From Hippea maritima DSM 10411 (GTDB lineage: Bacteria > Campylobacterota_A > Desulfurellia > Desulfurellales > Hippeaceae), in contig NC_015318.1 of the NCBI RefSeq assembly GCF_000194135.1, positions 1,308,501 through 1,372,500 on the forward strand: DNA of 64,000 nucleotides, given 5' to 3'. Numbering within the stretch: position 1 is the first letter of the stretch; each line of letters begins with the position of its first letter. The notes beneath the pieces are model-generated. The model ran no database searches. It saw nothing but the letters and a program-made list of their open reading frames with translations, and had not been told where the DNA came from. Shown here one piece after another: positions 1 through 64,000 of this stretch. A program made the position numbers and the translations under genes.

Positions 1-848
1 TAAGAGGCATATATAAAAGCGTAGGCAAAATTCCGGCTTTGGGTATATTAACATCGGGGCTTTCGTTTGGAGGCTTTCCGCTATTTTTGGGCTACATTGC
101 AGAGTGGATGCTGCTTGAATCGGTGTTTCAGTCGTATCAATTTACAAGCATGCTTGACAGAATAACAAGCTCAGCGGCGGGCATATTGATGGCCCTTGCT
201 ATGGGTTTTGTCTCATTTTCTATGATAAAACTTATAGGATATTCAGCACTCGGGTATCATCATAATAAAAAAGCTTTGAGTATGCCTGTATTTGCCATGC
301 ATCTGTCCCAGCTATTGCTAACTATTCTTTTGATTGGGTTTGGAGGTTTTGCCTCTTTGTGGTTTATCTATTTAGGCTATCCACAGTTTGTTGGAGGGTT
401 ATTGGGCGTGCCCAACGGATGGTTAATCCTAAGTGCAAAACCTATATTTGGCGTTGTATCACCCGCATTTTTGATGATTGTGATTTTAGTTTTATTCATA
501 CTGCCCTTTACTGTTTACATAAAAACCAGAAAAACCACCAAAAGGGTTGTGTCATGGAACGGTGGATTGAAATTGGAAGAAAATGAGTATTTTACAGTCA
601 ATGCATTCTCATTTATTCTTGAGTATGTATTGCGCTTTATCTATAACATGAAAGAGATAAAACAAAACAAAGAGGCATTTGTCGTGGTGGTTGATGTATT
701 CGATTTAGTGTATCAAAAACTTACAAAACTCACCAAGAAAACAACCTATATAGTAAGCCATGCAATTATGAATGGAAAAATCTCTTTTTATGTATTTTAC
801 ATACTTGCTATGTTTATAATAACAATAGTTGTATTTAGCATAATATAA
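1..848 (+). CDS. Hydrogenase-4/formate hydrogenlyase-like membrane subunit (HyfB/HycC/NuoL family), 5' truncated
   Basis: This is the C-terminal part of a polytopic proton-channel-type subunit of the NuoL/Mrp antiporter family, which in group 4 hydrogenases anchors the hydrogenase or formate-oxidising arm in the membrane. The frame is open from base 3, so the gene begins before the window; an internal TTG at 39 is not a true start. Visible are a GLSFGGFPLFLGYIAEW segment matching the family's conserved 'G.P...GF..EW' helix, at least four further hydrophobic helices, a polar loop with a WNGG motif as in HyfB-like proteins, and a last helix at the C-terminus. The Moco riboswitch, Mo/W-binding proteins and hyp genes that follow support a formate/H2 role. 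The exact subfamily (HyfB, HycC or MbhH-like) cannot be decided from this fragment. Confidence 0.75.
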   Translation, partial: RGIYKSVGKIPALGILTSGLSFGGFPLFLGYIAEWMLLESVFQSYQFTSMLDRITSSAAGILMALAMGFVSFSMIKLIGYSALGYHHNKKALSMPVFAMHLSQLLLTILLIGFGGFASLWFIYLGYPQFVGGLLGVPNGWLILSAKPIFGVVSPAFLMIVILVLFILPFTVYIKTRKTTKRVVSWNGGLKLEENEYFTVNAFSFILEYVLRFIYNMKEIKQNKEAFVVVVDVFDLVYQKLTKLTKKTTYIVSHAIMNGKISFYVFYILAMFIITIVVFSII

Positions 849-891
849 AGGCCGAGCAAGGGTTGCAGGTCTGTTTTTTATTTTGTAAACT

Positions 892-1010
892 TTAAAAAAC
901 TTTCCGAGCCTACCCTCCTAAGGCTTTAGCTATGGAGGCTGGCCGATAGGGTGCAAGCGGAAACGCTTGTGCCTCCCGTATTTGGAAAGGAAGGTGGTTA
1001 TGCGTAAAAC
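892..1010 (+). promoter_or_regulatory. Molybdenum (or tungsten) cofactor riboswitch (Moco RNA motif)
   Basis: The leader between the hydrogenase subunit and the first ModA-like gene carries the hallmarks of the Moco RNA family. A 10-bp stem (950-959 with 964-973, two G-U pairs) is capped by a GAAA tetraloop and is followed at once by CCTCCCGTATTTGGAAAGG (973-991), nearly the same as the conserved 3' core of the E. coli moaA riboswitch. A CCGAGCC block at 904-910 and a TGGCCGATAGGG block upstream fit the rest of the core. Known members sense molybdenum or tungsten cofactor and control cofactor synthesis, metal uptake or Mo/W enzymes. Here it would control the two binding-protein genes downstream. 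The outer limits are approximate, and I could not settle whether the switch acts on transcription or translation. Confidence 0.85.
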
Positions 1011-1064
1011 CCGCTTTTATTCTTAAATCTATCCCTATATTTCATATTTATAGGAGGTTTTATG

Positions 1065-1805
1065 ATGCGTTATTCTGTGTTGGTGTTTATGTTTATCTTG
1101 TTTTTCTCCTTTGAGTGTCATTCTTATACGCTTTATTGGTTGACAGGTGCAGGCATAAAAAGGCCGGCACAAATGATAGCAAAGGCATATAACGAAACAC
1201 ACAAAGACAAAGTGGTAATTATAGCTGGCGGCTCTGGTCAGGTTTTAAACCAAATAATACAATCAAAAAGGGGTGATATATATACCCTTGTGGATGTTGA
1301 TTTTTTAAACAGGGCAAAGCGGTTCAACGCTATATCAACATACAAAAAGATTCTCAAATTAACACCTATATTTCTTTTATCCAGAATCGGAGAGAAAAAG
1401 ATAGGGAATTTTTATGACCTTTCAAAGGTCGGTACAAAAATAGCAGGTGGAAATCCAAAGGCTATGTGTCTTGGTAAAACATTTGAGCAGATAATGTCAA
1501 AGCTTCCATCAGAGTTGGCCAATAAAATACAAAAGAATATCAGAATTAGATGCCTAAATGTATTTCAAATAGTTGGATATGTAAAAGAAGGAGTGGTGGA
1601 TGCAGGTATCGTCTTAGATAAAGCTCTAATAAAAAGCACACACCTAAAATACATAACCATACCACAAAAATACAATGTCAACAGATACGGCTATGTAGCT
1701 TTGGTTTCATATTCAAAACACAAAGAGGCAGCAAAAGAGCTATACAATTTTATACTAACACACCTGTATGTTTACAAAAACTATGGATTTGAGGTGTTAA
1801 AATGA
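1065..1805 (+). CDS. ModA-like periplasmic molybdate/tungstate-binding protein, copy 1
   Basis: Predicted periplasmic solute-binding protein of the ModA/WtpA class, which captures an oxyanion for an ABC importer. It has a short hydrophobic signal sequence (about residues 1-20, ending ...CHS), then a mature domain starting YTLYWLTGAGIKRPAQ with a GGSGQVLNQI ligand-loop region and a VDAGIVLDKAL segment, typical of class II binding proteins. Two ATGs are in frame at 1062 and 1065; AGGAGG at 1052-1057 lies 7 nt before the second, which I prefer. It lies directly behind the Moco riboswitch and overlaps its paralogue by 4 nt. No permease or ATPase gene follows in the window. The ligand (Mo or W) is inferred from the riboswitch and family. 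Confidence 0.75.
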   Translation: MRYSVLVFMFILFFSFECHSYTLYWLTGAGIKRPAQMIAKAYNETHKDKVVIIAGGSGQVLNQIIQSKRGDIYTLVDVDFLNRAKRFNAISTYKKILKLTPIFLLSRIGEKKIGNFYDLSKVGTKIAGGNPKAMCLGKTFEQIMSKLPSELANKIQKNIRIRCLNVFQIVGYVKEGVVDAGIVLDKALIKSTHLKYITIPQKYNVNRYGYVALVSYSKHKEAAKELYNFILTHLYVYKNYGFEVLK

Positions 1806-2536
1806 AAAGGTTATTTGTCGTTTTTACAATTGCCCTATTTACAAAAACCGCTTTTTGCTATCAACTGTATTGGTTCTCATCGGCAGCTATCAAAAAACCA
1901 TCCCAGAAGATAGCCGAATTATTCAACAAAACCCATAAAGATAAGGTTGTTTTGATAAACGGTGGAACAGGCCAGGTATTGCAACAGATGATTCTATCAA
2001 AAAAGGGCGATATATACACATGCATCGACCCTAAGTTTTTCAAAATTGCTCAAGAAAAAGGCCTGATTTTGGAATATACGAGTTTTATCAAACTAACACC
2101 CGTTATAGGACTATCACAAAAAGGCCAAAACAAAATAAAGACCTTTAACGATATATTCAAAAACGGTATAACAATAGCAGCAGGCAATCCTAAAACCATG
2201 GCGCTGGGCAAAACATACATGCATATACTAAATAAACTCTCAAGCAGAATGGCAACAAAACTCAAAAACAATGTAAAAGTAAAGGCGATAAACATATCCC
2301 AGATTATAAACTATCTAAAACAAGATACAGTGGATGCTGGTCTTGTGTTTAAATCAACAGCAAAGATAAACGGGTTTGATTATGTGGAAATACCCAAAGA
2401 GTTCAATCAGATAAAGAAAGGATACATAGCCAAGATATCCTTCAGCAAAAACAAAAAAGCACAGGATGATCTGTATCGATTTATACTAAACCACCCCAAC
2501 ATATACACCCAATTTGGCTTTGATGTTATACATTAA
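1802..2536 (+). CDS. ModA-like periplasmic molybdate/tungstate-binding protein, copy 2
   Basis: Paralogue of the preceding gene, aligning along its whole length: shared THKDKVV, GGTGQVL against GGSGQVL, GDIYT, GNPK..LGKT and VDAG blocks. It has its own signal sequence (about residues 1-19, ending FCY). It starts by ATGA overlap with copy 1, so the two are translationally coupled and under the same riboswitch. A recent-looking tandem duplication that has diverged in sequence suggests either different oxyanion preference or a binding pair for one importer. The gene ends tail to tail with cobU, the two stop codons overlapping, so no transporter membrane component is encoded downstream. Confidence 0.72.
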   Translation: MKRLFVVFTIALFTKTAFCYQLYWFSSAAIKKPSQKIAELFNKTHKDKVVLINGGTGQVLQQMILSKKGDIYTCIDPKFFKIAQEKGLILEYTSFIKLTPVIGLSQKGQNKIKTFNDIFKNGITIAAGNPKTMALGKTYMHILNKLSSRMATKLKNNVKVKAINISQIINYLKQDTVDAGLVFKSTAKINGFDYVEIPKEFNQIKKGYIAKISFSKNKKAQDDLYRFILNHPNIYTQFGFDVIH

Positions 2537-3030
2537 GATTTGACATTCAAAGGCTGGCCGCTAATCATAAAAACAACCCTATCCGATACATCGGCCAGCT
2601 TCTGATTTACCTCACCAAGCAGATCCACATACCGTCGTGATAGGGTATTATCAGGCATGATACCCAGCCCAACCTCATTTGAGACAACAACAACATCGGA
2701 TGTTATTTTGTCCAAAGCCTTAAAAAAAGCCTCTATTTGAGCCTCTTTTTTGTAAAACAATAGATTTGAAACCCACACGGTAAGACAATCTATCAGGCAA
2801 ACATCAAAATTATTTGCACCATCCAAAGCCCTTGATAGATAAACAGGCTCCTCTATCGTCTTAAATAGGTTGCCTCTTTCCTGTTTATGCTTTTCTATTC
2901 TTTTTTTCATCTCATCATCAAAAGCCACAGCCGTTGCAATAAACAACCGACGCTTATAACTTAAAGCCATCTTTAAAGCATACCTGCTTTTGCCGGATCT
3001 TACACCGCCTGTAATCAGGGTTATTGCCAT
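2533..3030 (-). CDS. cobU: Adenosylcobinamide kinase / adenosylcobinamide-phosphate guanylyltransferase
   Basis: CobU/CobP phosphorylates adenosylcobinamide and then transfers GMP to it, two steps in attaching the lower ligand of cobalamin. The protein starts MAITLITGGVRSGKS, which carries the family's P-loop GGxRSGKS, followed by the LIDCLTVWVSNLL and VSNEVGLGIMP segments expected in CobU. At 165 residues it is close to the usual length of about 170-180. It stands alone: no other cobalamin genes are in the window. It is divergent from the methyltransferase gene that follows, with about 50 bp between the two starts, and its stop overlaps that of the second ModA-like gene. Confidence 0.9.
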   Translation of the reverse strand: MAITLITGGVRSGKSRYALKMALSYKRRLFIATAVAFDDEMKKRIEKHKQERGNLFKTIEEPVYLSRALDGANNFDVCLIDCLTVWVSNLLFYKKEAQIEAFFKALDKITSDVVVVSNEVGLGIMPDNTLSRRYVDLLGEVNQKLADVSDRVVFMISGQPLNVKS

Positions 3031-3081
3031 AAAACCTCCAAGTGCTTGAATTATATTTTAAAAGGTTTAGAATTACAAGCC

Positions 3082-4224
3082 ATGAAAGAGGTCCTCTTAA
3101 ACCACAAAGGCTTTGATAAGATAAAGAACCACCTTGTCTGGATATACAACAAGGAGATAGAAAAACTGCAAGGCGACATCAAAAACGGTGAGATATGCAG
3201 ATTAACATACAAGAACAACACAGCTGCCATAGCCTTCGTAAACCCATCAAGCAAGATAACAGCAAGGGTTTTAAGCTTCAAGGATGAAAGAATAGACAGG
3301 GATTTTATCAAACGCAGAATAGAGAGCGCCATAAAAAGAAGAAGCCATATAAAAAACACAAACTCATTAAGGCTGTTCCACTCCGATGCTGATGGCTTAA
3401 GCGGGCTTGTTGTGGATAGATACTCAGATAACCTTATTGTGTCATTTGATTCTGCAGGTGTAGATAGGCTGAAAAACGAAATAATCGAAACGCTTGTTGA
3501 GCTTATCAAACCAAAGGGCATATATAAAAAAGACAACCCAATAAGAAAAAAAGAAGGGCTTACAATAGAAAGCCAGACCGTATACGGGAAAATAGACAAT
3601 GAGTTTATTGTTGAGGAAAACGGCAGAAGATTCACAACAAACCTTAAACAGTCTCAAAAAAGCGGATTCTTTTTAGACCAAAGAGACAATAGGCTAAGGG
3701 TTAGCCACTACAAAGCAGAAAGGGTTTTGGATCTGTTTGCACACTCGGGCGGCTTTGGCATCTATCTAAATCCAGAATTCGCTAAATTTGTTGAGATCTC
3801 AGCCGATGCCTGCTCAAAAATAGAAACCAACTGCTCTCTAAATGGCATAAAAAACTATAAAATCATAAACGGCGATGTATTTGATTTTTTAAAAAACGAA
3901 ACAGAAACATACGATATGATTATCATAGATCCACCGGCTTTTGCCAAGAATAAACATGCAGTAAAAGGGGCATTCAAAGGCTTAAAATACCTGCTTACAA
4001 ACAGCTTAAATCTATTAGAGGAAAATGGACATCTTGCTGTTTTTAGCTGCTCACATTCTATAGGGTTTAAGCAGCTTTTGGAGTTATCCCTATCATCAAG
4101 TATTGCTGCAGGATGCAAACTTGAGGTTGTTGAGCTTTTAAAACAGGCATCAGATCATCCCTATATGCTAAACATACCCACATCACTGTATCTAACCGGA
4201 CTATTGCTCAAAAAAATAACATGA
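3082..4224 (+). CDS. Class I SAM-dependent rRNA methyltransferase (RlmI-like, COG1092)
   Basis: Predicted 23S rRNA (cytosine-5)-methyltransferase of the RlmI/YccW type: an N-terminal PUA-like domain, a central linking domain and a C-terminal Rossmann methyltransferase domain. Visible are the SAM-binding stretch VLDLFAHSGGFGIYL, the IIIDPPAFAKNK motif (the DPP motif of the active site) and the FSCSHSI motif with the likely catalytic cysteine. An open TTG at 3046 would add 12 residues, but it has no good ribosome-binding site, and the PUA-like similarity begins at the ATG at 3082, so I start there; the choice is uncertain. It ends in an ATGA overlap with hypF, which ties it to the hyp operon. 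Its precise target nucleotide is not shown by the sequence. Confidence 0.8.
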   Translation: MKEVLLNHKGFDKIKNHLVWIYNKEIEKLQGDIKNGEICRLTYKNNTAAIAFVNPSSKITARVLSFKDERIDRDFIKRRIESAIKRRSHIKNTNSLRLFHSDADGLSGLVVDRYSDNLIVSFDSAGVDRLKNEIIETLVELIKPKGIYKKDNPIRKKEGLTIESQTVYGKIDNEFIVEENGRRFTTNLKQSQKSGFFLDQRDNRLRVSHYKAERVLDLFAHSGGFGIYLNPEFAKFVEISADACSKIETNCSLNGIKNYKIINGDVFDFLKNETETYDMIIIDPPAFAKNKHAVKGAFKGLKYLLTNSLNLLEENGHLAVFSCSHSIGFKQLLELSLSSSIAAGCKLEVVELLKQASDHPYMLNIPTSLYLTGLLLKKIT

Positions 4225-6425
4225 AGGCGTTCAGAATAAAGGTTGAAGGTATCGTTCAATCTGTAGGCTTTAGACCGTTTATATACAGGCTATTTAAGAA
4301 CTGCTCAGGCTGGGTGAGAAACAGCTCCGGTTATGTTGAGATATACTTAGAGTGTCAAACATCAAAGGAAAAAATCAAGAAATTGATAAAAACAAAAAAA
4401 CCAGCTAACTCTCAAATAGACTCCATACACATAGAGGAGTTTAAAATAAACAAAAGGGCATTTGATGGGTTTTTTATAAAAACAAGCTCAAACAAAAACA
4501 CAACGCCATCTATACCGCCGGATTTGAGCATATGCGACCAATGTGCCAAAGAACTGTTTGATGAAAAAAACAGGAGGTTTCTGCATCCCTTTATAAACTG
4601 TACAAACTGCGGGGCAAGGTTCTCTATAATTACAGGAGCACCGTATGATAGAGATAAAACCACGATGAGATACTTCACCATGTGCAAAATATGCAATCAG
4701 GAATACAACACCCCATCGGATAGGCGATTCCATGCACAACCCATCTGCTGCAACGAGTGTGGGCCTGAGTATTTTCTGATAAATAAAAAAAAGATTATAG
4801 CAAAGGGTATAGAAGCCATAAAAAAGCTCTCAGAGTTTTTAACAAAAGGCGGTATCGCTTTAGTTAAAGGCATAGGCGGGTATCATCTATACTGTGATGC
4901 ATTTAATGAAGATGCAATAGAAAGGGTTAAACAGATAAAAAACAGATACTCAAAACCGTTTGCCGTAATAGTAAGGGATATAAATACCTTAAGCGATTAC
5001 TGCTTCATGTCAACTGAAGAACAAAAGCTCATAGAAAGCCAGATAAAACCCATCGTTCTTTTGAGGCTTAAAAGCAACAAACTGCAATCGGCCACGATGG
5101 GCAGCCCATACCTTGGGGCAATGCTGCCATACACACCACTTCACCTTTTGATATTTCACTTCTCAAAGCTTAAGTTTCTTATAGCAACCAGCGCAAATTT
5201 TACAGAAAAGCCCTTGATCTATTCAGATAAGGATGCGGTGAATTTCTCAGAAACGGATTATGTACTAACAAATAACCGCAGAATTATACGACCCCTCGAA
5301 GATTCAATTGTCAAACTCGTAGGCAATAAAAAACTGATATACCGATACGCAAGGGGATTTGCACCGGGCGTGTATTCAAGAAAAACAAAACCCAACATAC
5401 TGGCCGTTGGCTGCGATTTAAAAAATAACATAGCCGTATCGTTGAAAGATAAGGTTGTTTTATCCCAATACAGCGGGGATTTAGAAGAATACGAGAACTA
5501 TTTGAGGTTTAAAGAGAAGGTTGATGATTTTCTTAACTTTTTCAAAGTAAAACCGGATATTGTCGTATGCGATAAACACCCCAACTATCTATCATCAAAT
5601 TATGCAATAGAAAACTTTGAAAACACCCTGCAGGTTCAACACCACAAGGCACATTTTGCATCCGTCCTATTTGAGCATCAAATCAAAAAACCATGCTTGG
5701 GTGTGGTTCTTGATGGAACAGGTTTTGGCGATGATGCGGCTATCTGGGGAGGTGAGTTTTTTATCTGGGATGGGAAAAATATCGAACGGGTTGGGCATCT
5801 AAAGTATATGCCGTTTGCGTTTTCGGAAAAAGCCGTAAAAGAGCCGTTCAGATTGGCTATTCTATGGTTAAAACACCTAAACATAACCAACCATCCCCTG
5901 TTTGACAAATACCCAGAAATAACAAAAGCAGCAGCATTCATAGAAAAAACAGAAACCAGCTCAGCAGGCAGACTGTTTGATGTTGCAGCAGTGCTGCTTG
6001 GCATAAAGGAGAAAAACTCATACGAGGCAGAGGCTGCTGTTAATCTAAATTATGAGGCGTTTAGATCGCACTCAAAAGAAAAGCTGTCCTACACCATAAA
6101 GAACAACATAGTGGACTTCTCACCCACAATAGAGCAGCTTGTGTATCTAAACAAAAAAACAAATCGCTCAGATTTAGCAATGATGTTTCACAACACCATA
6201 ATAGACGCTGTTTTTGAAAACATACTCAATATATCACACTCAAATAACATAAAAAACATAGCATTAAGCGGCGGTGTTTTCCAAAACGAAATAATATTAA
6301 GCGGAATAGTAAGCAGGCTAAATAAAAAGGGGTTTGATGTGTATTTCAACAACACCGCACCGATCAACGATGGAGGGATTGCTTTAGGTCAGATATGGCT
6401 TGCAAATAGCCGTTTAAATATTTGA
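4221..6425 (+). CDS. hypF: Carbamoyltransferase HypF (NiFe-hydrogenase maturation)
   Basis: HypF converts carbamoyl phosphate and ATP into a carbamoyl group that it places on the C-terminal cysteine of HypE, the source of the cyanide ligands of NiFe hydrogenase. All parts are present in 734 residues: acylphosphatase domain (about 1-90) with VEGIVQSVGFRPF and its catalytic arginine; two zinc-finger-like pairs (C105, C108, C127, C130 and C155, C158, C177, C180); a YrdC-like domain (about 195-380); and a Kae1-like C-terminal domain with VQHHKAHFASVL near residue 475 and a late ALSGGVFQN motif. Normal length for the family. It starts in an ATGA overlap with the methyltransferase and is followed by a 60-bp gap before the MDR gene. 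Confidence 0.96.
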   Translation: MKAFRIKVEGIVQSVGFRPFIYRLFKNCSGWVRNSSGYVEIYLECQTSKEKIKKLIKTKKPANSQIDSIHIEEFKINKRAFDGFFIKTSSNKNTTPSIPPDLSICDQCAKELFDEKNRRFLHPFINCTNCGARFSIITGAPYDRDKTTMRYFTMCKICNQEYNTPSDRRFHAQPICCNECGPEYFLINKKKIIAKGIEAIKKLSEFLTKGGIALVKGIGGYHLYCDAFNEDAIERVKQIKNRYSKPFAVIVRDINTLSDYCFMSTEEQKLIESQIKPIVLLRLKSNKLQSATMGSPYLGAMLPYTPLHLLIFHFSKLKFLIATSANFTEKPLIYSDKDAVNFSETDYVLTNNRRIIRPLEDSIVKLVGNKKLIYRYARGFAPGVYSRKTKPNILAVGCDLKNNIAVSLKDKVVLSQYSGDLEEYENYLRFKEKVDDFLNFFKVKPDIVVCDKHPNYLSSNYAIENFENTLQVQHHKAHFASVLFEHQIKKPCLGVVLDGTGFGDDAAIWGGEFFIWDGKNIERVGHLKYMPFAFSEKAVKEPFRLAILWLKHLNITNHPLFDKYPEITKAAAFIEKTETSSAGRLFDVAAVLLGIKEKNSYEAEAAVNLNYEAFRSHSKEKLSYTIKNNIVDFSPTIEQLVYLNKKTNRSDLAMMFHNTIIDAVFENILNISHSNNIKNIALSGGVFQNEIILSGIVSRLNKKGFDVYFNNTAPINDGGIALGQIWLANSRLNI

Positions 6426-6485
6426 CTGTAAGGAATTCTAAGGGTAAATTTGCTAAGTGTTAAATAAGTTTAAAGGGGGAGAAGG

Positions 6486-7475
6486 ATGAAAGCCGTTATA
6501 TGCGATGGATTTGGTGGGATTGAGGTTTTAAAGATAGCCGATGTGGAAAAACCGAAACCAAAACCCGATCAGGTTTTAATAAAGGTTATGGCCACATCCG
6601 TTAACATGCCGGATATCGTGCAAAGAAGGGGCAAATACCCGCCACCTCCAGGTGAGTCTGAGATATTGGGTTTGGAGGTTGCAGGCATAATCGAGGAGTT
6701 GGGCAGCGAGGTTGAAGAATACAAAAAGGGCGATAAGGTAATGGCTCTGGTCGGCGGTGGAGGATATGCAGAGTATGCAACAGCTTATGCAAGCCATATC
6801 ATACCCATCCCGGAATCTATGAGCTTTGAGGAAGCAGCCTGCGTTTGTGAGGCCTATATTACGGCGTTTCTCAATGTATTTATGATAGGAGGCATAAAGG
6901 ATAACGACTATGTTCTATATCACGGTGGTGGAGGTGGTGTAAACACAGCAGCCATACAGCTAACAAGAGCACTCACAAACAATGTCAATATAATAATCAC
7001 GGCATCACCAAGAAAGATGGATAAGGTTAAAGAGATTGGGGCAAATCTCGTAATAAACTACAAAGAGAACCCCAATTTTTCAGATATCATAAAAGAATAC
7101 ACCAAAAAACGCGGCGTTGACATCATTTTAGACCATGTCGGTGCAACATACTTAGACCAGAATATCAAATCCTTAGCATACGAGGGCAGACTGATAATAA
7201 TCGGCGTTATAAGCGGCATAAAGGCGGAGTTAAACTTGGGACTTTTGATGGTTAAAAGGCAGAAAATTATAGGCTCTGTGCTGCGTTCACGCCCTGTGGA
7301 AAACAAAGCCCAGATAATAAAGGAGTTTAAAGAAAAAGCCATTCCAAAGTTTGCAGACAGGACAATAGTTCCCATAATCTACACCGTTCTGCCGCTTGAA
7401 GAGGTCGCAAAGGCCCATCAGATAATGGAAAAGGGCGAGCACTTTGGAAAGATAGTGCTTTCTGTGTCTCACTAA
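6486..7475 (+). CDS. NAD(P)H:quinone oxidoreductase-like MDR-family dehydrogenase
   Basis: Medium-chain dehydrogenase/reductase of the quinone oxidoreductase (Qor/PIG3) branch. The N-terminal GroES-like domain carries the branch's NMPDIVQRRGKYPPPPG segment, and the Rossmann domain begins YHGGGGGVNTAAIQL, the NAD(P)-binding glycine motif. The structural and catalytic cysteines of zinc alcohol dehydrogenases are not apparent, as expected for the zinc-free branch. It has a strong ribosome-binding site (AAAGGGGGAG just before the ATG) and lies between hypF and hypC in the same direction, 10 bp before hypC. This is not a usual member of a hyp operon. Substrate is unknown; small quinones, enones or other electrophiles are typical for the family. 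Confidence 0.85.
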   Translation: MKAVICDGFGGIEVLKIADVEKPKPKPDQVLIKVMATSVNMPDIVQRRGKYPPPPGESEILGLEVAGIIEELGSEVEEYKKGDKVMALVGGGGYAEYATAYASHIIPIPESMSFEEAACVCEAYITAFLNVFMIGGIKDNDYVLYHGGGGGVNTAAIQLTRALTNNVNIIITASPRKMDKVKEIGANLVINYKENPNFSDIIKEYTKKRGVDIILDHVGATYLDQNIKSLAYEGRLIIIGVISGIKAELNLGLLMVKRQKIIGSVLRSRPVENKAQIIKEFKEKAIPKFADRTIVPIIYTVLPLEEVAKAHQIMEKGEHFGKIVLSVSH

Positions 7476-7485
7476 AGGAGGGGAT

Positions 7486-7734
7486 ATGTGCCTTGGTATA
7501 GCCATGAAGGTTGTTGAGATATACGACGGTGGCCTAAACGGTGTGGTTGAGGCTGGCGGCGTTAAGCGCCACTGCTTCTTCCACATGATAGACGATCTAA
7601 AGGTTGGGGATTATGTCATTGTTCATGCTGGCTGCGCTATAGAGAAGATAGAGGAAGAAGAAGCCCAGGAGAATCTAAAACTAATAGAACAGTGCTTATT
7701 GGGAGAAGAAGCAGGTGGACAGGATAAAACTTAA
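7486..7734 (+). CDS. hypC: Hydrogenase assembly chaperone HypC
   Basis: Small OB-fold chaperone that, with HypD, assembles the Fe(CN)2CO group and hands it to the hydrogenase large-subunit precursor. It starts MCLGIAMKVVEI; Cys2, exposed after removal of Met1, is the residue that binds iron and HypD. At 82 residues it is normal for HypC/HupF. A ribosome-binding site AGGAGG lies just before the ATG. It overlaps hypD by 20 nt, suggesting coupled translation of the two partners. Confidence 0.95.
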   Translation: MCLGIAMKVVEIYDGGLNGVVEAGGVKRHCFFHMIDDLKVGDYVIVHAGCAIEKIEEEEAQENLKLIEQCLLGEEAGGQDKT

Positions 7735-8812
7735 TATTTACAACGACCCAGAGATAGTAAAAAAACTAAGCAACTTCATAAAAAAGGAAGCAGAAAAGCT
7801 AAAAAAAACCATAAAAATTATGCACATATGCGGCACACATGAAAATTCAATCGTAAGGTTTGGCCTAAGGGATTTATTGCCTGGCAACATCACAGTTATT
7901 GCAGGACCTGGTTGTCCTGTATGTGTTACAAGCTCAAGGGATATAGATGCTATAATAGAACTTGCGTTAAAGGAAAATATCAAGCTTTTGACATTCGGGG
8001 ATATGCTAAAGGTGCCAGGCAGCAGATTATCCTTCTCAAAAGCCATCTCAATGGGTGCAGATATCCAGATGATCTACAGCATCTTTGATGGCATAGAGAT
8101 AGCCAAAAACTCAGACAAGCCGTGCATATTCTTTGCCTGCGGTTTTGAAACAACAGCAGCACCAACCGCAGCAGCCCTAAAGGATTTGGAAATACCAAAA
8201 AACTTTTATATATACAGCGTGCACAAATACACACCAAACGGCGTGTATGCCCTACTTAAAAGCGGCAAGATCTCGATGGATGCATTAATCCTTCCCGGCC
8301 ATGCCTCAACCATATCAGGCCTAAAAACCTATGAGAGGTTTACAGATGAATTTGGATTGCCGTCTGTTGCAGCAGGCTTTGAAGCTGCAGACATACTGCT
8401 TGCCATAGCCTTGATAGTAAAACAGATAAACAACAAAGAAGCAAAGGTGGAAAACGCATACACCAGGGTTATAGAATACGAAGGCAACAAAAGGGCTCAG
8501 CAGGCAATTGATGAGGTGTTCTATCTTACAAGCTCTATCTGGAGGGGTTTGGGCGAGATAGAAAACAGCGGATATGAATTAAAAGACAAATACAGACAGT
8601 TTGATGCAAAAAAGCAATTCAATATAACATACACAAACGATTACATAGAACACCAAAAGGGATGTAAATGCAACGAAATAATATTAGGTAATCTAACGCC
8701 AAAGGATTGTCCTCTGTTTACAAAGAGGTGCACACCGCATGACCCGATAGGCCCTTGCATGGTTTCAGATGAGGGAACCTGCAAAAACTGGTATGATGGA
8801 GGTTTGATTTGA
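7715..8812 (+). CDS. hypD: Hydrogenase maturation iron-sulfur protein HypD
   Basis: HypD is the scaffold and redox protein on which the Fe(CN)2CO moiety of NiFe hydrogenases is built. The sequence shows HICGTHEN (C39), GPGCPVC (C67, C70), the CGFETTAAP motif, and a C-terminal cysteine cluster (GCKC, DCP, RCT, GPCM, GTC) that includes the ligands of its 4Fe-4S cluster. Length 365 is typical. The start is GTG at 7715, inside the end of hypC, preceded by GGGAGAAG. It overlaps hypE by 4 nt. Confidence 0.96.
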   Translation: MDRIKLNIYNDPEIVKKLSNFIKKEAEKLKKTIKIMHICGTHENSIVRFGLRDLLPGNITVIAGPGCPVCVTSSRDIDAIIELALKENIKLLTFGDMLKVPGSRLSFSKAISMGADIQMIYSIFDGIEIAKNSDKPCIFFACGFETTAAPTAAALKDLEIPKNFYIYSVHKYTPNGVYALLKSGKISMDALILPGHASTISGLKTYERFTDEFGLPSVAAGFEAADILLAIALIVKQINNKEAKVENAYTRVIEYEGNKRAQQAIDEVFYLTSSIWRGLGEIENSGYELKDKYRQFDAKKQFNITYTNDYIEHQKGCKCNEIILGNLTPKDCPLFTKRCTPHDPIGPCMVSDEGTCKNWYDGGLI

Positions 8813-17606: not shown

Positions 17607-18725
17607 CTACTTAGAAAAAATAGAATAGATTTCGCCATCTCGTGAAACAACAAACAGCCTATCACAGCAGTAAAGCATGCCACTACTAAACTCATCACCT
17701 AAATCCTTTATATCCAAAACCTTGCCATTTAAGTAATCTAAAGCTATAAGCTTACCTTGTTGTGTTAAAGCAAAAACAACCCTACCTATAACCTTTAAAC
17801 TATAAATATTACCCTCGTCGGTGAGCTTTGTCTTCCATATCGTCTCACCGCCGCTTTTATCTAAGCAATACAGGTTACCTTCCTCATCGGCTAAATAAAG
17901 ACCAAATATACTCTGCTGTATATTTGAATATGTGGAAATCTTTCTTTTCCAAACAATAGACCCATCTTCACGGCTTACAGCCTCTGTATAACCATTGGTA
18001 GTTGTTATATAAATTTTACCCCCTGAAGATACAGGGGTTGTATCGCTATCTATAAACATGTTGCCTTCCCCAACCTGGGCTTCCCAAATTTGATCACCTT
18101 TATAAGAGATTTTATCCACACTACCATCATCAAAACCTACATACAATCCATCATCACCAAACAAAATACCCGAGAAACCTCTAATATCAAGCATATTGAA
18201 CTCACCATGTGTATATTTCCATACAGTGCTTAAATCATTATCGCTCAAGCAGTAGACTGTATCATTCTCAACAGTCACATACACTTTATCTGATTTTGTA
18301 TATATCCTGCCAACTACAGGAAAATCAAATTGCCTCTTAGCTAAAACCTTGCCTGTCTTTAAATCAACTTTATATAGCCCACCCTTATTCGTACCAACAA
18401 ACAGATAGCTACCCTCTACACCCAAAGCAACCTCTACAGGTTCATCTTCAAATTCAACAACAAGTCTCTTTGTTTCTTTCTTTGGGTCTATTTCATAAAC
18501 TTCACCATCCAAATTTCCTATATAAAGAAAACCGTCATGACTTGTTAAATAAGCTTTATACCCCACATTATCTACATCAGCCACACTTTCGTAATCAATT
18601 GGGGGTGCAAGAGACTGACTTAGTTGCTTATGTTCCTCAACCTTCAAAACAAACTTATTGGAGCTTGAACACGAAGATAAAGCAAACGCAATTAATACTA
18701 AAATAAAACTAACTATTTTTCTCAT
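17607..18725 (-). CDS. PQQ-like beta-propeller lipoprotein (BamB-like)
   Basis: A lipoprotein signal peptide ends in LSSC (Cys19), giving a lipid-anchored protein facing the periplasm. The rest consists of repeated beta-propeller blades of the PQQ/WD type, for example SHDGFLYIGNLDGEVYEID, GKVLAKRQFDFPVVG and GETIWKTKL, as in BamB, the scaffold lipoprotein of the outer-membrane protein assembly machine. Length 372 is close to BamB (about 390). BamB function is inferred from architecture; other PQQ-repeat lipoproteins look alike. Its start overlaps the end of the PHP gene (18709) by 17 nt. Confidence 0.8.
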   Translation of the reverse strand: MRKIVSFILVLIAFALSSCSSSNKFVLKVEEHKQLSQSLAPPIDYESVADVDNVGYKAYLTSHDGFLYIGNLDGEVYEIDPKKETKRLVVEFEDEPVEVALGVEGSYLFVGTNKGGLYKVDLKTGKVLAKRQFDFPVVGRIYTKSDKVYVTVENDTVYCLSDNDLSTVWKYTHGEFNMLDIRGFSGILFGDDGLYVGFDDGSVDKISYKGDQIWEAQVGEGNMFIDSDTTPVSSGGKIYITTTNGYTEAVSREDGSIVWKRKISTYSNIQQSIFGLYLADEEGNLYCLDKSGGETIWKTKLTDEGNIYSLKVIGRVVFALTQQGKLIALDYLNGKVLDIKDLGDEFSSGMLYCCDRLFVVSRDGEIYSIFSK

Positions 18726-19383
18726 TATATCTCCTTTTTAGTAGTTTTTCCAACATCTCCTCGCTGTTCAAAAACGCTTCAGAGACTTCATCATCATTCA
18801 TGCCGCACCCTTTAAGAACAACACCTGCAAACTCTTTGGTTATCAAATTGTGGGGTGAGTGGGTGTCCGTATTAAGCATATACTTAGCCCCTGCTGACCT
18901 GGCCATCCTAAAAACATGCCCATTTGTAAAACTATGACCACTTCGGGCGCTAATTTCCAAATAAACGCCTTTTTCAGCCGCAAGTTCTGCCTCTTTTAAA
19001 TTTATAAGCCCGGGATGGGCAAGTATGTCACAGCCTGCTTCTATAGCAGCCAAATTTGTACCCTTAGCTACAGGCTCAACAGGACTTTCGCCGTGTACAA
19101 CCACCACCTGGGCAGACAACTCTTTTGCTTTTAGAACAGCATCTTTTATTAATTCGGGAGGAACATGAGTTATTTCAACACCGTAAAACACATACAATCC
19201 AAAGTATTTTTCAAGGCCTGCTACAGCCTTTTTCACATTTTCAATAACAAATTCCATATTAGAGAAATCGACATGGTCAGTAAATGCTATGGCACGGTAT
19301 CCTATATCTTTAGCCCTTCTTGCAAGCTCTGAAGGTATAAGCTCTCCATCGCTGAACAACGTATGCGTATGCAAATCAATCAT
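18709..19383 (-). CDS. PHP-domain metal-dependent hydrolase (histidinol-phosphatase-like)
   Basis: The sequence begins MIDLHTHTLFSDGELIPSEL, the PHP metal-binding start (HxH), and continues with FTDHVDFSN, VFYGVEITHV, VVVHGE, DILAHPG and NTDTHSPH, which together supply the histidines and aspartates of a tri-metal site. At 224 residues it is a stand-alone PHP phosphoesterase; relatives include histidinol phosphatase and nucleotide or RNA phosphatases. No histidine genes adjoin it, so the substrate is open. It is the first gene of the minus-strand series leading to ftsH and is divergent from rpsA. Confidence 0.85.
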   Translation of the reverse strand: MIDLHTHTLFSDGELIPSELARRAKDIGYRAIAFTDHVDFSNMEFVIENVKKAVAGLEKYFGLYVFYGVEITHVPPELIKDAVLKAKELSAQVVVVHGESPVEPVAKGTNLAAIEAGCDILAHPGLINLKEAELAAEKGVYLEISARSGHSFTNGHVFRMARSAGAKYMLNTDTHSPHNLITKEFAGVVLKGCGMNDDEVSEAFLNSEEMLEKLLKRRYNEKNS

Positions 19384-19427
19384 AGCAAAATTTTAAGTTT
19401 TACTAACAAAGGTGTCAAGCTTATTTA

Positions 19428-19456
19428 TTGACACAAACTTAAGCTATAGTTATAAT
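19428..19456 (+). promoter_or_regulatory. Consensus sigma-70 promoter of rpsA
   Basis: TTGACA at 19428-19433 and TATAAT at 19451-19456, separated by exactly 17 bp, are a perfect housekeeping promoter. The start of transcription would be near 19463, some 25 nt before the ribosome-binding site and ATG of rpsA. Confidence 0.9.
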
Positions 19457-19489
19457 GCTTAAAAATTGGAAAAGAAGGGGGTTGGTATT

Positions 19490-21043
19490 ATGTCAAACGC
19501 GGAAAAGGATACACAAATCACACCTAATTATGATGATGTATTTAAAAATTTTGGAAGTGGAGACATAGTAAAAGGAAAGGTAATAGATGTAAGAGGAGAT
19601 GATGTCTTCGTTGATATAGGTTACAAATCAGAGGGCATAATAAAAGCCAGGGAATTTATGGATGATGATGGCAACTTAAACGTTAAAGTAGGAGATGAAA
19701 TCGAGGCTGTCTTTTTCAATAGAACAGATCCGGATGGTTTTGAAATATTATCAAAGGCTGCAGCAGACAGAATCAAAGGATGGAATAAGGTAAAACAGGC
19801 TTATAAAGAAGGAAAAACCATCAAAGGCAAGATTAACAGTGTAGTAAATGGTGGATTTACTGTAAAAATAGATGGATTTTTAGCATTTTTGCCTGGTTCT
19901 CAAGTGGAGTTAAAACCTATAAAGAACTATCCTTCATATGTTGGTAAAGAATTTGAGTTTAAAGTTGTAAATATAAACGAAAGTAAGAGAAACGCCGTTC
20001 TTTCCAGAAAAGTACTACTTGAAGAAGAAGAAAGACAAAGGCAACAGGAATTGTGGGAAAAGATAAAAGAAGGTGCTATTTTAAAGGGCAGGGTAAAGAA
20101 TATAACAGATTATGGCGTATTTGTGGATTTAGGTGGGGTTGACGGTCTTGTTCATATTACGGATATGTCATACAGCAGGGTATCCCATCCATCTGAGCTT
20201 GTAAATTTAGATGATGAGGTTGAGGTAAAGATAATAAAGATAGAGGAAAATGAGGGCAAAAAAAAGATATATCTGGGCATGAAACAGTTATCCGAAGACC
20301 CCTGGAAAAACATAGAAGAAAAGTTTAGCGTGGGTAATATGGTAAAAGGTAAAATAGTAAACATAGTTGACTATGGTTTATTTGTAGAGATAGATAAGGG
20401 CATAGAAGGGCTTGTACACAAAAGCGAGATAAGTTATGACAAATACCCACCAAAGTTTGAAGAAACCTATAAGATTGGTGATGAGGTTGATGTAAAGATA
20501 ACAAATATAGACAAAGAGAACAGACGTATGTCACTTTCAATAAAACAAACAAAGCCATATCCATGGGATAACATAGAGGAAAATTACAAGCCGGGCGACA
20601 TAGTTGAGGGTGTAGTAACAGGTATAAAGGATTTTGGTATTTTTGTAAAGCTACAAGAGGGTGTTGAGGGTTTAATCCATGAAAACGACCTATCATGGGA
20701 CAAAGAAGACAAACCGCAAATAAATCTTAAAGATACTATAAAGGCCAAGGTTTTGAATATAGACAAAGAAAAAGAAAGAATAGCCTTAGGGCTTAAACAA
20801 CTTACCAAAGATCCTTGGGAAGATATAGACAAAAAATACAGTGTGGGCGACGAAATCGAGGCAAGGGTAGTTAGCGTAAAACCGTTTGGGGCTTTTGTTA
20901 AAATAGAAAAAGGGGTAGAAAGTTTAGTTCCAAAGAGTGAATTCAATAACATTCAACCTCAAATTGATGAAACGGTAAAGATAAGAATTATAAGAATAGA
21001 CAAAGACAAAAAAAGATTGATATCAAGCTTTATAAACGAATAG
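19490..21043 (+). CDS. rpsA: 30S ribosomal protein S1
   Basis: S1 binds mRNA on the small subunit and helps initiation on weak or structured leaders. Six S1/OB repeats are visible, beginning GDIVKGKVIDV, GKTIKGKINSV, GAILKGRVKNI, GNMVKGKIVNI, GDIVEGVVTGI and GDEIEARVVSV, the middle ones with the usual GLVH sequence. I start at the ATG at 19490, preceded by AAGGGGG; an upstream TTG at 19466 is closer to the promoter than a leader would allow. 517 residues. Followed 12 bp later by sppA. Confidence 0.95.
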   Translation: MSNAEKDTQITPNYDDVFKNFGSGDIVKGKVIDVRGDDVFVDIGYKSEGIIKAREFMDDDGNLNVKVGDEIEAVFFNRTDPDGFEILSKAAADRIKGWNKVKQAYKEGKTIKGKINSVVNGGFTVKIDGFLAFLPGSQVELKPIKNYPSYVGKEFEFKVVNINESKRNAVLSRKVLLEEEERQRQQELWEKIKEGAILKGRVKNITDYGVFVDLGGVDGLVHITDMSYSRVSHPSELVNLDDEVEVKIIKIEENEGKKKIYLGMKQLSEDPWKNIEEKFSVGNMVKGKIVNIVDYGLFVEIDKGIEGLVHKSEISYDKYPPKFEETYKIGDEVDVKITNIDKENRRMSLSIKQTKPYPWDNIEENYKPGDIVEGVVTGIKDFGIFVKLQEGVEGLIHENDLSWDKEDKPQINLKDTIKAKVLNIDKEKERIALGLKQLTKDPWEDIDKKYSVGDEIEARVVSVKPFGAFVKIEKGVESLVPKSEFNNIQPQIDETVKIRIIRIDKDKKRLISSFINE

Positions 21044-21055
21044 CATAAAAATTTG

Positions 21056-21892
21056 ATGATAAAAAAGGCTACTTTAGCCGTTGTTTTATTAACCATAATT
21101 GTATTTATAGTAAGTATGGTTTATTTTGCTTTCAATGTACCGAATGTGGCTGTTTTATCTATAAACGGCGTCATAAACCAAAAGAAGACAGATAACTGGA
21201 TCAGGGCATTAAATAAGATAAAAAGAGAATCTAATATAAAAGCAGTATTATTGAAAATAGATTCACCTGGCGGGGAAGCTGTATCAAGTCAACGTTTATA
21301 TTTTGCCATCAAAGACTTATCAAAAACAAAACCTGTTGTTTGCCTTATAGAAACAATAGGTGCAAGTGGAGCCTACTATGCAGCATCAGCATCAAATAAA
21401 ATTGTATCCTATCCCGCATCTATAATAGGCAGTATAGGCGTATTATTCGAGACACTGAACGTTGCCAAACTATCAAAACGCTTAGGGGTTAAGGCTTTTG
21501 TTGTAAAAAGCGGAAAGTTGAAAGATGCTGGTAACCCATTCAGAGAGCCCACAAAAGAAGACGAAGAGATGATAAACAATGTGGTTAATGACATATACAA
21601 TCAATTTTTAGACGATGTAGCAAGAGGGCGCAATATGGAATCACAAAAGCTAAAAAGATACGCAAATGGCAGTATATTTAGCGGTAGACTAGCCCTAAAA
21701 ATAGGCCTTGTAGACTCAACAGGTGGCCTTAAAGATGCAAAGAAATACATAAAAAGATTGACCAAAATAAAAAAAATAAAACTCTACAGTTTCAACAGAA
21801 AACCCAGTACAGCAGGAAAACTGCTCAAAGGGTTAGCAGAAAATATAATTGAATTATTAGAAAGACCTTCTGTAAAAGCCATATACCAATGA
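21056..21892 (+). CDS. sppA: Signal peptide peptidase SppA (S49 serine protease)
   Basis: Membrane protease that degrades cleaved signal peptides. A single N-terminal membrane helix (about 5-27) anchors a short-form SppA domain: IDSPGGEAVSSQ (oxyanion region), GASGAYYAA with the nucleophile serine near residue 104, and the later SGKLKDAGNPFRE with the general-base lysine. This is the short, bacillus-like form (278 residues), not the double-length E. coli one. ATG at 21056 is preferred to the TTG at 21053. It lies 12 bp after rpsA and overlaps the next gene by 4 nt. Confidence 0.92.
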   Translation: MIKKATLAVVLLTIIVFIVSMVYFAFNVPNVAVLSINGVINQKKTDNWIRALNKIKRESNIKAVLLKIDSPGGEAVSSQRLYFAIKDLSKTKPVVCLIETIGASGAYYAASASNKIVSYPASIIGSIGVLFETLNVAKLSKRLGVKAFVVKSGKLKDAGNPFREPTKEDEEMINNVVNDIYNQFLDDVARGRNMESQKLKRYANGSIFSGRLALKIGLVDSTGGLKDAKKYIKRLTKIKKIKLYSFNRKPSTAGKLLKGLAENIIELLERPSVKAIYQ

Positions 21893-22784
21893 TAAGGCTA
21901 AACTTAATAAAAAACCAACTACCTATAGAGATAGATTTACCAAAATCCATAAAAAACAGACAGAAAGCATTTATTGCAGCTGTAGGATTAAGCATACTTA
22001 TTCTTTTGGCCCCTGCGGCATATTATATCTTTAAATTAATCAAAACTACAAATAAACAACCAGAAAAAGTAACTCTAAAAGTGGAAAAACCAGGAAAAAA
22101 AGAAGCTAAAACAAAGCCACCGATATCGCTACAGCAAAAAAAATCAAAACCTAAAAAAGAAGTTCAAACCAAAAAAGCAGTAAACTTCAAACCACTTAAA
22201 GGCGCTCTATTTAAGATTGAGATAGCCTTAGAGGATATACCCAAAAACTCATTCTCTAATCAAACAACCACAGCCCTACCACCGCTACCTCCAAGTCTAA
22301 AACCATTACCCCCCAAACAAAAAATTGACAACAAAACAAAACAAAACAAAAGTCAGATATACGAGGTAAAAATAAAAACACCATACAAGACCAAATTACA
22401 AAATTTACTCAACAAATTAGGAATACATTACACCACAAAAAGCTTTAAAAAAAACTCAAAAACAATTTACGATGTCTATATAGGAGGACTATACAGCTAC
22501 CCAGATGTTTTGAAGTTTGCAAAAATTTTAAAAAGTAAAGGGTATAGGGTATATTCAATTACCAACCTAAACCTTTTATTTTATGTATGCGTAGATAAAA
22601 AAGTAAATAAAAAGAAAGCTGTAGCATATCAGCAAGCCTGGGCAAAAACCAGCTTCAAATTGATTTTAAAAAAAAGAACAACTCAGAAAACCTATTATGA
22701 ATTTAGTTTTGCAACAGAAGATAAAAATATTATTAAAACCTTGAAAAAAAACGGCTTTTGGCCTATAATCAGGCAAATAAAAAA

Positions 22785-22794
<10 letters not shown>
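21889..22794 (+). CDS. Membrane-anchored protein with a SPOR-like C-terminal region, overlapping tRNA-Pro
   Basis: A bitopic protein of 301 residues: short N-terminal cytoplasmic part, one membrane helix (about 27-49), a long Lys/Pro-rich linker (about 55-165) and a C-terminal region with YDVYIGGLYSYPDVLKFAK and a following 'LKSKGYRVYSI', which resembles a SPOR peptidoglycan-binding repeat; a second, weaker copy may follow. SPOR domains bind denuded glycan at division sites; here this is inference. It is coupled to sppA by ATGA overlap. Its last three codons, including the TAG stop (22792-22794), lie inside the 5' acceptor stem and junction of tRNA-Pro. Confidence 0.6.
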
Positions 22795-22862
<68 letters not shown>

Positions 22863-22903
22863 TTTTTAATCCTAACCAACCCCTAGATAAAAAAGGAGAG
22901 CTT

Positions 22904-23281
22904 ATGATTAAAAGAGTAAGTAAATTTTTACTTATTATGGTTATATTGCTGTTTTTCGCACAAAAAGCAGTAATCGCTGGGGACGTATGTAGCTTTGTAG
23001 GCTCAGATGAAAGTTGTCAGAATGCTCCGGTTGGGGCGCTGTGCGATGCAGGTGGAGTAGAAGGCGTATGTGCACCAAAAAGCCGAACTGCCGGCATTAT
23101 AAGCTGCGTCTGCGTTGTGGGCAAACCACACAAAACGCATAAATGCAAAGAGGGCTATAGGTGGTCACCTGTTAAAAATCAATGTTTAAAACCTATGGGG
23201 TCAAGCCCAGATGGCAGCGTCAATTGCATCCCACCGTATTATTGGTATGGCCCTGATAACAACTGCGAGATATTATTTTAA
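22904..23281 (+). CDS. Small cysteine-rich secreted protein
   Basis: A 125-residue protein with a clear signal peptide (KRV..., hydrophobic core LLIMVILLFFA, likely cleavage after VIAG). The mature part has ten cysteines in about 100 residues in the order VC, SC, LC, VC, SC-VC, KC, QC, NC, NC, suggesting up to five disulfides. Pieces such as CKEGYRWSPVKNQCLKP and CIPPYYWYGPDNNC look like two related Cys-bounded loops. AAGGAGAG precedes the ATG at 22904. I do not recognise the family. It stands alone between tRNA-Pro and the cstA leader. Confidence 0.75.
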   Translation: MIKRVSKFLLIMVILLFFAQKAVIAGDVCSFVGSDESCQNAPVGALCDAGGVEGVCAPKSRTAGIISCVCVVGKPHKTHKCKEGYRWSPVKNQCLKPMGSSPDGSVNCIPPYYWYGPDNNCEILF

Positions 23282-23432
23282 GGCCAACATAAAAAATCAA
23301 TGCATATAATTTAAAACAAAAGCATACCAACTAAACAATTAATCGCTGCTTTTTACTTTTCAAACCATATAGTTAACATTAAATTGTTTACTTAGCTGTA
23401 TTTATCATTTTGTAATATTTTTTAATTTATTA

Positions 23433-23460
23433 TTGATTTTTCTTTTCTTAGTAGTAAAAT
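23433..23460 (+). promoter_or_regulatory. Probable promoter of the cstA gene
   Basis: TTGATT (23433-23438) and TAAAAT (23455-23460) are 16 bp apart in an AT-rich 240-bp gap. About 55 nt of leader would follow before the GGGGGAGG ribosome-binding site of cstA. Confidence 0.5.
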
Positions 23461-23521
23461 AGCCAAGATGATGCAAAGGTTTTTTTGTTTAATAAAAAAC
23501 TTCTTTTGAGGGGGAGGTATT

Positions 23522-25249
23522 ATGAATGCTACTGTTTTGGTTATCGTAGGCTTAATAATATACGTAGTATTCTACAAAGCCTACGGAGGATTTCTTCAAA
23601 AATCTATAGTTGGTAAATCAGACCAAGAGGTTCCATCAAAAAGGCTTTTCGACAATGTGGATTATGTACCTGCAAACAAGTATGTTTTATTTGGCCACCA
23701 TTTTGCATCTATTGCAGGTGCAGCACCTATTGTAGGACCTGCAATTGCCCTTGCATAGGGATGGCTTCCAGCCCTTCTTTGGGTTTGGTTTGGAAATGTA
23801 TTTATAGGAGCCGTGCATGACTATCTGTCATTAATGAGCTCTGTAAGATATGACGGACACTCTGTTCAGTGGGTTGCAGGAAAGGTTATCAAAAAGAGAA
23901 CTTCTTATATCTTTGCATGGTTTATCTTGTTTGTTCTTATACTCGTTGTTGCAGCTTTTGGAGCAGTTTTAGGCGGCATTTTTGTAAAACAACCTGCAGT
24001 GCCCACAGCTTATTTCTTGCAGATAGCTTTTGCTCTAGCACTAGGCTTTGTCATGTATAAAATGAAAGCAAATTTCGGTATATCCACAATCCTGGCAATA
24101 ATACTTTTGGCCACCTCTATAATAGCGGCTAAGTATTACCCATTCCATGCATCCTACAAAACTTGGATGGTGGTATTTTTAGTTTATATAATCATAGCAG
24201 CAGCTCTACCTGTAAACATCCTGCTCCAGCCAAGGGACTACATGAATGCATGGCTTTTGGTATTTGGGTTATTTTTGGGTGGCATAGCGGTAATACTGGC
24301 ATTTAAACCCATGACAATACCTCAGGTTACTATGTTTTCTGCCCCTATTATTGGCGGTCAACCTACACCATTTTGGCCTGCTATACCGCTAATTATAGCA
24401 TGTGGCTCACTGAGCGGTTTCCATGCACTTGTTGCAAGTGGAACAACCTCAAAACAGCTGGCCGATGAAGTCGAGGGATTATTTATAGGATATGGTTCCA
24501 TGCTTACAGAAGGATTCCTATCCACGCTTGTCATTTTATCTATAGGAATAGCAGGTATGGGCATAGTTGGCGCAGACAAGGCAAAAGAATTAACATCAAC
24601 AGCAAGCTATTTCGGGACACATTATATAGGTGTAATGAAAGTAAATGGAGGCCCAGTTGGAATATTCGCAAAATCCTATGCAACTGTGGTTAATGGTGTA
24701 TTAGGTATACCAAAAGCCTTTATGATAATATTGGCGGCTATGTGGGTAGCATCGTTTGCCATGACAACCTTAGATACAACCAATAGATTGGCAAGATACA
24801 CATTCGCAGAAATATTTGAACCACTGAAAGATAGTTCTAAGGGGCTATACGACTTATTCACAAACAAATGGATAGCCTCGTTTATACCCGCAGCCATAGG
24901 AATCGGCCTTGCTTGGAGTGGAGAATGGAAAGTTATATGGCCTGCCTTTGGCGCTGCAAACCAGATGCTTGCATCTATTGCCTTATTCACGGCAGCAGCC
25001 TGGGTTATGAGGGTTCAGAAAAAACCATCTTGGCCTGTATTTGCCCCTGCAATATTCTTATGGATAACCGTTACGCTTGCAATGGTGTGGTATCTAATAA
25101 AGGTAATACCTGTATTTATGCATAAAAGCCCTGTTCAGGCATACACACTTGGTGCAATAATGGTTATTATGTTAATTTTAAACCTCATTCTCATTTACGA
25201 TTTCTCAAAACCCGATAAAACCCAGAAGTTTGCCAAAGATAATGCTTGA
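23522..25249 (+). pseudogene. cstA: Carbon starvation protein CstA, interrupted by one in-frame amber codon
   Basis: CstA-family peptide/pyruvate importer of the inner membrane. The reading frame starts MNATVLVIVG and runs to GPAIALA, where codon 79 is TAG (23756-23758). The same frame goes on without a break, GWLPALLWVWFGNVFIGAVHD, to a normal end at 25249. Homologues have tryptophan at this place (AIxxxWGWLPA), so a single G-to-A change of TGG explains the stop. Full length would be 575 codons with more than a dozen membrane helices, normal for the family, and all later motifs (FHALVASGTTSKQL, WAAFGAANQ-like segment) are intact. Either a very recent nonsense mutation, a sequencing error, or suppression. 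It begins the group that runs into the ArsA-type ATPase gene. Confidence 0.88.
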
Positions 25250-25508
25250 GGGATTCTTTAAAAATTTAGAAGCATTCATAGAAGGCTTTAAACAGCAAAG
25301 CACATCGGCTATAGAGCTTCAGTTGCACGAGATGGAAAATGCATTTGCACTTGTATGTTTCGGTTCTCTAATGGGTATGCCATCCCCTCCAAGCTATTTG
25401 GGGATGGCCCTTCTGCCCTATTTAGAGCATGAAATAAAAGTTATGATATTTAAGTCGGAAAGATTGGATGACAAAATTGCTGAGTTCTTTGATTTGAGTG
25501 ACATATGA
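25242..25508 (+). CDS. Hypothetical 88-residue protein of the ArsA-ATPase operon
   Basis: A small protein I do not recognise: MLEGFFKNLEAFIEGFKQQS, a helix, then a hydrophobic middle (FALVCFGSLMGMPSPPSYLG) and an acidic C-terminal helix. It starts 8 nt before the end of cstA and ends in an ATGA overlap with the ATPase gene, so translation is coupled on both sides. A partner or substrate-adaptor of the ATPase is possible; this is inference from position only. Confidence 0.65.
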   Translation: MLEGFFKNLEAFIEGFKQQSTSAIELQLHEMENAFALVCFGSLMGMPSPPSYLGMALLPYLEHEIKVMIFKSERLDDKIAEFFDLSDI

Positions 25509-26416
25509 AGAACATCATATTTTTCTTAGGTAAAGGTGGTACAGGCAAAACAACATCGTCTGTAGGTTTTGCTTATTATCTGGCAGACCAATCCAGAAGC
25601 GTCTATCTTGCCTCAATTGACCCTGCCCACAATATAGGAGATATAATTTCAAACAACAATTTAAAAGGTTCAACAAATATATATAAAGAACTATACGCAG
25701 AGGAAATAGACACGGAGTTCTATCTAAAAAAGTTCATAAGCACCACAACAAAGAGAATGAAAGAAACCTACCGATACTTACAAATTATAAACTTGGATTC
25801 GATGCTCGATATAATGAAATATTCACCTGGAATGGAAGAATACGCCATAATGTATGCACTAAAAGACAAGATAGAATCAAACCTGGATAAAGACTACATA
25901 ATCATAGACACACCGCCAACGGGTCTAATGTTAAAGATATTTGCCCTACCCATAACATCAAAGATGTGGATAGACAAACTCATAAAATGGAGAAAGAAAA
26001 TTATCCAAACAAGAGGGGCGATAAAAAACATAAATCCCAAGACTATAGATGATGAGCTTGCAACAACCGAAAAAGACGATAAAATCTTAAAAGAGCTTGG
26101 ATTGCAATCACAAACAGTGGAGTTTCTGGTTGGCCTATTAAGGGATAAAAATAAAACAAAAACGGTTATTATAACTAACGAGGACAGCCTCTCTTTAAGT
26201 GAAAGCAGAAGAATTGCAGAAGGACTAAATTATCTATCTATACCATTAAACTTAATTGTTTTAAACAAAAAAGGCTTAATGAACAAGCCTGAAAAATTAG
26301 AAAACTACTTTGATAATATTGATATAACAGAAGTACCTTTCATAGAAAACGCAACAGACATAAAAAACATCAAAAAACTATGTCAAGCTTGGGCTAAAAA
26401 GGTGTTGAATGAGTAG
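25505..26416 (+). CDS. ArsA/GET3-family ATPase
   Basis: A P-loop ATPase of the SIMIBI class with the deviant Walker A KGGTGKTT (residues 10-17), IDPAHNIGD (switch I, the 'A' motif of ArsA-type proteins), and IIDTPPTGLMLKIF (Walker B/switch II). At 303 residues it is a single ATPase half, as in GET3 and bacterial single-domain ArsA. Arsenical pump and GET-type tail-anchor roles are both known in the family; no ars genes adjoin it. It overlaps the preceding small gene (ATGA) and the next membrane-protein gene (8 nt). Confidence 0.85.
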   Translation: MKNIIFFLGKGGTGKTTSSVGFAYYLADQSRSVYLASIDPAHNIGDIISNNNLKGSTNIYKELYAEEIDTEFYLKKFISTTTKRMKETYRYLQIINLDSMLDIMKYSPGMEEYAIMYALKDKIESNLDKDYIIIDTPPTGLMLKIFALPITSKMWIDKLIKWRKKIIQTRGAIKNINPKTIDDELATTEKDDKILKELGLQSQTVEFLVGLLRDKNKTKTVIITNEDSLSLSESRRIAEGLNYLSIPLNLIVLNKKGLMNKPEKLENYFDNIDITEVPFIENATDIKNIKKLCQAWAKKVLNE

Positions 26417-27038
26417 CGCATACATAACAATTTTCATAGGTATAAGTGTTGCTATAAGCTTGGTATATATTGCGGGGTATAAGAAAAATATAAAGATAAT
26501 GAAGGAAATGGCAAAGAGTTTGGAATCTGCACTAAACCCAAAAGACAAGCTTTATACCTATTTAGGTGGGGTTTTAGGCTTCTCAGCTGAATACAAAGTG
26601 GATGGATTCAAAAAGGTTTTTATTAACTTAAGACTCATACCACGACAAAGCATACTTTACTTGCCGTTTATGTTTGTAACCAGCGGAAAGGATAGCCTAC
26701 AGATCATGTTTTATACAGAAAAGCCCATAAGAGGAGAGTTTCACATAATAAAAGAGGACCCATTAAAGCTTGCAAAACCCAAAATATACAACAGGGAGAA
26801 GCTAAGTAAAGAAATCTCAACAATAAACAATAAAAAGTATGAAATACTCAAAGATTCTAATAGATACTCAAATTTCAAAAACCTCATAAAGCTATTCAAT
26901 GACAAACACTTCAATCACCTTGCCATCACAAAAGAAAATAGCATAGTTTATATAAATCTACTCTTTTATAAAATGAATTATAAAGAATTTAAAAACTCTC
27001 TTAAAAAAACCGCAGATTTTATAAAAAGCTCTATCTAA
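26409..27038 (+). CDS. Hypothetical membrane-anchored protein of the ArsA-ATPase operon
   Basis: A 209-residue protein with one N-terminal membrane helix (about 4-24) and a basic, soluble remainder: KDKLYTYLGGVLGFSAEYKV followed by beta-rich sequence. I do not recognise the domain. Its start lies inside the end of the ATPase gene, a strong sign of coupled expression, so a membrane partner of the ATPase is a reasonable guess. It ends 69 bp before the ankyrin gene, which has its own promoter. Confidence 0.65.
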   Translation: MSSAYITIFIGISVAISLVYIAGYKKNIKIMKEMAKSLESALNPKDKLYTYLGGVLGFSAEYKVDGFKKVFINLRLIPRQSILYLPFMFVTSGKDSLQIMFYTEKPIRGEFHIIKEDPLKLAKPKIYNREKLSKEISTINNKKYEILKDSNRYSNFKNLIKLFNDKHFNHLAITKENSIVYINLLFYKMNYKEFKNSLKKTADFIKSSI

Positions 27039-27049
27039 TTGGAAAATAA

Positions 27050-27077
27050 TTGAATTCAACCAAATTTTATTTATACT
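27050..27077 (+). promoter_or_regulatory. Probable promoter of the ankyrin-repeat gene
   Basis: TTGAAT (27050-27055) and TATACT (27072-27077), 16 bp apart, lie 30 bp before the ATG at 27108, which has AGAGGAAGAG in front of it. Confidence 0.55.
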
Positions 27078-27107
27078 CTTTCTATAGAATAAACAGAGGA
27101 AGAGAAG

Positions 27108-28126
27108 ATGGATATTGAATGGGAAACCTACTTCTATAGCAAAACAGAAGCAGGTAAATTAATGACAAAAAAGAACGACCCACCTCCAAGAAAATACTTT
27201 AAAATTGTAAACCCAAACGGCCATTATGGCGTTTTTTACACAGAAGGTATAAATGAGGACTCGCTACCTTTCAATCCAGATCCATACGGAGAAGCTGGGG
27301 GTATATATTTTGCAGCAAAGGACATCTTTTCTTTTATAGATAAAGGTGAAGACGTCTATGAAGTAAAACCCTTCGGATGGGTAACAAAAACTAAATGTCG
27401 CCCAAAGATATTCAAAGCTCACAGAGTTCAACTCAGATATTTGGGTAAAATATGGGACACAGCAACACTTCAGTATATAATAGCAGCTGGAGCCGACATA
27501 TCCTCATATCTTAATAAGACCAAAAGTCTTCTTTCAGGACTAAACAAGCAATCAAGCGCAGATTTTTTGAGTAGCTTTCAACGCAAAAAAAGGCAAAAAC
27601 AAAGATAATAGCAAGAAATAAAGAAGGAAAAGTTACAGAAATAACTATAGAGGATGAGGATGATTATATAGGTTCTTTAATTAGGGCTTGTGCAAATGGA
27701 AATTTTGGTCTTGTAAAGATACTCATAAACCATGGGGCAAATATAAATACCCACAAAGGCGCCCCTCTTGTATGGGCATCTATGTATGGACATCTAAGCA
27801 TAGTAAAATACCTTTTAGATCATGGAGCCGACATACATGTTCAATTTGATAGACCTCTAAGAGAAGCCATATACTACAACAGATTTGAGGTTGTAAAAGA
27901 GCTACTTAACAGAGGATGTGGCCTTGATAATGTAGAAGATGTGGTAAAAGAGTGCGTAAAATTCAATTGCGTTGATATGATAAGGCTATTGTTAGAATAT
28001 GGTTTAGCAGAAGCACTGGATAACAAAACAAAGAAAGAGCTAATAGATTATGCAGCCAAGAATAAATCTGCAATGATATACGGCCTTCTGAAAAGAAGGC
28101 TAATACTTCAGAAAAAGATTAGGTAA
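27108..28126 (+). pseudogene. Ankyrin-repeat protein with N-terminal domain like that of giant-virus ankyrin proteins, frameshifted
   Basis: The first frame (27108-27608) encodes YFKIVNPNGHYGVFYTEGIN, a GGIYFAAKDIFSFID segment and YEVKP, an arrangement I recall from the N-terminus of Mimivirus-type ankyrin proteins (YFK.TN...G..Y..GLN ... GGLYFT...I..F...G.Y.REV). It ends QRKKRQKQR and stops. The ankyrin part (ACANGNFGLVKILINHGAN, ASMYGHLSIVKYLLDHGAD, YYNRFEVVKELLNRGC) is in the -1 frame, open from 27575 to 28126. The two join across a run of seven A (27585-27591): one more A would give a single 339-residue protein. The run is not in the register of the classic A AAA AAG slippery signal. Either a homopolymer error, a phase-variable switch, transcriptional slippage or a decaying gene. 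Confidence 0.72.
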
Positions 28127-28127
28127 A

Positions 28128-28622
28128 TCAGGCATTCTTAATTCTTGAGCCAACCATTCTATAGAAAATCAAAATAAACAAACCTATAGTTATAAAACTA
28201 TCGGCAAGGTTAAAAGCTGGGTAATGATATCGATTTATGTGAAAATCAAGAAAATCAATAACATAACCCCTAAAAATCCTATCGTATAGATTGCCTAAAT
28301 CCCCCCCAGCTAAGAACGACAAACCCAAAATAAACAAAAAACTCCTGTCTTTACCAAATAAAACAAGATAAAAAATGACAACAAAAACAACTAAACTAAT
28401 ACCGCCTAAAAACAGAAAGCGCAAGTGCTCTGGCAGATGGGCAAAGATTCCAAATGCAACACCCGTGTTTCTTACATGAACTATATTGAAAAAACCATCT
28501 ATAACACCCACTCCACCATTAAGTGGAATATGTTTAGATATATATAACTTTGTAAAGTAATCAAACATAAAAAAAAGGAGTATCAAAGATACTCCTTTTA
28601 GCCCATGCTTACTTATTTTCAC
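28128..28622 (-). CDS. lspA: Lipoprotein signal peptidase (signal peptidase II)
   Basis: Aspartyl protease of the inner membrane that cleaves prolipoproteins before the lipid-modified cysteine. Four hydrophobic segments and the family motifs are present: FFNIVHVRNTGVAFG, GGDLGNLYDR followed by VIDF (catalytic Asp123), and FNLADS (catalytic Asp141). Length 164 is standard. It starts with a GTG overlapping the rplQ stop (GTGA). Codons 8-20, which encode the first membrane helix (VSLILLFFMF), are at the same time a strong intrinsic terminator, so lspA expression depends on read-through from the ribosomal operon. Confidence 0.95.
   Translation of the reverse strand: MKISKHGLKGVSLILLFFMFDYFTKLYISKHIPLNGGVGVIDGFFNIVHVRNTGVAFGIFAHLPEHLRFLFLGGISLVVFVVIFYLVLFGKDRSFLFILGLSFLAGGDLGNLYDRIFRGYVIDFLDFHINRYHYPAFNLADSFITIGLFILIFYRMVGSRIKNA
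28569..28599 (-). terminator. Intrinsic terminator of the alpha operon, inside lspA
   Basis: On the minus strand a perfect 12-bp stem (28588-28599 with 28573-28584) with a 3-nt loop is followed by a run of eight T (28576-28569, the first four shared with the stem). The stem's outer four pairs are A-T, flanking a GGAGTATC/GATACTCC core. It lies 20 nt after the rplQ stop, where the ribosomal operon would be expected to end, but inside the lspA reading frame. Confidence 0.85.
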
Positions 28623-28987
28623 TTATTTTCTTCCTCTACAAACTCAACAATGGAAACAGGTGCAGCATCACCCTTTCTAAAACCTAACTTAATCCTTCTT
28701 ACATATCCACCGTTTCTTGAAGCAAAGCGTGGAGCAAGATTGTCAAATAATTTTCTAACAGCCTTTTTATTGTTGTTCAACTTGGACAAAGCCCTTCTCC
28801 TTGAGCTTAAATTATCATTTTTGGCCATAGTCACAAGCTTGCTTATAAATCTAACAAGCTCCTTTGCCTTGGCATCTGTAGTTTTTATTCTCTCATTTTC
28901 AATGAGCGAGATAGCAAGGTTCCTTAAAAGATGCTTCCTCCTTTCGCCATCAATACTGAGCGTTTTATAACCCTTTCTATGCCTCAT
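28619..28987 (-). CDS. rplQ: 50S ribosomal protein L17
   Basis: Large-subunit protein near the exit tunnel. MRHRKGYKTLSIDGERRKHLLRNLAISL in shortened form (MRHRKGY...RRHLLRNLA) is the family start; RRKALSKLNN-type basic sequence follows. 122 residues, usual for bacterial L17. Last gene of the alpha operon proper; it overlaps the rpoA end by 11 nt and lspA by 4 nt. Confidence 0.97.
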   Translation of the reverse strand: MRHRKGYKTLSIDGERRKHLLRNLAISLIENERIKTTDAKAKELVRFISKLVTMAKNDNLSSRRRALSKLNNNKKAVRKLFDNLAPRFASRNGGYVRRIKLGFRKGDAAPVSIVEFVEEENK

Positions 28988-29999
28988 TGTCCTCTCCTTC
29001 TTTTTCTTCTATTAGCTGCTGAATCCTCTCAAGCTGCTCCTGACTAAACTTCATACCAAGTTCCAAGCCAAGTTGTTTTAAGGAGTCCTTTATTTCCTTT
29101 AAGGACTGCTTTCCAAAATTTTTAGTATTCAAGAGCTCGGTGTCGGTTTTTTGGGTTAACTCGTATATATATTTAATGTTATGAGCAGCTAAACAATTTG
29201 ATGCCCTTACATTGAGCTCAAGCTCCTCAACCGGCTTGAGGAGATTCTCATTGATTTGTATATCAATCTTGTTTTCCTCAGGTTCCTTCTGCGTTGTCTC
29301 TTTGAAATCTGCAGAAAAGATGGATATATAGTTGCCAAGAATATAACTAGCCTGTTTTAAGGCATCCTGGGGCATAATAGTACCGTCTGTCTCTATCTCT
29401 AAAACCAACTTTTCAAAATCGTAATAATCTTTCATTGTACTTTTTTTTGTATGATAAGCAACCCTAACAATAGGTGAAAATAGGGCGTCAACAGGAATAA
29501 AACCTATTTCTCTGTTGACAGCATCATAATTAGCTTGTTTATACCCTATACCTCTTTGCAGATAAATCTTCGCATCAAGTTTAGCCCCATCCATTAACTC
29601 GGCTATATAGATATCCTTATTAACAATCTCTATATTACCGAGAGCTTCTATATCACCTGAAACTACACTGCCAGGGCCTTCTTTATGTATATAAACCTCA
29701 CCCTCTTTAAAACTATCGTTTAAAGCCTTAAACCTAACCTGCTTTAGGTTAAGGATGATGTTCAACACGTCTTCTTTTACACCCTCAATCGTACTAAATT
29801 CATGTTCTACACCCTCTATCTCTACGCCAACAACAGCTATGCCTACGATTGAGGATAACAAAACCCTTCTTAAAGCATTACCTATGGTTGTAGCATACCC
29901 TTCATTCAAAGGCTCCAAACTGAACCTACCATACGTGGGTGTATTCTTTTCTACATTGACCTCTGTCGGCAATTTTAAGTAATCAAAAACGCCCATCAT
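28977..29999 (-). CDS. rpoA: DNA-directed RNA polymerase subunit alpha
   Basis: Platform subunit for core polymerase assembly. The N-terminal domain (about 1-235) has NEGYATTIGNALRRVLLSSI, and after a linker the C-terminal domain (about 265-330) has LELNVRASNCLAAHNI and NFGKQSLKEIKDSLKQLG, the DNA- and activator-binding HhH region. 340 residues. Two ATG codons stand together at the start (29999 and 29996); GAAGGGAAGC lies before them. Gap of 22 nt from rpsD. Confidence 0.97.
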   Translation of the reverse strand: MMGVFDYLKLPTEVNVEKNTPTYGRFSLEPLNEGYATTIGNALRRVLLSSIVGIAVVGVEIEGVEHEFSTIEGVKEDVLNIILNLKQVRFKALNDSFKEGEVYIHKEGPGSVVSGDIEALGNIEIVNKDIYIAELMDGAKLDAKIYLQRGIGYKQANYDAVNREIGFIPVDALFSPIVRVAYHTKKSTMKDYYDFEKLVLEIETDGTIMPQDALKQASYILGNYISIFSADFKETTQKEPEENKIDIQINENLLKPVEELELNVRASNCLAAHNIKYIYELTQKTDTELLNTKNFGKQSLKEIKDSLKQLGLELGMKFSQEQLERIQQLIEEKEGEDNEA

Positions 30000-30021
30000 C
30001 TTAGCTTCCCTTCGTTATTTT

Positions 30022-30648
30022 TTATTTAGAGTACAACTCAACTATGGCGTTTTCATTGAATGGAGGTTGTACATCATCCCTTGTCGGCATATCAACAAAC
30101 GTTGCGCTAACATTATCCAAGTCAACGTTAATCCAAGATGCAGACATCCTCCTTGAATTCTCCTCAAATCTCCTCTTGAACTCTTCTTTGGCTTTCATCT
30201 TATCGGAAACAGTTATCACATCACCTTTTCTTACAAGATAAGAAGGTATATCTACCTTGTGCCCATTAACCCTTATATGACCGTGTGTAACGAGCCTTCT
30301 TGCTTCCCTTCTCGAAGAGGCCATGCCAGATCTGTAAACAACATTATCAAGTCTTCTTTCAAGTAACACAACAAGATTTGCACCAGTTTCGCCCTTCTGT
30401 CTTTTTGCCTCTTCGAAGTATTTCCTAAACTGCCTCTCCAAAACTCCGTACTCAGCCTTTGCTTTCTGCTTTTCTGCCAAATGCAAGCCATAAGATGACA
30501 TCTTTCTCCTTGCATTTCTGCTTTTGCCGGGCGGATAAGGCCTTCTTTCAAAAGCACATTTATCGGTAAAGCATCTATCGCCCTTTAAAAATAACTTAAC
30601 ACCTAAAGCTCTACATCTCCTACAAGCAGGTCCTGTATATACAGCCAT
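30022..30648 (-). CDS. rpsD: 30S ribosomal protein S4 (zinc form)
   Basis: Primary 16S rRNA-binding protein and assembly initiator. The N-terminus has C9, C12, C26 and C31, the four-cysteine zinc knuckle of the C+ form of S4, followed by the S4 RNA-binding domain ([30 protein letters not shown]). 208 residues, normal. Gap of 14 nt from rpsK. Confidence 0.97.
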
Positions 30649-30662
30649 ACCCTATACTCTCC

Positions 30663-31049
30663 TTATACCCTTCTTCTTTTTGGTGGTCTACAACCATTAT
30701 GGGGAATAGGTGTAACATCCTTAATAGACTTAACCCTCAAACCAGCAGATTGAAGTGACCTTATGGCGGTCTCTCTACCTGGGCCAGGGCCTTTTACCCT
30801 AACATCTATTTCTTTCATTCCCATTGACATAGCCTTTTTTGCTACATTTTCGGCCGCAAGCTGAGCGGCAAAAGGGGTTCCCTTTCTGGTACCCTTAAAT
30901 CCACTATCACCGGCTGAGGACCAGCAAAGCACGTTGCCGTCTTGGTCTGTTATGGTAATAATTGTGTTATTAAAAGTAGCCTGTATATGGGCTATGCCGC
31001 TTGCGACGTTCCTCTTAACCCTCTTTTTTCTCTTGACTGCCTTAGCCAT
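30663..31049 (-). CDS. rpsK: 30S ribosomal protein S11
   Basis: Platform protein of the small subunit, contacting mRNA near the Shine-Dalgarno helix. Recognised from [38 protein letters not shown] and the C-terminal [15 protein letters not shown]. 128 residues. Gap of 15 nt from rpsM. Confidence 0.97.
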
Positions 31050-31064
31050 ATATCCCTATCTCCT

Positions 31065-31424
31065 TTACTTTCTTCCTACCGTTTTTTTCTTGCCTTTTCT
31101 TGTTCTTGCATTGGTTCTGGTCCTCTGACCCCTTACAGGCAATCCCCTCCTGTGGCGCAATCCCCTATAGTTACCCAAATCCATCAATGCCTTAATATTC
31201 ATAGCTACTTCTTTTCTTAACTCACCCTCAACCTTGTAGTCTGCTATAACGCTTCTAATCCTCTGAATTTCCTCTGGCGTCAATTCATGAGTTCTCTTGT
31301 CTGGGTCAATGTTAGCCTTTTTTAAAATTTCCATAGAGCGCGTTCTTCCTATACCATAGATATAGGTAAGCGCTATAAATATCTTCTTATTCCTTGGTAA
31401 TTCAACACCTGCAATACGAGCCAC
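31065..31424 (-). CDS. rpsM: 30S ribosomal protein S13
   Basis: Head protein that contacts the P-site tRNA and the 50S subunit. [30 protein letters not shown] and the C-terminal [20 protein letters not shown] are the family's conserved stretches; the lysine-rich tail reaches the P site. 119 residues. Gap of 11 nt from rpmJ. Confidence 0.97.
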
Positions 31425-31435
31425 TTATCCCTCCA

Positions 31436-31549
31436 TTAACCTTGTCTTTGTTTATGTTTAGGGTTTTCGCAAACAACCCTTACGATGCCTTTCCTTCTAA
31501 TGATCTTACATTTAGGACAAATCTTTTTCACAGATGGCCTAACCTTCAT
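31436..31549 (-). CDS. rpmJ: 50S ribosomal protein L36 (zinc form)
   Basis: Very small (37 residues) zinc-ribbon protein of the large subunit. Translation of the minus strand gives [15 protein letters not shown], ending HKQRQG, with C11, C14, C27 and H32 as the zinc ligands. AGGTTTC with GGAGG just upstream is its ribosome-binding region. It lies between infA and rpsM, its usual place. Confidence 0.96.
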
Positions 31550-31562
31550 CTGAAACCTCCAC

Positions 31563-31781
31563 CTATTTGTATCTATAAACTATTCTTCCCCTTTCAATGC
31601 TATAAGGAGAAAGCTCAACCTTAACCTTATCCCCAGGTAAAATCTTAATAAAATGCATCCTCATTTTACCCGCCACATGCGCCAAAACAACATGACCGTT
31701 TGATAGTTTAACCCTGAACATAGCATTAGGCAGAGCCTCTATCACCTCACCATCGACCGAGATACTCTTCTCTTTAGCCAT
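31563..31781 (-). CDS. infA: Translation initiation factor IF-1
   Basis: Single OB-fold protein that occupies the A site during initiation. The whole 72-residue sequence is family-typical: [48 protein letters not shown] and GRIVYRYK. Gap of 3 nt from map. Confidence 0.97.
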
Positions 31782-31784
31782 AAA

Positions 31785-32543
31785 TCAGCTCACCTCACTT
31801 AATATTACGGGCCCTTCTTCTGTAATAGCTATGGTGTGCTCAAAGTGCGCTGAAGGCTCGCCGTCAGCAGTAACAACTGTCCATTTATCTTTCAAAACTT
31901 TAACCCTCCATGTTCCTGCATTGACCATAGGCTCTATGGCAATGGTCATGCCTACCCTTAGCATAGGACCCCTGTCAAATTTAGAAGGGATATAATTGGG
32001 AACCTGCGGTTCTTCATGAAGCTTTCTACCAATGCCATGCCCAACATAATCCCTTACAACACTAAACCCAAAACTCTCTACATAATTCTGAACAGCACCG
32101 GAGATGTCATAGAGGTAATTGCCTGCTCTTGCCTGGGCAATGCCTTCGTACAAGGCTTGATAGGTTACCTCCATAAGTTTCTTCTTTTTTTCATCTATAT
32201 TACCAACAGCCACGGTAATTGCTGAATCTCCATACCATCCATCATAGATAAGGCCAAAATCCAAACTGATTATATCCCCTTCTTTTAAAACCTTCTTCTT
32301 AGATGGTATGCCGTGCACAACCTCTTCATTAACAGATGTGCACAGGGATTTAGGAAAACCGCCGTAACCCTTAAAGGCACATTTCGCGTGCCTTTTTTTG
32401 GCCTCCTCCTCGGCTCTCCTATTCAAATACTCGGTGGTTATACCAGGTTTTATCTCATTTTTCAAGATATTAAGTATATCGCCAACCATCTGGTTGACTG
32501 TGTACATTTTCTCAATTTCTTGTTTACTTTTTAGAACAATCAT
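31785..32543 (-). CDS. map: Type I methionine aminopeptidase
   Basis: Removes the initiator methionine from nascent proteins. The five metal ligands are recognisable: DFGLIYDGWYGD (two Asp), GHGIGRKLHEEP (His), IEPMV (Glu) and HFEHTIAI (Glu). The CTSVNEEVVHGIP motif that binds substrate is also present. 252 residues, a standard type Ia enzyme. It overlaps adk by 4 nt. Confidence 0.96.
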   Translation of the reverse strand: MIVLKSKQEIEKMYTVNQMVGDILNILKNEIKPGITTEYLNRRAEEEAKKRHAKCAFKGYGGFPKSLCTSVNEEVVHGIPSKKKVLKEGDIISLDFGLIYDGWYGDSAITVAVGNIDEKKKKLMEVTYQALYEGIAQARAGNYLYDISGAVQNYVESFGFSVVRDYVGHGIGRKLHEEPQVPNYIPSKFDRGPMLRVGMTIAIEPMVNAGTWRVKVLKDKWTVVTADGEPSAHFEHTIAITEEGPVILSEVS

Positions 32544-33181
32544 CCTAAAACTTCTTTTACCCTACTAAATATTTCATCTATCGAACCTACGCCGTTTATT
32601 TTTATAAGCTTTCCGGTTTTTGTGTAATAATCAATAAGCGGCATAGTAGACTTTTTATAGACCTCAAGTCTATTCCTTACAGTATCTTCTTTATCATCAT
32701 CCCTCTGAATAAGTTTACTGCCACACTTATCACACAGATTGTCATTTTTAGGAGGATTGTTCTTTATATGATATACAGCGCCACAGTTTGGACAAACCCT
32801 CCTGCCTGTAAGTCTATCAACTATCTCCTCTTCTGGAACATCGATAAGCAAAACTTTATCCAGCTCAAGTCTATTCTTTTTCAACATACCATCAAAGGCC
32901 TCAGCCTGTGCTACTGTTCTTGGAAAGCCATCAAGGATAAAACCGTTTTTACAATCATCGTCCTTGATTCTGTTTTCCATCATCCCTATTATAACCTCAT
33001 CCGGCACAAGCTCTCCCTTATCCATATAGACCTTGGCCTTTTTCCCAAGCTCAGTCTCTTCCCTTACTTCTTTTCTTAAGATATCACCCGTTGAAATCTG
33101 TGGAATCCCGTATTCTTTACTAATCAGAACACCTTGGGTTCCCTTACCTACTCCGGGTGCTCCAAGTAAAATAAGAATCAT
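32540..33181 (-). CDS. adk: Adenylate kinase (zinc-lid form)
   Basis: Balances AMP, ADP and ATP. P-loop GAPGVGKGTQ at residues 7-16, the NMP-binding segment ISTGDILR, GFILDGFPRT, and a long LID domain with CPNCGAVYH and CDKCGS, four cysteines that bind structural zinc, as in Gram-positive and many thermophilic enzymes. 213 residues. In the spc operon between secY and map, the usual place. Confidence 0.97.
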   Translation of the reverse strand: MILILLGAPGVGKGTQGVLISKEYGIPQISTGDILRKEVREETELGKKAKVYMDKGELVPDEVIIGMMENRIKDDDCKNGFILDGFPRTVAQAEAFDGMLKKNRLELDKVLLIDVPEEEIVDRLTGRRVCPNCGAVYHIKNNPPKNDNLCDKCGSKLIQRDDDKEDTVRNRLEVYKKSTMPLIDYYTKTGKLIKINGVGSIDEIFSRVKEVLG

Positions 33182-33190
33182 CCTCTCCCC

Positions 33191-34489
33191 CTATCTACTC
33201 CTTCTGTTTTTCAAGAACCCTTCATAGTTGCGCATATACAGATGTGCCTGAATCTGCATAATTGTATCCAAAGCAACCTGAACAACAATCAACAAGGCCG
33301 TTCCGCCGAAATAGAAAGGCACATTAAACTTTCTTATTAAAATCCAAGGTAAAACACAAACGAACGACAGATATATAGCACCACCAAATGTTAATCTATC
33401 CAATACCCAATCCAAGTATTGAGCTGTATATTTTCCGGGCCTTATTCCGGGTACAAAACCGTTATTTTTCTTTAAATTGTCTGCAATATCTTTGGGATTA
33501 AACACAATAGCCGTATAGAAGTAAGCAAAGAAAAATATAAGAGAAATATATACAATGCTATAGATTAATCCGCCAGGCATTATGTAGTCAGATACAGATT
33601 TAAGCCACGGGACATTGATTATCTTTGAGATTGTGGCTGGAAATAGAAGAATTGATGAGGCAAATATAGGCGGTATAACGCCAGAAACATTGATTTTTAA
33701 GGGTATATAGCTTGTTTGACCACCATACAATCTTCTTCCAACCATTCTCCTTGGATACTGCACAGGAATCCTTCTCTGAGCAAGCTCAACAAAAACAACA
33801 AAAGCCACCACACCTACAGCAACAGCAAATATAACAAGTAGCGATAAAACACTCATCTCACCTGCACTAACAAGCCTGAACATATTACCCAATGCTGCAG
33901 GCAATCTCGCAACGATACCAGCAAAGATTATCAACGATATACCGTTTCCAATGCCTCTTTCAGTTATTTGCTCACCGACAAACATCAAAAATACACTGCC
34001 AGCCATCATTGTCATTGCAGTAAACAAAATAAAAGGCAATCCATGCCATATTACAACACTTGCTCCACCCGGTCCATGCATAGATTGTAAGCCTACAGCA
34101 ATTCCTATGCCCTGTAAAAATGAAATAGCAACCGTTCCATAGCGTGTGTATTCTGTAATCTTTCTCCTACCTGCTTCACCTTCCTTCTTCATGGCAGCAA
34201 GTTCCGGACTCACTGCTGTTAGAAGTTCCATTATAATAGCGGCAGATATATAGGGCATAATACCCAAAGAAATTATACTAAAGTTTTTAATTGCACCACC
34301 AGAGAATAGGTTAAACAAACCCAATGCTGTGCCTCGAGCCTGTTCAAATATAGCCGCCAACACATGCGGATTTACACCTGGAGTTGGCACATGGGCTGCA
34401 ATCCTAAAAACAACAAACATCAACAGGGTAAAAAACAGCCTTCTGTTGAGCTCAGGCACATTAAAGATATTAGAATAATCTTCCCTCAC
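33191..34489 (-). CDS. secY: Protein translocase subunit SecY
   Basis: Channel subunit of the Sec translocon with ten membrane helices. Conserved parts visible: the plug-region start FNLFSGGAIKNFSIISLGIMP in part, GERGIGNGISLIIFAGI-type sequence (ITERGIGNGIS), RRIPVQYPRRMVG, and the cytoplasmic loop NNGFVPGIRPGK that docks SecA or the ribosome. 432 residues. Overlaps rplO by 4 nt. Confidence 0.97.
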   Translation of the reverse strand: MREDYSNIFNVPELNRRLFFTLLMFVVFRIAAHVPTPGVNPHVLAAIFEQARGTALGLFNLFSGGAIKNFSIISLGIMPYISAAIIMELLTAVSPELAAMKKEGEAGRRKITEYTRYGTVAISFLQGIGIAVGLQSMHGPGGASVVIWHGLPFILFTAMTMMAGSVFLMFVGEQITERGIGNGISLIIFAGIVARLPAALGNMFRLVSAGEMSVLSLLVIFAVAVGVVAFVVFVELAQRRIPVQYPRRMVGRRLYGGQTSYIPLKINVSGVIPPIFASSILLFPATISKIINVPWLKSVSDYIMPGGLIYSIVYISLIFFFAYFYTAIVFNPKDIADNLKKNNGFVPGIRPGKYTAQYLDWVLDRLTFGGAIYLSFVCVLPWILIRKFNVPFYFGGTALLIVVQVALDTIMQIQAHLYMRNYEGFLKNRRSR

Positions 34490-34920
34490 TGTAGTACCTC
34501 TATACTACCACCAGCTTTTTCTATTTTTTCCTTAGCAGAATTAGAGAAAGCATCAGCAATTACGGTAATCTTTTTAGTCAGCTCACCATTACCTAAAACC
34601 TTAACCGGCTTTGTGCCTTTTATTAGGCCCTTTTGAACCATGTAGTTTATGTCAACCACATCACCATCGCTGCATATAGCCTCAAGTTTATTTAAGTTGA
34701 CTACATCATATTCAACCCTGAATGGATTTTTAAAACCCCTCTTAGGAAGCCTTCTGTATATAGGTGTCTGGCCACCCTCAAAATACGCTGCCTTTGCACC
34801 ACCTGAGCGTGCTTTTTCACCTTTACTTCCCTTACCTGCTGTTGTTCCCCAACCGCTTGAATCTCCTCTACCAACCCTTTTTCTATCTTTCACAATGCGT
34901 GGCAATTCATAAAGCTCCAT
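34486..34920 (-). CDS. rplO: 50S ribosomal protein L15
   Basis: Late assembly protein of the large subunit. RVGRGDSSGWGTTAGKGSKG is the conserved glycine-rich N-terminal extension, followed by FEGGQTPIYRRLPKRGF. 144 residues. Gap of 13 nt from rpmD. Confidence 0.97.
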   Translation of the reverse strand: MELYELPRIVKDRKRVGRGDSSGWGTTAGKGSKGEKARSGGAKAAYFEGGQTPIYRRLPKRGFKNPFRVEYDVVNLNKLEAICSDGDVVDINYMVQKGLIKGTKPVKVLGNGELTKKITVIADAFSNSAKEKIEKAGGSIEVLQ

Positions 34921-34933
34921 ATTTTCACCCCTC

Positions 34934-35113
34934 TTAAAGTTCTTCTACCTTAACCATGAAGGATACCTTTCTTATCATACCTCTGATGTAGGGTGTATCC
35001 TTTCTTATTATAGACTTGTTTGGTCTTTTTAAACCCAAAGCTATAGCCGTTTTCCTTATAGACGGTTTCTGCCCTATCAAACTTCTCGTAAGCGTTATTT
35101 TTAGATCACCCAT
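34934..35113 (-). CDS. rpmD: 50S ribosomal protein L30
   Basis: Small alpha/beta 23S-binding protein: KITLTRSLIGQKPSIRKTA and ALGLKRPNKS are its signature. I start at the ATG at 35113 (59 residues, MGDLKI...), preceded by GAGGTG; a GTG at 35125 would add four residues and overlap rpsE, which is less likely. Confidence 0.93.
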   Translation of the reverse strand: MGDLKITLTRSLIGQKPSIRKTAIALGLKRPNKSIIRKDTPYIRGMIRKVSFMVKVEEL

Positions 35114-35121
35114 ATTACACC

Positions 35122-35598
35122 TCACTTGGCCTGTCTGATTCTTTCGATCTCTTCCTTATCTCTCAACAAACTCAAAGCCTTAAGCAATGCCCTTGATAGA
35201 TTGTGAACATTATTCGAGCCAATAGATTTTGTGACTATATTTCTTATGCCACAAACTTCTAAGATTGCCCTTGCCGTATTGCCTGCAATAATTCCCGTAC
35301 CAGGCCTTGCAGGTTTTATTAAAACTCTACCAGCACCTTCTTTTACTTCAAGCTGATGAGGTATAGTGCCATCTTCAGTTATTGGAACCCTAATAAGGTT
35401 TTTCTTTGCCTTCTCTATAGCCTTTTTTATTGCTTCTGGAACCTCATGGGATTTACCCAATCCCAATCCAACTCTACCATTTTTATCACCAACGGCAACC
35501 AAGGCGGCAAACCTAAACCTTCTTCCTCCTTTTACAACCTTGGTAACCCTTTTTATCGTAATAACCTGCTCTTCAAACTCTTTTTCCATCTGAACCAT
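35122..35598 (-). CDS. rpsE: 30S ribosomal protein S5
   Basis: Small-subunit protein important for decoding accuracy and mRNA entry. It has the dsRBD-like N-terminal part ([20 protein letters not shown]) and [17 protein letters not shown], then [15 protein letters not shown]. The start is chosen at the ATG at 35598, which has AGGAG 8 nt upstream; a GTG at 35607 overlaps that site. 158 residues. Confidence 0.94.
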
Positions 35599-35609
35599 AC
35601 GCTCCACTC

Positions 35610-35972
35610 CTAAAATTTAAGTCCTGCTGCCCTTGCACTATCCGCAAGAGCCTTTACTTTGCCGTGATAGATGTAGCCATTCCTGTCAAAAACAACTTTC
35701 TCTATACCCTTTTCTAAGGCCTTCTTGGCTATTGCTTCACCAACAACCTTAGCCGATGTTATATTGCTACCCTTAACTTTGTCCCTTAAGTCCAAATCAA
35801 GTGTGGAAGCAGAAACAATTGTTCTCCCACTCTCATCATCGATAATCTGGGCATAGATATGTTTTAGGCTTTTATATACACAGAGCCTTGGTCTTTCAGC
35901 TGTTCCTCTTATTTTGTATTTTATTCTTACTTTTCTTCTCTGTCTTTCCTTTTTTCTATCTACTGTAGACAT
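35610..35972 (-). CDS. rplR: 50S ribosomal protein L18
   Basis: 5S rRNA-binding protein. [38 protein letters not shown] and the C-terminal [17 protein letters not shown] are the family blocks. 120 residues. Gap of 13 nt from rplF. Confidence 0.96.
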
Positions 35973-35985
35973 ATATTAACCCCCA

Positions 35986-36531
35986 TTATTTGCTTGCAGC
36001 CTTGCCCATTTTTCTTCTGACATACTCGCCCTTGTAGCGAATTCCTTTACCCTTATATGGCTCTGGAGGCTTAATAGCCCTAATTTGACTTGCCACCAGT
36101 CCAACAAGCTGCTTATCTATACCTGAAACGGTGATCTCAATACCTCTTTTATCTGTCTCTACATTAACACCATCAGGTATGTTATAGATAACATCGTGTG
36201 AAAATCCTACAGTAAGCGTAAGCTTTTTACCTGAAACAGAAGCTTTATATCCAACACCTTCTATTTGTAAAACCTTACTAAAGCCCTGAGAAACGCCAAT
36301 AACAGCGTTATTAACAAGGCTTCTGTAAAGGCCGTGCATGGCTTTTGCATTTTTAGAATCACCTGTTGACTTTATATAAATAAACTTATCATCTTTTTCT
36401 ACTGCTACATATTGAGAATTAAAATATTGGCTCAACTGCCCCTTAGGGCCTTTAACGTTGATCTCTGACTCTCCTATCTTTACCTCTACCCCCGAAGGAA
36501 TAGGGATAGGCATTCTTCCTATCCTTGACAT
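35986..36531 (-). CDS. rplF: 50S ribosomal protein L6
   Basis: Binds 23S rRNA near the sarcin-ricin loop and L7/L12 stalk. MSRIGRMPIPIPSGVEV at the start, and in the second of its two related domains EPYKGKGIRYKGEYVRRKMG. 181 residues. Gap of 13 nt from rpsH. Confidence 0.96.
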   Translation of the reverse strand: MSRIGRMPIPIPSGVEVKIGESEINVKGPKGQLSQYFNSQYVAVEKDDKFIYIKSTGDSKNAKAMHGLYRSLVNNAVIGVSQGFSKVLQIEGVGYKASVSGKKLTLTVGFSHDVIYNIPDGVNVETDKRGIEITVSGIDKQLVGLVASQIRAIKPPEPYKGKGIRYKGEYVRRKMGKAASK

Positions 36532-36544
36532 TGCTACCTCCTAA

Positions 36545-36946
36545 TTAAAATACCTCACAGATGTATTCGCCGCCCACCCCAAGTTTCTTGGCTTCTTTAG
36601 TTGTTATAACACCTTTAGAGGTGGATATAATACCTATACCAAGCCCGTTCATAACAGGCTTTATATCATCGCTTGAGACATAGACTCTTCTTGAGGGTTT
36701 ACTCACCATCTTCATTAACATTATAGCAGGCTTTCTTTTGTTTTCGTCTGCATATTTCAAGAACACCCTTACAATGTTTCTATTACCTGCATCTTCCAAC
36801 CTTTTATAATCTTTAATAAAACCTTCTTCTTTAAGAATATTGCAAACATTTTCAACTAAGTTATTACTTGCAACATCTACATAATCGTGCTTAGCCTTTA
36901 GACCATTCCTTATCTTCGACAAGCAATCTGCTACCTTTTTACTCAT
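36545..36946 (-). CDS. rpsH: 30S ribosomal protein S8
   Basis: Primary 16S rRNA-binding protein and, in many bacteria, translational repressor of the spc operon. Family blocks: LSKIRNGLKAKHDYVDVASN, SKPSRRVYVSSDDI, and the C-terminal GIGIISTSKGVITTKEAKK. 133 residues. Confidence 0.96.
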   Translation of the reverse strand: MSKKVADCLSKIRNGLKAKHDYVDVASNNLVENVCNILKEEGFIKDYKRLEDAGNRNIVRVFLKYADENKRKPAIMLMKMVSKPSRRVYVSSDDIKPVMNGLGIGIISTSKGVITTKEAKKLGVGGEYICEVF

Positions 36947-36953
36947 ACGCCAC

Positions 36954-37139
36954 CTACCAACTCGCCTTTTTTACACCTGGAATTTCACCTTTACCTGCCA
37001 AGGTTCTGAAACATACCCTACAGATGCCGAATTTCCTTATGTAACCCTTAGGCCTACCACAAATCTGGCATCTGTTGTGAGCCCTTACCTTGAACTTAGG
37101 GGGTCTTTTGGATTTTTCTATCATAGCTTTTCTCGCCAT
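36954..37139 (-). CDS. rpsN: 30S ribosomal protein S14, type Z
   Basis: Zinc form of S14 (61 residues): [20 protein letters not shown] carries the CxxC...CxxC ligands. [20 protein letters not shown] is the short N-terminus of this type. Usual place between rplE and rpsH. Confidence 0.97.
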
Positions 37140-37156
37140 AGCTTCTCCTCTTCAAC

Positions 37157-37717
37157 TCAGTTTGTTTTTCTAAATGGCATGCCAAAGGCCTCAAGCAGGG
37201 CTTTGGCCTCTTTATCAGTCTCTGCCGTTGTAACAATCGTAACACTTAAACCGTGGATCTTCACAATCTTATCGTAATTAATCTCAGGGAAAATCAACTG
37301 TTCGGTTATACCAAGTGTGTAATTACCCCTGCCATCAAATCCCTTAAGCGGCACACCCCTGAAGTCTCTGATTCTTGGAATAGCAAAAGATATAAATCTA
37401 TCCAAGAATTCATAAGCCCTATCTCCACGCAGCGTAACTTTACAGCCTATAGGCATACCTTTTCTTAGTTTAAAATTAGCTATAGATTTTCTGGCCCTGG
37501 TAATTATACCCCTTTGGCCAGTAATTGTAGCAAGTTCATCCAATACAGACTCAAGAAGCTTAACATCATGCATCCCTTCAGCCAAACCCACATTGAGGAC
37601 AACTTTTTCTACTTTGGGCACTTGCATTACATTCTTATATGAAAACTCTTTCATTAGGCGAGGGATTATCTCTTCCTTGTAGATGGTCTTGAGCCTTGGC
37701 ACATACTTTTCAGCCAT
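37157..37717 (-). CDS. rplE: 50S ribosomal protein L5
   Basis: 5S rRNA- and P-site tRNA-contacting protein of the central protuberance. Family blocks: [53 protein letters not shown]. 186 residues. Gap of 14 nt from rplX. Confidence 0.97.
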
Positions 37718-37731
37718 TAAACTTCTCCTCC

Positions 37732-38052
37732 TTAGATTGTCTCACCGCATTTTTTACAATACCTGACCTTCTCGCCGCTCTCCAAAAACTTTACGCCAAT
37801 TCTGGTTGGCTTATTGCAATGAGGACAAACCAACATAACATTGGATATATGAATAGGGGCTTCTTTTTCTACTATTCCCCCTTTTGTTGTTTCGGATGCC
37901 TTAACATGTTTCTTGATCACATTAACACCCTCAACGATAACCCTATCTTTTTCGGGCACAAACGAAATAACATTGCCCTCTTTGCCTTTGTCCTTACCCG
38001 CAATTACCTTAACCTTATCACTCTTTTTCAATCTTGTTCTAATCCTTTTCAT
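37732..38052 (-). CDS. rplX: 50S ribosomal protein L24 with C-terminal zinc ribbon
   Basis: Assembly-initiator protein near the exit tunnel. The KOW motif is [18 protein letters not shown]. The C-terminus has [11 protein letters not shown] and YCKKCGETI, a four-cysteine ribbon found in some but not all bacterial L24. 106 residues. Shares one base with the rplN stop. Confidence 0.96.
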
Positions 38053-38420
38053 TACAGCACCTCTGGAGCAAGCGATATGATTTTCATAAATTCTTTAGCC
38101 CTAAGCTCTCTAACAACAGGACCAAAGATTCTTGTGCCTATAGGCTCTTTTTGGTTATTAATTAAAACCGCTGCGTTTTCATCAAATTTTACATAGGTGC
38201 CATCAGGTCTTCTAAACTCTTTCTTTGTCCTTACAACCACAGCCTTAACCACATCACCCTTCTTTACTTTGCCATTTGGATCTGACTCTTTGACCGAAGC
38301 AACGATTATATCCCCAACCCTGGCATATCTCCTGCGGCTGCCGCCAAGCACCTTTATACACATTATCTTTTTGGCACCTGAGTTATCTGCCACCCTTAAT
38401 ACACTGTATGGCTGTATCAT
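38052..38420 (-). CDS. rplN: 50S ribosomal protein L14
   Basis: Interface protein that forms bridge B8 and is the docking site of Rsf[40 protein letters not shown] and the later [19 protein letters not shown] are diagnostic. 122 residues. Overlaps rpsQ by 4 nt. Confidence 0.97.
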
Positions 38421-38680
38421 CGCTCATCTCCCAATCCTACATATTTCTCGGTGATTTCAAGCAATCTAAAGTGTTTATCCTTGGAAATAGGCCTGCACTC
38501 AATAAATTTAACTCTATCGCCTTTTCTGGCCTCGTTCTTTTCATCATGTACTTTAAACTTTTTTCTTCTTTTGATGTATTTATGGAACTTAGGATGCTCA
38601 ATTAAAGTTTCAACCTCAACTACGATGGTTTTGTCCATTTTATCACTTACAACGACACCTTCTTTTATTAACTTACTCAT
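38417..38680 (-). CDS. rpsQ: 30S ribosomal protein S17
   Basis: Primary 16S rRNA-binding OB-fold protein. [40 protein letters not shown] and [20 protein letters not shown] are the family blocks. 87 residues. Overlaps rpmC by 4 nt. Confidence 0.96.
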
Positions 38681-38880
38681 GACTCTTCACCCTTCTTGAG
38701 TTTCTCGTTCTTAATGGTGAGAACCCTTGCCAAATCCTTGCGAAGGTTTCTTATCTTATGCGGATTATCCACCTGTTCAAGTCCTTTTCTCATATTGAGC
38801 TTAAATATTTCTTCCCTTAAGCGTTTTTCCTCATCATTAAGCTCATTTAAGCTCATATTTCTCAACTCTGCCGCTTTCAT
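38677..38880 (-). CDS. rpmC: 50S ribosomal protein L29
   Basis: Two-helix protein at the tunnel exit, part of the SRP and trigger-factor docking site. [20 protein letters not shown] is followed by the family's basic [16 protein letters not shown]-like segment and [14 protein letters not shown] start at 38880 because it gives an ATGA overlap with rplP and GGAG at a good distance; a GTG at 38886 is the alternative. Confidence 0.94.
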
Positions 38881-39299
38881 ACCCACTCACTCCGTTTGAC
38901 AAATTTCATTTCGATATTAAACTTGTTGGCTGCAAGTTGAAAAGCTTTTCTCGCAAGGTCCTCGCTTACGCCACCTACTTCATAAAGAATCCTGCCAGGT
39001 TTAACTACTGCAACCCACTTCTCAACAGAACCCTTACCTTTACCCATCCTTGTTTCAGCGGGTTTTTTGGTAAGTGGGAAATCAGGGAAAATCCTTATCC
39101 ATATCTTCCCTTGATGCTTTAAAACCCTATTAATAGCAATCCTTGCAGCCTCAATCTGTCTGTTTGTAACCTCACCTCTGCCAACAGCTTTCATGCCATA
39201 ATCACCAAAGGCAAGTTTAGTTCCCCTCTTAGCCGTTCCCCTTAAACCGTTTCTGTTTCTCTGATATTTCCTGTATTTTGTTCTCTTAGGCATTAACAT
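38877..39299 (-). CDS. rplP: 50S ribosomal protein L16
   Basis: Binds tRNA near the A and P sites and organises the peptidyl transferase centre. [55 protein letters not shown] and the late [15 protein letters not shown] are diagnostic. 140 residues. Gap of 20 nt from rpsC. Confidence 0.97.
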
Positions 39300-39319
39300 G
39301 GCTTTCTACCACCCTTTCC

Positions 39320-39949
39320 TTATTTTGGAGATACCATCCCGTTAAACACCCATACCTTGATGCCAATTACTCCTGCCTGGGTCAAGCTTTCAGCAAAACC
39401 GTAATCAATGTCTGCACGCAAAGTACTTAACGGAACTCTTCCTTCCTTAATCCACTCGGTACGGGCCATTTCGGCACCGCCAAGCTTACCAGAAATCTGA
39501 ATTTTAATACCCTTCGCACCTTTTTTCAAGGCCAAATAGGCAGCTCTTTTCATAACCCTTCTGTATGGCATCCTTTTTTCTATCTGAAGAGCTATGTTCT
39601 CAGCTACGAGTTGGGCGTCTTTTTCAGGAACGGATACATCTCTAACATTTATTGTCACATTAGAATCGGTTAATGTTTTTATATACTCTTTAAGCTTCTC
39701 AACCTCTGCACCTTTTCTGCCAATGATGATACCCGGCATAGCTGCGTATATATTAACGGTCATCTTATTTCTTTTTCTTTCTATCTCTATCTTGGAGATT
39801 CCGGCATAGTAAACCTTAGATTTTATAGCTTTCTTGATTTTCTGATCTTCTAAGAACTTATCCTTAAAATCCCTTTCTGCATACCACCTTGATGTCCAAG
39901 TTTTTGTTATGCCTAATCTTAAACCGATCGGGTTTACCTTCTGACCCAA
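39320..39949 (-). CDS. rpsC: 30S ribosomal protein S3
   Basis: Head protein lining the mRNA entry channel with helicase activity. MGQKVNPIGLRLGITKTWTS, the KH motif PGIIIGRKGAEVEKLKEYI, and LGGAEMARTEWIKEGRVPL are typical. 209 residues. Gap of 10 nt from rplV. Confidence 0.97.
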   Translation of the reverse strand: MGQKVNPIGLRLGITKTWTSRWYAERDFKDKFLEDQKIKKAIKSKVYYAGISKIEIERKRNKMTVNIYAAMPGIIIGRKGAEVEKLKEYIKTLTDSNVTINVRDVSVPEKDAQLVAENIALQIEKRMPYRRVMKRAAYLALKKGAKGIKIQISGKLGGAEMARTEWIKEGRVPLSTLRADIDYGFAESLTQAGVIGIKVWVFNGMVSPK

Positions 39950-39959
39950 AACCCACCTC

Positions 39960-40286
39960 CTATTTGCCTATAATAACAGTAATATTGCTTGTTCTTTTTA
40001 TAATTCTTCCTGCCCTACCCATAGCCCTTGCTCTATACCTTTTCATCCTTATACCATCGTCTGCTGTTACGTTTTTAACCTTGAAACTATCTACATCCAT
40101 ACCTTGCTCAAGCGCATTTGCAACTGCAGACTCAAGTAACTTTTTTAAGATAAAAGATGCCTTTCTATTGGAATATTTAAGTAAAACCAAAGCCTCATCT
40201 ACACTTTTACCCTTAACAAGGCTTATAACCTCTCTAACCTTTATAGGTGATATCTTTGCACTCCTTAAAAATGCTCTTGCTTCCAT
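39960..40286 (-). CDS. rplV: 50S ribosomal protein L22
   Basis: Its long beta hairpin lines the narrow part of the exit tunnel. ARAFLRSAKISPIKVREVI and the C-terminal RMKRYRARAMGRAGRIIKRT (hairpin tip) are diagnostic. 108 residues. Gap of 13 nt from rpsS. Confidence 0.96.
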   Translation of the reverse strand: MEARAFLRSAKISPIKVREVISLVKGKSVDEALVLLKYSNRKASFILKKLLESAVANALEQGMDVDSFKVKNVTADDGIRMKRYRARAMGRAGRIIKRTSNITVIIGK

Positions 40287-40299
40287 AACTCACCAACCC

Positions 40300-40581
40300 T
40301 TATTTACCTATTTTCTTTTGAACCACACCTTTATGGCCCTTGAATGTTCTTGTAGGAACAAATTCTCCGAGTTTATATCCCACCATATTCTCAGTCACAT
40401 ACACAGGCACAAACTTTTTACCGTTGTGAACGGCAAAGGTAAAGCCAACAAACTCAGGTATAATGGTGCTCCTCCTGGACCATGTTTTTATCATAGTTTT
40501 TTTGCCCGAGGCCTTCATTTTCTCGGCTTTCTTTATCAACTTCTCGTCAACAAAAGGCCCTTTTTTCAGACTCCTTGGCAT
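40300..40581 (-). CDS. rpsS: 30S ribosomal protein S19
   Basis: Head protein near the A-site t[61 protein letters not shown]. 93 residues. Gap of 12 nt from rplB. Confidence 0.97.
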
Positions 40582-40593
40582 AAACTAAGCCTC

Positions 40594-41421
40594 CTATTTT
40601 TTCTTTCTTCTTGTAACAATGAACTTATCGGTTCTCTTATTGCGGCGTGTCTTATAACCCTTAGTAGGCACACCCCACGGTGTAACCGGAGTTCCACCTG
40701 TTCCCGTTTTACCTTCACCACCACCATGTGGATGGTCTATTGGGTTCATAGCAACACCCCTAACCTGAGGCCTGAAACCTTTATGCCTCATCCTACCAGC
40801 TTTACCCCAATTTATATTGGAGTGATCCGTATTACCAACCTGGCCAACAGTGGCATAACACTCAACGTTTATAAGCCTCATCTCTCCACTTGGAAGCCTT
40901 ACATGGGCGTATTTACCCTCTTTCGCCATAATTTGAGCCATAGCTCCAGCACTTCTTACAAGCTGCGCCCCTGCTTTTGGTTTTAATTCAATATTATGGA
41001 CTATTGTACCCACAGGTATTTTCTTTATCGGCAGGGCATTGCCCACTTTGATTTCCACATTCTCACCCGCTTCAACAACATCGCCAACCTTCAAACCCAG
41101 AGGGGCAAGAATATATCTCTTCTCTCCATCTCTGTAAGCCAATAGCGCTATCCTTGCGCTCCTGTTCGGATCGTACTCTATCGCTTTAACAGTAGCTGGT
41201 ATACCTCTTTTGTCCCTTTTGAAATCTATAATTCTGTAAAACCTTTTGACCCTTCCGCCTCTGCCTCTTACACTTACATGGCCAGATGAGTCTCTACCTG
41301 CATGATACTTCAAAACCTTTATCAAGGATTTTTCGGGTTTTTTCTTTGTTATTTCGCTAAAGTCGGAAACGCTCGCAAATCTCAAACCGTTCGTTACAGG
41401 TTTGTAAACCTTGATACCCAT
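40594..41421 (-). CDS. rplB: 50S ribosomal protein L2
   Basis: Large 23S-binding protein needed for subunit joining and peptidyl transfer. [16 protein letters not shown] at the start, [19 protein letters not shown], and [19 protein letters not shown] containing the essential histidine. 275 residues. Gap of 15 nt from rplW. Confidence 0.97.
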
Positions 41422-41436
41422 GGCTTAACCTCTTTC

Positions 41437-41712
41437 TTAAAGTTCCTTCAAAGTTTGACCTTCTTTGAGTGTAACAATAGCCTTCTTATATGAAGGCCTC
41501 TTACCCTTTATACCTCTAAATACTTTTGTCTTTCCCTTTACATTTAATATGTTTACCTTATCCACCTCTACGCCAAATAACTCTTCAACAGCTTTCTTCA
41601 CCTCGGTCTTATTGGCCTTCCTATCAACAACAAAAACGTATTTGTTTTCTTCCTGAGCTATAAAAGCCTTTTCAGAAATCACCCTCTCTTTTAAAACACT
41701 CCACTTATCCAT
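41437..41712 (-). CDS. rplW: 50S ribosomal protein L23
   Basis: Docking site of trigger factor and SRP at the tunnel exit. VLKERVISEKAFIAQEENKY, KANKTEVKKAVEELFGVEV and KVFRGIKGKRPSYKKAIV match the family. 91 residues. Overlaps rplD by 8 nt. Confidence 0.95.
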   Translation of the reverse strand: MDKWSVLKERVISEKAFIAQEENKYVFVVDRKANKTEVKKAVEELFGVEVDKVNILNVKGKTKVFRGIKGKRPSYKKAIVTLKEGQTLKEL

Positions 41713-42328
41713 TGGCGATTCTCCCGTTTAATTTCTCAACAACTGTTTTGGGGATAATAATATTTTGAAACCTCAAAACATCGTATGTGTTAAGTGTATC
41801 GATGTTTCTAACCTCTACACCTTTAATATTTCTTAAAGAAAGGTAAGCATTCTCCATGCCTTTTTCAAGAACAAACAGGGCTTTCTTCAAATTCAAATTT
41901 TTAACTATTTCGTAAGCGTCCCTTGTCTTTGGTTTTTCAAAACTCAAATCATCTATAACGATAAGTTTGCCCTCTTCAATCCTCTGGGCTAATGCTTCTA
42001 TAAAAGCCACTCTCTTCTCTTTCTTATTCATTTTAAGCTCGTAATCCCTCGGTTTGGGCCCAAAAATAACACCACCGCCGACCCACAAAGGAGACCTAAT
42101 AGAGCCTGCTCTCGCCCTACCTGTTCCTTTTTGCCTCCAAGGTTTCTTTCCACCACCAGATACCTCACCCCTTGTTTTAGTACTGGCGGTACCTTGTCTT
42201 GCGTTCATTAACATTGCCCTAACAACCCTATTGAACAGAACCCCTTTATTTTTCACCTCTTTAGGTTGAATGTTTATCTCAACCTCGCCAACGGCTTGAT
42301 TCTTTTTATCTACAACCTTCACCTTCAT
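41705..42328 (-). CDS. rplD: 50S ribosomal protein L4
   Basis: Exit-tunnel protein; in E. coli also autogenous repressor of the S10 operon. The tunnel loop is GTASTKTRGEVSGGGKKPWR followed by QKGTGRARAGSIRSPLWVGG. 207 residues. Gap of 3 nt from rplC. Whether L4 regulates this operon is unknown; see the hairpin after rpsJ. Confidence 0.96.
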   Translation of the reverse strand: MKVKVVDKKNQAVGEVEINIQPKEVKNKGVLFNRVVRAMLMNARQGTASTKTRGEVSGGGKKPWRQKGTGRARAGSIRSPLWVGGGVIFGPKPRDYELKMNKKEKRVAFIEALAQRIEEGKLIVIDDLSFEKPKTRDAYEIVKNLNLKKALFVLEKGMENAYLSLRNIKGVEVRNIDTLNTYDVLRFQNIIIPKTVVEKLNGRIANG

Positions 42329-42331
42329 CTT

Positions 42332-42952
42332 TTAGTTCCCCTTCTTAATAATATTAACATAGCTGCCCTTAGAACCAGGAACCGCACCCTTAATAGCTAT
42401 AAGCTTTTTCTCTGGATCCACAAATACAACTTCAAGGTTTTTGATTGTAACCCTCTCATTACCATAATGACCAGGCATCTTTCTGCCTTTTACAACCCTT
42501 CCAGGGAATTCGCAGTTTCCGATTGAACCTACTCTCCTATTAAACATAGAACCATGTCCATCTGGACCACCTGCGAAGTTATGCCTCTTCATTACACCTG
42601 AAAAGCCCCTTCCCTTGGTGTGACCTATAACATCAACTATCTCGCCTTTCTGGAATATATCTACTTTTACCTCACCTTTAACCTCAAAAGAATCAACATC
42701 ATCAACTCTAAATTCCTTAAGTATCTTTTTTGGTGATACACCAACCTTCTTATAAACACCCAATAGAGGCTTTGTAACCCTTTTTTCCTTGGTGTCTATA
42801 AAACCCACTTGAATAGCGTTATAGCCGTCCTTTTCTTTTGTCTTAATATCGGTTATAACACCTTCTTGCGCCTCTAAAACTGTAACAGGAATAGCTTTAC
42901 CCTCTACATAAAGCTGCGTCATCCCCAATTTCTTAGCAATTAAACCTAACAT
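42332..42952 (-). CDS. rplC: 50S ribosomal protein L3
   Basis: Early assembly protein that reaches the peptidyl transferase centre. MLGLIAKKLGMTQLYVEGKA, GHTKGRGFSGVMKRHNFAGG, FPGRVVKGRKMPGHYGNERV. 206 residues. The 83-nt gap to rpsJ holds a GC-rich hairpin. Confidence 0.97.
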   Translation of the reverse strand: MLGLIAKKLGMTQLYVEGKAIPVTVLEAQEGVITDIKTKEKDGYNAIQVGFIDTKEKRVTKPLLGVYKKVGVSPKKILKEFRVDDVDSFEVKGEVKVDIFQKGEIVDVIGHTKGRGFSGVMKRHNFAGGPDGHGSMFNRRVGSIGNCEFPGRVVKGRKMPGHYGNERVTIKNLEVVFVDPEKKLIAIKGAVPGSKGSYVNIIKKGN

Positions 42953-42990
42953 CTATCTCACTCCCACAACAAGTTTATTAAAAGAAACAG

Positions 42991-43018
42991 AGGAACCCGC
43001 CTGCTTTGGCGGGTTCTT
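42991..43018 (-). promoter_or_regulatory. GC-rich hairpin between rpsJ and rplC (possible attenuator or processing site)
   Basis: A perfect 9-bp inverted repeat GAACCCGCC/GGCGGGTTC (42993-43001 with 43008-43016), extendable by two weaker pairs, with a 6-nt loop, lies in the only sizeable gap between rpsJ and rplC. The minus-strand sequence after it (CTCTGTTTCTTTTAAT) is T-rich but lacks an unbroken T run, so full termination is doubtful. It separates the tuf-rpsJ end of the str operon from the rest of the S10 operon. Confidence 0.6.
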
Positions 43019-43035
43019 ATTTCCATTTTTTATGT

Positions 43036-43347
43036 CTATTGTAGTTTTACTTCGATATCCACACCTGCTGGTAGATTTACTTTCATCAACGCATCAACCG
43101 TCTGTTGACTTGCCTGAACAATATCCAGCAACCTCTTATGAACCCTAATCTCAAACTGTTCCCTCGATTTCTTGTTAACATGGGGAGATCTCAATACCGT
43201 ATACCTGGATATTCTTGTAGGCAACGGTATAGGTCCTTTGACCTTAGCGCCTGTCTTTTTGACCATATCTATTATATCTTTGACAGAGCTATCAAGAAGG
43301 TCGCTCTCAAAGGACTTCAATTTCAGCCTTATCTTCTGCTGCTCCAT
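43036..43347 (-). CDS. rpsJ: 30S ribosomal protein S10
   Basis: Head protein that also takes part in antitermination with Nus[41 protein letters not shown] and [15 protein letters not shown]-type sequence ([18 protein letters not shown]) are diagnostic. The ATG at 43347 with GAGGGTGG before it gives 103 residues; a GTG at 43356 is an unlikely longer start. It lies directly after tuf. Confidence 0.96.
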
Positions 43348-43358
43348 AGCTACCACCC

Positions 43359-44559
43359 TCTTACTCCAATATCTCCGTTATTACACCAGCACCAACTGTC
43401 TTGCCACCTTCCCTGATAGCAAAGCGTGTCTCTTTTTCTAAAGCAACAGGTGCAATGAGTTCAACTGTAAGTTCTACATTATCTCCTGGCATAACCATTT
43501 CAACGCCTTCTGGTAGGTGGACTGTTCCTGTAACATCTGTCGTTCTTATGTAAAACTGAGGTCTGTAACCCTCAAAGAATGGAGTATGTCTTCCACCTTC
43601 ATCTTTGGTGAGAACATAGACCTGAGCTTTAAACTTCTTGTGAGGTGTGATGGAACCAGGTTTGGCTAAAACCATTCCTCTTTCAACTTCCTCTTTTTTG
43701 ATACCCCTTAGAAGAACTCCAACGTTATCACCAGCTATTGCCTCATCAAGAATCTTTCTGAACATCTCAAGGGATGTAGCAACGGTCTTCCTTGTCTCAC
43801 CGAAGCCTACTATCTCTATCTCCTCACCAGGCTTTAGAACACCTCTTTCAACCCTACCTGTAACAACAGTTCCTCTTCCTGAGATGGAGAAGATATCCTC
43901 TATTGGCATCAAGAACGGTTTATCTGCCTCTCTCTGTGGTGTTGGAATATATTCATCAACTGCATCCATTAGCTCTTCGATAGCCTTCTTTGCCTCTGGG
44001 TCTCCCTCTAAAGCTTTAAGAGCAGAGCCTCTAATTACTGGAACATCATCACCTGGGAAGTCATATTTAGATAGAAGCTCTCTAACCTCCATCTCAACAA
44101 GATCAATAAGCTCTGGGTCGTCAACCATATCTGTTTTATTTAGGAATACTACGATGTATGGAACATTAACCTGCCTTGCAAGAAGTATATGCTCTCTTGT
44201 CTGTGGCATTGGACCATCTGCTGCAGAAACAACAAGTATAGCACCATCCATCTGGGCAGCACCTGTAATCATGTTCTTGATGTAGTCAGCATGCCCTGGG
44301 CAGTCAACGTGAGCGTAATGTCTTTTATCTGTTTCATACTCAACGTGAGCTGTGTTGATTGTAACACCTCTTTCCCTTTCCTCTGGTGCATTATCAATTT
44401 CGTTGTAGTCCTTAAACTCTGCTTTACCCTTCTCTGCAAGAACCTTTGTGATAGCTGCAGTTAGAGTAGTCTTACCATGGTCAACGTGTCCAATAGTACC
44501 GATGTTAACATGGGGTTTTGAGCGGACATATTTTTCTTTTGCCATAAGAGCCTCCTTAA
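43359..44559 (-). repeat. tuf duplication, copy A (about 1.2 kb)
   Basis: This stretch and 59470-60670 appear identical by eye, offset by 16,111 bases. The identity starts 2 bases after the tuf stop and ends just past the ribosome-binding site, so it covers the gene with almost no flank, as expected where gene conversion maintains two coding copies. Confidence 0.9.
43361..44545 (-). CDS. tuf: Elongation factor Tu, copy in the str operon
   Basis: GTPase that carries aminoacyl-tRNA to the ribosome. G-motifs: [10 protein letters not shown] (P-loop), DCPGHADY (switch II), NKTD, and SALK. The middle and last beta-barrel domains follow ([27 protein letters not shown]). 394 residues, the same protein as the second copy at 59472. 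It lies between fusA (10 nt) and rpsJ (13 nt). Confidence 0.98.
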
Positions 44560-46631
44560 GCTTCTTTCTTTATTATTTTTTCAGCTATACTTTTGGGCAC
44601 CTCTTCGTAGTGAGAGAACTGCATGGTGTATGTACCCCTACCTTGCGTTATAGATCTTAAAACCGTTGCATACCCAAACATCTCGCCAAGTGGAATATAT
44701 GCCTTAATTATCTTTAGATTACCCTTTTCACCCATTTCTCTAATTTTACCCCTGCGGGAATTTATATCACCCATTACATCACCCAGATACTGCTCAGGGG
44801 TTGTAACCTCAACATCCATCACCGGTTCGAGCAAATACGGTTTGGCTTTTTTTGCACCATCTTTAAATGCCATGCTTGCAGCAATCTTAAAGGCCATATC
44901 CGATGAGTCAACCTCATGATAAGAACCATCGAATAATGTAGCCCTGAAGTCAACCATAGGATAGCCCGCCAGTACACCGCTTTCTGCTGCCTCTTTTATA
45001 CCAGCTTCAACAGCTGGTATAAACTCTTTAGGGATAACGCCACCGACTATTTTGTCTACAAACTCAAAACCTTTACCTCTTTCAAGCGGCTCTATCTCTA
45101 TCCATACATGACCATATTGTCCATGACCACCTGTCTGGCGAACAAACTTACCCTCTTGCTTAACCTTAGCCTTAATGCTCTCTTTGTAGGCAACCTGCGG
45201 TTTACCTACATTGACACCAACCTTAAATTCCCTTTTAAGTCTATCTACAATTATCTCAAGGTGAAGCTCACCCATTCCCGATATGATTGTTTGGTTAGTC
45301 TCTTCGTCGTATCTTATTCTAAATGTTGGATCTTCCTCTGCTAACTTCTGAAGTGCATTGGAGAGTTTATCTCTATCTGCCTTAGTCTTGGGCTCAACGG
45401 CTACAGATATAACAGGCTCAGGAAACTCCATAGACTCAAGTATTATAGGTTCTTTTTCATCGCACAGGGTGTCGCCTGTGGCTGTGTATTTTAAGCCAAT
45501 AGCAGCCGCAATATCGCCTGCATAAACAACGTCCACATCTTCCCTTTTGTTTGCATGCATCCTCAAGAGCCTTCCGATTCTTTCAGTTTTACCCTTTGTA
45601 GAGTTATAAGCATAAGAACCAGCTTTAAGCGTACCTGAATACACCCTAAAGTAAGTAAGCCTACCTACATATGGATCACTCATAATCTTGAACGCTAAAA
45701 GACTTAACGGCTCTTTTTCATCAGCCTTTCTTTGAATTTCTTCACCAGTTTTAGGGTCAATACCCTTAACAGGAGGAATATCAAGAGGCGAGGGTAGAAA
45801 ATCTACAACAGCATCCAATAAAGGTTGAACGCCTTTATTCTTAAACGCTGTACCACATAAAACAGGAGTAATTTTTGTCTCTATAGTTGCTTTTCTTATT
45901 GCCTTTATTATCTCCTCTTCCTTTATATTCTCGCCCTCTAAATACTTCTCCATTATCTCATCGTTAAAGTCGGCAAGTTTTTCAATCAAAGCATTTCTAT
46001 ATTCTAAAGCCTTATCGGCTAATTCATTCGGTATATCTTTCATCGAGAACGTGGCACCTAAAACATCTGAATCCCAAACAATTGCCTTCATTCTTATTAG
46101 ATCTATTACGCCAACAAAGTTGCTTTCAGCACCTATAGGAAGTTGGATAACCAAAGGATTGCCGTTCAACTTTTCATCTATTTCATTAACAACATTATAG
46201 AAATCAGCGCCTATTCTATCCATCTTATTTACAAAAGCAATCCTTGGAACATGGTACTTATCAGCCTGTCTCCAGACCGTCTCACTCTGAGGTTCAACCC
46301 CCCCAACAGCACAAAAAACACCAACAGCACCGTCAAGTACCCTTAATGCCCTCTCAACTTCTACGGTAAAGTCAACATGACCGGGTGTGTCAATGATATT
46401 TATCATATGTTCACGCCAAAAGCAGGTCGTGGAGGCCGAAGTTATGGTAATACCCCTTTCCTTCTCCTGTTCCATCCAATCCATAGTTGCTGTTCCTTCA
46501 TGAACCTCACCTATCTTGTGTGAAACACCCGTGTAATAGAGTATCCTTTCGGTAGTCGTTGTCTTACCTGCATCTATATGGGCTATGATTCCTATATTCC
46601 TCAACTTGCCAAGCTGATACTTACGAGCCAC
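44556..46631 (-). CDS. fusA: Elongation factor G
   Basis: Translocase GTPase. Domain I has [28 protein letters not shown], and [10 protein letters not shown]; domains II-V follow with [30 protein letters not shown] and the domain IV loop [11 protein letters not shown], then [15 protein letters not shown]. 691 residues, normal. Fifteen nt after rpsG. Confidence 0.98.
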
Positions 46632-46646
46632 TTTTCATCACTCCTT

Positions 46647-47114
<468 letters not shown>

Positions 47115-47124
47115 TTACCTCTCC

Positions 47125-47499
47125 TTACTCCTTAGGCTTCTTTGTTCCGTACTTGGAGCGTCCCTGTTTCCTGCCTTCAACACCAGCAGCATCCAAGGCA
47201 CCCCTGATGATATGATACCTAACACCAGGCAAGTCCTTTACCCTTCCGCCTCTAACAAGAACAATAGAGTGCTCCTGCAGGTTATGCCCCTCACCTGGAA
47301 TGTAAGCGGTAACCTCATATCCACTTGTGAGTTTAACCCTTGCAACCTTTCTCAAAGCTGAGTTAGGTTTCTTCGGTGTCGTTGTATAAACCCTTGTACA
47401 AACACCCCTTCTTTGGGGGCATGCCTGAAGGGCCAAAGTTTTTTTCTTTGCCTTAACCTTTTTTCTACCCTTCCTTACAAGTTGGTTAATCGTAGGCAC
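47125..47499 (-). CDS. rpsL: 30S ribosomal protein S12
   Basis: Decoding-centre protein. [14 protein letters not shown] at the start (GTG codon), [20 protein letters not shown] and [20 protein letters not shown]. The lysines of the [10 protein letters not shown] loop are in the streptomycin-sensitive form. 124 residues. First gene of the str operon, with its own promoter in the 65-bp gap after rpoC. Confidence 0.97.
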
Positions 47500-47529
47500 T
47501 TCTTACCTCCCTTAAAATTTAGCTTGGCT

Positions 47530-47558
47530 AAACTAACAATAAAAGCTCGTTTTGTCAA
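47530..47558 (-). promoter_or_regulatory. Probable promoter of the str operon (rpsL)
   Basis: In the gap between rpoC and rpsL the minus strand has a perfect TTGACA (47553-47558) and, 17 bp further on, TAGTTT (47530-47535) as a weaker -10 box. About 25 nt then remain to the GGGAGG ribosome-binding site of rpsL. It would let str and S10 genes be expressed apart from rpoBC. Confidence 0.55.
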
Positions 47559-47564
47559 GACTTT

Positions 47565-50500
47565 TTAATTTTCTTGCTCATCTTTTTCAGCCGGCTCCAA
47601 AATTATCTCGTCAAATTTCTTCTGTCCTGTACCTACAGGTATTAATCTTCCGACAATGACATTTTCTTTTAATCCCCTTAGATAATCAACCTGTCCGCTT
47701 ATGGACGCTTCTGTCAAAACCCTTGTAGTCTCCTGGAAGCTTGCAGCAGAGATAAAACTATCTGTATTAAGAGATGCTTTCGTTATACCAAGTAGGACTA
47801 TCCTACCAATAGCCGGTTTTTTACCTCTGCGTCTAAGGATCTCATTCTTACGGGTAAATACGAATCTGTTGACAACCTCACCTTCTATGAAATCACTATC
47901 ACCAGCATCCTCTATGACAACTTTGGAGAGCATCTGTCTGACGATTATCTCTATATGCTTATCATTTATACTAACGCCTTGAAGCTTATACACCTGCTGA
48001 ATCTCACTAACCAGCATCTTTTGAAGTTCTCTTTCACCCAAAATGGCCAATATATCATGCGGATTTATAGCGCCATCTGTCAAAGGCTCGCCCATCTCAA
48101 CCCTATCACCTGGAAATACAAGCAACCTTTTGTTTCTTGGTATGAGGTATTCCTTTTTAACACCTCCCTTACCTACAGTAGATGTCACGATAACCTTTCT
48201 TTTGCCCTTGCTTTCCTTACCATAGGAAACAACGCCACTAATTTCACTGATAATAGCTGCATTTTTGGGCTTTTTTGCCTCAAACAATTCAGATACCCTT
48301 GGTAGGCCTCCTGTAATATCGGTTGTTTTGTCAAGCTCTTTAGGAATCTTTCCTATAACATCACCCGCCCTTACATATTCACCATTCTCTTTCTGCAGTA
48401 TAACACCGGGAGGTATATAATACATGGCATCTTCGTTTATATTTGAGAATTTCTTTATCTTACCATTTTCATCCACTATCTCTATCCTAGGCCTCTTGGT
48501 AAGATCCTTACTCTCAACAACTACATTACTTTTCAGAGAGGTGATTTTATCCACCTCTTCTTTTATTGTAACATGAGGAATCAAATCGACCCATTTTACA
48601 TAACCCTCGGCACCTGCAAGTAGGTAATCTGAGTAAGCATCCCACTCTGCTAAGGTTGTAGTGCTTATATAAAGTGTTGGATCGCTTTCAAATATTCTCC
48701 TTTTTTTCTCATCATCATAGCCAACAATAAGTGTGCCAGATTCAATAGTATCCCCGCTCTTAATATAGAGCTTAGAGCCCTTGGGCACGTAATACCTCAC
48801 TTTTTCTTCATTGTTTTTCATAATAACAACATGGGTTCCATGCCTGTTAATTACGCCATCTTTGGGTGTATCTATTTCAACAAAACCATCACCTTCAAGT
48901 GCAATAAGTTTAACTTTTCCGCCTTCTTCCGCTTTTACAAATCTCTTTATAGTCTGACCATTCTCAACAAATACTTTAGCAGCATAGGGAATCTTTTTAG
49001 GGACATCAAATATTTCAAGCACTCTCTCTACGAGCAAAGACAGGCTTTCCACTTCATCTCCGTCTTTTACGGAGAATATATACTTACCGATAGCATTTGC
49101 GCCACCTGCTATAATATCTTCTTGGTTTACAAAATCTACCTTTTTGAGCTTATATTCTTCAGAACCTATTCTTAGATAGTAATAAGCCTTATCCTCTTCT
49201 ATGTTAACTCTACCCTTATTTATTGAAACTATTTGTGGCTCTGTAACGAGTAACGCCGCATCTCTTCTTGATAACAATACTCTTTCATTATCAGAATTTA
49301 GAGCCGTATAAAAGTTAAAGAACCTTACAATACCAGCCCTCTTTGTTTCGGCAGACTTATTCTCCTTAGATAACCTTGAAGCCGTTCCACCAACATGGAA
49401 TGTTCTAAGCGTAAGCTGAGTTCCCGGCTCTCCAATAGATTGAGCTGCTATTATGCCAACTGCCTCACCTACATTAACCTTTCCACTTCTTGCCAAATCC
49501 CTGCCATAACACTTAGCACAAACGCCTCTCTCTGCTTTACATGTAAGCGTAGAGAATATTCTAACTTGCCTAATACCAGCAGCTGTTATCTTCTCAACAG
49601 CTTCTTCATCTATCTCGTTACCTTCTTCTACTATAACTTCATTGGTAAATGGGTCTACTATATCTTCGGCGGCTGTTCTACCTAAAATCCTATCGGCCAA
49701 GGACTCAATCTCCTCACCGTTAACCATAATAGCTGATACTTCTATACCTTCTGTCGTTCCACAATCATCCATCGTTATGGTAACGTCCTGAGCAACATCT
49801 ACAAGCTTTCTTGTTAGATAACCTGCATTGGCAGTTTTTAAAGCTGTATCTGCTAAACCTTTTCTTGCACCGTGGGTAGATGTGAAGTATTCAAGAACCG
49901 TCAATCCCTCTTTAAAGTTAGATTTAATAGGCGTTTCGATAATATCACCAGAAGGTTTTGCCATCAAACCCCTAACACCAGCCAACTGTCTCATCTGTTG
50001 CTGCGAGCCCCTTGCCCCTGAGTCGGCCATTATGTAAATAGAATTAAAACTTTCTCCGTATTCTCCGCCCAATTGCTTCATCATGGCTGCAGCAATTCTA
50101 TCCGTAGCTGAACTCCAAATATCAACCGACTTATTATACCTTTCCTTGTCAGTTAAAAGACCTTGTCTGTAGTCTTCTTGAATTTTTCTAACCTCTTCCT
50201 CAGCTTTACTTATGATTTCTGATTTTTCTTCAGGTACAACCATATCCTCTATGGATATAGAAACACCTGCCCTTGTTGATGTCTCAAATCCCAAATCCTT
50301 AACATCATCTAAAAACTTGACAACAACAGGTAAATCCGCATGTTTGTATAGATAGGATATAAGTTTATTCAAATCCTTTTTCTTGAAGAGCTTATTTACA
50401 TCTTTAAATGGTATTATCTTTGGCACTATCTCATAGAACAAAATCCTTCCAACGGTTGTATCGTGTATCTCTGAATCCACCCTAACCTTTATCTTAGCAT

Positions 50501-52127
50501 TCAAGCTGCAGACACCGTTTTCATAGGCAATTCTAACCTCCTCTGGCGATGAGAAAACCATGCCTTCGCCTTTTTGATTGTCCTTAGCTTTTGTCATATA
50601 ATAAACACCCAGAACCATATCTTGACTGGGCATAGCTATAGGATTGCCATGGGCAGGGGAAATTATGTTTTCCGTTGCAAGCATCAAAACTTCACTCTCC
50701 AAAACAGCCTCGGTACTTAACGGCACATGGACTGCCATCTGGTCACCATCAAAGTCTGCATTAAATGCCGGGCATACAAGTGGATGCAACCTTATAGCTT
50801 TCTCATCAGTCAATACAGCATGGAATGCCTGAATTGAAAGTCTGTGCAGTGTAGGAGCTCTATTGAGTAAGATTGGGTGTTCTTTTACAACATCTTCAAG
50901 TATATTCCAAACCTCTGGATCTTTTCTCTCGACCATCTTCTTGGCCGCTTTAACAGTTTGTGCATATCCCTCTTCAATAAGCTTATGGTGAATAAACGGT
51001 TTAAATAGCTCAAGGGCCATAATCTTGGGCAAACCACATTGATCCATTCTGAGATTCGGACCTGAAACAATAACGGAACGGCCGGAATAATCAACCCTCT
51101 TTCCAAGCAGGTTTCTTCTGAAACGCCCTTCTTTACCCCTGATAGACTCACTCAATGACTTTAAAGGCCTGTTGTTTGAAGCCCTAACAACTTGCTTCCT
51201 TCTACCGTTGTCTATAAGGGCATCAACAGCCTCCTGGAGCATTCTCTTCTCATTTCTTATGATAATTGACGGTGCTCCAAGTTCCATCAGCCTCTTTAGC
51301 CTATTGTTTCTATTTATAACCCTCCTGTAGAGGTCGTTTAAATCACTTGATGCAAACCTGCCACCCTCCAAAGACACCAAAGGCCTCAAATCAGGCGGTA
51401 AAACAGGTAAGACATCCAATATCATCCATTCTGGTTTATTACCACTTCGCTTAAATTGCTCGGCAAGTCTCATTCTCTTTATAAGCTTTTTCTTCTTTGC
51501 CTCTGACTTTGTTGATTCTATTTCATCTTTAAGTTCTAAAATTAGAAGGTCTAAGTCCATTTTTCTTAGGAGTTTCTGTATAGCAGAGGCACCCATCTCA
51601 GCTGTAAATCTTATGCCATACTTCTCAGAATAAGACCTATATTGTGATTCGTTCAAAACGGTTTTTACGGGCAATTCCTCAACTTCACTCTCTATAACTA
51701 TGTAAGACTCATAATAGATGACTCTTTCTAAATCCTTCAGCTTTACATCAAGCAGGGAAGCCATTATGCTGGGAACCGAGCGTAAATACCAAATATGAGC
51801 TACAGGTGCTGCAAGCTCTATGTGCCCCATCCTTTCGCGTCTAACCTTAGACTTTGTAACCTCAACACCGCACTTTTCACAAACTATACCCTCATATTTC
51901 TGCCTTTTATACTTACCACATAGGCATTCATAGTCCTTTATAGGCCCGAATATCTTTGCGCAAAACAAACCATCCCTTTCGGGTTTAAAGGTTCTATAGT
52001 TAATAGTTTCAGCTTTTTTTACCTCTCCGTGGCTCCATTCTCTAATCTTTTCAGGCGATGCCAATTTTATTCTTATAGCATCAAAGTCCTTGGAAGACTT
52101 AGGCTTACCTTTTAGAACTGTAAACAT
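47565..52127 (-). CDS. rpoC: DNA-directed RNA polymerase subunit beta'
   Basis: Catalytic subunit. Zinc-binding domain [20 protein letters not shown] near residue 70, the active-site [12 protein letters not shown] (the three Asp that hold Mg), second zinc site [17 protein letters not shown], and trigger-loop region [20 protein letters not shown]. After the trigger loop a long insertion of the SI3 kind (roughly 930-1330) precedes [20 protein letters not shown]. This makes 1520 residues, about 110 more than the E. coli protein. rpoB and rpoC are separate (12-nt gap), not fused. Confidence 0.98.
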
Positions 52128-52139
52128 ACCTGGCTCCCC

Positions 52140-55100
52140 CTATTTCCTTCTTATATCCTTAAGCAGCTCCACATCCAAACACAGAGCCTGCATTTCCTTT
52201 ACCAACACGTTGAACGATTCTGGAACACCGCCCAACGGGATTGGTCTTCCCTTAACGATTGCCTCATATGTCAACTTTCTACCATCAACGTCGTCGGATT
52301 TTACTGTTAACATCTCATGGAGTGTATAAGCTGCACCGTATCCCTCAAGTGCCCAAACCTCCATCTCTCCGAACCTCTGGCCACCAAAGTTGGCTTTTCC
52401 CCCAAGAGGCTGTTGAGTAACCAAAGAATACGGGCCAACACTCCTTGCATGAACTTTATCATCAACAAGATGGTGTAGTTTTAATACATACATGACACCA
52501 ACGGTTACAGGCTCTAAGAACTTCTCACCCGTTATACCATCATAGACCTCACTCTTAAGCCTCTTAAAGCCTAGAAGACCCTCTAAATATTCCAAATCCT
52601 TTTCTTTTGCACCTTCAAATACAGGGTTTGCAAAGTGAACGCCTCTTACCCATTCCTTAGCATACTTTTCTACCTCTTCATCACTTAAACTCTCTATAAG
52701 TTCTCCTGCCTTCTCGCTATTGTATATCTTTTTGAGAAAGTCTTTCAGTATATCCTTTCTTCCAGCCTTAAGCAGATGGTCTATTTTCTTACCTAGGCCT
52801 TTTGAGAGCCACCCAAGGTGGGTTTCCATAATTTGGCCAATGTTCATTCTGGAGGGAACACCAAGAGGATTTAAAACTATATCAACAGGTGTCCCATCTT
52901 CCAAGAAAGGCAAATCTTGAACAGGCAAGATTTTTGATACAACACCTTTATTTCCATGGCGACCACTCATCTTATCGCCAACGGAAAGCTTTCTTTTTGT
53001 TGCTACATAGACATTGACAACAGAGATAACACCAGGAGGCAAGTCACTTTCTTTCTCAACCCCTTTTATAAGCTTAGTATGATAATCTTTGATGGATTTC
53101 TCCATTTCTTTATAGTGCCTATTCAAAGCTTTTATATCAAAATCCTTAGGCAAAAGCGGCACAAGTTCTTTTTCGGATAATCCCTCAAGCTCTTCTTTTG
53201 TCTTTATGTCACTTTCAATTATTGCATCTTTAATACTATCGAGTCTTAGCTTACTCAACAATTCGAGCTTATGCTTAAGTTCCTTATTTATCTTTTCTTT
53301 CTGCTGCTCTATTATTTCCTTTTCCCTTGGATTAATTTTTGCCCCACGCCTGTGCATAATTCTAACATCAACTACTATACCGCTTGTATCCGGAGGAACT
53401 CTAAGTGATGTATCGGCAACATTGGTAGCTTTCTCTCCAAATATTGAGCGCAAGAGTTTCTCTTCTGGAGAATAATGGGTTTCAGCTTTCGGTGTAACCT
53501 TACCTACAAGTACATCATTCGGCTTTACATAGGCACCAATTCTAACTATGCCATTTTTGTCTAAATTTCTCAATGTCTCACTTGAAGCATTAGGTATATC
53601 TGCCGTTATCTCTTCCATGCCAAATTTGGTATCCCTTACATAGAGGGTAAATTCTTTTATATGTATCGAGGTGTACAAATCCTCCTCAACGACCCTTCTT
53701 GAGATTGTAATACCATCCTCATAATTGTAGCCCCTCCAAGATACAAAAGCCACAACTAAGTTTTTACCCAAAGCAAGTTCTCCCTTATCCATAGAAGGTC
53801 CATCTGCTATGATTTGACCTGTCTTTACCTCATCACCTACATCAACTATAGGGTTATGGGAGAAACAGGTATCTTGGTTTGAGCGAATAAATTTTTTCAA
53901 TGGATAGACATCTAGCTCATAACCATTCTCTGTTTTGCAAGAGATGTATATCTTATCGTCTATCCTTACAACCTTACCGTCTCTTTTAGCCACTACAGCA
54001 TAGCGTGAATATTTTGCAACAACAGGCTCAAGGCCAGTACCCACAAGCGGCGCTTCAGGTCTAATAAGGGGAACAGCCTGTCTTTGCATGTTAGACCCCA
54101 TCAATGCCCTATTGGCATCATCGTGCTCCAAAAAAGGAATTAAACCTGCGGCAACGGAAACTATCTGATTTGTTGAAATATCCATAAGGTCAACATCTTC
54201 CCTTTTTACAACAACAAATTCACCATCTTTCCTTGCAGAGACATATTCGTTTTTAAATGTTCCATCTTCATTTAACGGTGCAGAAGCCTGGGCTATTATA
54301 TGACCCTTCTCCTTCGATGCTGAAAGATAAACAACCTCATCTGTAACCCTTCCATCTTTTACAATCCTATATGGAGTTTCTATAAAGCCAAATTCATTTA
54401 TTTTAGCATAAACGGCTAACGATGAAATAAGTCCAATGTTGGCACCCTCTGGGGTTTCTATAGGACATATTCTACCGTAATGAGTTGGATGTACGTCTCT
54501 TACTTCGAAACCAGCTCTTTCTCTGGTAAGACCGCCGCTTCCCAATGCAGACAACCTTCTTTTATGTGAAATTTCAGAAAGGATATTGGTTTGATCCAAA
54601 AATTGAGACAGCTGACCTGTAGAAAAGAAGTCCTTTATAGCAACAGCCACTGGTTTGGCATTTATCACATCATAGGGCATGATATTTTCCGCATCGGACA
54701 TTACCATCTTATCCTTTATGAGCCTTTGCATTCTCAAAAGGCCATTCCTTATCTCACGGTAAAGCTGATCCCCTACAAGGTTAACCTTCCTATTGGAAAG
54801 GCTGTCAACATCATCAGGAATTACTTGATCATTTTCAAGCAAAACTACATGTTTTATAAGACCCACAAAATCTTCCCTCGTGAGGGTTCTAACATCTTCT
54901 GGCACATTTATATTAAATGTTTCATTTAATCTTATTCTTCCCTCTTGAGATACATCATATCTCTCTGGATTAAAAAACAGATTCTCAAAGAATTTCTTGG
55001 CATCTTCTATAGATGTATGTTCACCCGGCCTTAGAAGTGTATGTATAAATACCCTTGCCAAATCATCAATAGCTATACTGTCCGGTAAGGCAACTTTTCT

Positions 55101-56174
55101 TTTCCTTAAAACCTCCCTTGATGCTATAACAGTATTTAAAATGAGATAGTCATCAAATTTTGAGTATAGGACATTAAACTCCTTATCAAACTTCTTTAAA
55201 AAGCCTAATTTTTCCTTGGTTATCTTAGTGCCTATACCCAAAACTACATCTACGCCTTCTTCATCTTCAGCCTCTACAATCTCAGCCGAATACTTATTGT
55301 AAAGCTCGCTTTCTCTTATCGGTACATATTCAACGCCAACATCTTTAAGTTGTCTAAATAGCCTAGTAGTGAGCTTTCTTCCTTCCTTTATTACAACTTC
55401 ACCATCAATCTCCACATCTTTATCAACTTTAAAACCTATTATAGATTCACTTAGCTGCGCAAATATTTGACCGTTTTCTATCTTTACCCTTACAACCTCA
55501 TAGAATTCCCTTAATATATCGGCCTCACTCATACCCATAGCCTGAAGCAGTATCGTGGCAGGGAATTTCTTCTTCCTGTCAATTCTGGTAGATAGAACCT
55601 CTCTCGGCTCTGTCTCAAACTCTACCCAGCTTCCTCTTTCTGGGATTATCTGGGCATAATAGAGTCCTTTTCCACCTATATCACCCGTCTTTTTGAATAT
55701 GACACCTGGTGAGCGATGAAGCTGTCCAACTATAACTCTTTCAACTCCGTTTATAATAAAACTACCAGATTCAGTTATAAGGGGAATTTCACCTACATAT
55801 ATTTCCTGCTCTTTTATGTCCTCAACACCTATTTTTTCACCCGTTTGTTCATCTACAGTCCACTGGGTAAGCCTAACTTTTATTATGAGATTGCCTGTGT
55901 AAGAAATTCCTTTAACCTTACATTCATCTGGATCAAATTTGGGTGGGGTTATATCCCAATCAACCAACTCAAGTCTAAGCCTACCATGCACATCATCTAT
56001 AGGAAAAATGGACTTTAAAGCATTATCCAAATTTTTTTCTTTTTTGCTGTTCTTTTCCAAGAATGTTTGGTATGAATTTATGTTAAGCCTTAAAAGGTCA
56101 GGAATCTCCAAAACCTTTTTAGCTTTTGAAAAGTTCACACGCATTCTATATTCCAATTTAAGAGGCTCAGCCAT
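52140..56174 (-). CDS. rpoB: DNA-directed RNA polymerase subunit beta
   Basis: Catalytic-core subunit. Blocks: LFFNPERYDVSQEGRIRLNE, the rifampicin region FFSTGQLSQFLDQTNILSEI then HKRRLSALGSGGLTRERAG, GYNYEDGITISRRVVEEDLY, SVGDKMSGRHGNKGVVSKIL and PLGGKANFGGQRFGEMEVWA. 1344 residues. The rifampicin-region residues look like the sensitive form. Separated from rplL by 104 bp that hold a terminator. Confidence 0.98.
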   Translation of the reverse strand: MAEPLKLEYRMRVNFSKAKKVLEIPDLLRLNINSYQTFLEKNSKKEKNLDNALKSIFPIDDVHGRLRLELVDWDITPPKFDPDECKVKGISYTGNLIIKVRLTQWTVDEQTGEKIGVEDIKEQEIYVGEIPLITESGSFIINGVERVIVGQLHRSPGVIFKKTGDIGGKGLYYAQIIPERGSWVEFETEPREVLSTRIDRKKKFPATILLQAMGMSEADILREFYEVVRVKIENGQIFAQLSESIIGFKVDKDVEIDGEVVIKEGRKLTTRLFRQLKDVGVEYVPIRESELYNKYSAEIVEAEDEEGVDVVLGIGTKITKEKLGFLKKFDKEFNVLYSKFDDYLILNTVIASREVLRKRKVALPDSIAIDDLARVFIHTLLRPGEHTSIEDAKKFFENLFFNPERYDVSQEGRIRLNETFNINVPEDVRTLTREDFVGLIKHVVLLENDQVIPDDVDSLSNRKVNLVGDQLYREIRNGLLRMQRLIKDKMVMSDAENIMPYDVINAKPVAVAIKDFFSTGQLSQFLDQTNILSEISHKRRLSALGSGGLTRERAGFEVRDVHPTHYGRICPIETPEGANIGLISSLAVYAKINEFGFIETPYRIVKDGRVTDEVVYLSASKEKGHIIAQASAPLNEDGTFKNEYVSARKDGEFVVVKREDVDLMDISTNQIVSVAAGLIPFLEHDDANRALMGSNMQRQAVPLIRPEAPLVGTGLEPVVAKYSRYAVVAKRDGKVVRIDDKIYISCKTENGYELDVYPLKKFIRSNQDTCFSHNPIVDVGDEVKTGQIIADGPSMDKGELALGKNLVVAFVSWRGYNYEDGITISRRVVEEDLYTSIHIKEFTLYVRDTKFGMEEITADIPNASSETLRNLDKNGIVRIGAYVKPNDVLVGKVTPKAETHYSPEEKLLRSIFGEKATNVADTSLRVPPDTSGIVVDVRIMHRRGAKINPREKEIIEQQKEKINKELKHKLELLSKLRLDSIKDAIIESDIKTKEELEGLSEKELVPLLPKDFDIKALNRHYKEMEKSIKDYHTKLIKGVEKESDLPPGVISVVNVYVATKRKLSVGDKMSGRHGNKGVVSKILPVQDLPFLEDGTPVDIVLNPLGVPSRMNIGQIMETHLGWLSKGLGKKIDHLLKAGRKDILKDFLKKIYNSEKAGELIESLSDEEVEKYAKEWVRGVHFANPVFEGAKEKDLEYLEGLLGFKRLKSEVYDGITGEKFLEPVTVGVMYVLKLHHLVDDKVHARSVGPYSLVTQQPLGGKANFGGQRFGEMEVWALEGYGAAYTLHEMLTVKSDDVDGRKLTYEAIVKGRPIPLGGVPESFNVLVKEMQALCLDVELLKDIRRK

Positions 56175-56217
56175 TATGCACCTCGTTTATTTTTAATAGA
56201 AAAGGTTTATTTTTTAG

Positions 56218-56252
56218 AAAAAAAAAGGAAAGAGACATAAGCCTCTTTCCTT
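56218..56252 (-). terminator. Intrinsic terminator/attenuator between rplL and rpoB
   Basis: On the minus strand a perfect 10-bp stem AAGGAAAGAG/CTCTTTCCTT (56243-56252 with 56225-56234), an 8-nt loop, then an unbroken run of nine T (56226-56218). It is the strongest terminator form in the window. Partial termination at the same place is known in E. coli, where it lowers rpoBC expression relative to rplJL. Confidence 0.9.
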
Positions 56253-56278
56253 GCCGTTTTATCCCCTTCAAGATAAAC

Positions 56279-56668
56279 TTATTTAATCTCTATCTCTGCG
56301 CCAACCTCTTCAAGCTTAGCCTTAATCTGTTCTGCCTCTTCCTTGCTGACCTTCTCTTTCACGGCCTTTGGAGCGGAGTCAACCAAAGCTTTAGCCTCTT
56401 TGAGTCCAAGACCTGTAATCTCTCTAACAACCTTAATAACCTGGATCTTCTTGTCGCCAGCCTTGTTGAGAACTACATCGAACTCTGTTTTCTCCTCAGC
56501 AGCAGCCTCACCGCCAGCAGCTGGAGCGGCAGCTGCAGCAACAGCAGCAATAGGTGCAGCAGCACTTACACCGAATTTATCTTCAAGCTCCTTAACAAAT
56601 TCAGCCAACTCAACAACTGTCATATTCTCAATAAAAGCAATAACATCCTCTTTTGTAATCTCAGCCAT
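56279..56668 (-). CDS. rplL: 50S ribosomal protein L7/L12
   Basis: Stalk protein that recruits translational GTPases. N-terminal dimerisation domain [20 protein letters not shown], an Ala-rich hinge, and the C-terminal domain [20 protein letters not shown] with [20 protein letters not shown]. 129 residues. Eighteen nt after rplJ. Confidence 0.97.
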
Positions 56669-56686
56669 CTCTAATCAAACCTCCTC

Positions 56687-57208
56687 TTAATTTTCTTTCT
56701 TTTTCTCTTCTATTGCTTTAAGCGCATACAGAAGCTGCCTTATATTTGCAGCCAATACATTGACAAAGCCAGATATAGGTGCTTTCATTGTGCCCAACAC
56801 CTGAGCAAGTAGCACTTCTTTTGGCGGCAGACTGCTCAAAGCCTTTATATCTTCGGCAGAAAGTAGTTTACCACCCAAGAATCCAAACTTGACTTCAAGT
56901 TTTTTAAACTCCTTGGACTTATCTACAAGGAGCTTTGCCAAAGCTGCAGGGTCATCAAACCCTAAAGCAAAAGCGTTAGCACCTTTTAGCTGTTCCTTCA
57001 TGGCATCCCATGGAGTACCCTCAATGGCCTTCTTTACGATGTTGTTCTTAATAACATTAAAGGTGCAACCAGCCTTCTTAATCTCATTCCTAATGTTTTC
57101 CATCTCAGCTACAGTAAGACCGCTATAACCTGCCACTATGACAATCTTGGCCTCTTGTAGCTGTTCAGCTAACCGTTTGGCTAGCTCTACCTTTCTCTCT
57201 TTCTTCAA
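56687..57208 (-). CDS. rplJ: 50S ribosomal protein L10
   Basis: Stalk base protein that anchors L7/L12 dimers. VIVAGYSGLTVAEMENIRNE, CTFNVIKNNIVKKAIEGT and the C-terminal L12-binding helix. 173 residues. The start is a TTG at 57208, preceded by AGGAGG at 6 nt. It follows an L10 leader, by which L10(L7/L12)4 would repress its own operon. Confidence 0.95.
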   Translation of the reverse strand: MKKERKVELAKRLAEQLQEAKIVIVAGYSGLTVAEMENIRNEIKKAGCTFNVIKNNIVKKAIEGTPWDAMKEQLKGANAFALGFDDPAALAKLLVDKSKEFKKLEVKFGFLGGKLLSAEDIKALSSLPPKEVLLAQVLGTMKAPISGFVNVLAANIRQLLYALKAIEEKKKEN

Positions 57209-57211
57209 TAT

Positions 57212-57300
57212 CCCCCTCCTTTCCTGGACGGGCCAAAAACTGGTCTCCTGCAGGCTCTCTTTAAAGCCCCAAAGCTACCCACAGTCTTTGACCTCTAAAT
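57212..57300 (-). promoter_or_regulatory. L10 leader (autoregulatory RNA)
   Basis: The 100-nt gap before rplJ holds on the minus strand GGTCAAAGACTGTGGG, a small hairpin GGCT-loop-AGCC and GCCTGCAGGAGACCAG, the pattern of ribosomal L10 leaders (CAAAGAC..., GCCUGC.GAGG). Complementary ends GGTC.../...GACC can close the structure. Known members bind the L10-L7/L12 complex and repress translation. Confidence 0.8.
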
Positions 57301-57308
57301 AATTTATA

Positions 57309-58007
57309 TTAACGCTGAAGTGATTGCACATTTATCCTCACACTTGGTGAGTGTGTAGTTGCTATATGAAAAGATTTTATATATTTACCCTTGGCTGCAG
57401 CTGGTTTAGCTTTCATTATTGCCTCATACAAAGCAAATATATTCTCTTTAAGCTTTTCATCTTCAAAAGATTTTTTTCCAACGCCTGCATGTATATTTGC
57501 TGTTTTATCTACCCTAAACTCAATCTCTCCAGCTTTTGCCCTTTTGACAGCGTCAGCTACATCAAAAGTAACAGTCCCCACCTTTGGGTTTGGCATTAAG
57601 CCTCTTGGACCCAAAATCTTACCTAAACGACCCACAACACCCATCATATCGGGTGTTGCTATAACCTTGTCAAATTCAAGCCAGCCTTCTTTTGCGATCT
57701 TATCTGCATATTCCTGGCCGCCCACATAATCAGCACCAGCCTCTTCTGCTTCTTTTATTTTTTCACCCTTTGCAAACACTAAAACCCTAACGGTCTTACC
57801 CGTTCCATAGGGCAAAGCCACAGATCCTCTAACAACTTGGTCTGAATGTCTCGGGTCAACCCCAAGCCTCATGTGCACCTCTACAGTCTCATCATAGTTA
57901 GCATAAGCTATCTCTTTGAGAATCTTTAAGGCTTCATCCAAAGAATATTCCTTCAAGTAATCGTACTTCTTCAAAGCTTCAATGTACTTTTTACCTCTTT
58001 TTGCCAT
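57309..58007 (-). CDS. rplA: 50S ribosomal protein L1
   Basis: L1-stalk protein that moves deacylated tRNA out of the E site. [55 protein letters not shown]. 232 residues. Forty-four nt after rplK. Confidence 0.97.
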
Positions 58008-58051
58008 CGCTCCTCCCTTCGAGCTCCCACCTTAATGTGGTAATAAAGATT

Positions 58052-58483
58052 TCAAAACTCCTCTACTTCTACACCCATATTGATAGCTGTTCCAGCTACT
58101 ATCTTCATAGCCTTCTCAATATCATCCGTATTAAGATCGGGTAGCTTTATCTTTGCAATCTCTTCAAGCTGCTGCTTGCTTAGTTTTCCGACCTTCTGTC
58201 TTGCTGCATCGGATGAGCCTTTCTCTATCCCCAAAGCTTTCTTAATAAGAGAACTTGCCGGTGGAGTCTTTGTTATAAAATCAAAAGACCTATCTGAATA
58301 AACAGTGATAACAACAGGAACAATATCCCCGACCCTGTCCTTTGTAACATCATTAAATTTTTTAACAAAGTCCATTATGTTTACACCATGCTGACCCAAA
58401 GCAGGACCAACAGGCGGAGCAGGTGATGCCTTTCCCGCTTCTATCTGAAGCTTAATTTGAGCAGCTACCTCTTTCTTAGCCAT
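58052..58483 (-). CDS. rplK: 50S ribosomal protein L11
   Basis: GTPase-centre protein. [39 protein letters not shown] and the later [20 protein letters not shown]. 143 residues. Twelve nt after nusG. Confidence 0.97.
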
Positions 58484-58495
58484 TGCAAAACTCCT

Positions 58496-59035
58496 TTATT
58501 CCACTTTCTCTACTTGATTGTAATTCAGTTCAACAGGCGTTGAGCGCCCGAATATGCTTATCAATATCCTTAATCTTCCCTTATCTACATCAACCTCATC
58601 TATTGTGCCTGTAAAGTTGGCGAATGGACCATCCAATACTCTAACCTGCTCGCCAGGCTCAAATGATACAGATAATCTCGGGGCCTCTTTGGAACTCTCC
58701 ACACGCTGCATAATATCCCTTATTTCTTTCTCATCCATAGGAAGAGGCTCATTTTTATAACCAACAAAACCCGAAACAAATGACATTCTTTTTACAAGAT
58801 TGTAAAGTTTATCACTCATGCGGGCCTTAACAAAGACATAGCTCGGATAGAGGCATTTTTTCACTTTTTCCTTTTTGTTGTTCTTCTTTATTTCAATAAC
58901 CTCTTCAAAAGGTACAAAAATCTCCTCTACCTCGCCTTCCAAACCTTCTTCCTTAAGCTTGTTTTGAAGCATAACCTTTACTTTATCTTCATAACCAACC
59001 TGCGTATGGATAGCATACCACTTAAAATCGCTCAT
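58496..59035 (-). CDS. nusG: Transcription termination/antitermination protein NusG
   Basis: Elongation factor that links RNA polymerase to Rho or the ribosome. NGN domain (about 1-115) with WYAIHTQVGYEDKVKVMLQN and YPSYVFVKARM, then a KOW domain with FEPGEQVRVLDGPFANFTGT and RLRILISIFGRSTPVELNYN. 179 residues. Fourteen nt after secE. Confidence 0.97.
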   Translation of the reverse strand: MSDFKWYAIHTQVGYEDKVKVMLQNKLKEEGLEGEVEEIFVPFEEVIEIKKNNKKEKVKKCLYPSYVFVKARMSDKLYNLVKRMSFVSGFVGYKNEPLPMDEKEIRDIMQRVESSKEAPRLSVSFEPGEQVRVLDGPFANFTGTIDEVDVDKGRLRILISIFGRSTPVELNYNQVEKVE

Positions 59036-59049
59036 TTATAAACAACCTT

Positions 59050-59232
59050 CTATTTGAAAAGTGATTGTAATCCTACAGAGAGAAAATAGTCCAGCAGGCT
59101 CAAAACAAAAGCCACTATTACCGTAAAAACTATCACGGAAATAGTGGCTGATGAGACCTCTTTTTTGCCAGGCCAGACTACTTTTTTAAACTCTATTTTA
59201 ACCTCTTCTAAAAAACTCAACACCTTTTTCAT
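59050..59232 (-). CDS. secE: Preprotein translocase subunit SecE
   Basis: Small clamp subunit of the Sec channel. Sixty residues: amphipathic VKIEFKKVVWPGKKEVSSAT with the conserved WP, and one membrane helix (about 30-50). The single-helix short form is usual outside enterobacteria. Ten nt after tRNA-Trp, as in many genomes. Confidence 0.95.
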   Translation of the reverse strand: MKKVLSFLEEVKIEFKKVVWPGKKEVSSATISVIVFTVIVAFVLSLLDYFLSVGLQSLFK

Positions 59233-59242
59233 AACAAAAAAA

Positions 59243-59319
59243 TGGCAGGCCAGGGAGGACTCGAACCCCCAACCAACGGTTTTGGAGACCGCCGCTCTAC
59301 CAATTGGAGCTACTGGCCT
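59243..59319 (-). tRNA. tRNA-Trp (CCA)
   Basis: Minus-strand cloverleaf: acceptor AGGCCAG (5' end at 59319) with CTGGCCT, anticodon arm GCGGT-CTCCAAA-ACCGT with anticodon CCA, T loop GTTCGAGT, encoded 3' CCA. Its first two bases are the last two of the rpmG stop codon TAG. Confidence 0.96.
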
Positions 59320-59467
59320 ACTTTACCTCTCTATGTATTGTGTGTTTTCTGCAAAATGGACAATATTTCCTTAACTCAAGCTTCTCTTTATTTTTCTTCT
59401 TATCCCTTGTGCTGGTATAGTTTTTTCTTTTACACTCAGAACAAGCAAGCGTTACCATCTCGCGCAT
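59318..59467 (-). CDS. rpmG: 50S ribosomal protein L33 (zinc form)
   Basis: Forty-nine residues read from the minus strand: MREMVTLACSECKRKNYTST, then KLELRKYCPFCRKHTIHREV. The two CxxC pairs bind zinc. It lies between tuf and tRNA-Trp, the frequent tuf-rpmG-trnW-secE order. Its TAG stop overlaps the tRNA-Trp 5' end by two bases. Confidence 0.95.
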   Translation of the reverse strand: MREMVTLACSECKRKNYTSTRDKKKNKEKLELRKYCPFCRKHTIHREVK

Positions 59468-59469
59468 TT

Positions 59470-60670
59470 TCTTACTCCAATATCTCCGTTATTACACCAG
59501 CACCAACTGTCTTGCCACCTTCCCTGATAGCAAAGCGTGTCTCTTTTTCTAAAGCAACAGGTGCAATGAGTTCAACTGTAAGTTCTACATTATCTCCTGG
59601 CATAACCATTTCAACGCCTTCTGGTAGGTGGACTGTTCCTGTAACATCTGTCGTTCTTATGTAAAACTGAGGTCTGTAACCCTCAAAGAATGGAGTATGT
59701 CTTCCACCTTCATCTTTGGTGAGAACATAGACCTGAGCTTTAAACTTCTTGTGAGGTGTGATGGAACCAGGTTTGGCTAAAACCATTCCTCTTTCAACTT
59801 CCTCTTTTTTGATACCCCTTAGAAGAACTCCAACGTTATCACCAGCTATTGCCTCATCAAGAATCTTTCTGAACATCTCAAGGGATGTAGCAACGGTCTT
59901 CCTTGTCTCACCGAAGCCTACTATCTCTATCTCCTCACCAGGCTTTAGAACACCTCTTTCAACCCTACCTGTAACAACAGTTCCTCTTCCTGAGATGGAG
60001 AAGATATCCTCTATTGGCATCAAGAACGGTTTATCTGCCTCTCTCTGTGGTGTTGGAATATATTCATCAACTGCATCCATTAGCTCTTCGATAGCCTTCT
60101 TTGCCTCTGGGTCTCCCTCTAAAGCTTTAAGAGCAGAGCCTCTAATTACTGGAACATCATCACCTGGGAAGTCATATTTAGATAGAAGCTCTCTAACCTC
60201 CATCTCAACAAGATCAATAAGCTCTGGGTCGTCAACCATATCTGTTTTATTTAGGAATACTACGATGTATGGAACATTAACCTGCCTTGCAAGAAGTATA
60301 TGCTCTCTTGTCTGTGGCATTGGACCATCTGCTGCAGAAACAACAAGTATAGCACCATCCATCTGGGCAGCACCTGTAATCATGTTCTTGATGTAGTCAG
60401 CATGCCCTGGGCAGTCAACGTGAGCGTAATGTCTTTTATCTGTTTCATACTCAACGTGAGCTGTGTTGATTGTAACACCTCTTTCCCTTTCCTCTGGTGC
60501 ATTATCAATTTCGTTGTAGTCCTTAAACTCTGCTTTACCCTTCTCTGCAAGAACCTTTGTGATAGCTGCAGTTAGAGTAGTCTTACCATGGTCAACGTGT
60601 CCAATAGTACCGATGTTAACATGGGGTTTTGAGCGGACATATTTTTCTTTTGCCATAAGAGCCTCCTTAA
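59470..60670 (-). repeat. tuf duplication, copy B (about 1.2 kb)
   Basis: Second member of the repeat at 43359-44559. The sequences diverge at once outside these limits: rpmG-side sequence after the stop and tRNA-side sequence before the ribosome-binding site. Confidence 0.9.
59472..60656 (-). CDS. tuf: Elongation factor Tu, copy in the tRNA-tuf operon
   Basis: Protein identical to the 394-residue EF-Tu at 43361. An open frame extends 11 codons further upstream, but the ATG at 60656 has the same GGAGG-containing ribosome-binding site as the other copy and matches the family start [14 protein letters not shown]. It is the protein gene behind four tRNAs (Thr, Tyr, Gly, Thr), the same order as the E. 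coli tufB operon. Confidence 0.98.
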
Positions 60671-60679
60671 AAAAACTTA

Positions 60680-60755
<76 letters not shown>

Positions 60756-60770
60756 ACAAATAAATAAAAA

Positions 60771-60847
60771 TGGAGCGGGAAACGGGACTCGAACCCGCGA
60801 CCCTCAGCTTGGAAGGCTGATGCTCTAGCCAACTGAGCTATTCCCGC
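60771..60847 (-). tRNA. tRNA-Gly (TCC)
   Basis: Acceptor GCGGGAA (5' at 60847) with TTCCCGC, anticodon arm TCAGC-CTTCCAA-GCTGA with anticodon TCC, T loop TTCGAGT, encoded CCA. Confidence 0.96.
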
Positions 60848-60861
60848 TCTTAAAATTAAAA

Positions 60862-60947
60862 TGGTGGAGAGGGGAGGATTCGAACCTCCGAAGGCGTAAG
60901 CCGGCAGATTTACAGTCTGCTCCCTTTGACCGCTCGGGAACCTCTCC
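60862..60947 (-). tRNA. tRNA-Tyr (GTA)
   Basis: Class II tRNA with a long variable arm (86 nt). Acceptor GGAGAGG (5' at 60947) with CCTCTCC, anticodon arm GCAGA-CTGTAAA-TCTGC with anticodon GTA, T loop TTCGAAT, encoded CCA. Confidence 0.96.
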
Positions 60948-60950
60948 ACA

Positions 60951-61026
60951 TGGAGCTGGCGAAGGGACTTGAACCCCCAACCGGCTGATTACAAGTCAGC
61001 TGCTCTACCGATTGAGCTACGCCAGC
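60951..61026 (-). tRNA. tRNA-Thr (TGT)
   Basis: Acceptor GCTGGCG (5' at 61026) with CGCCAGC, anticodon arm GCTGA-CTTGTAA-TCAGC with anticodon TGT, T loop TTCAAGT, encoded CCA. First gene of the tRNA-tuf operon; only 3 bp separate it from tRNA-Tyr. Confidence 0.96.
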
Positions 61027-61038
61027 AAGCAAAATGGG

Positions 61039-61066
61039 ATTATATACAGTTAATTGCATTTGTCAA
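61039..61066 (-). promoter_or_regulatory. Consensus promoter of the tRNA-tuf operon
   Basis: Perfect TTGACA (61061-61066) and perfect TATAAT (61039-61044) on the minus strand, 16 bp apart, ending 12 bp before tRNA-Thr. The left edge of the insertion sequence's target repeat (61071) is only 4 bp beyond the -35 box. Confidence 0.88.
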
Positions 61067-61070
61067 CAAA

Positions 61071-61084
61071 AAAATAGGTATTTT
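61071..61084. repeat. 14-bp direct repeat, left (probable target-site duplication)
   Basis: AAAATAGGTATTTT here and at 62480-62493, identical in the same orientation and flanking the transposase unit. A 14-bp duplication is within the range I recall for IS481-type elements. The motif is itself nearly palindromic, so it could instead be read as an outer part of the terminal inverted repeats (12 of 14). Confidence 0.65.
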
Positions 61085-61136
61085 ACCAGATAGGTCCAAA
61101 CATACTTACCACCTAAAGCAAATAGAGGTAATATCT

Positions 61137-61373
61137 ATGTCTGAGAATGAGAATGATAGAAAAGAGAGTGGAGGCACCAACATGGAAGTGAAGAGAATAA
61201 GAAAGATAGTAGGGGCAGAAAACCTGAAAGTAGGTTTTCTGCCCGTTAAATCTTTCTCTTTCTCAAGGGCTGATGCAGCCCACATCCTCTTTTGCATATT
61301 CAAATCACTGGATTTGAATATAATAGGAAGACCCATAAAACTCCTAAAGGGATGGAGGCTGCATCATGGATAG
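61137..61373 (+). CDS. Small ORF upstream of the transposase (possible leader or accessory protein)
   Basis: A 78-residue frame: MSENENDRKESGGTNMEVKR, then KVGFLPVKSFSFSRADAAHI, ending KGWRLHHG. AGAGGT lies before the ATG at 61137; a second candidate start at 61182 has GGAGG upstream. I recognise no domain. Its stop (61371-61373) overlaps the transposase start, and its frame runs through both hairpins, so ribosomes on it would open the structure that covers the transposase ribosome-binding site. It may work as a coupling leader and not as a protein. Confidence 0.5.
   Translation: MSENENDRKESGGTNMEVKRIRKIVGAENLKVGFLPVKSFSFSRADAAHILFCIFKSLDLNIIGRPIKLLKGWRLHHG
61213..61244 (+). other. Perfect 13-bp hairpin inside the IS leader
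   Basis: GGGCAGAAAACCT (61213-61225) pairs with AGGTTTTCTGCCC (61232-61244) across a 6-nt GAAAGT loop, with no mismatch. The following sequence is pyrimidine-rich (TCTTTCTCTTTCTC) but has no T run, so it is a stable RNA hairpin and not a clear terminator. Confidence 0.75.
61271..61366 (+). promoter_or_regulatory. RNA structure that would hide the transposase ribosome-binding site
   Basis: TGATGCAGCC (61271-61280) is the exact complement of GGCTGCATCA (61357-61366), and five more pairs (61283-61287 with 61350-61354) follow after a small internal loop. The right strand holds the GGAGG (61354-61358) and the first base of the transposase ATG. Nested within is a perfect 11-bp hairpin with a 4-nt loop (61296-61306 with 61311-61321). 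Confidence 0.65.
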
Positions 61374-62529
61374 TATATACCACACTTTGAGAAAATCAAA
61401 CCCTGCAAGTGCAAGAATTTTGGTCAGAAAGGTTTTAGAGAAAAACAACGGCAATGTCTCAAAAACAGCAAGAATACTTGGCATATCAAGGGCTACAGTG
61501 AGAAGGGCAAGGGATGGAGAACTAAATGACTTATCAAGAAGACCAAAGAACATAAGAAAAAAGATAGACTGTTCTCTTGAAAAACTCATTGTTGAAGAGG
61601 CAAAAAGCACAGGGTACAGATACAGGCTTCTAAGCTATTACCTAAAGAACAAATACTCCATAGAGATAAGCGAAAACACAATAAAGAAGGTTTTAAAGAG
61701 AAACAGGGTGAGGAAAAAGAAAATAAGGACTCTAAACAAAAACAGAAGGCATCTTTATGATTATGAACACCTGACGCCCTTTAGCCACCTTCAGATAGAC
61801 ACAAAACACATACTGGATGAAACATCTCTACCAAAGAGCGTGTATAGACACATAGAGAAATACGACCTGCCAAAATATGAATGGAACGCAATAGATGTAA
61901 AAACGAGAATGAGATTTACAGCTTACTCCCATACTCTTTCTGCATCCTTTGGATTTGCTTTTATCCTTTTTGTCGTACTGTGGTTAAAGCTGCACAATGT
62001 AAGGGGAAAAATAAACATAAGGTTGGACAACGGTTCTGAATTTGCATCCTCAAGCAGAAGAAAATTGGATGAATACAACGAATTCTTTTCAAAACTGAAT
62101 GTAGAGTTAAAACCCATACCACCAGGTGCAAAACACCTCCAGGCTATAGTTGAAAACTCACACAGAAAAGACGATGAATCATTTTTCTCCATTCATCCAG
62201 AAAGGTGCAGGAATGACGCTGAGTTCTTGCTCAAAGCTCAACAATGGCAGGATACATGGAATACAGCAAGACCTCACTATGGCATAGACATGAACGGCCT
62301 AACGCCTTTTGAGAAACTGAAATCAACAAAAGCTATGATATCTGAAAACATAGTAAGGTTTCCAACCTTACTACTGGAAGATATCATAAGGGTAGCAGGC
62401 TACCCTTATGAATGGTTGAGTAAGTTTGTGAACCTGTATATATTTAGTAGAGGTGGTAAGTATGTGTGGACCATTTACCAAAATAGGTATTTTTTATTTT
62501 CTTGTTCTAAAAGGCAGAGTGTATTATAA
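61366..62529 (+). CDS. DDE transposase/integrase (IS481-like)
   Basis: N-terminal helix-turn-helix (NGNVSKTARILGISRATVRR, about 28-47), a second winged-helix-like segment, then an integrase catalytic core with QIDTKHI (first Asp), RLDNGSEF (second Asp) and VENSHRKDDE (Glu), the DDE triad. RPHYGIDMNGLTPFEKL near the end is typical of this group. 387 residues as read. GGAGG lies 7 nt before the ATG. The last 15 or so codons, from after WTIY on, lie beyond the inferred IS end, in the target repeat and host DNA, so the stop codon is supplied by the insertion site. Confidence 0.88.
   Translation: MDSIYHTLRKSNPASARILVRKVLEKNNGNVSKTARILGISRATVRRARDGELNDLSRRPKNIRKKIDCSLEKLIVEEAKSTGYRYRLLSYYLKNKYSIEISENTIKKVLKRNRVRKKKIRTLNKNRRHLYDYEHLTPFSHLQIDTKHILDETSLPKSVYRHIEKYDLPKYEWNAIDVKTRMRFTAYSHTLSASFGFAFILFVVLWLKLHNVRGKINIRLDNGSEFASSSRRKLDEYNEFFSKLNVELKPIPPGAKHLQAIVENSHRKDDESFFSIHPERCRNDAEFLLKAQQWQDTWNTARPHYGIDMNGLTPFEKLKSTKAMISENIVRFPTLLLEDIIRVAGYPYEWLSKFVNLYIFSRGGKYVWTIYQNRYFLFSCSKRQSVL
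62480..62493. repeat. 14-bp direct repeat, right (probable target-site duplication)
   Basis: Second copy of AAAATAGGTATTTT (see 61071-61084). It ends 8 bp before the queA -35 box. Confidence 0.65.
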
Positions 62530-62530
62530 T
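62502..62530 (+). promoter_or_regulatory. Probable promoter of queA
   Basis: TTGTTC (62502-62507) and perfect TATAAT (62525-62530) with a 17-bp spacer. The ATG of queA follows the -10 box by 9 bp, so the message would be leaderless or nearly so. The promoter overlaps the last codons of the transposase frame. Confidence 0.65.
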
Positions 62531-62539
62531 GACAGCGAT

Positions 62540-63571
62540 ATGGAAGTAAGCCTTTTTGATTACAATCTACCCAAAGAACTGATAGCACAACACCCTCACA
62601 TACCCAGGGATGAATGCAAACTTTTGGTGTGTAATAGACAAAATCACACAATAGAACATAGAATCTTTAAAGAGATCATAAACTACATAGACGAAAACGA
62701 CCTGCTTGTATTAAACGATACCAAGGTAATACCTGCTCGCATCTTTGCCCAAAAACCCACAGGCGGAAAGATAGAGATATTTTTGCTTGAGGAGATAGGA
62801 AAAGGAAGATTTTTATGCCTAACCAGAGGCAAACTAAAGAAAGACACGATCGTTTACCTAAAAAACTCAAAAACAGCACGCATAACACGAATAGAAAACT
62901 CAGACAAACGCATAGTTGAGTTTGAAACCAATGAAAACATATACGAACTACTTGAAGATATTGGAGAGGTCCCACTACCTCCCTATATCCAACGCAATTA
63001 CGACAATTACAACAAAGAAAAGGATTTTAAATATTACCAAACAGTTTTTGCCAAAAAGGAAGGTGCTGTAGCAAGCCCAACGGCAGGTCTGCATTTTACA
63101 GAAAAACTTATAAACTCCATAAAAGCAAAAGGAGTAAAAATAGCATACATAACACTGCATGTTGGTATAGGAACCTTTAGGCCTGTTAAAGAAAAAGAGG
63201 TGGAAAAACACAAAATGCATTCAGAGAAATACCAAATAAGCAAAGAAACCGCCGATCTATTCAATCAAACAAAATCAAAAAGGAGGAGAGTAATAGCCGT
63301 TGGAACAACAGTGGTTAGAGCATTAGAAAGCTCAATAAACAAAGATGGGATTCTAAAACCACAGAAATCTTCAACAGATATATTTATCTATCCTGGCTAT
63401 AAATACAAAGCAGTGGATGCACTTATTACAAATTTTCACCTGCCAAAATCCACCCTACTAATGCTTGTAAGTGCATTTTATGAAAGAGAGAAAATACTAA
63501 ATTGCTACAAGGAGGCAATAGATAAACATTACCGCTTCTTCAGCTTCGGTGACGCCATGTTTATTTATTAA
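62540..63571 (+). CDS. queA: S-adenosylmethionine:tRNA ribosyltransferase-isomerase
   Basis: Makes epoxyqueuosine in tRNA by transferring the ribosyl group of SAM to preQ1 at position 34. Family blocks: FDYNLPKELIAQHPHIPRDE, LVLNDTKVIPARIFAQKPTG, VASPTAGLHFTEKL, YITLHVGIGTFRPVK and the end FFSFGDAMFIY. 343 residues, normal. I start at the ATG at 62540, where the family similarity begins; the frame is open upstream into the IS but that part is not QueA. Ends tail to tail with trmL. Confidence 0.96.
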   Translation: MEVSLFDYNLPKELIAQHPHIPRDECKLLVCNRQNHTIEHRIFKEIINYIDENDLLVLNDTKVIPARIFAQKPTGGKIEIFLLEEIGKGRFLCLTRGKLKKDTIVYLKNSKTARITRIENSDKRIVEFETNENIYELLEDIGEVPLPPYIQRNYDNYNKEKDFKYYQTVFAKKEGAVASPTAGLHFTEKLINSIKAKGVKIAYITLHVGIGTFRPVKEKEVEKHKMHSEKYQISKETADLFNQTKSKRRRVIAVGTTVVRALESSINKDGILKPQKSSTDIFIYPGYKYKAVDALITNFHLPKSTLLMLVSAFYEREKILNCYKEAIDKHYRFFSFGDAMFIY

Positions 63572-64000
63572 AAACAAACCTGCCTTATGGCCTCGTAGAG
63601 CACAACAGCAACACTGTCAGCCAAATTTAGCGAACGCACCTTATCCGTCATAGGTATATTTATAGCTTTATCAAGATTGGCCTCTATAAAATCATTAGGT
63701 AAGCCCTGTGTCTCAGAACCAAAAATCAAAAAATCACCCTCTTCAAAATAAACTTCAAAATAAGGCTTTACGGCTTTGGTTGAGGCAAGAAAAAATTTTC
63801 TATTGCCATATTTGTTCAAAAAATCGCTTAATGAGTCATGCATCTCTAATTTGAGGTTTTCCCAATAATCCAGACCTGCTCTTTTAAGTCTTTTATCGTT
63901 CAGAGAAAAACCCAAAGGTTTTATCAGATGCAATGTGGAATTTGTGGCTACACAGAGACGGGCAATATTTCCAGTGTTGGGTGGTATGTCAGGTTGAAAT
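63568..64000 (-). CDS. trmL: tRNA (cytidine(34)-2'-O)-methyltransferase TrmL, 5' truncated by the window edge
   Basis: SPOUT-class methyltransferase that modifies the wobble base of tRNA-Leu. The frame is open to the window edge and reads QPDIPPNTGNIARLCVATNS at the start, the family's N-terminal block, then LHLIKPLGFSL, a GSETQGLP motif (SAM-binding knot) and IPMTDKVRSLNLADSVAVVL. Only about the first ten residues are missing; the ATG at 63933 is internal. Its stop overlaps that of queA by 4 bp. Confidence 0.93.
   Translation of the reverse strand, partial: FQPDIPPNTGNIARLCVATNSTLHLIKPLGFSLNDKRLKRAGLDYWENLKLEMHDSLSDFLNKYGNRKFFLASTKAVKPYFEVYFEEGDFLIFGSETQGLPNDFIEANLDKAINIPMTDKVRSLNLADSVAVVLYEAIRQVCF

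Follow-up and report, generated by a model that had tools for sequence, protein, structure and literature searches.

A conserved hairpin within the transmembrane helix 1 codons of lspA is a putative partial transcription terminator behind the ribosomal protein genes of Hippea maritima and its order

In Hippea maritima DSM 10411, the lspA gene that follows the ribosomal protein (r-protein) genes carries near its 5′ end a hairpin and a run of eight uridines (U8), which probably act as a partial Rho-independent terminator that holds lspA expression low, the same bases also encoding transmembrane helix 1 of the enzyme. We analyzed this element in a window of 64,000 nucleotides (NC_015318.1, positions 1,308,501 to 1,372,500) and in related genomes. 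Conservation of the hairpin and U8, constraint at the codon level, and the lineage distribution were observed in the sequences. We infer that transcription stops at the hairpin, that this stop is partial, and that its purpose is a low ratio of LspA to ribosomes. The terminator would end most transcripts of the rpoA-rplQ operon about 50 nt past the rplQ stop codon, and a minority of RNA polymerases would pass into lspA. It would thus be a fixed attenuator, with r-protein mRNA abundant and lspA mRNA scarce. There would be no space for it outside the gene, since only a few bases separate the lspA start from the rplQ stop; the terminator would be written in helix 1 codons because rplQ and lspA touch.

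The lspA gene (28128 to 28622, minus strand, as are all features below) begins with GTG and encodes a signal peptidase II of 164 amino acids. It lies behind rplQ (28619 to 28987), which family models identify as the gene for ribosomal protein L17 and whose transcript is presumably ended by the hairpin. The two genes overlap by the four bases GTGA, which hold the rplQ stop TGA (28621 to 28619) and the lspA start GTG (28622 to 28620). The lspA frame matched Peptidase_A8 (PF01252, E = 4e-37), scored 105.6 bits against TIGR00077 (cut-off, 73.95), and contained both LspA motif regions, GNLYDR and FNLADS. At the level of sequence, the frame carrying the hairpin is confirmed as LspA, and this is the only lspA copy in the H. 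maritima genome (one contig, 1,694,430 bases). In alignment to solved LspA chains, the block encoded by the hairpin fell immediately N-terminal to the conserved aspartate with which the D-x-x-[TS]-K stretch begins, and the block can be assigned to LspA transmembrane helix 1. An earlier note on this DNA had likewise placed the hairpin in frame within the first transmembrane segment; that placement holds, with the stretch better given as GVSLILLFF than as VSLILLFF. The same note had argued that lspA has no promoter in between and must be expressed from read-through transcripts. A scan from the rplQ start as far as the hairpin gave no promoter-like match, so expression by read-through of rplQ transcripts is plausible. 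No other terminator was detected between rplQ and lspA, nor any strong terminator 3′ of lspA.

On the minus strand, positions 28599 to 28573 (AAAAGGAGTATC-TTT-GATACTCCTTTT) form a fully paired 12-bp stem closed by a loop of 3 nt, and the T8 run follows at 28576 to 28569, as had been described from the letters of this stretch. The first four T's of the run double as the partners in the outer four A-U pairs (AAAA/UUUU in H. maritima). This 12-bp version (28573 to 28599) was complete in H. maritima and two congeners, and its outer A-U pairs were partial in a fourth genome; only the inner 8 bp and U8 were conserved. The core hairpin (GGAGUAUC-UUU-GAUACUCC, 28577 to 28595) reads in frame as Gly-Val-Ser-Leu-Ile-Leu, and the U8 tract (28569 to 28576) lies inside the codons CTT TTT TTT (Leu-Phe-Phe). 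Together they form the element GGAGUAUC-UUU-GAUACUCC-UUUUUUUU (28595 to 28569), which begins 27 nt 3′ of the first base of GTG and spans lspA codons 10 to 18 (GGA GTA TCT TTG ATA CTC CTT TTT TTT = GVSLILLFF). None of 200 dinucleotide shuffles was equally stable (z = −4.8). Intrinsic terminators have a stem that contains G-C pairs, spans 5 bp or more, and is capped by a short loop (here, 8 to 12 bp and 3 nt), and a U tract right behind it (here, U8 in 19/19 genomes of the order). A bidirectional terminator that also serves the convergent gene was rejected, as the plus-strand tail is just T4 and scored −12.

Terminators were ranked by a score of the d'Aubenton Carafa type, with values above 25 taken as strong, over 464 kb of H. 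maritima (the window plus 20 further stretches). Twelve sites exceeded 25, of which 11 were intergenic and the lspA hairpin was the sole intragenic one. A second apparent intragenic site (L160:6332) proved to be intergenic once an over-extended ORF start was taken into account. Within the window, the only other strong terminator was that between rplL and rpoB. Across the 464-kb sample, strong intrinsic terminators were sparse and nearly confined to the small noncoding fraction, and because they are so sparse, the count suggests that most H. maritima operons end by another mechanism. Runs of T8 alone are common in this AT-rich genome (17 sense runs of T8 or longer in 414 kb of ORFs); T8 is informative only through its joint conservation with the stem.

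Of 61 genomes searched for LspA, 56 gave a match. The order is represented by 19 of these, namely, nine in the genus (H. maritima included), seven more in the family, and three in a second, Desulfurella-like family; we inferred the genus and family labels of the relatives. The core hairpin and U8 were present at identical lspA codons in all 19, with terminator scores of 26 to 41. Whether relatives keep both hairpin and helix had been set beforehand as a test of the proposal, and every genome of the order passed it. The pattern GGAG-N11-CTCC-T7 was likewise found in lspA of 19/19 order genomes but in none (0/6) of the class members outside the order, which belong to two other families; a phylum-wide search led to the same 25 genomes. 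Extra copies were limited to one elsewhere in one order genome and one at a contig end in another, and the reversed pattern gave no matches. One such extra site, in a Desulfurella-like genome (G018:C18:548599-548624), differs in arm sequence. Because the six hairpin-less class genomes still have lspA directly behind rplQ, the arrangement of the two genes predates the hairpin. The hairpin was apparently acquired by the common ancestor of the order; the alternative is that the other families lost it. Among 54 LspA genes from other lineages, none scored as a terminator near its 5′ end, and their helix 1 sequences were diverse.

In a codon alignment of the 19 lspA genes, 45 columns had one amino acid and more than one possible codon; just five of these used a single codon throughout (GGA, CTC, CTT, TTT, and TTT), and all five lie within the nine-codon hairpin block (hypergeometric p = 1.7e-5, uncorrected for relatedness). 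Codons flanking the block on either side varied freely, and invariant residues outside it used several codons; invariant Phe columns elsewhere in LspA had 3 to 6 TTC among 19. These observations bear on the possibility that GVSLILLFF is simply required in helix 1 and that the codons used for it happen to form a hairpin. The peptide is indeed nearly invariant in the order; however, only about 6e-4 of its encodings yield the hairpin plus T8 (probability per independent sequence, given the peptide and the codon usage of the remaining lspA), the hairpin occurs in 19/19 order genomes, and the helix 1 sequences of other bacteria differ, which leaves this account scarcely credible. In the stem, all 152 pair cells in the 19 genomes (152/152) were standard pairs. 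Four pairs are invariant and hence uninformative, another three differ among genomes on one side, and one varies on both: in the three Desulfurella-like sequences, the sixth pair changes from A-U to G-C through a silent GTA-to-GTG change and an ATA-to-ACA/ACG change that replaces Ile with Thr, a polar residue inside a membrane helix. The remaining stem changes leave G-U pairs, and the covariation is modest (2/500 shuffles reached the observed statistic). The same bases thus appear to be selected twice, once as an RNA hairpin with its U tract and once as the hydrophobic peptide GVSLILLFF.

Selection on an RNA structure is also what would be expected if the hairpin acted on translation or RNA stability, either limiting re-initiation at lspA or protecting rplQ mRNA at its 3′ end after processing. 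The conserved stem, with its one compensatory change, is compatible with such a role, and in bacteria mRNA structure that follows a stop codon restricts re-initiation (PMC7518266). However, such structures are depleted at gene overlaps or at gaps below about 25 nt, as found at rplQ-lspA (PMC7518266), and neither role needs the invariant U8, which is a requirement of a terminator; we consider this reading improbable. A hairpin next to a homopolymer is also a known arrangement for transcriptional slippage, which on U8 would give shifted lspA mRNAs. Slippage is nonetheless highly improbable here, as the zero frame already codes for full LspA and the shifted frames run to at most 39 codons, with neither length nor sequence conserved. 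Transcriptional slippage as a field is the subject of a review (PMC5009743).

Two alternative starts for LspA were considered and set aside. A start 3′ of the hairpin would use an ATG after U8 that is limited to some species (the matching codon in relatives is ATA, ATT, ATC, GTG, GCT, or ACC) and would delete helix 1. An internal TTG start, with the GGAG of the hairpin as its ribosome-binding site, is unlikely; the codon is CTG in 4/19 genomes, and its G is already accounted for by the closing C-G pair.

The position of the hairpin relative to the two genes was compared with measurements in Escherichia coli. There, a terminator gains its full strength at about 27 to 30 nt beyond the stop codon, and one placed 30 bp downstream of an AUG functions without ribosomal repression, because so soon after initiation a ribosome will probably not have reached the polymerase (PMC4824070). 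Across relatives, the core stem lies 22 to 37 nt past the rplQ stop, near or beyond the E. coli maximum, and 21 to 33 nt past the lspA start. The lspA leader codons between start and hairpin (28600 to 28622) are conserved across relatives in length and not in sequence. By the E. coli yardstick, the hairpin appears to be placed to end rplQ transcripts despite translation of either gene.

The same geometry bears on a translation-controlled terminator, in which a ribosome re-initiating at the rplQ/lspA junction close behind RNA polymerase would melt the stem; lspA transcription would then rise with tight coupling and fall when ribosomes lag. Translation does suppress intrinsic terminators late in genes or right after stops (PMC4824070), and in every relative having both genes the lspA start adjoins or overlaps the rplQ stop. 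However, just 7 to 11 codons are available to a ribosome ahead of the stem, a distance at which the E. coli terminator 30 bp after AUG was not suppressed (PMC4824070). In the 19 genomes, lspA has a weak ribosome-binding site (−6 to +1 kcal/mol) that all but disappears in the Desulfurella-like family, and there is no conserved leader sequence able to delay RNA polymerase. For comparison, the r-protein gene ribosome-binding sites tested ranged from −8.7 to −12.7 kcal/mol, those of rpoA, rpoB, and map being weaker. We therefore regard translation control as unlikely. The earlier suggestion that ribosomes starting at the GTGA overlap unfold the stem fares poorly for these reasons, and also because the overlap itself is not conserved (measured from the end of the rplQ stop, the lspA start lies between 8 nt upstream and 10 nt downstream in relatives); the contrary tests of this geometry come from a different organism, E. 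coli (PMC4824070). A related scheme, in which the few ribosomes starting lspA in time would rescue their own transcript, ended transcripts would become non-stop mRNA for tmRNA, and LspA would track ribosome traffic on the r-protein operon as a coupling sensor, is decidedly unlikely.

The rplQ codons for GDAA, which precede the lspA hairpin by about 65 nt, contain the sequence GAUGCU. In several congeners, this sequence can pair with the 5′ arm, and there the pairing beats most shuffles. Such pairing might compete with the hairpin while rplQ is untranslated. An antiterminator built from these codons and the 5′ arm was not favored, the pairing being inconsistent in other genera and the partner being fixed by the L17 motif.

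With a fixed partial terminator as the preferred reading, the predicted stabilities are of interest. The core stem was calculated at −9.4 kcal/mol at 37°C and −5.7 kcal/mol at 54°C; at 54°C, the 12-bp form of H. maritima reaches −8.7 kcal/mol and the rplL-rpoB hairpin −9.7 kcal/mol. The growth optimum of H. maritima MH2 is 52 to 54°C (PMC3156395). The short core stem and its predicted loss of stability at 54°C fit leaky termination, and termination at the core stem could be weak. Terminated mRNA would contain the start of lspA but lack its stop codon, at some cost to the cell. The H. maritima genome has a tmRNA gene, and the weak lspA ribosome-binding site may limit futile starts on terminated mRNA.

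A second element of the window offers a comparison within this lineage. The rplL-rpoB attenuator is a well-known device in E. coli. In H. maritima, the rplL-rpoB intergenic hairpin with T9 lies at 56218 to 56250 and is kept across the class: a hairpin was present at 24/24 available junctions in four families, with changing stem sequences and scores of 2 to 50, weakest in the most distant family. At both loci, an intrinsic terminator stands between an r-protein gene and a same-strand downstream gene with no other between, would set apart r-protein genes, whose products are abundant, from a gene of the same operon that is needed less, and has the hairpin plus T8-9 design common to both in these genomes. 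This likeness suggests that the lspA element parallels the role of the rplL-rpoB attenuator. Unlike the lspA element, which occupies codons 10 to 18, the rplL-rpoB hairpin lies outside coding sequence, in an intergenic gap of 77 to 214 nt before rpoB.

Other known systems share parts of this arrangement. In E. coli rpmH-rnpA, partial terminators may lie near the rnpA start. As proposed for lspA, a gene expressed at a low level would then stand behind an r-protein gene, with transcription partly ended early in it; we know of no order-wide codon conservation for those terminators. The E. coli ampC gene has a leader attenuator. In E. coli pyrBI, a terminator lies inside a leader reading frame (PMC4824070). 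The lspA element resembles these two leader attenuators in the closeness of terminator to translation start but differs in that its frame encodes LspA itself, a membrane enzyme that is essential, rather than a dispensable leader, and in having no visible conserved leader or pause element. The engineered coding-region terminator W48 of E. coli, 30 bp after AUG, works and yields non-stop mRNA; unlike the natural, conserved lspA element, it is a synthetic construct in a small dispensable frame (PMC4824070). In Methanococcus maripaludis, internal terminators in r-protein and RNA polymerase operons similarly give unequal levels inside r-protein operons, but this termination is archaeal and was mapped to intergenic regions, not codons (PMC10450193).

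Operon-internal attenuators, and early-coding-sequence terminators that work in constructs, are already known. The open-licence papers searched described no natural terminator that is kept throughout an order and shares its bases with the codons for a transmembrane helix of an essential enzyme. Intragenic terminators are usually dismissed as chance, and the putative one in lspA is conserved across an entire order. Simultaneous selection on protein and RNA would nearly fix nine residues of a helix that is variable in other bacteria. The locus thus offers a natural test of whether terminators within the first 100 bases of a gene work, of how cells handle the implied non-stop mRNA, and of operon-internal control constraining protein sequence, with the rplL-rpoB hairpin as a ready comparison for attenuation in this lineage. 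Elsewhere in the window, two long ORFs of similar size, 43361 to 44545 and 59472 to 60689 (both minus strand), share an identical stretch that resembles a hairpin (TTGAGGGTTACAGACCTCAG plus tail); they are probably two near-identical tuf genes.
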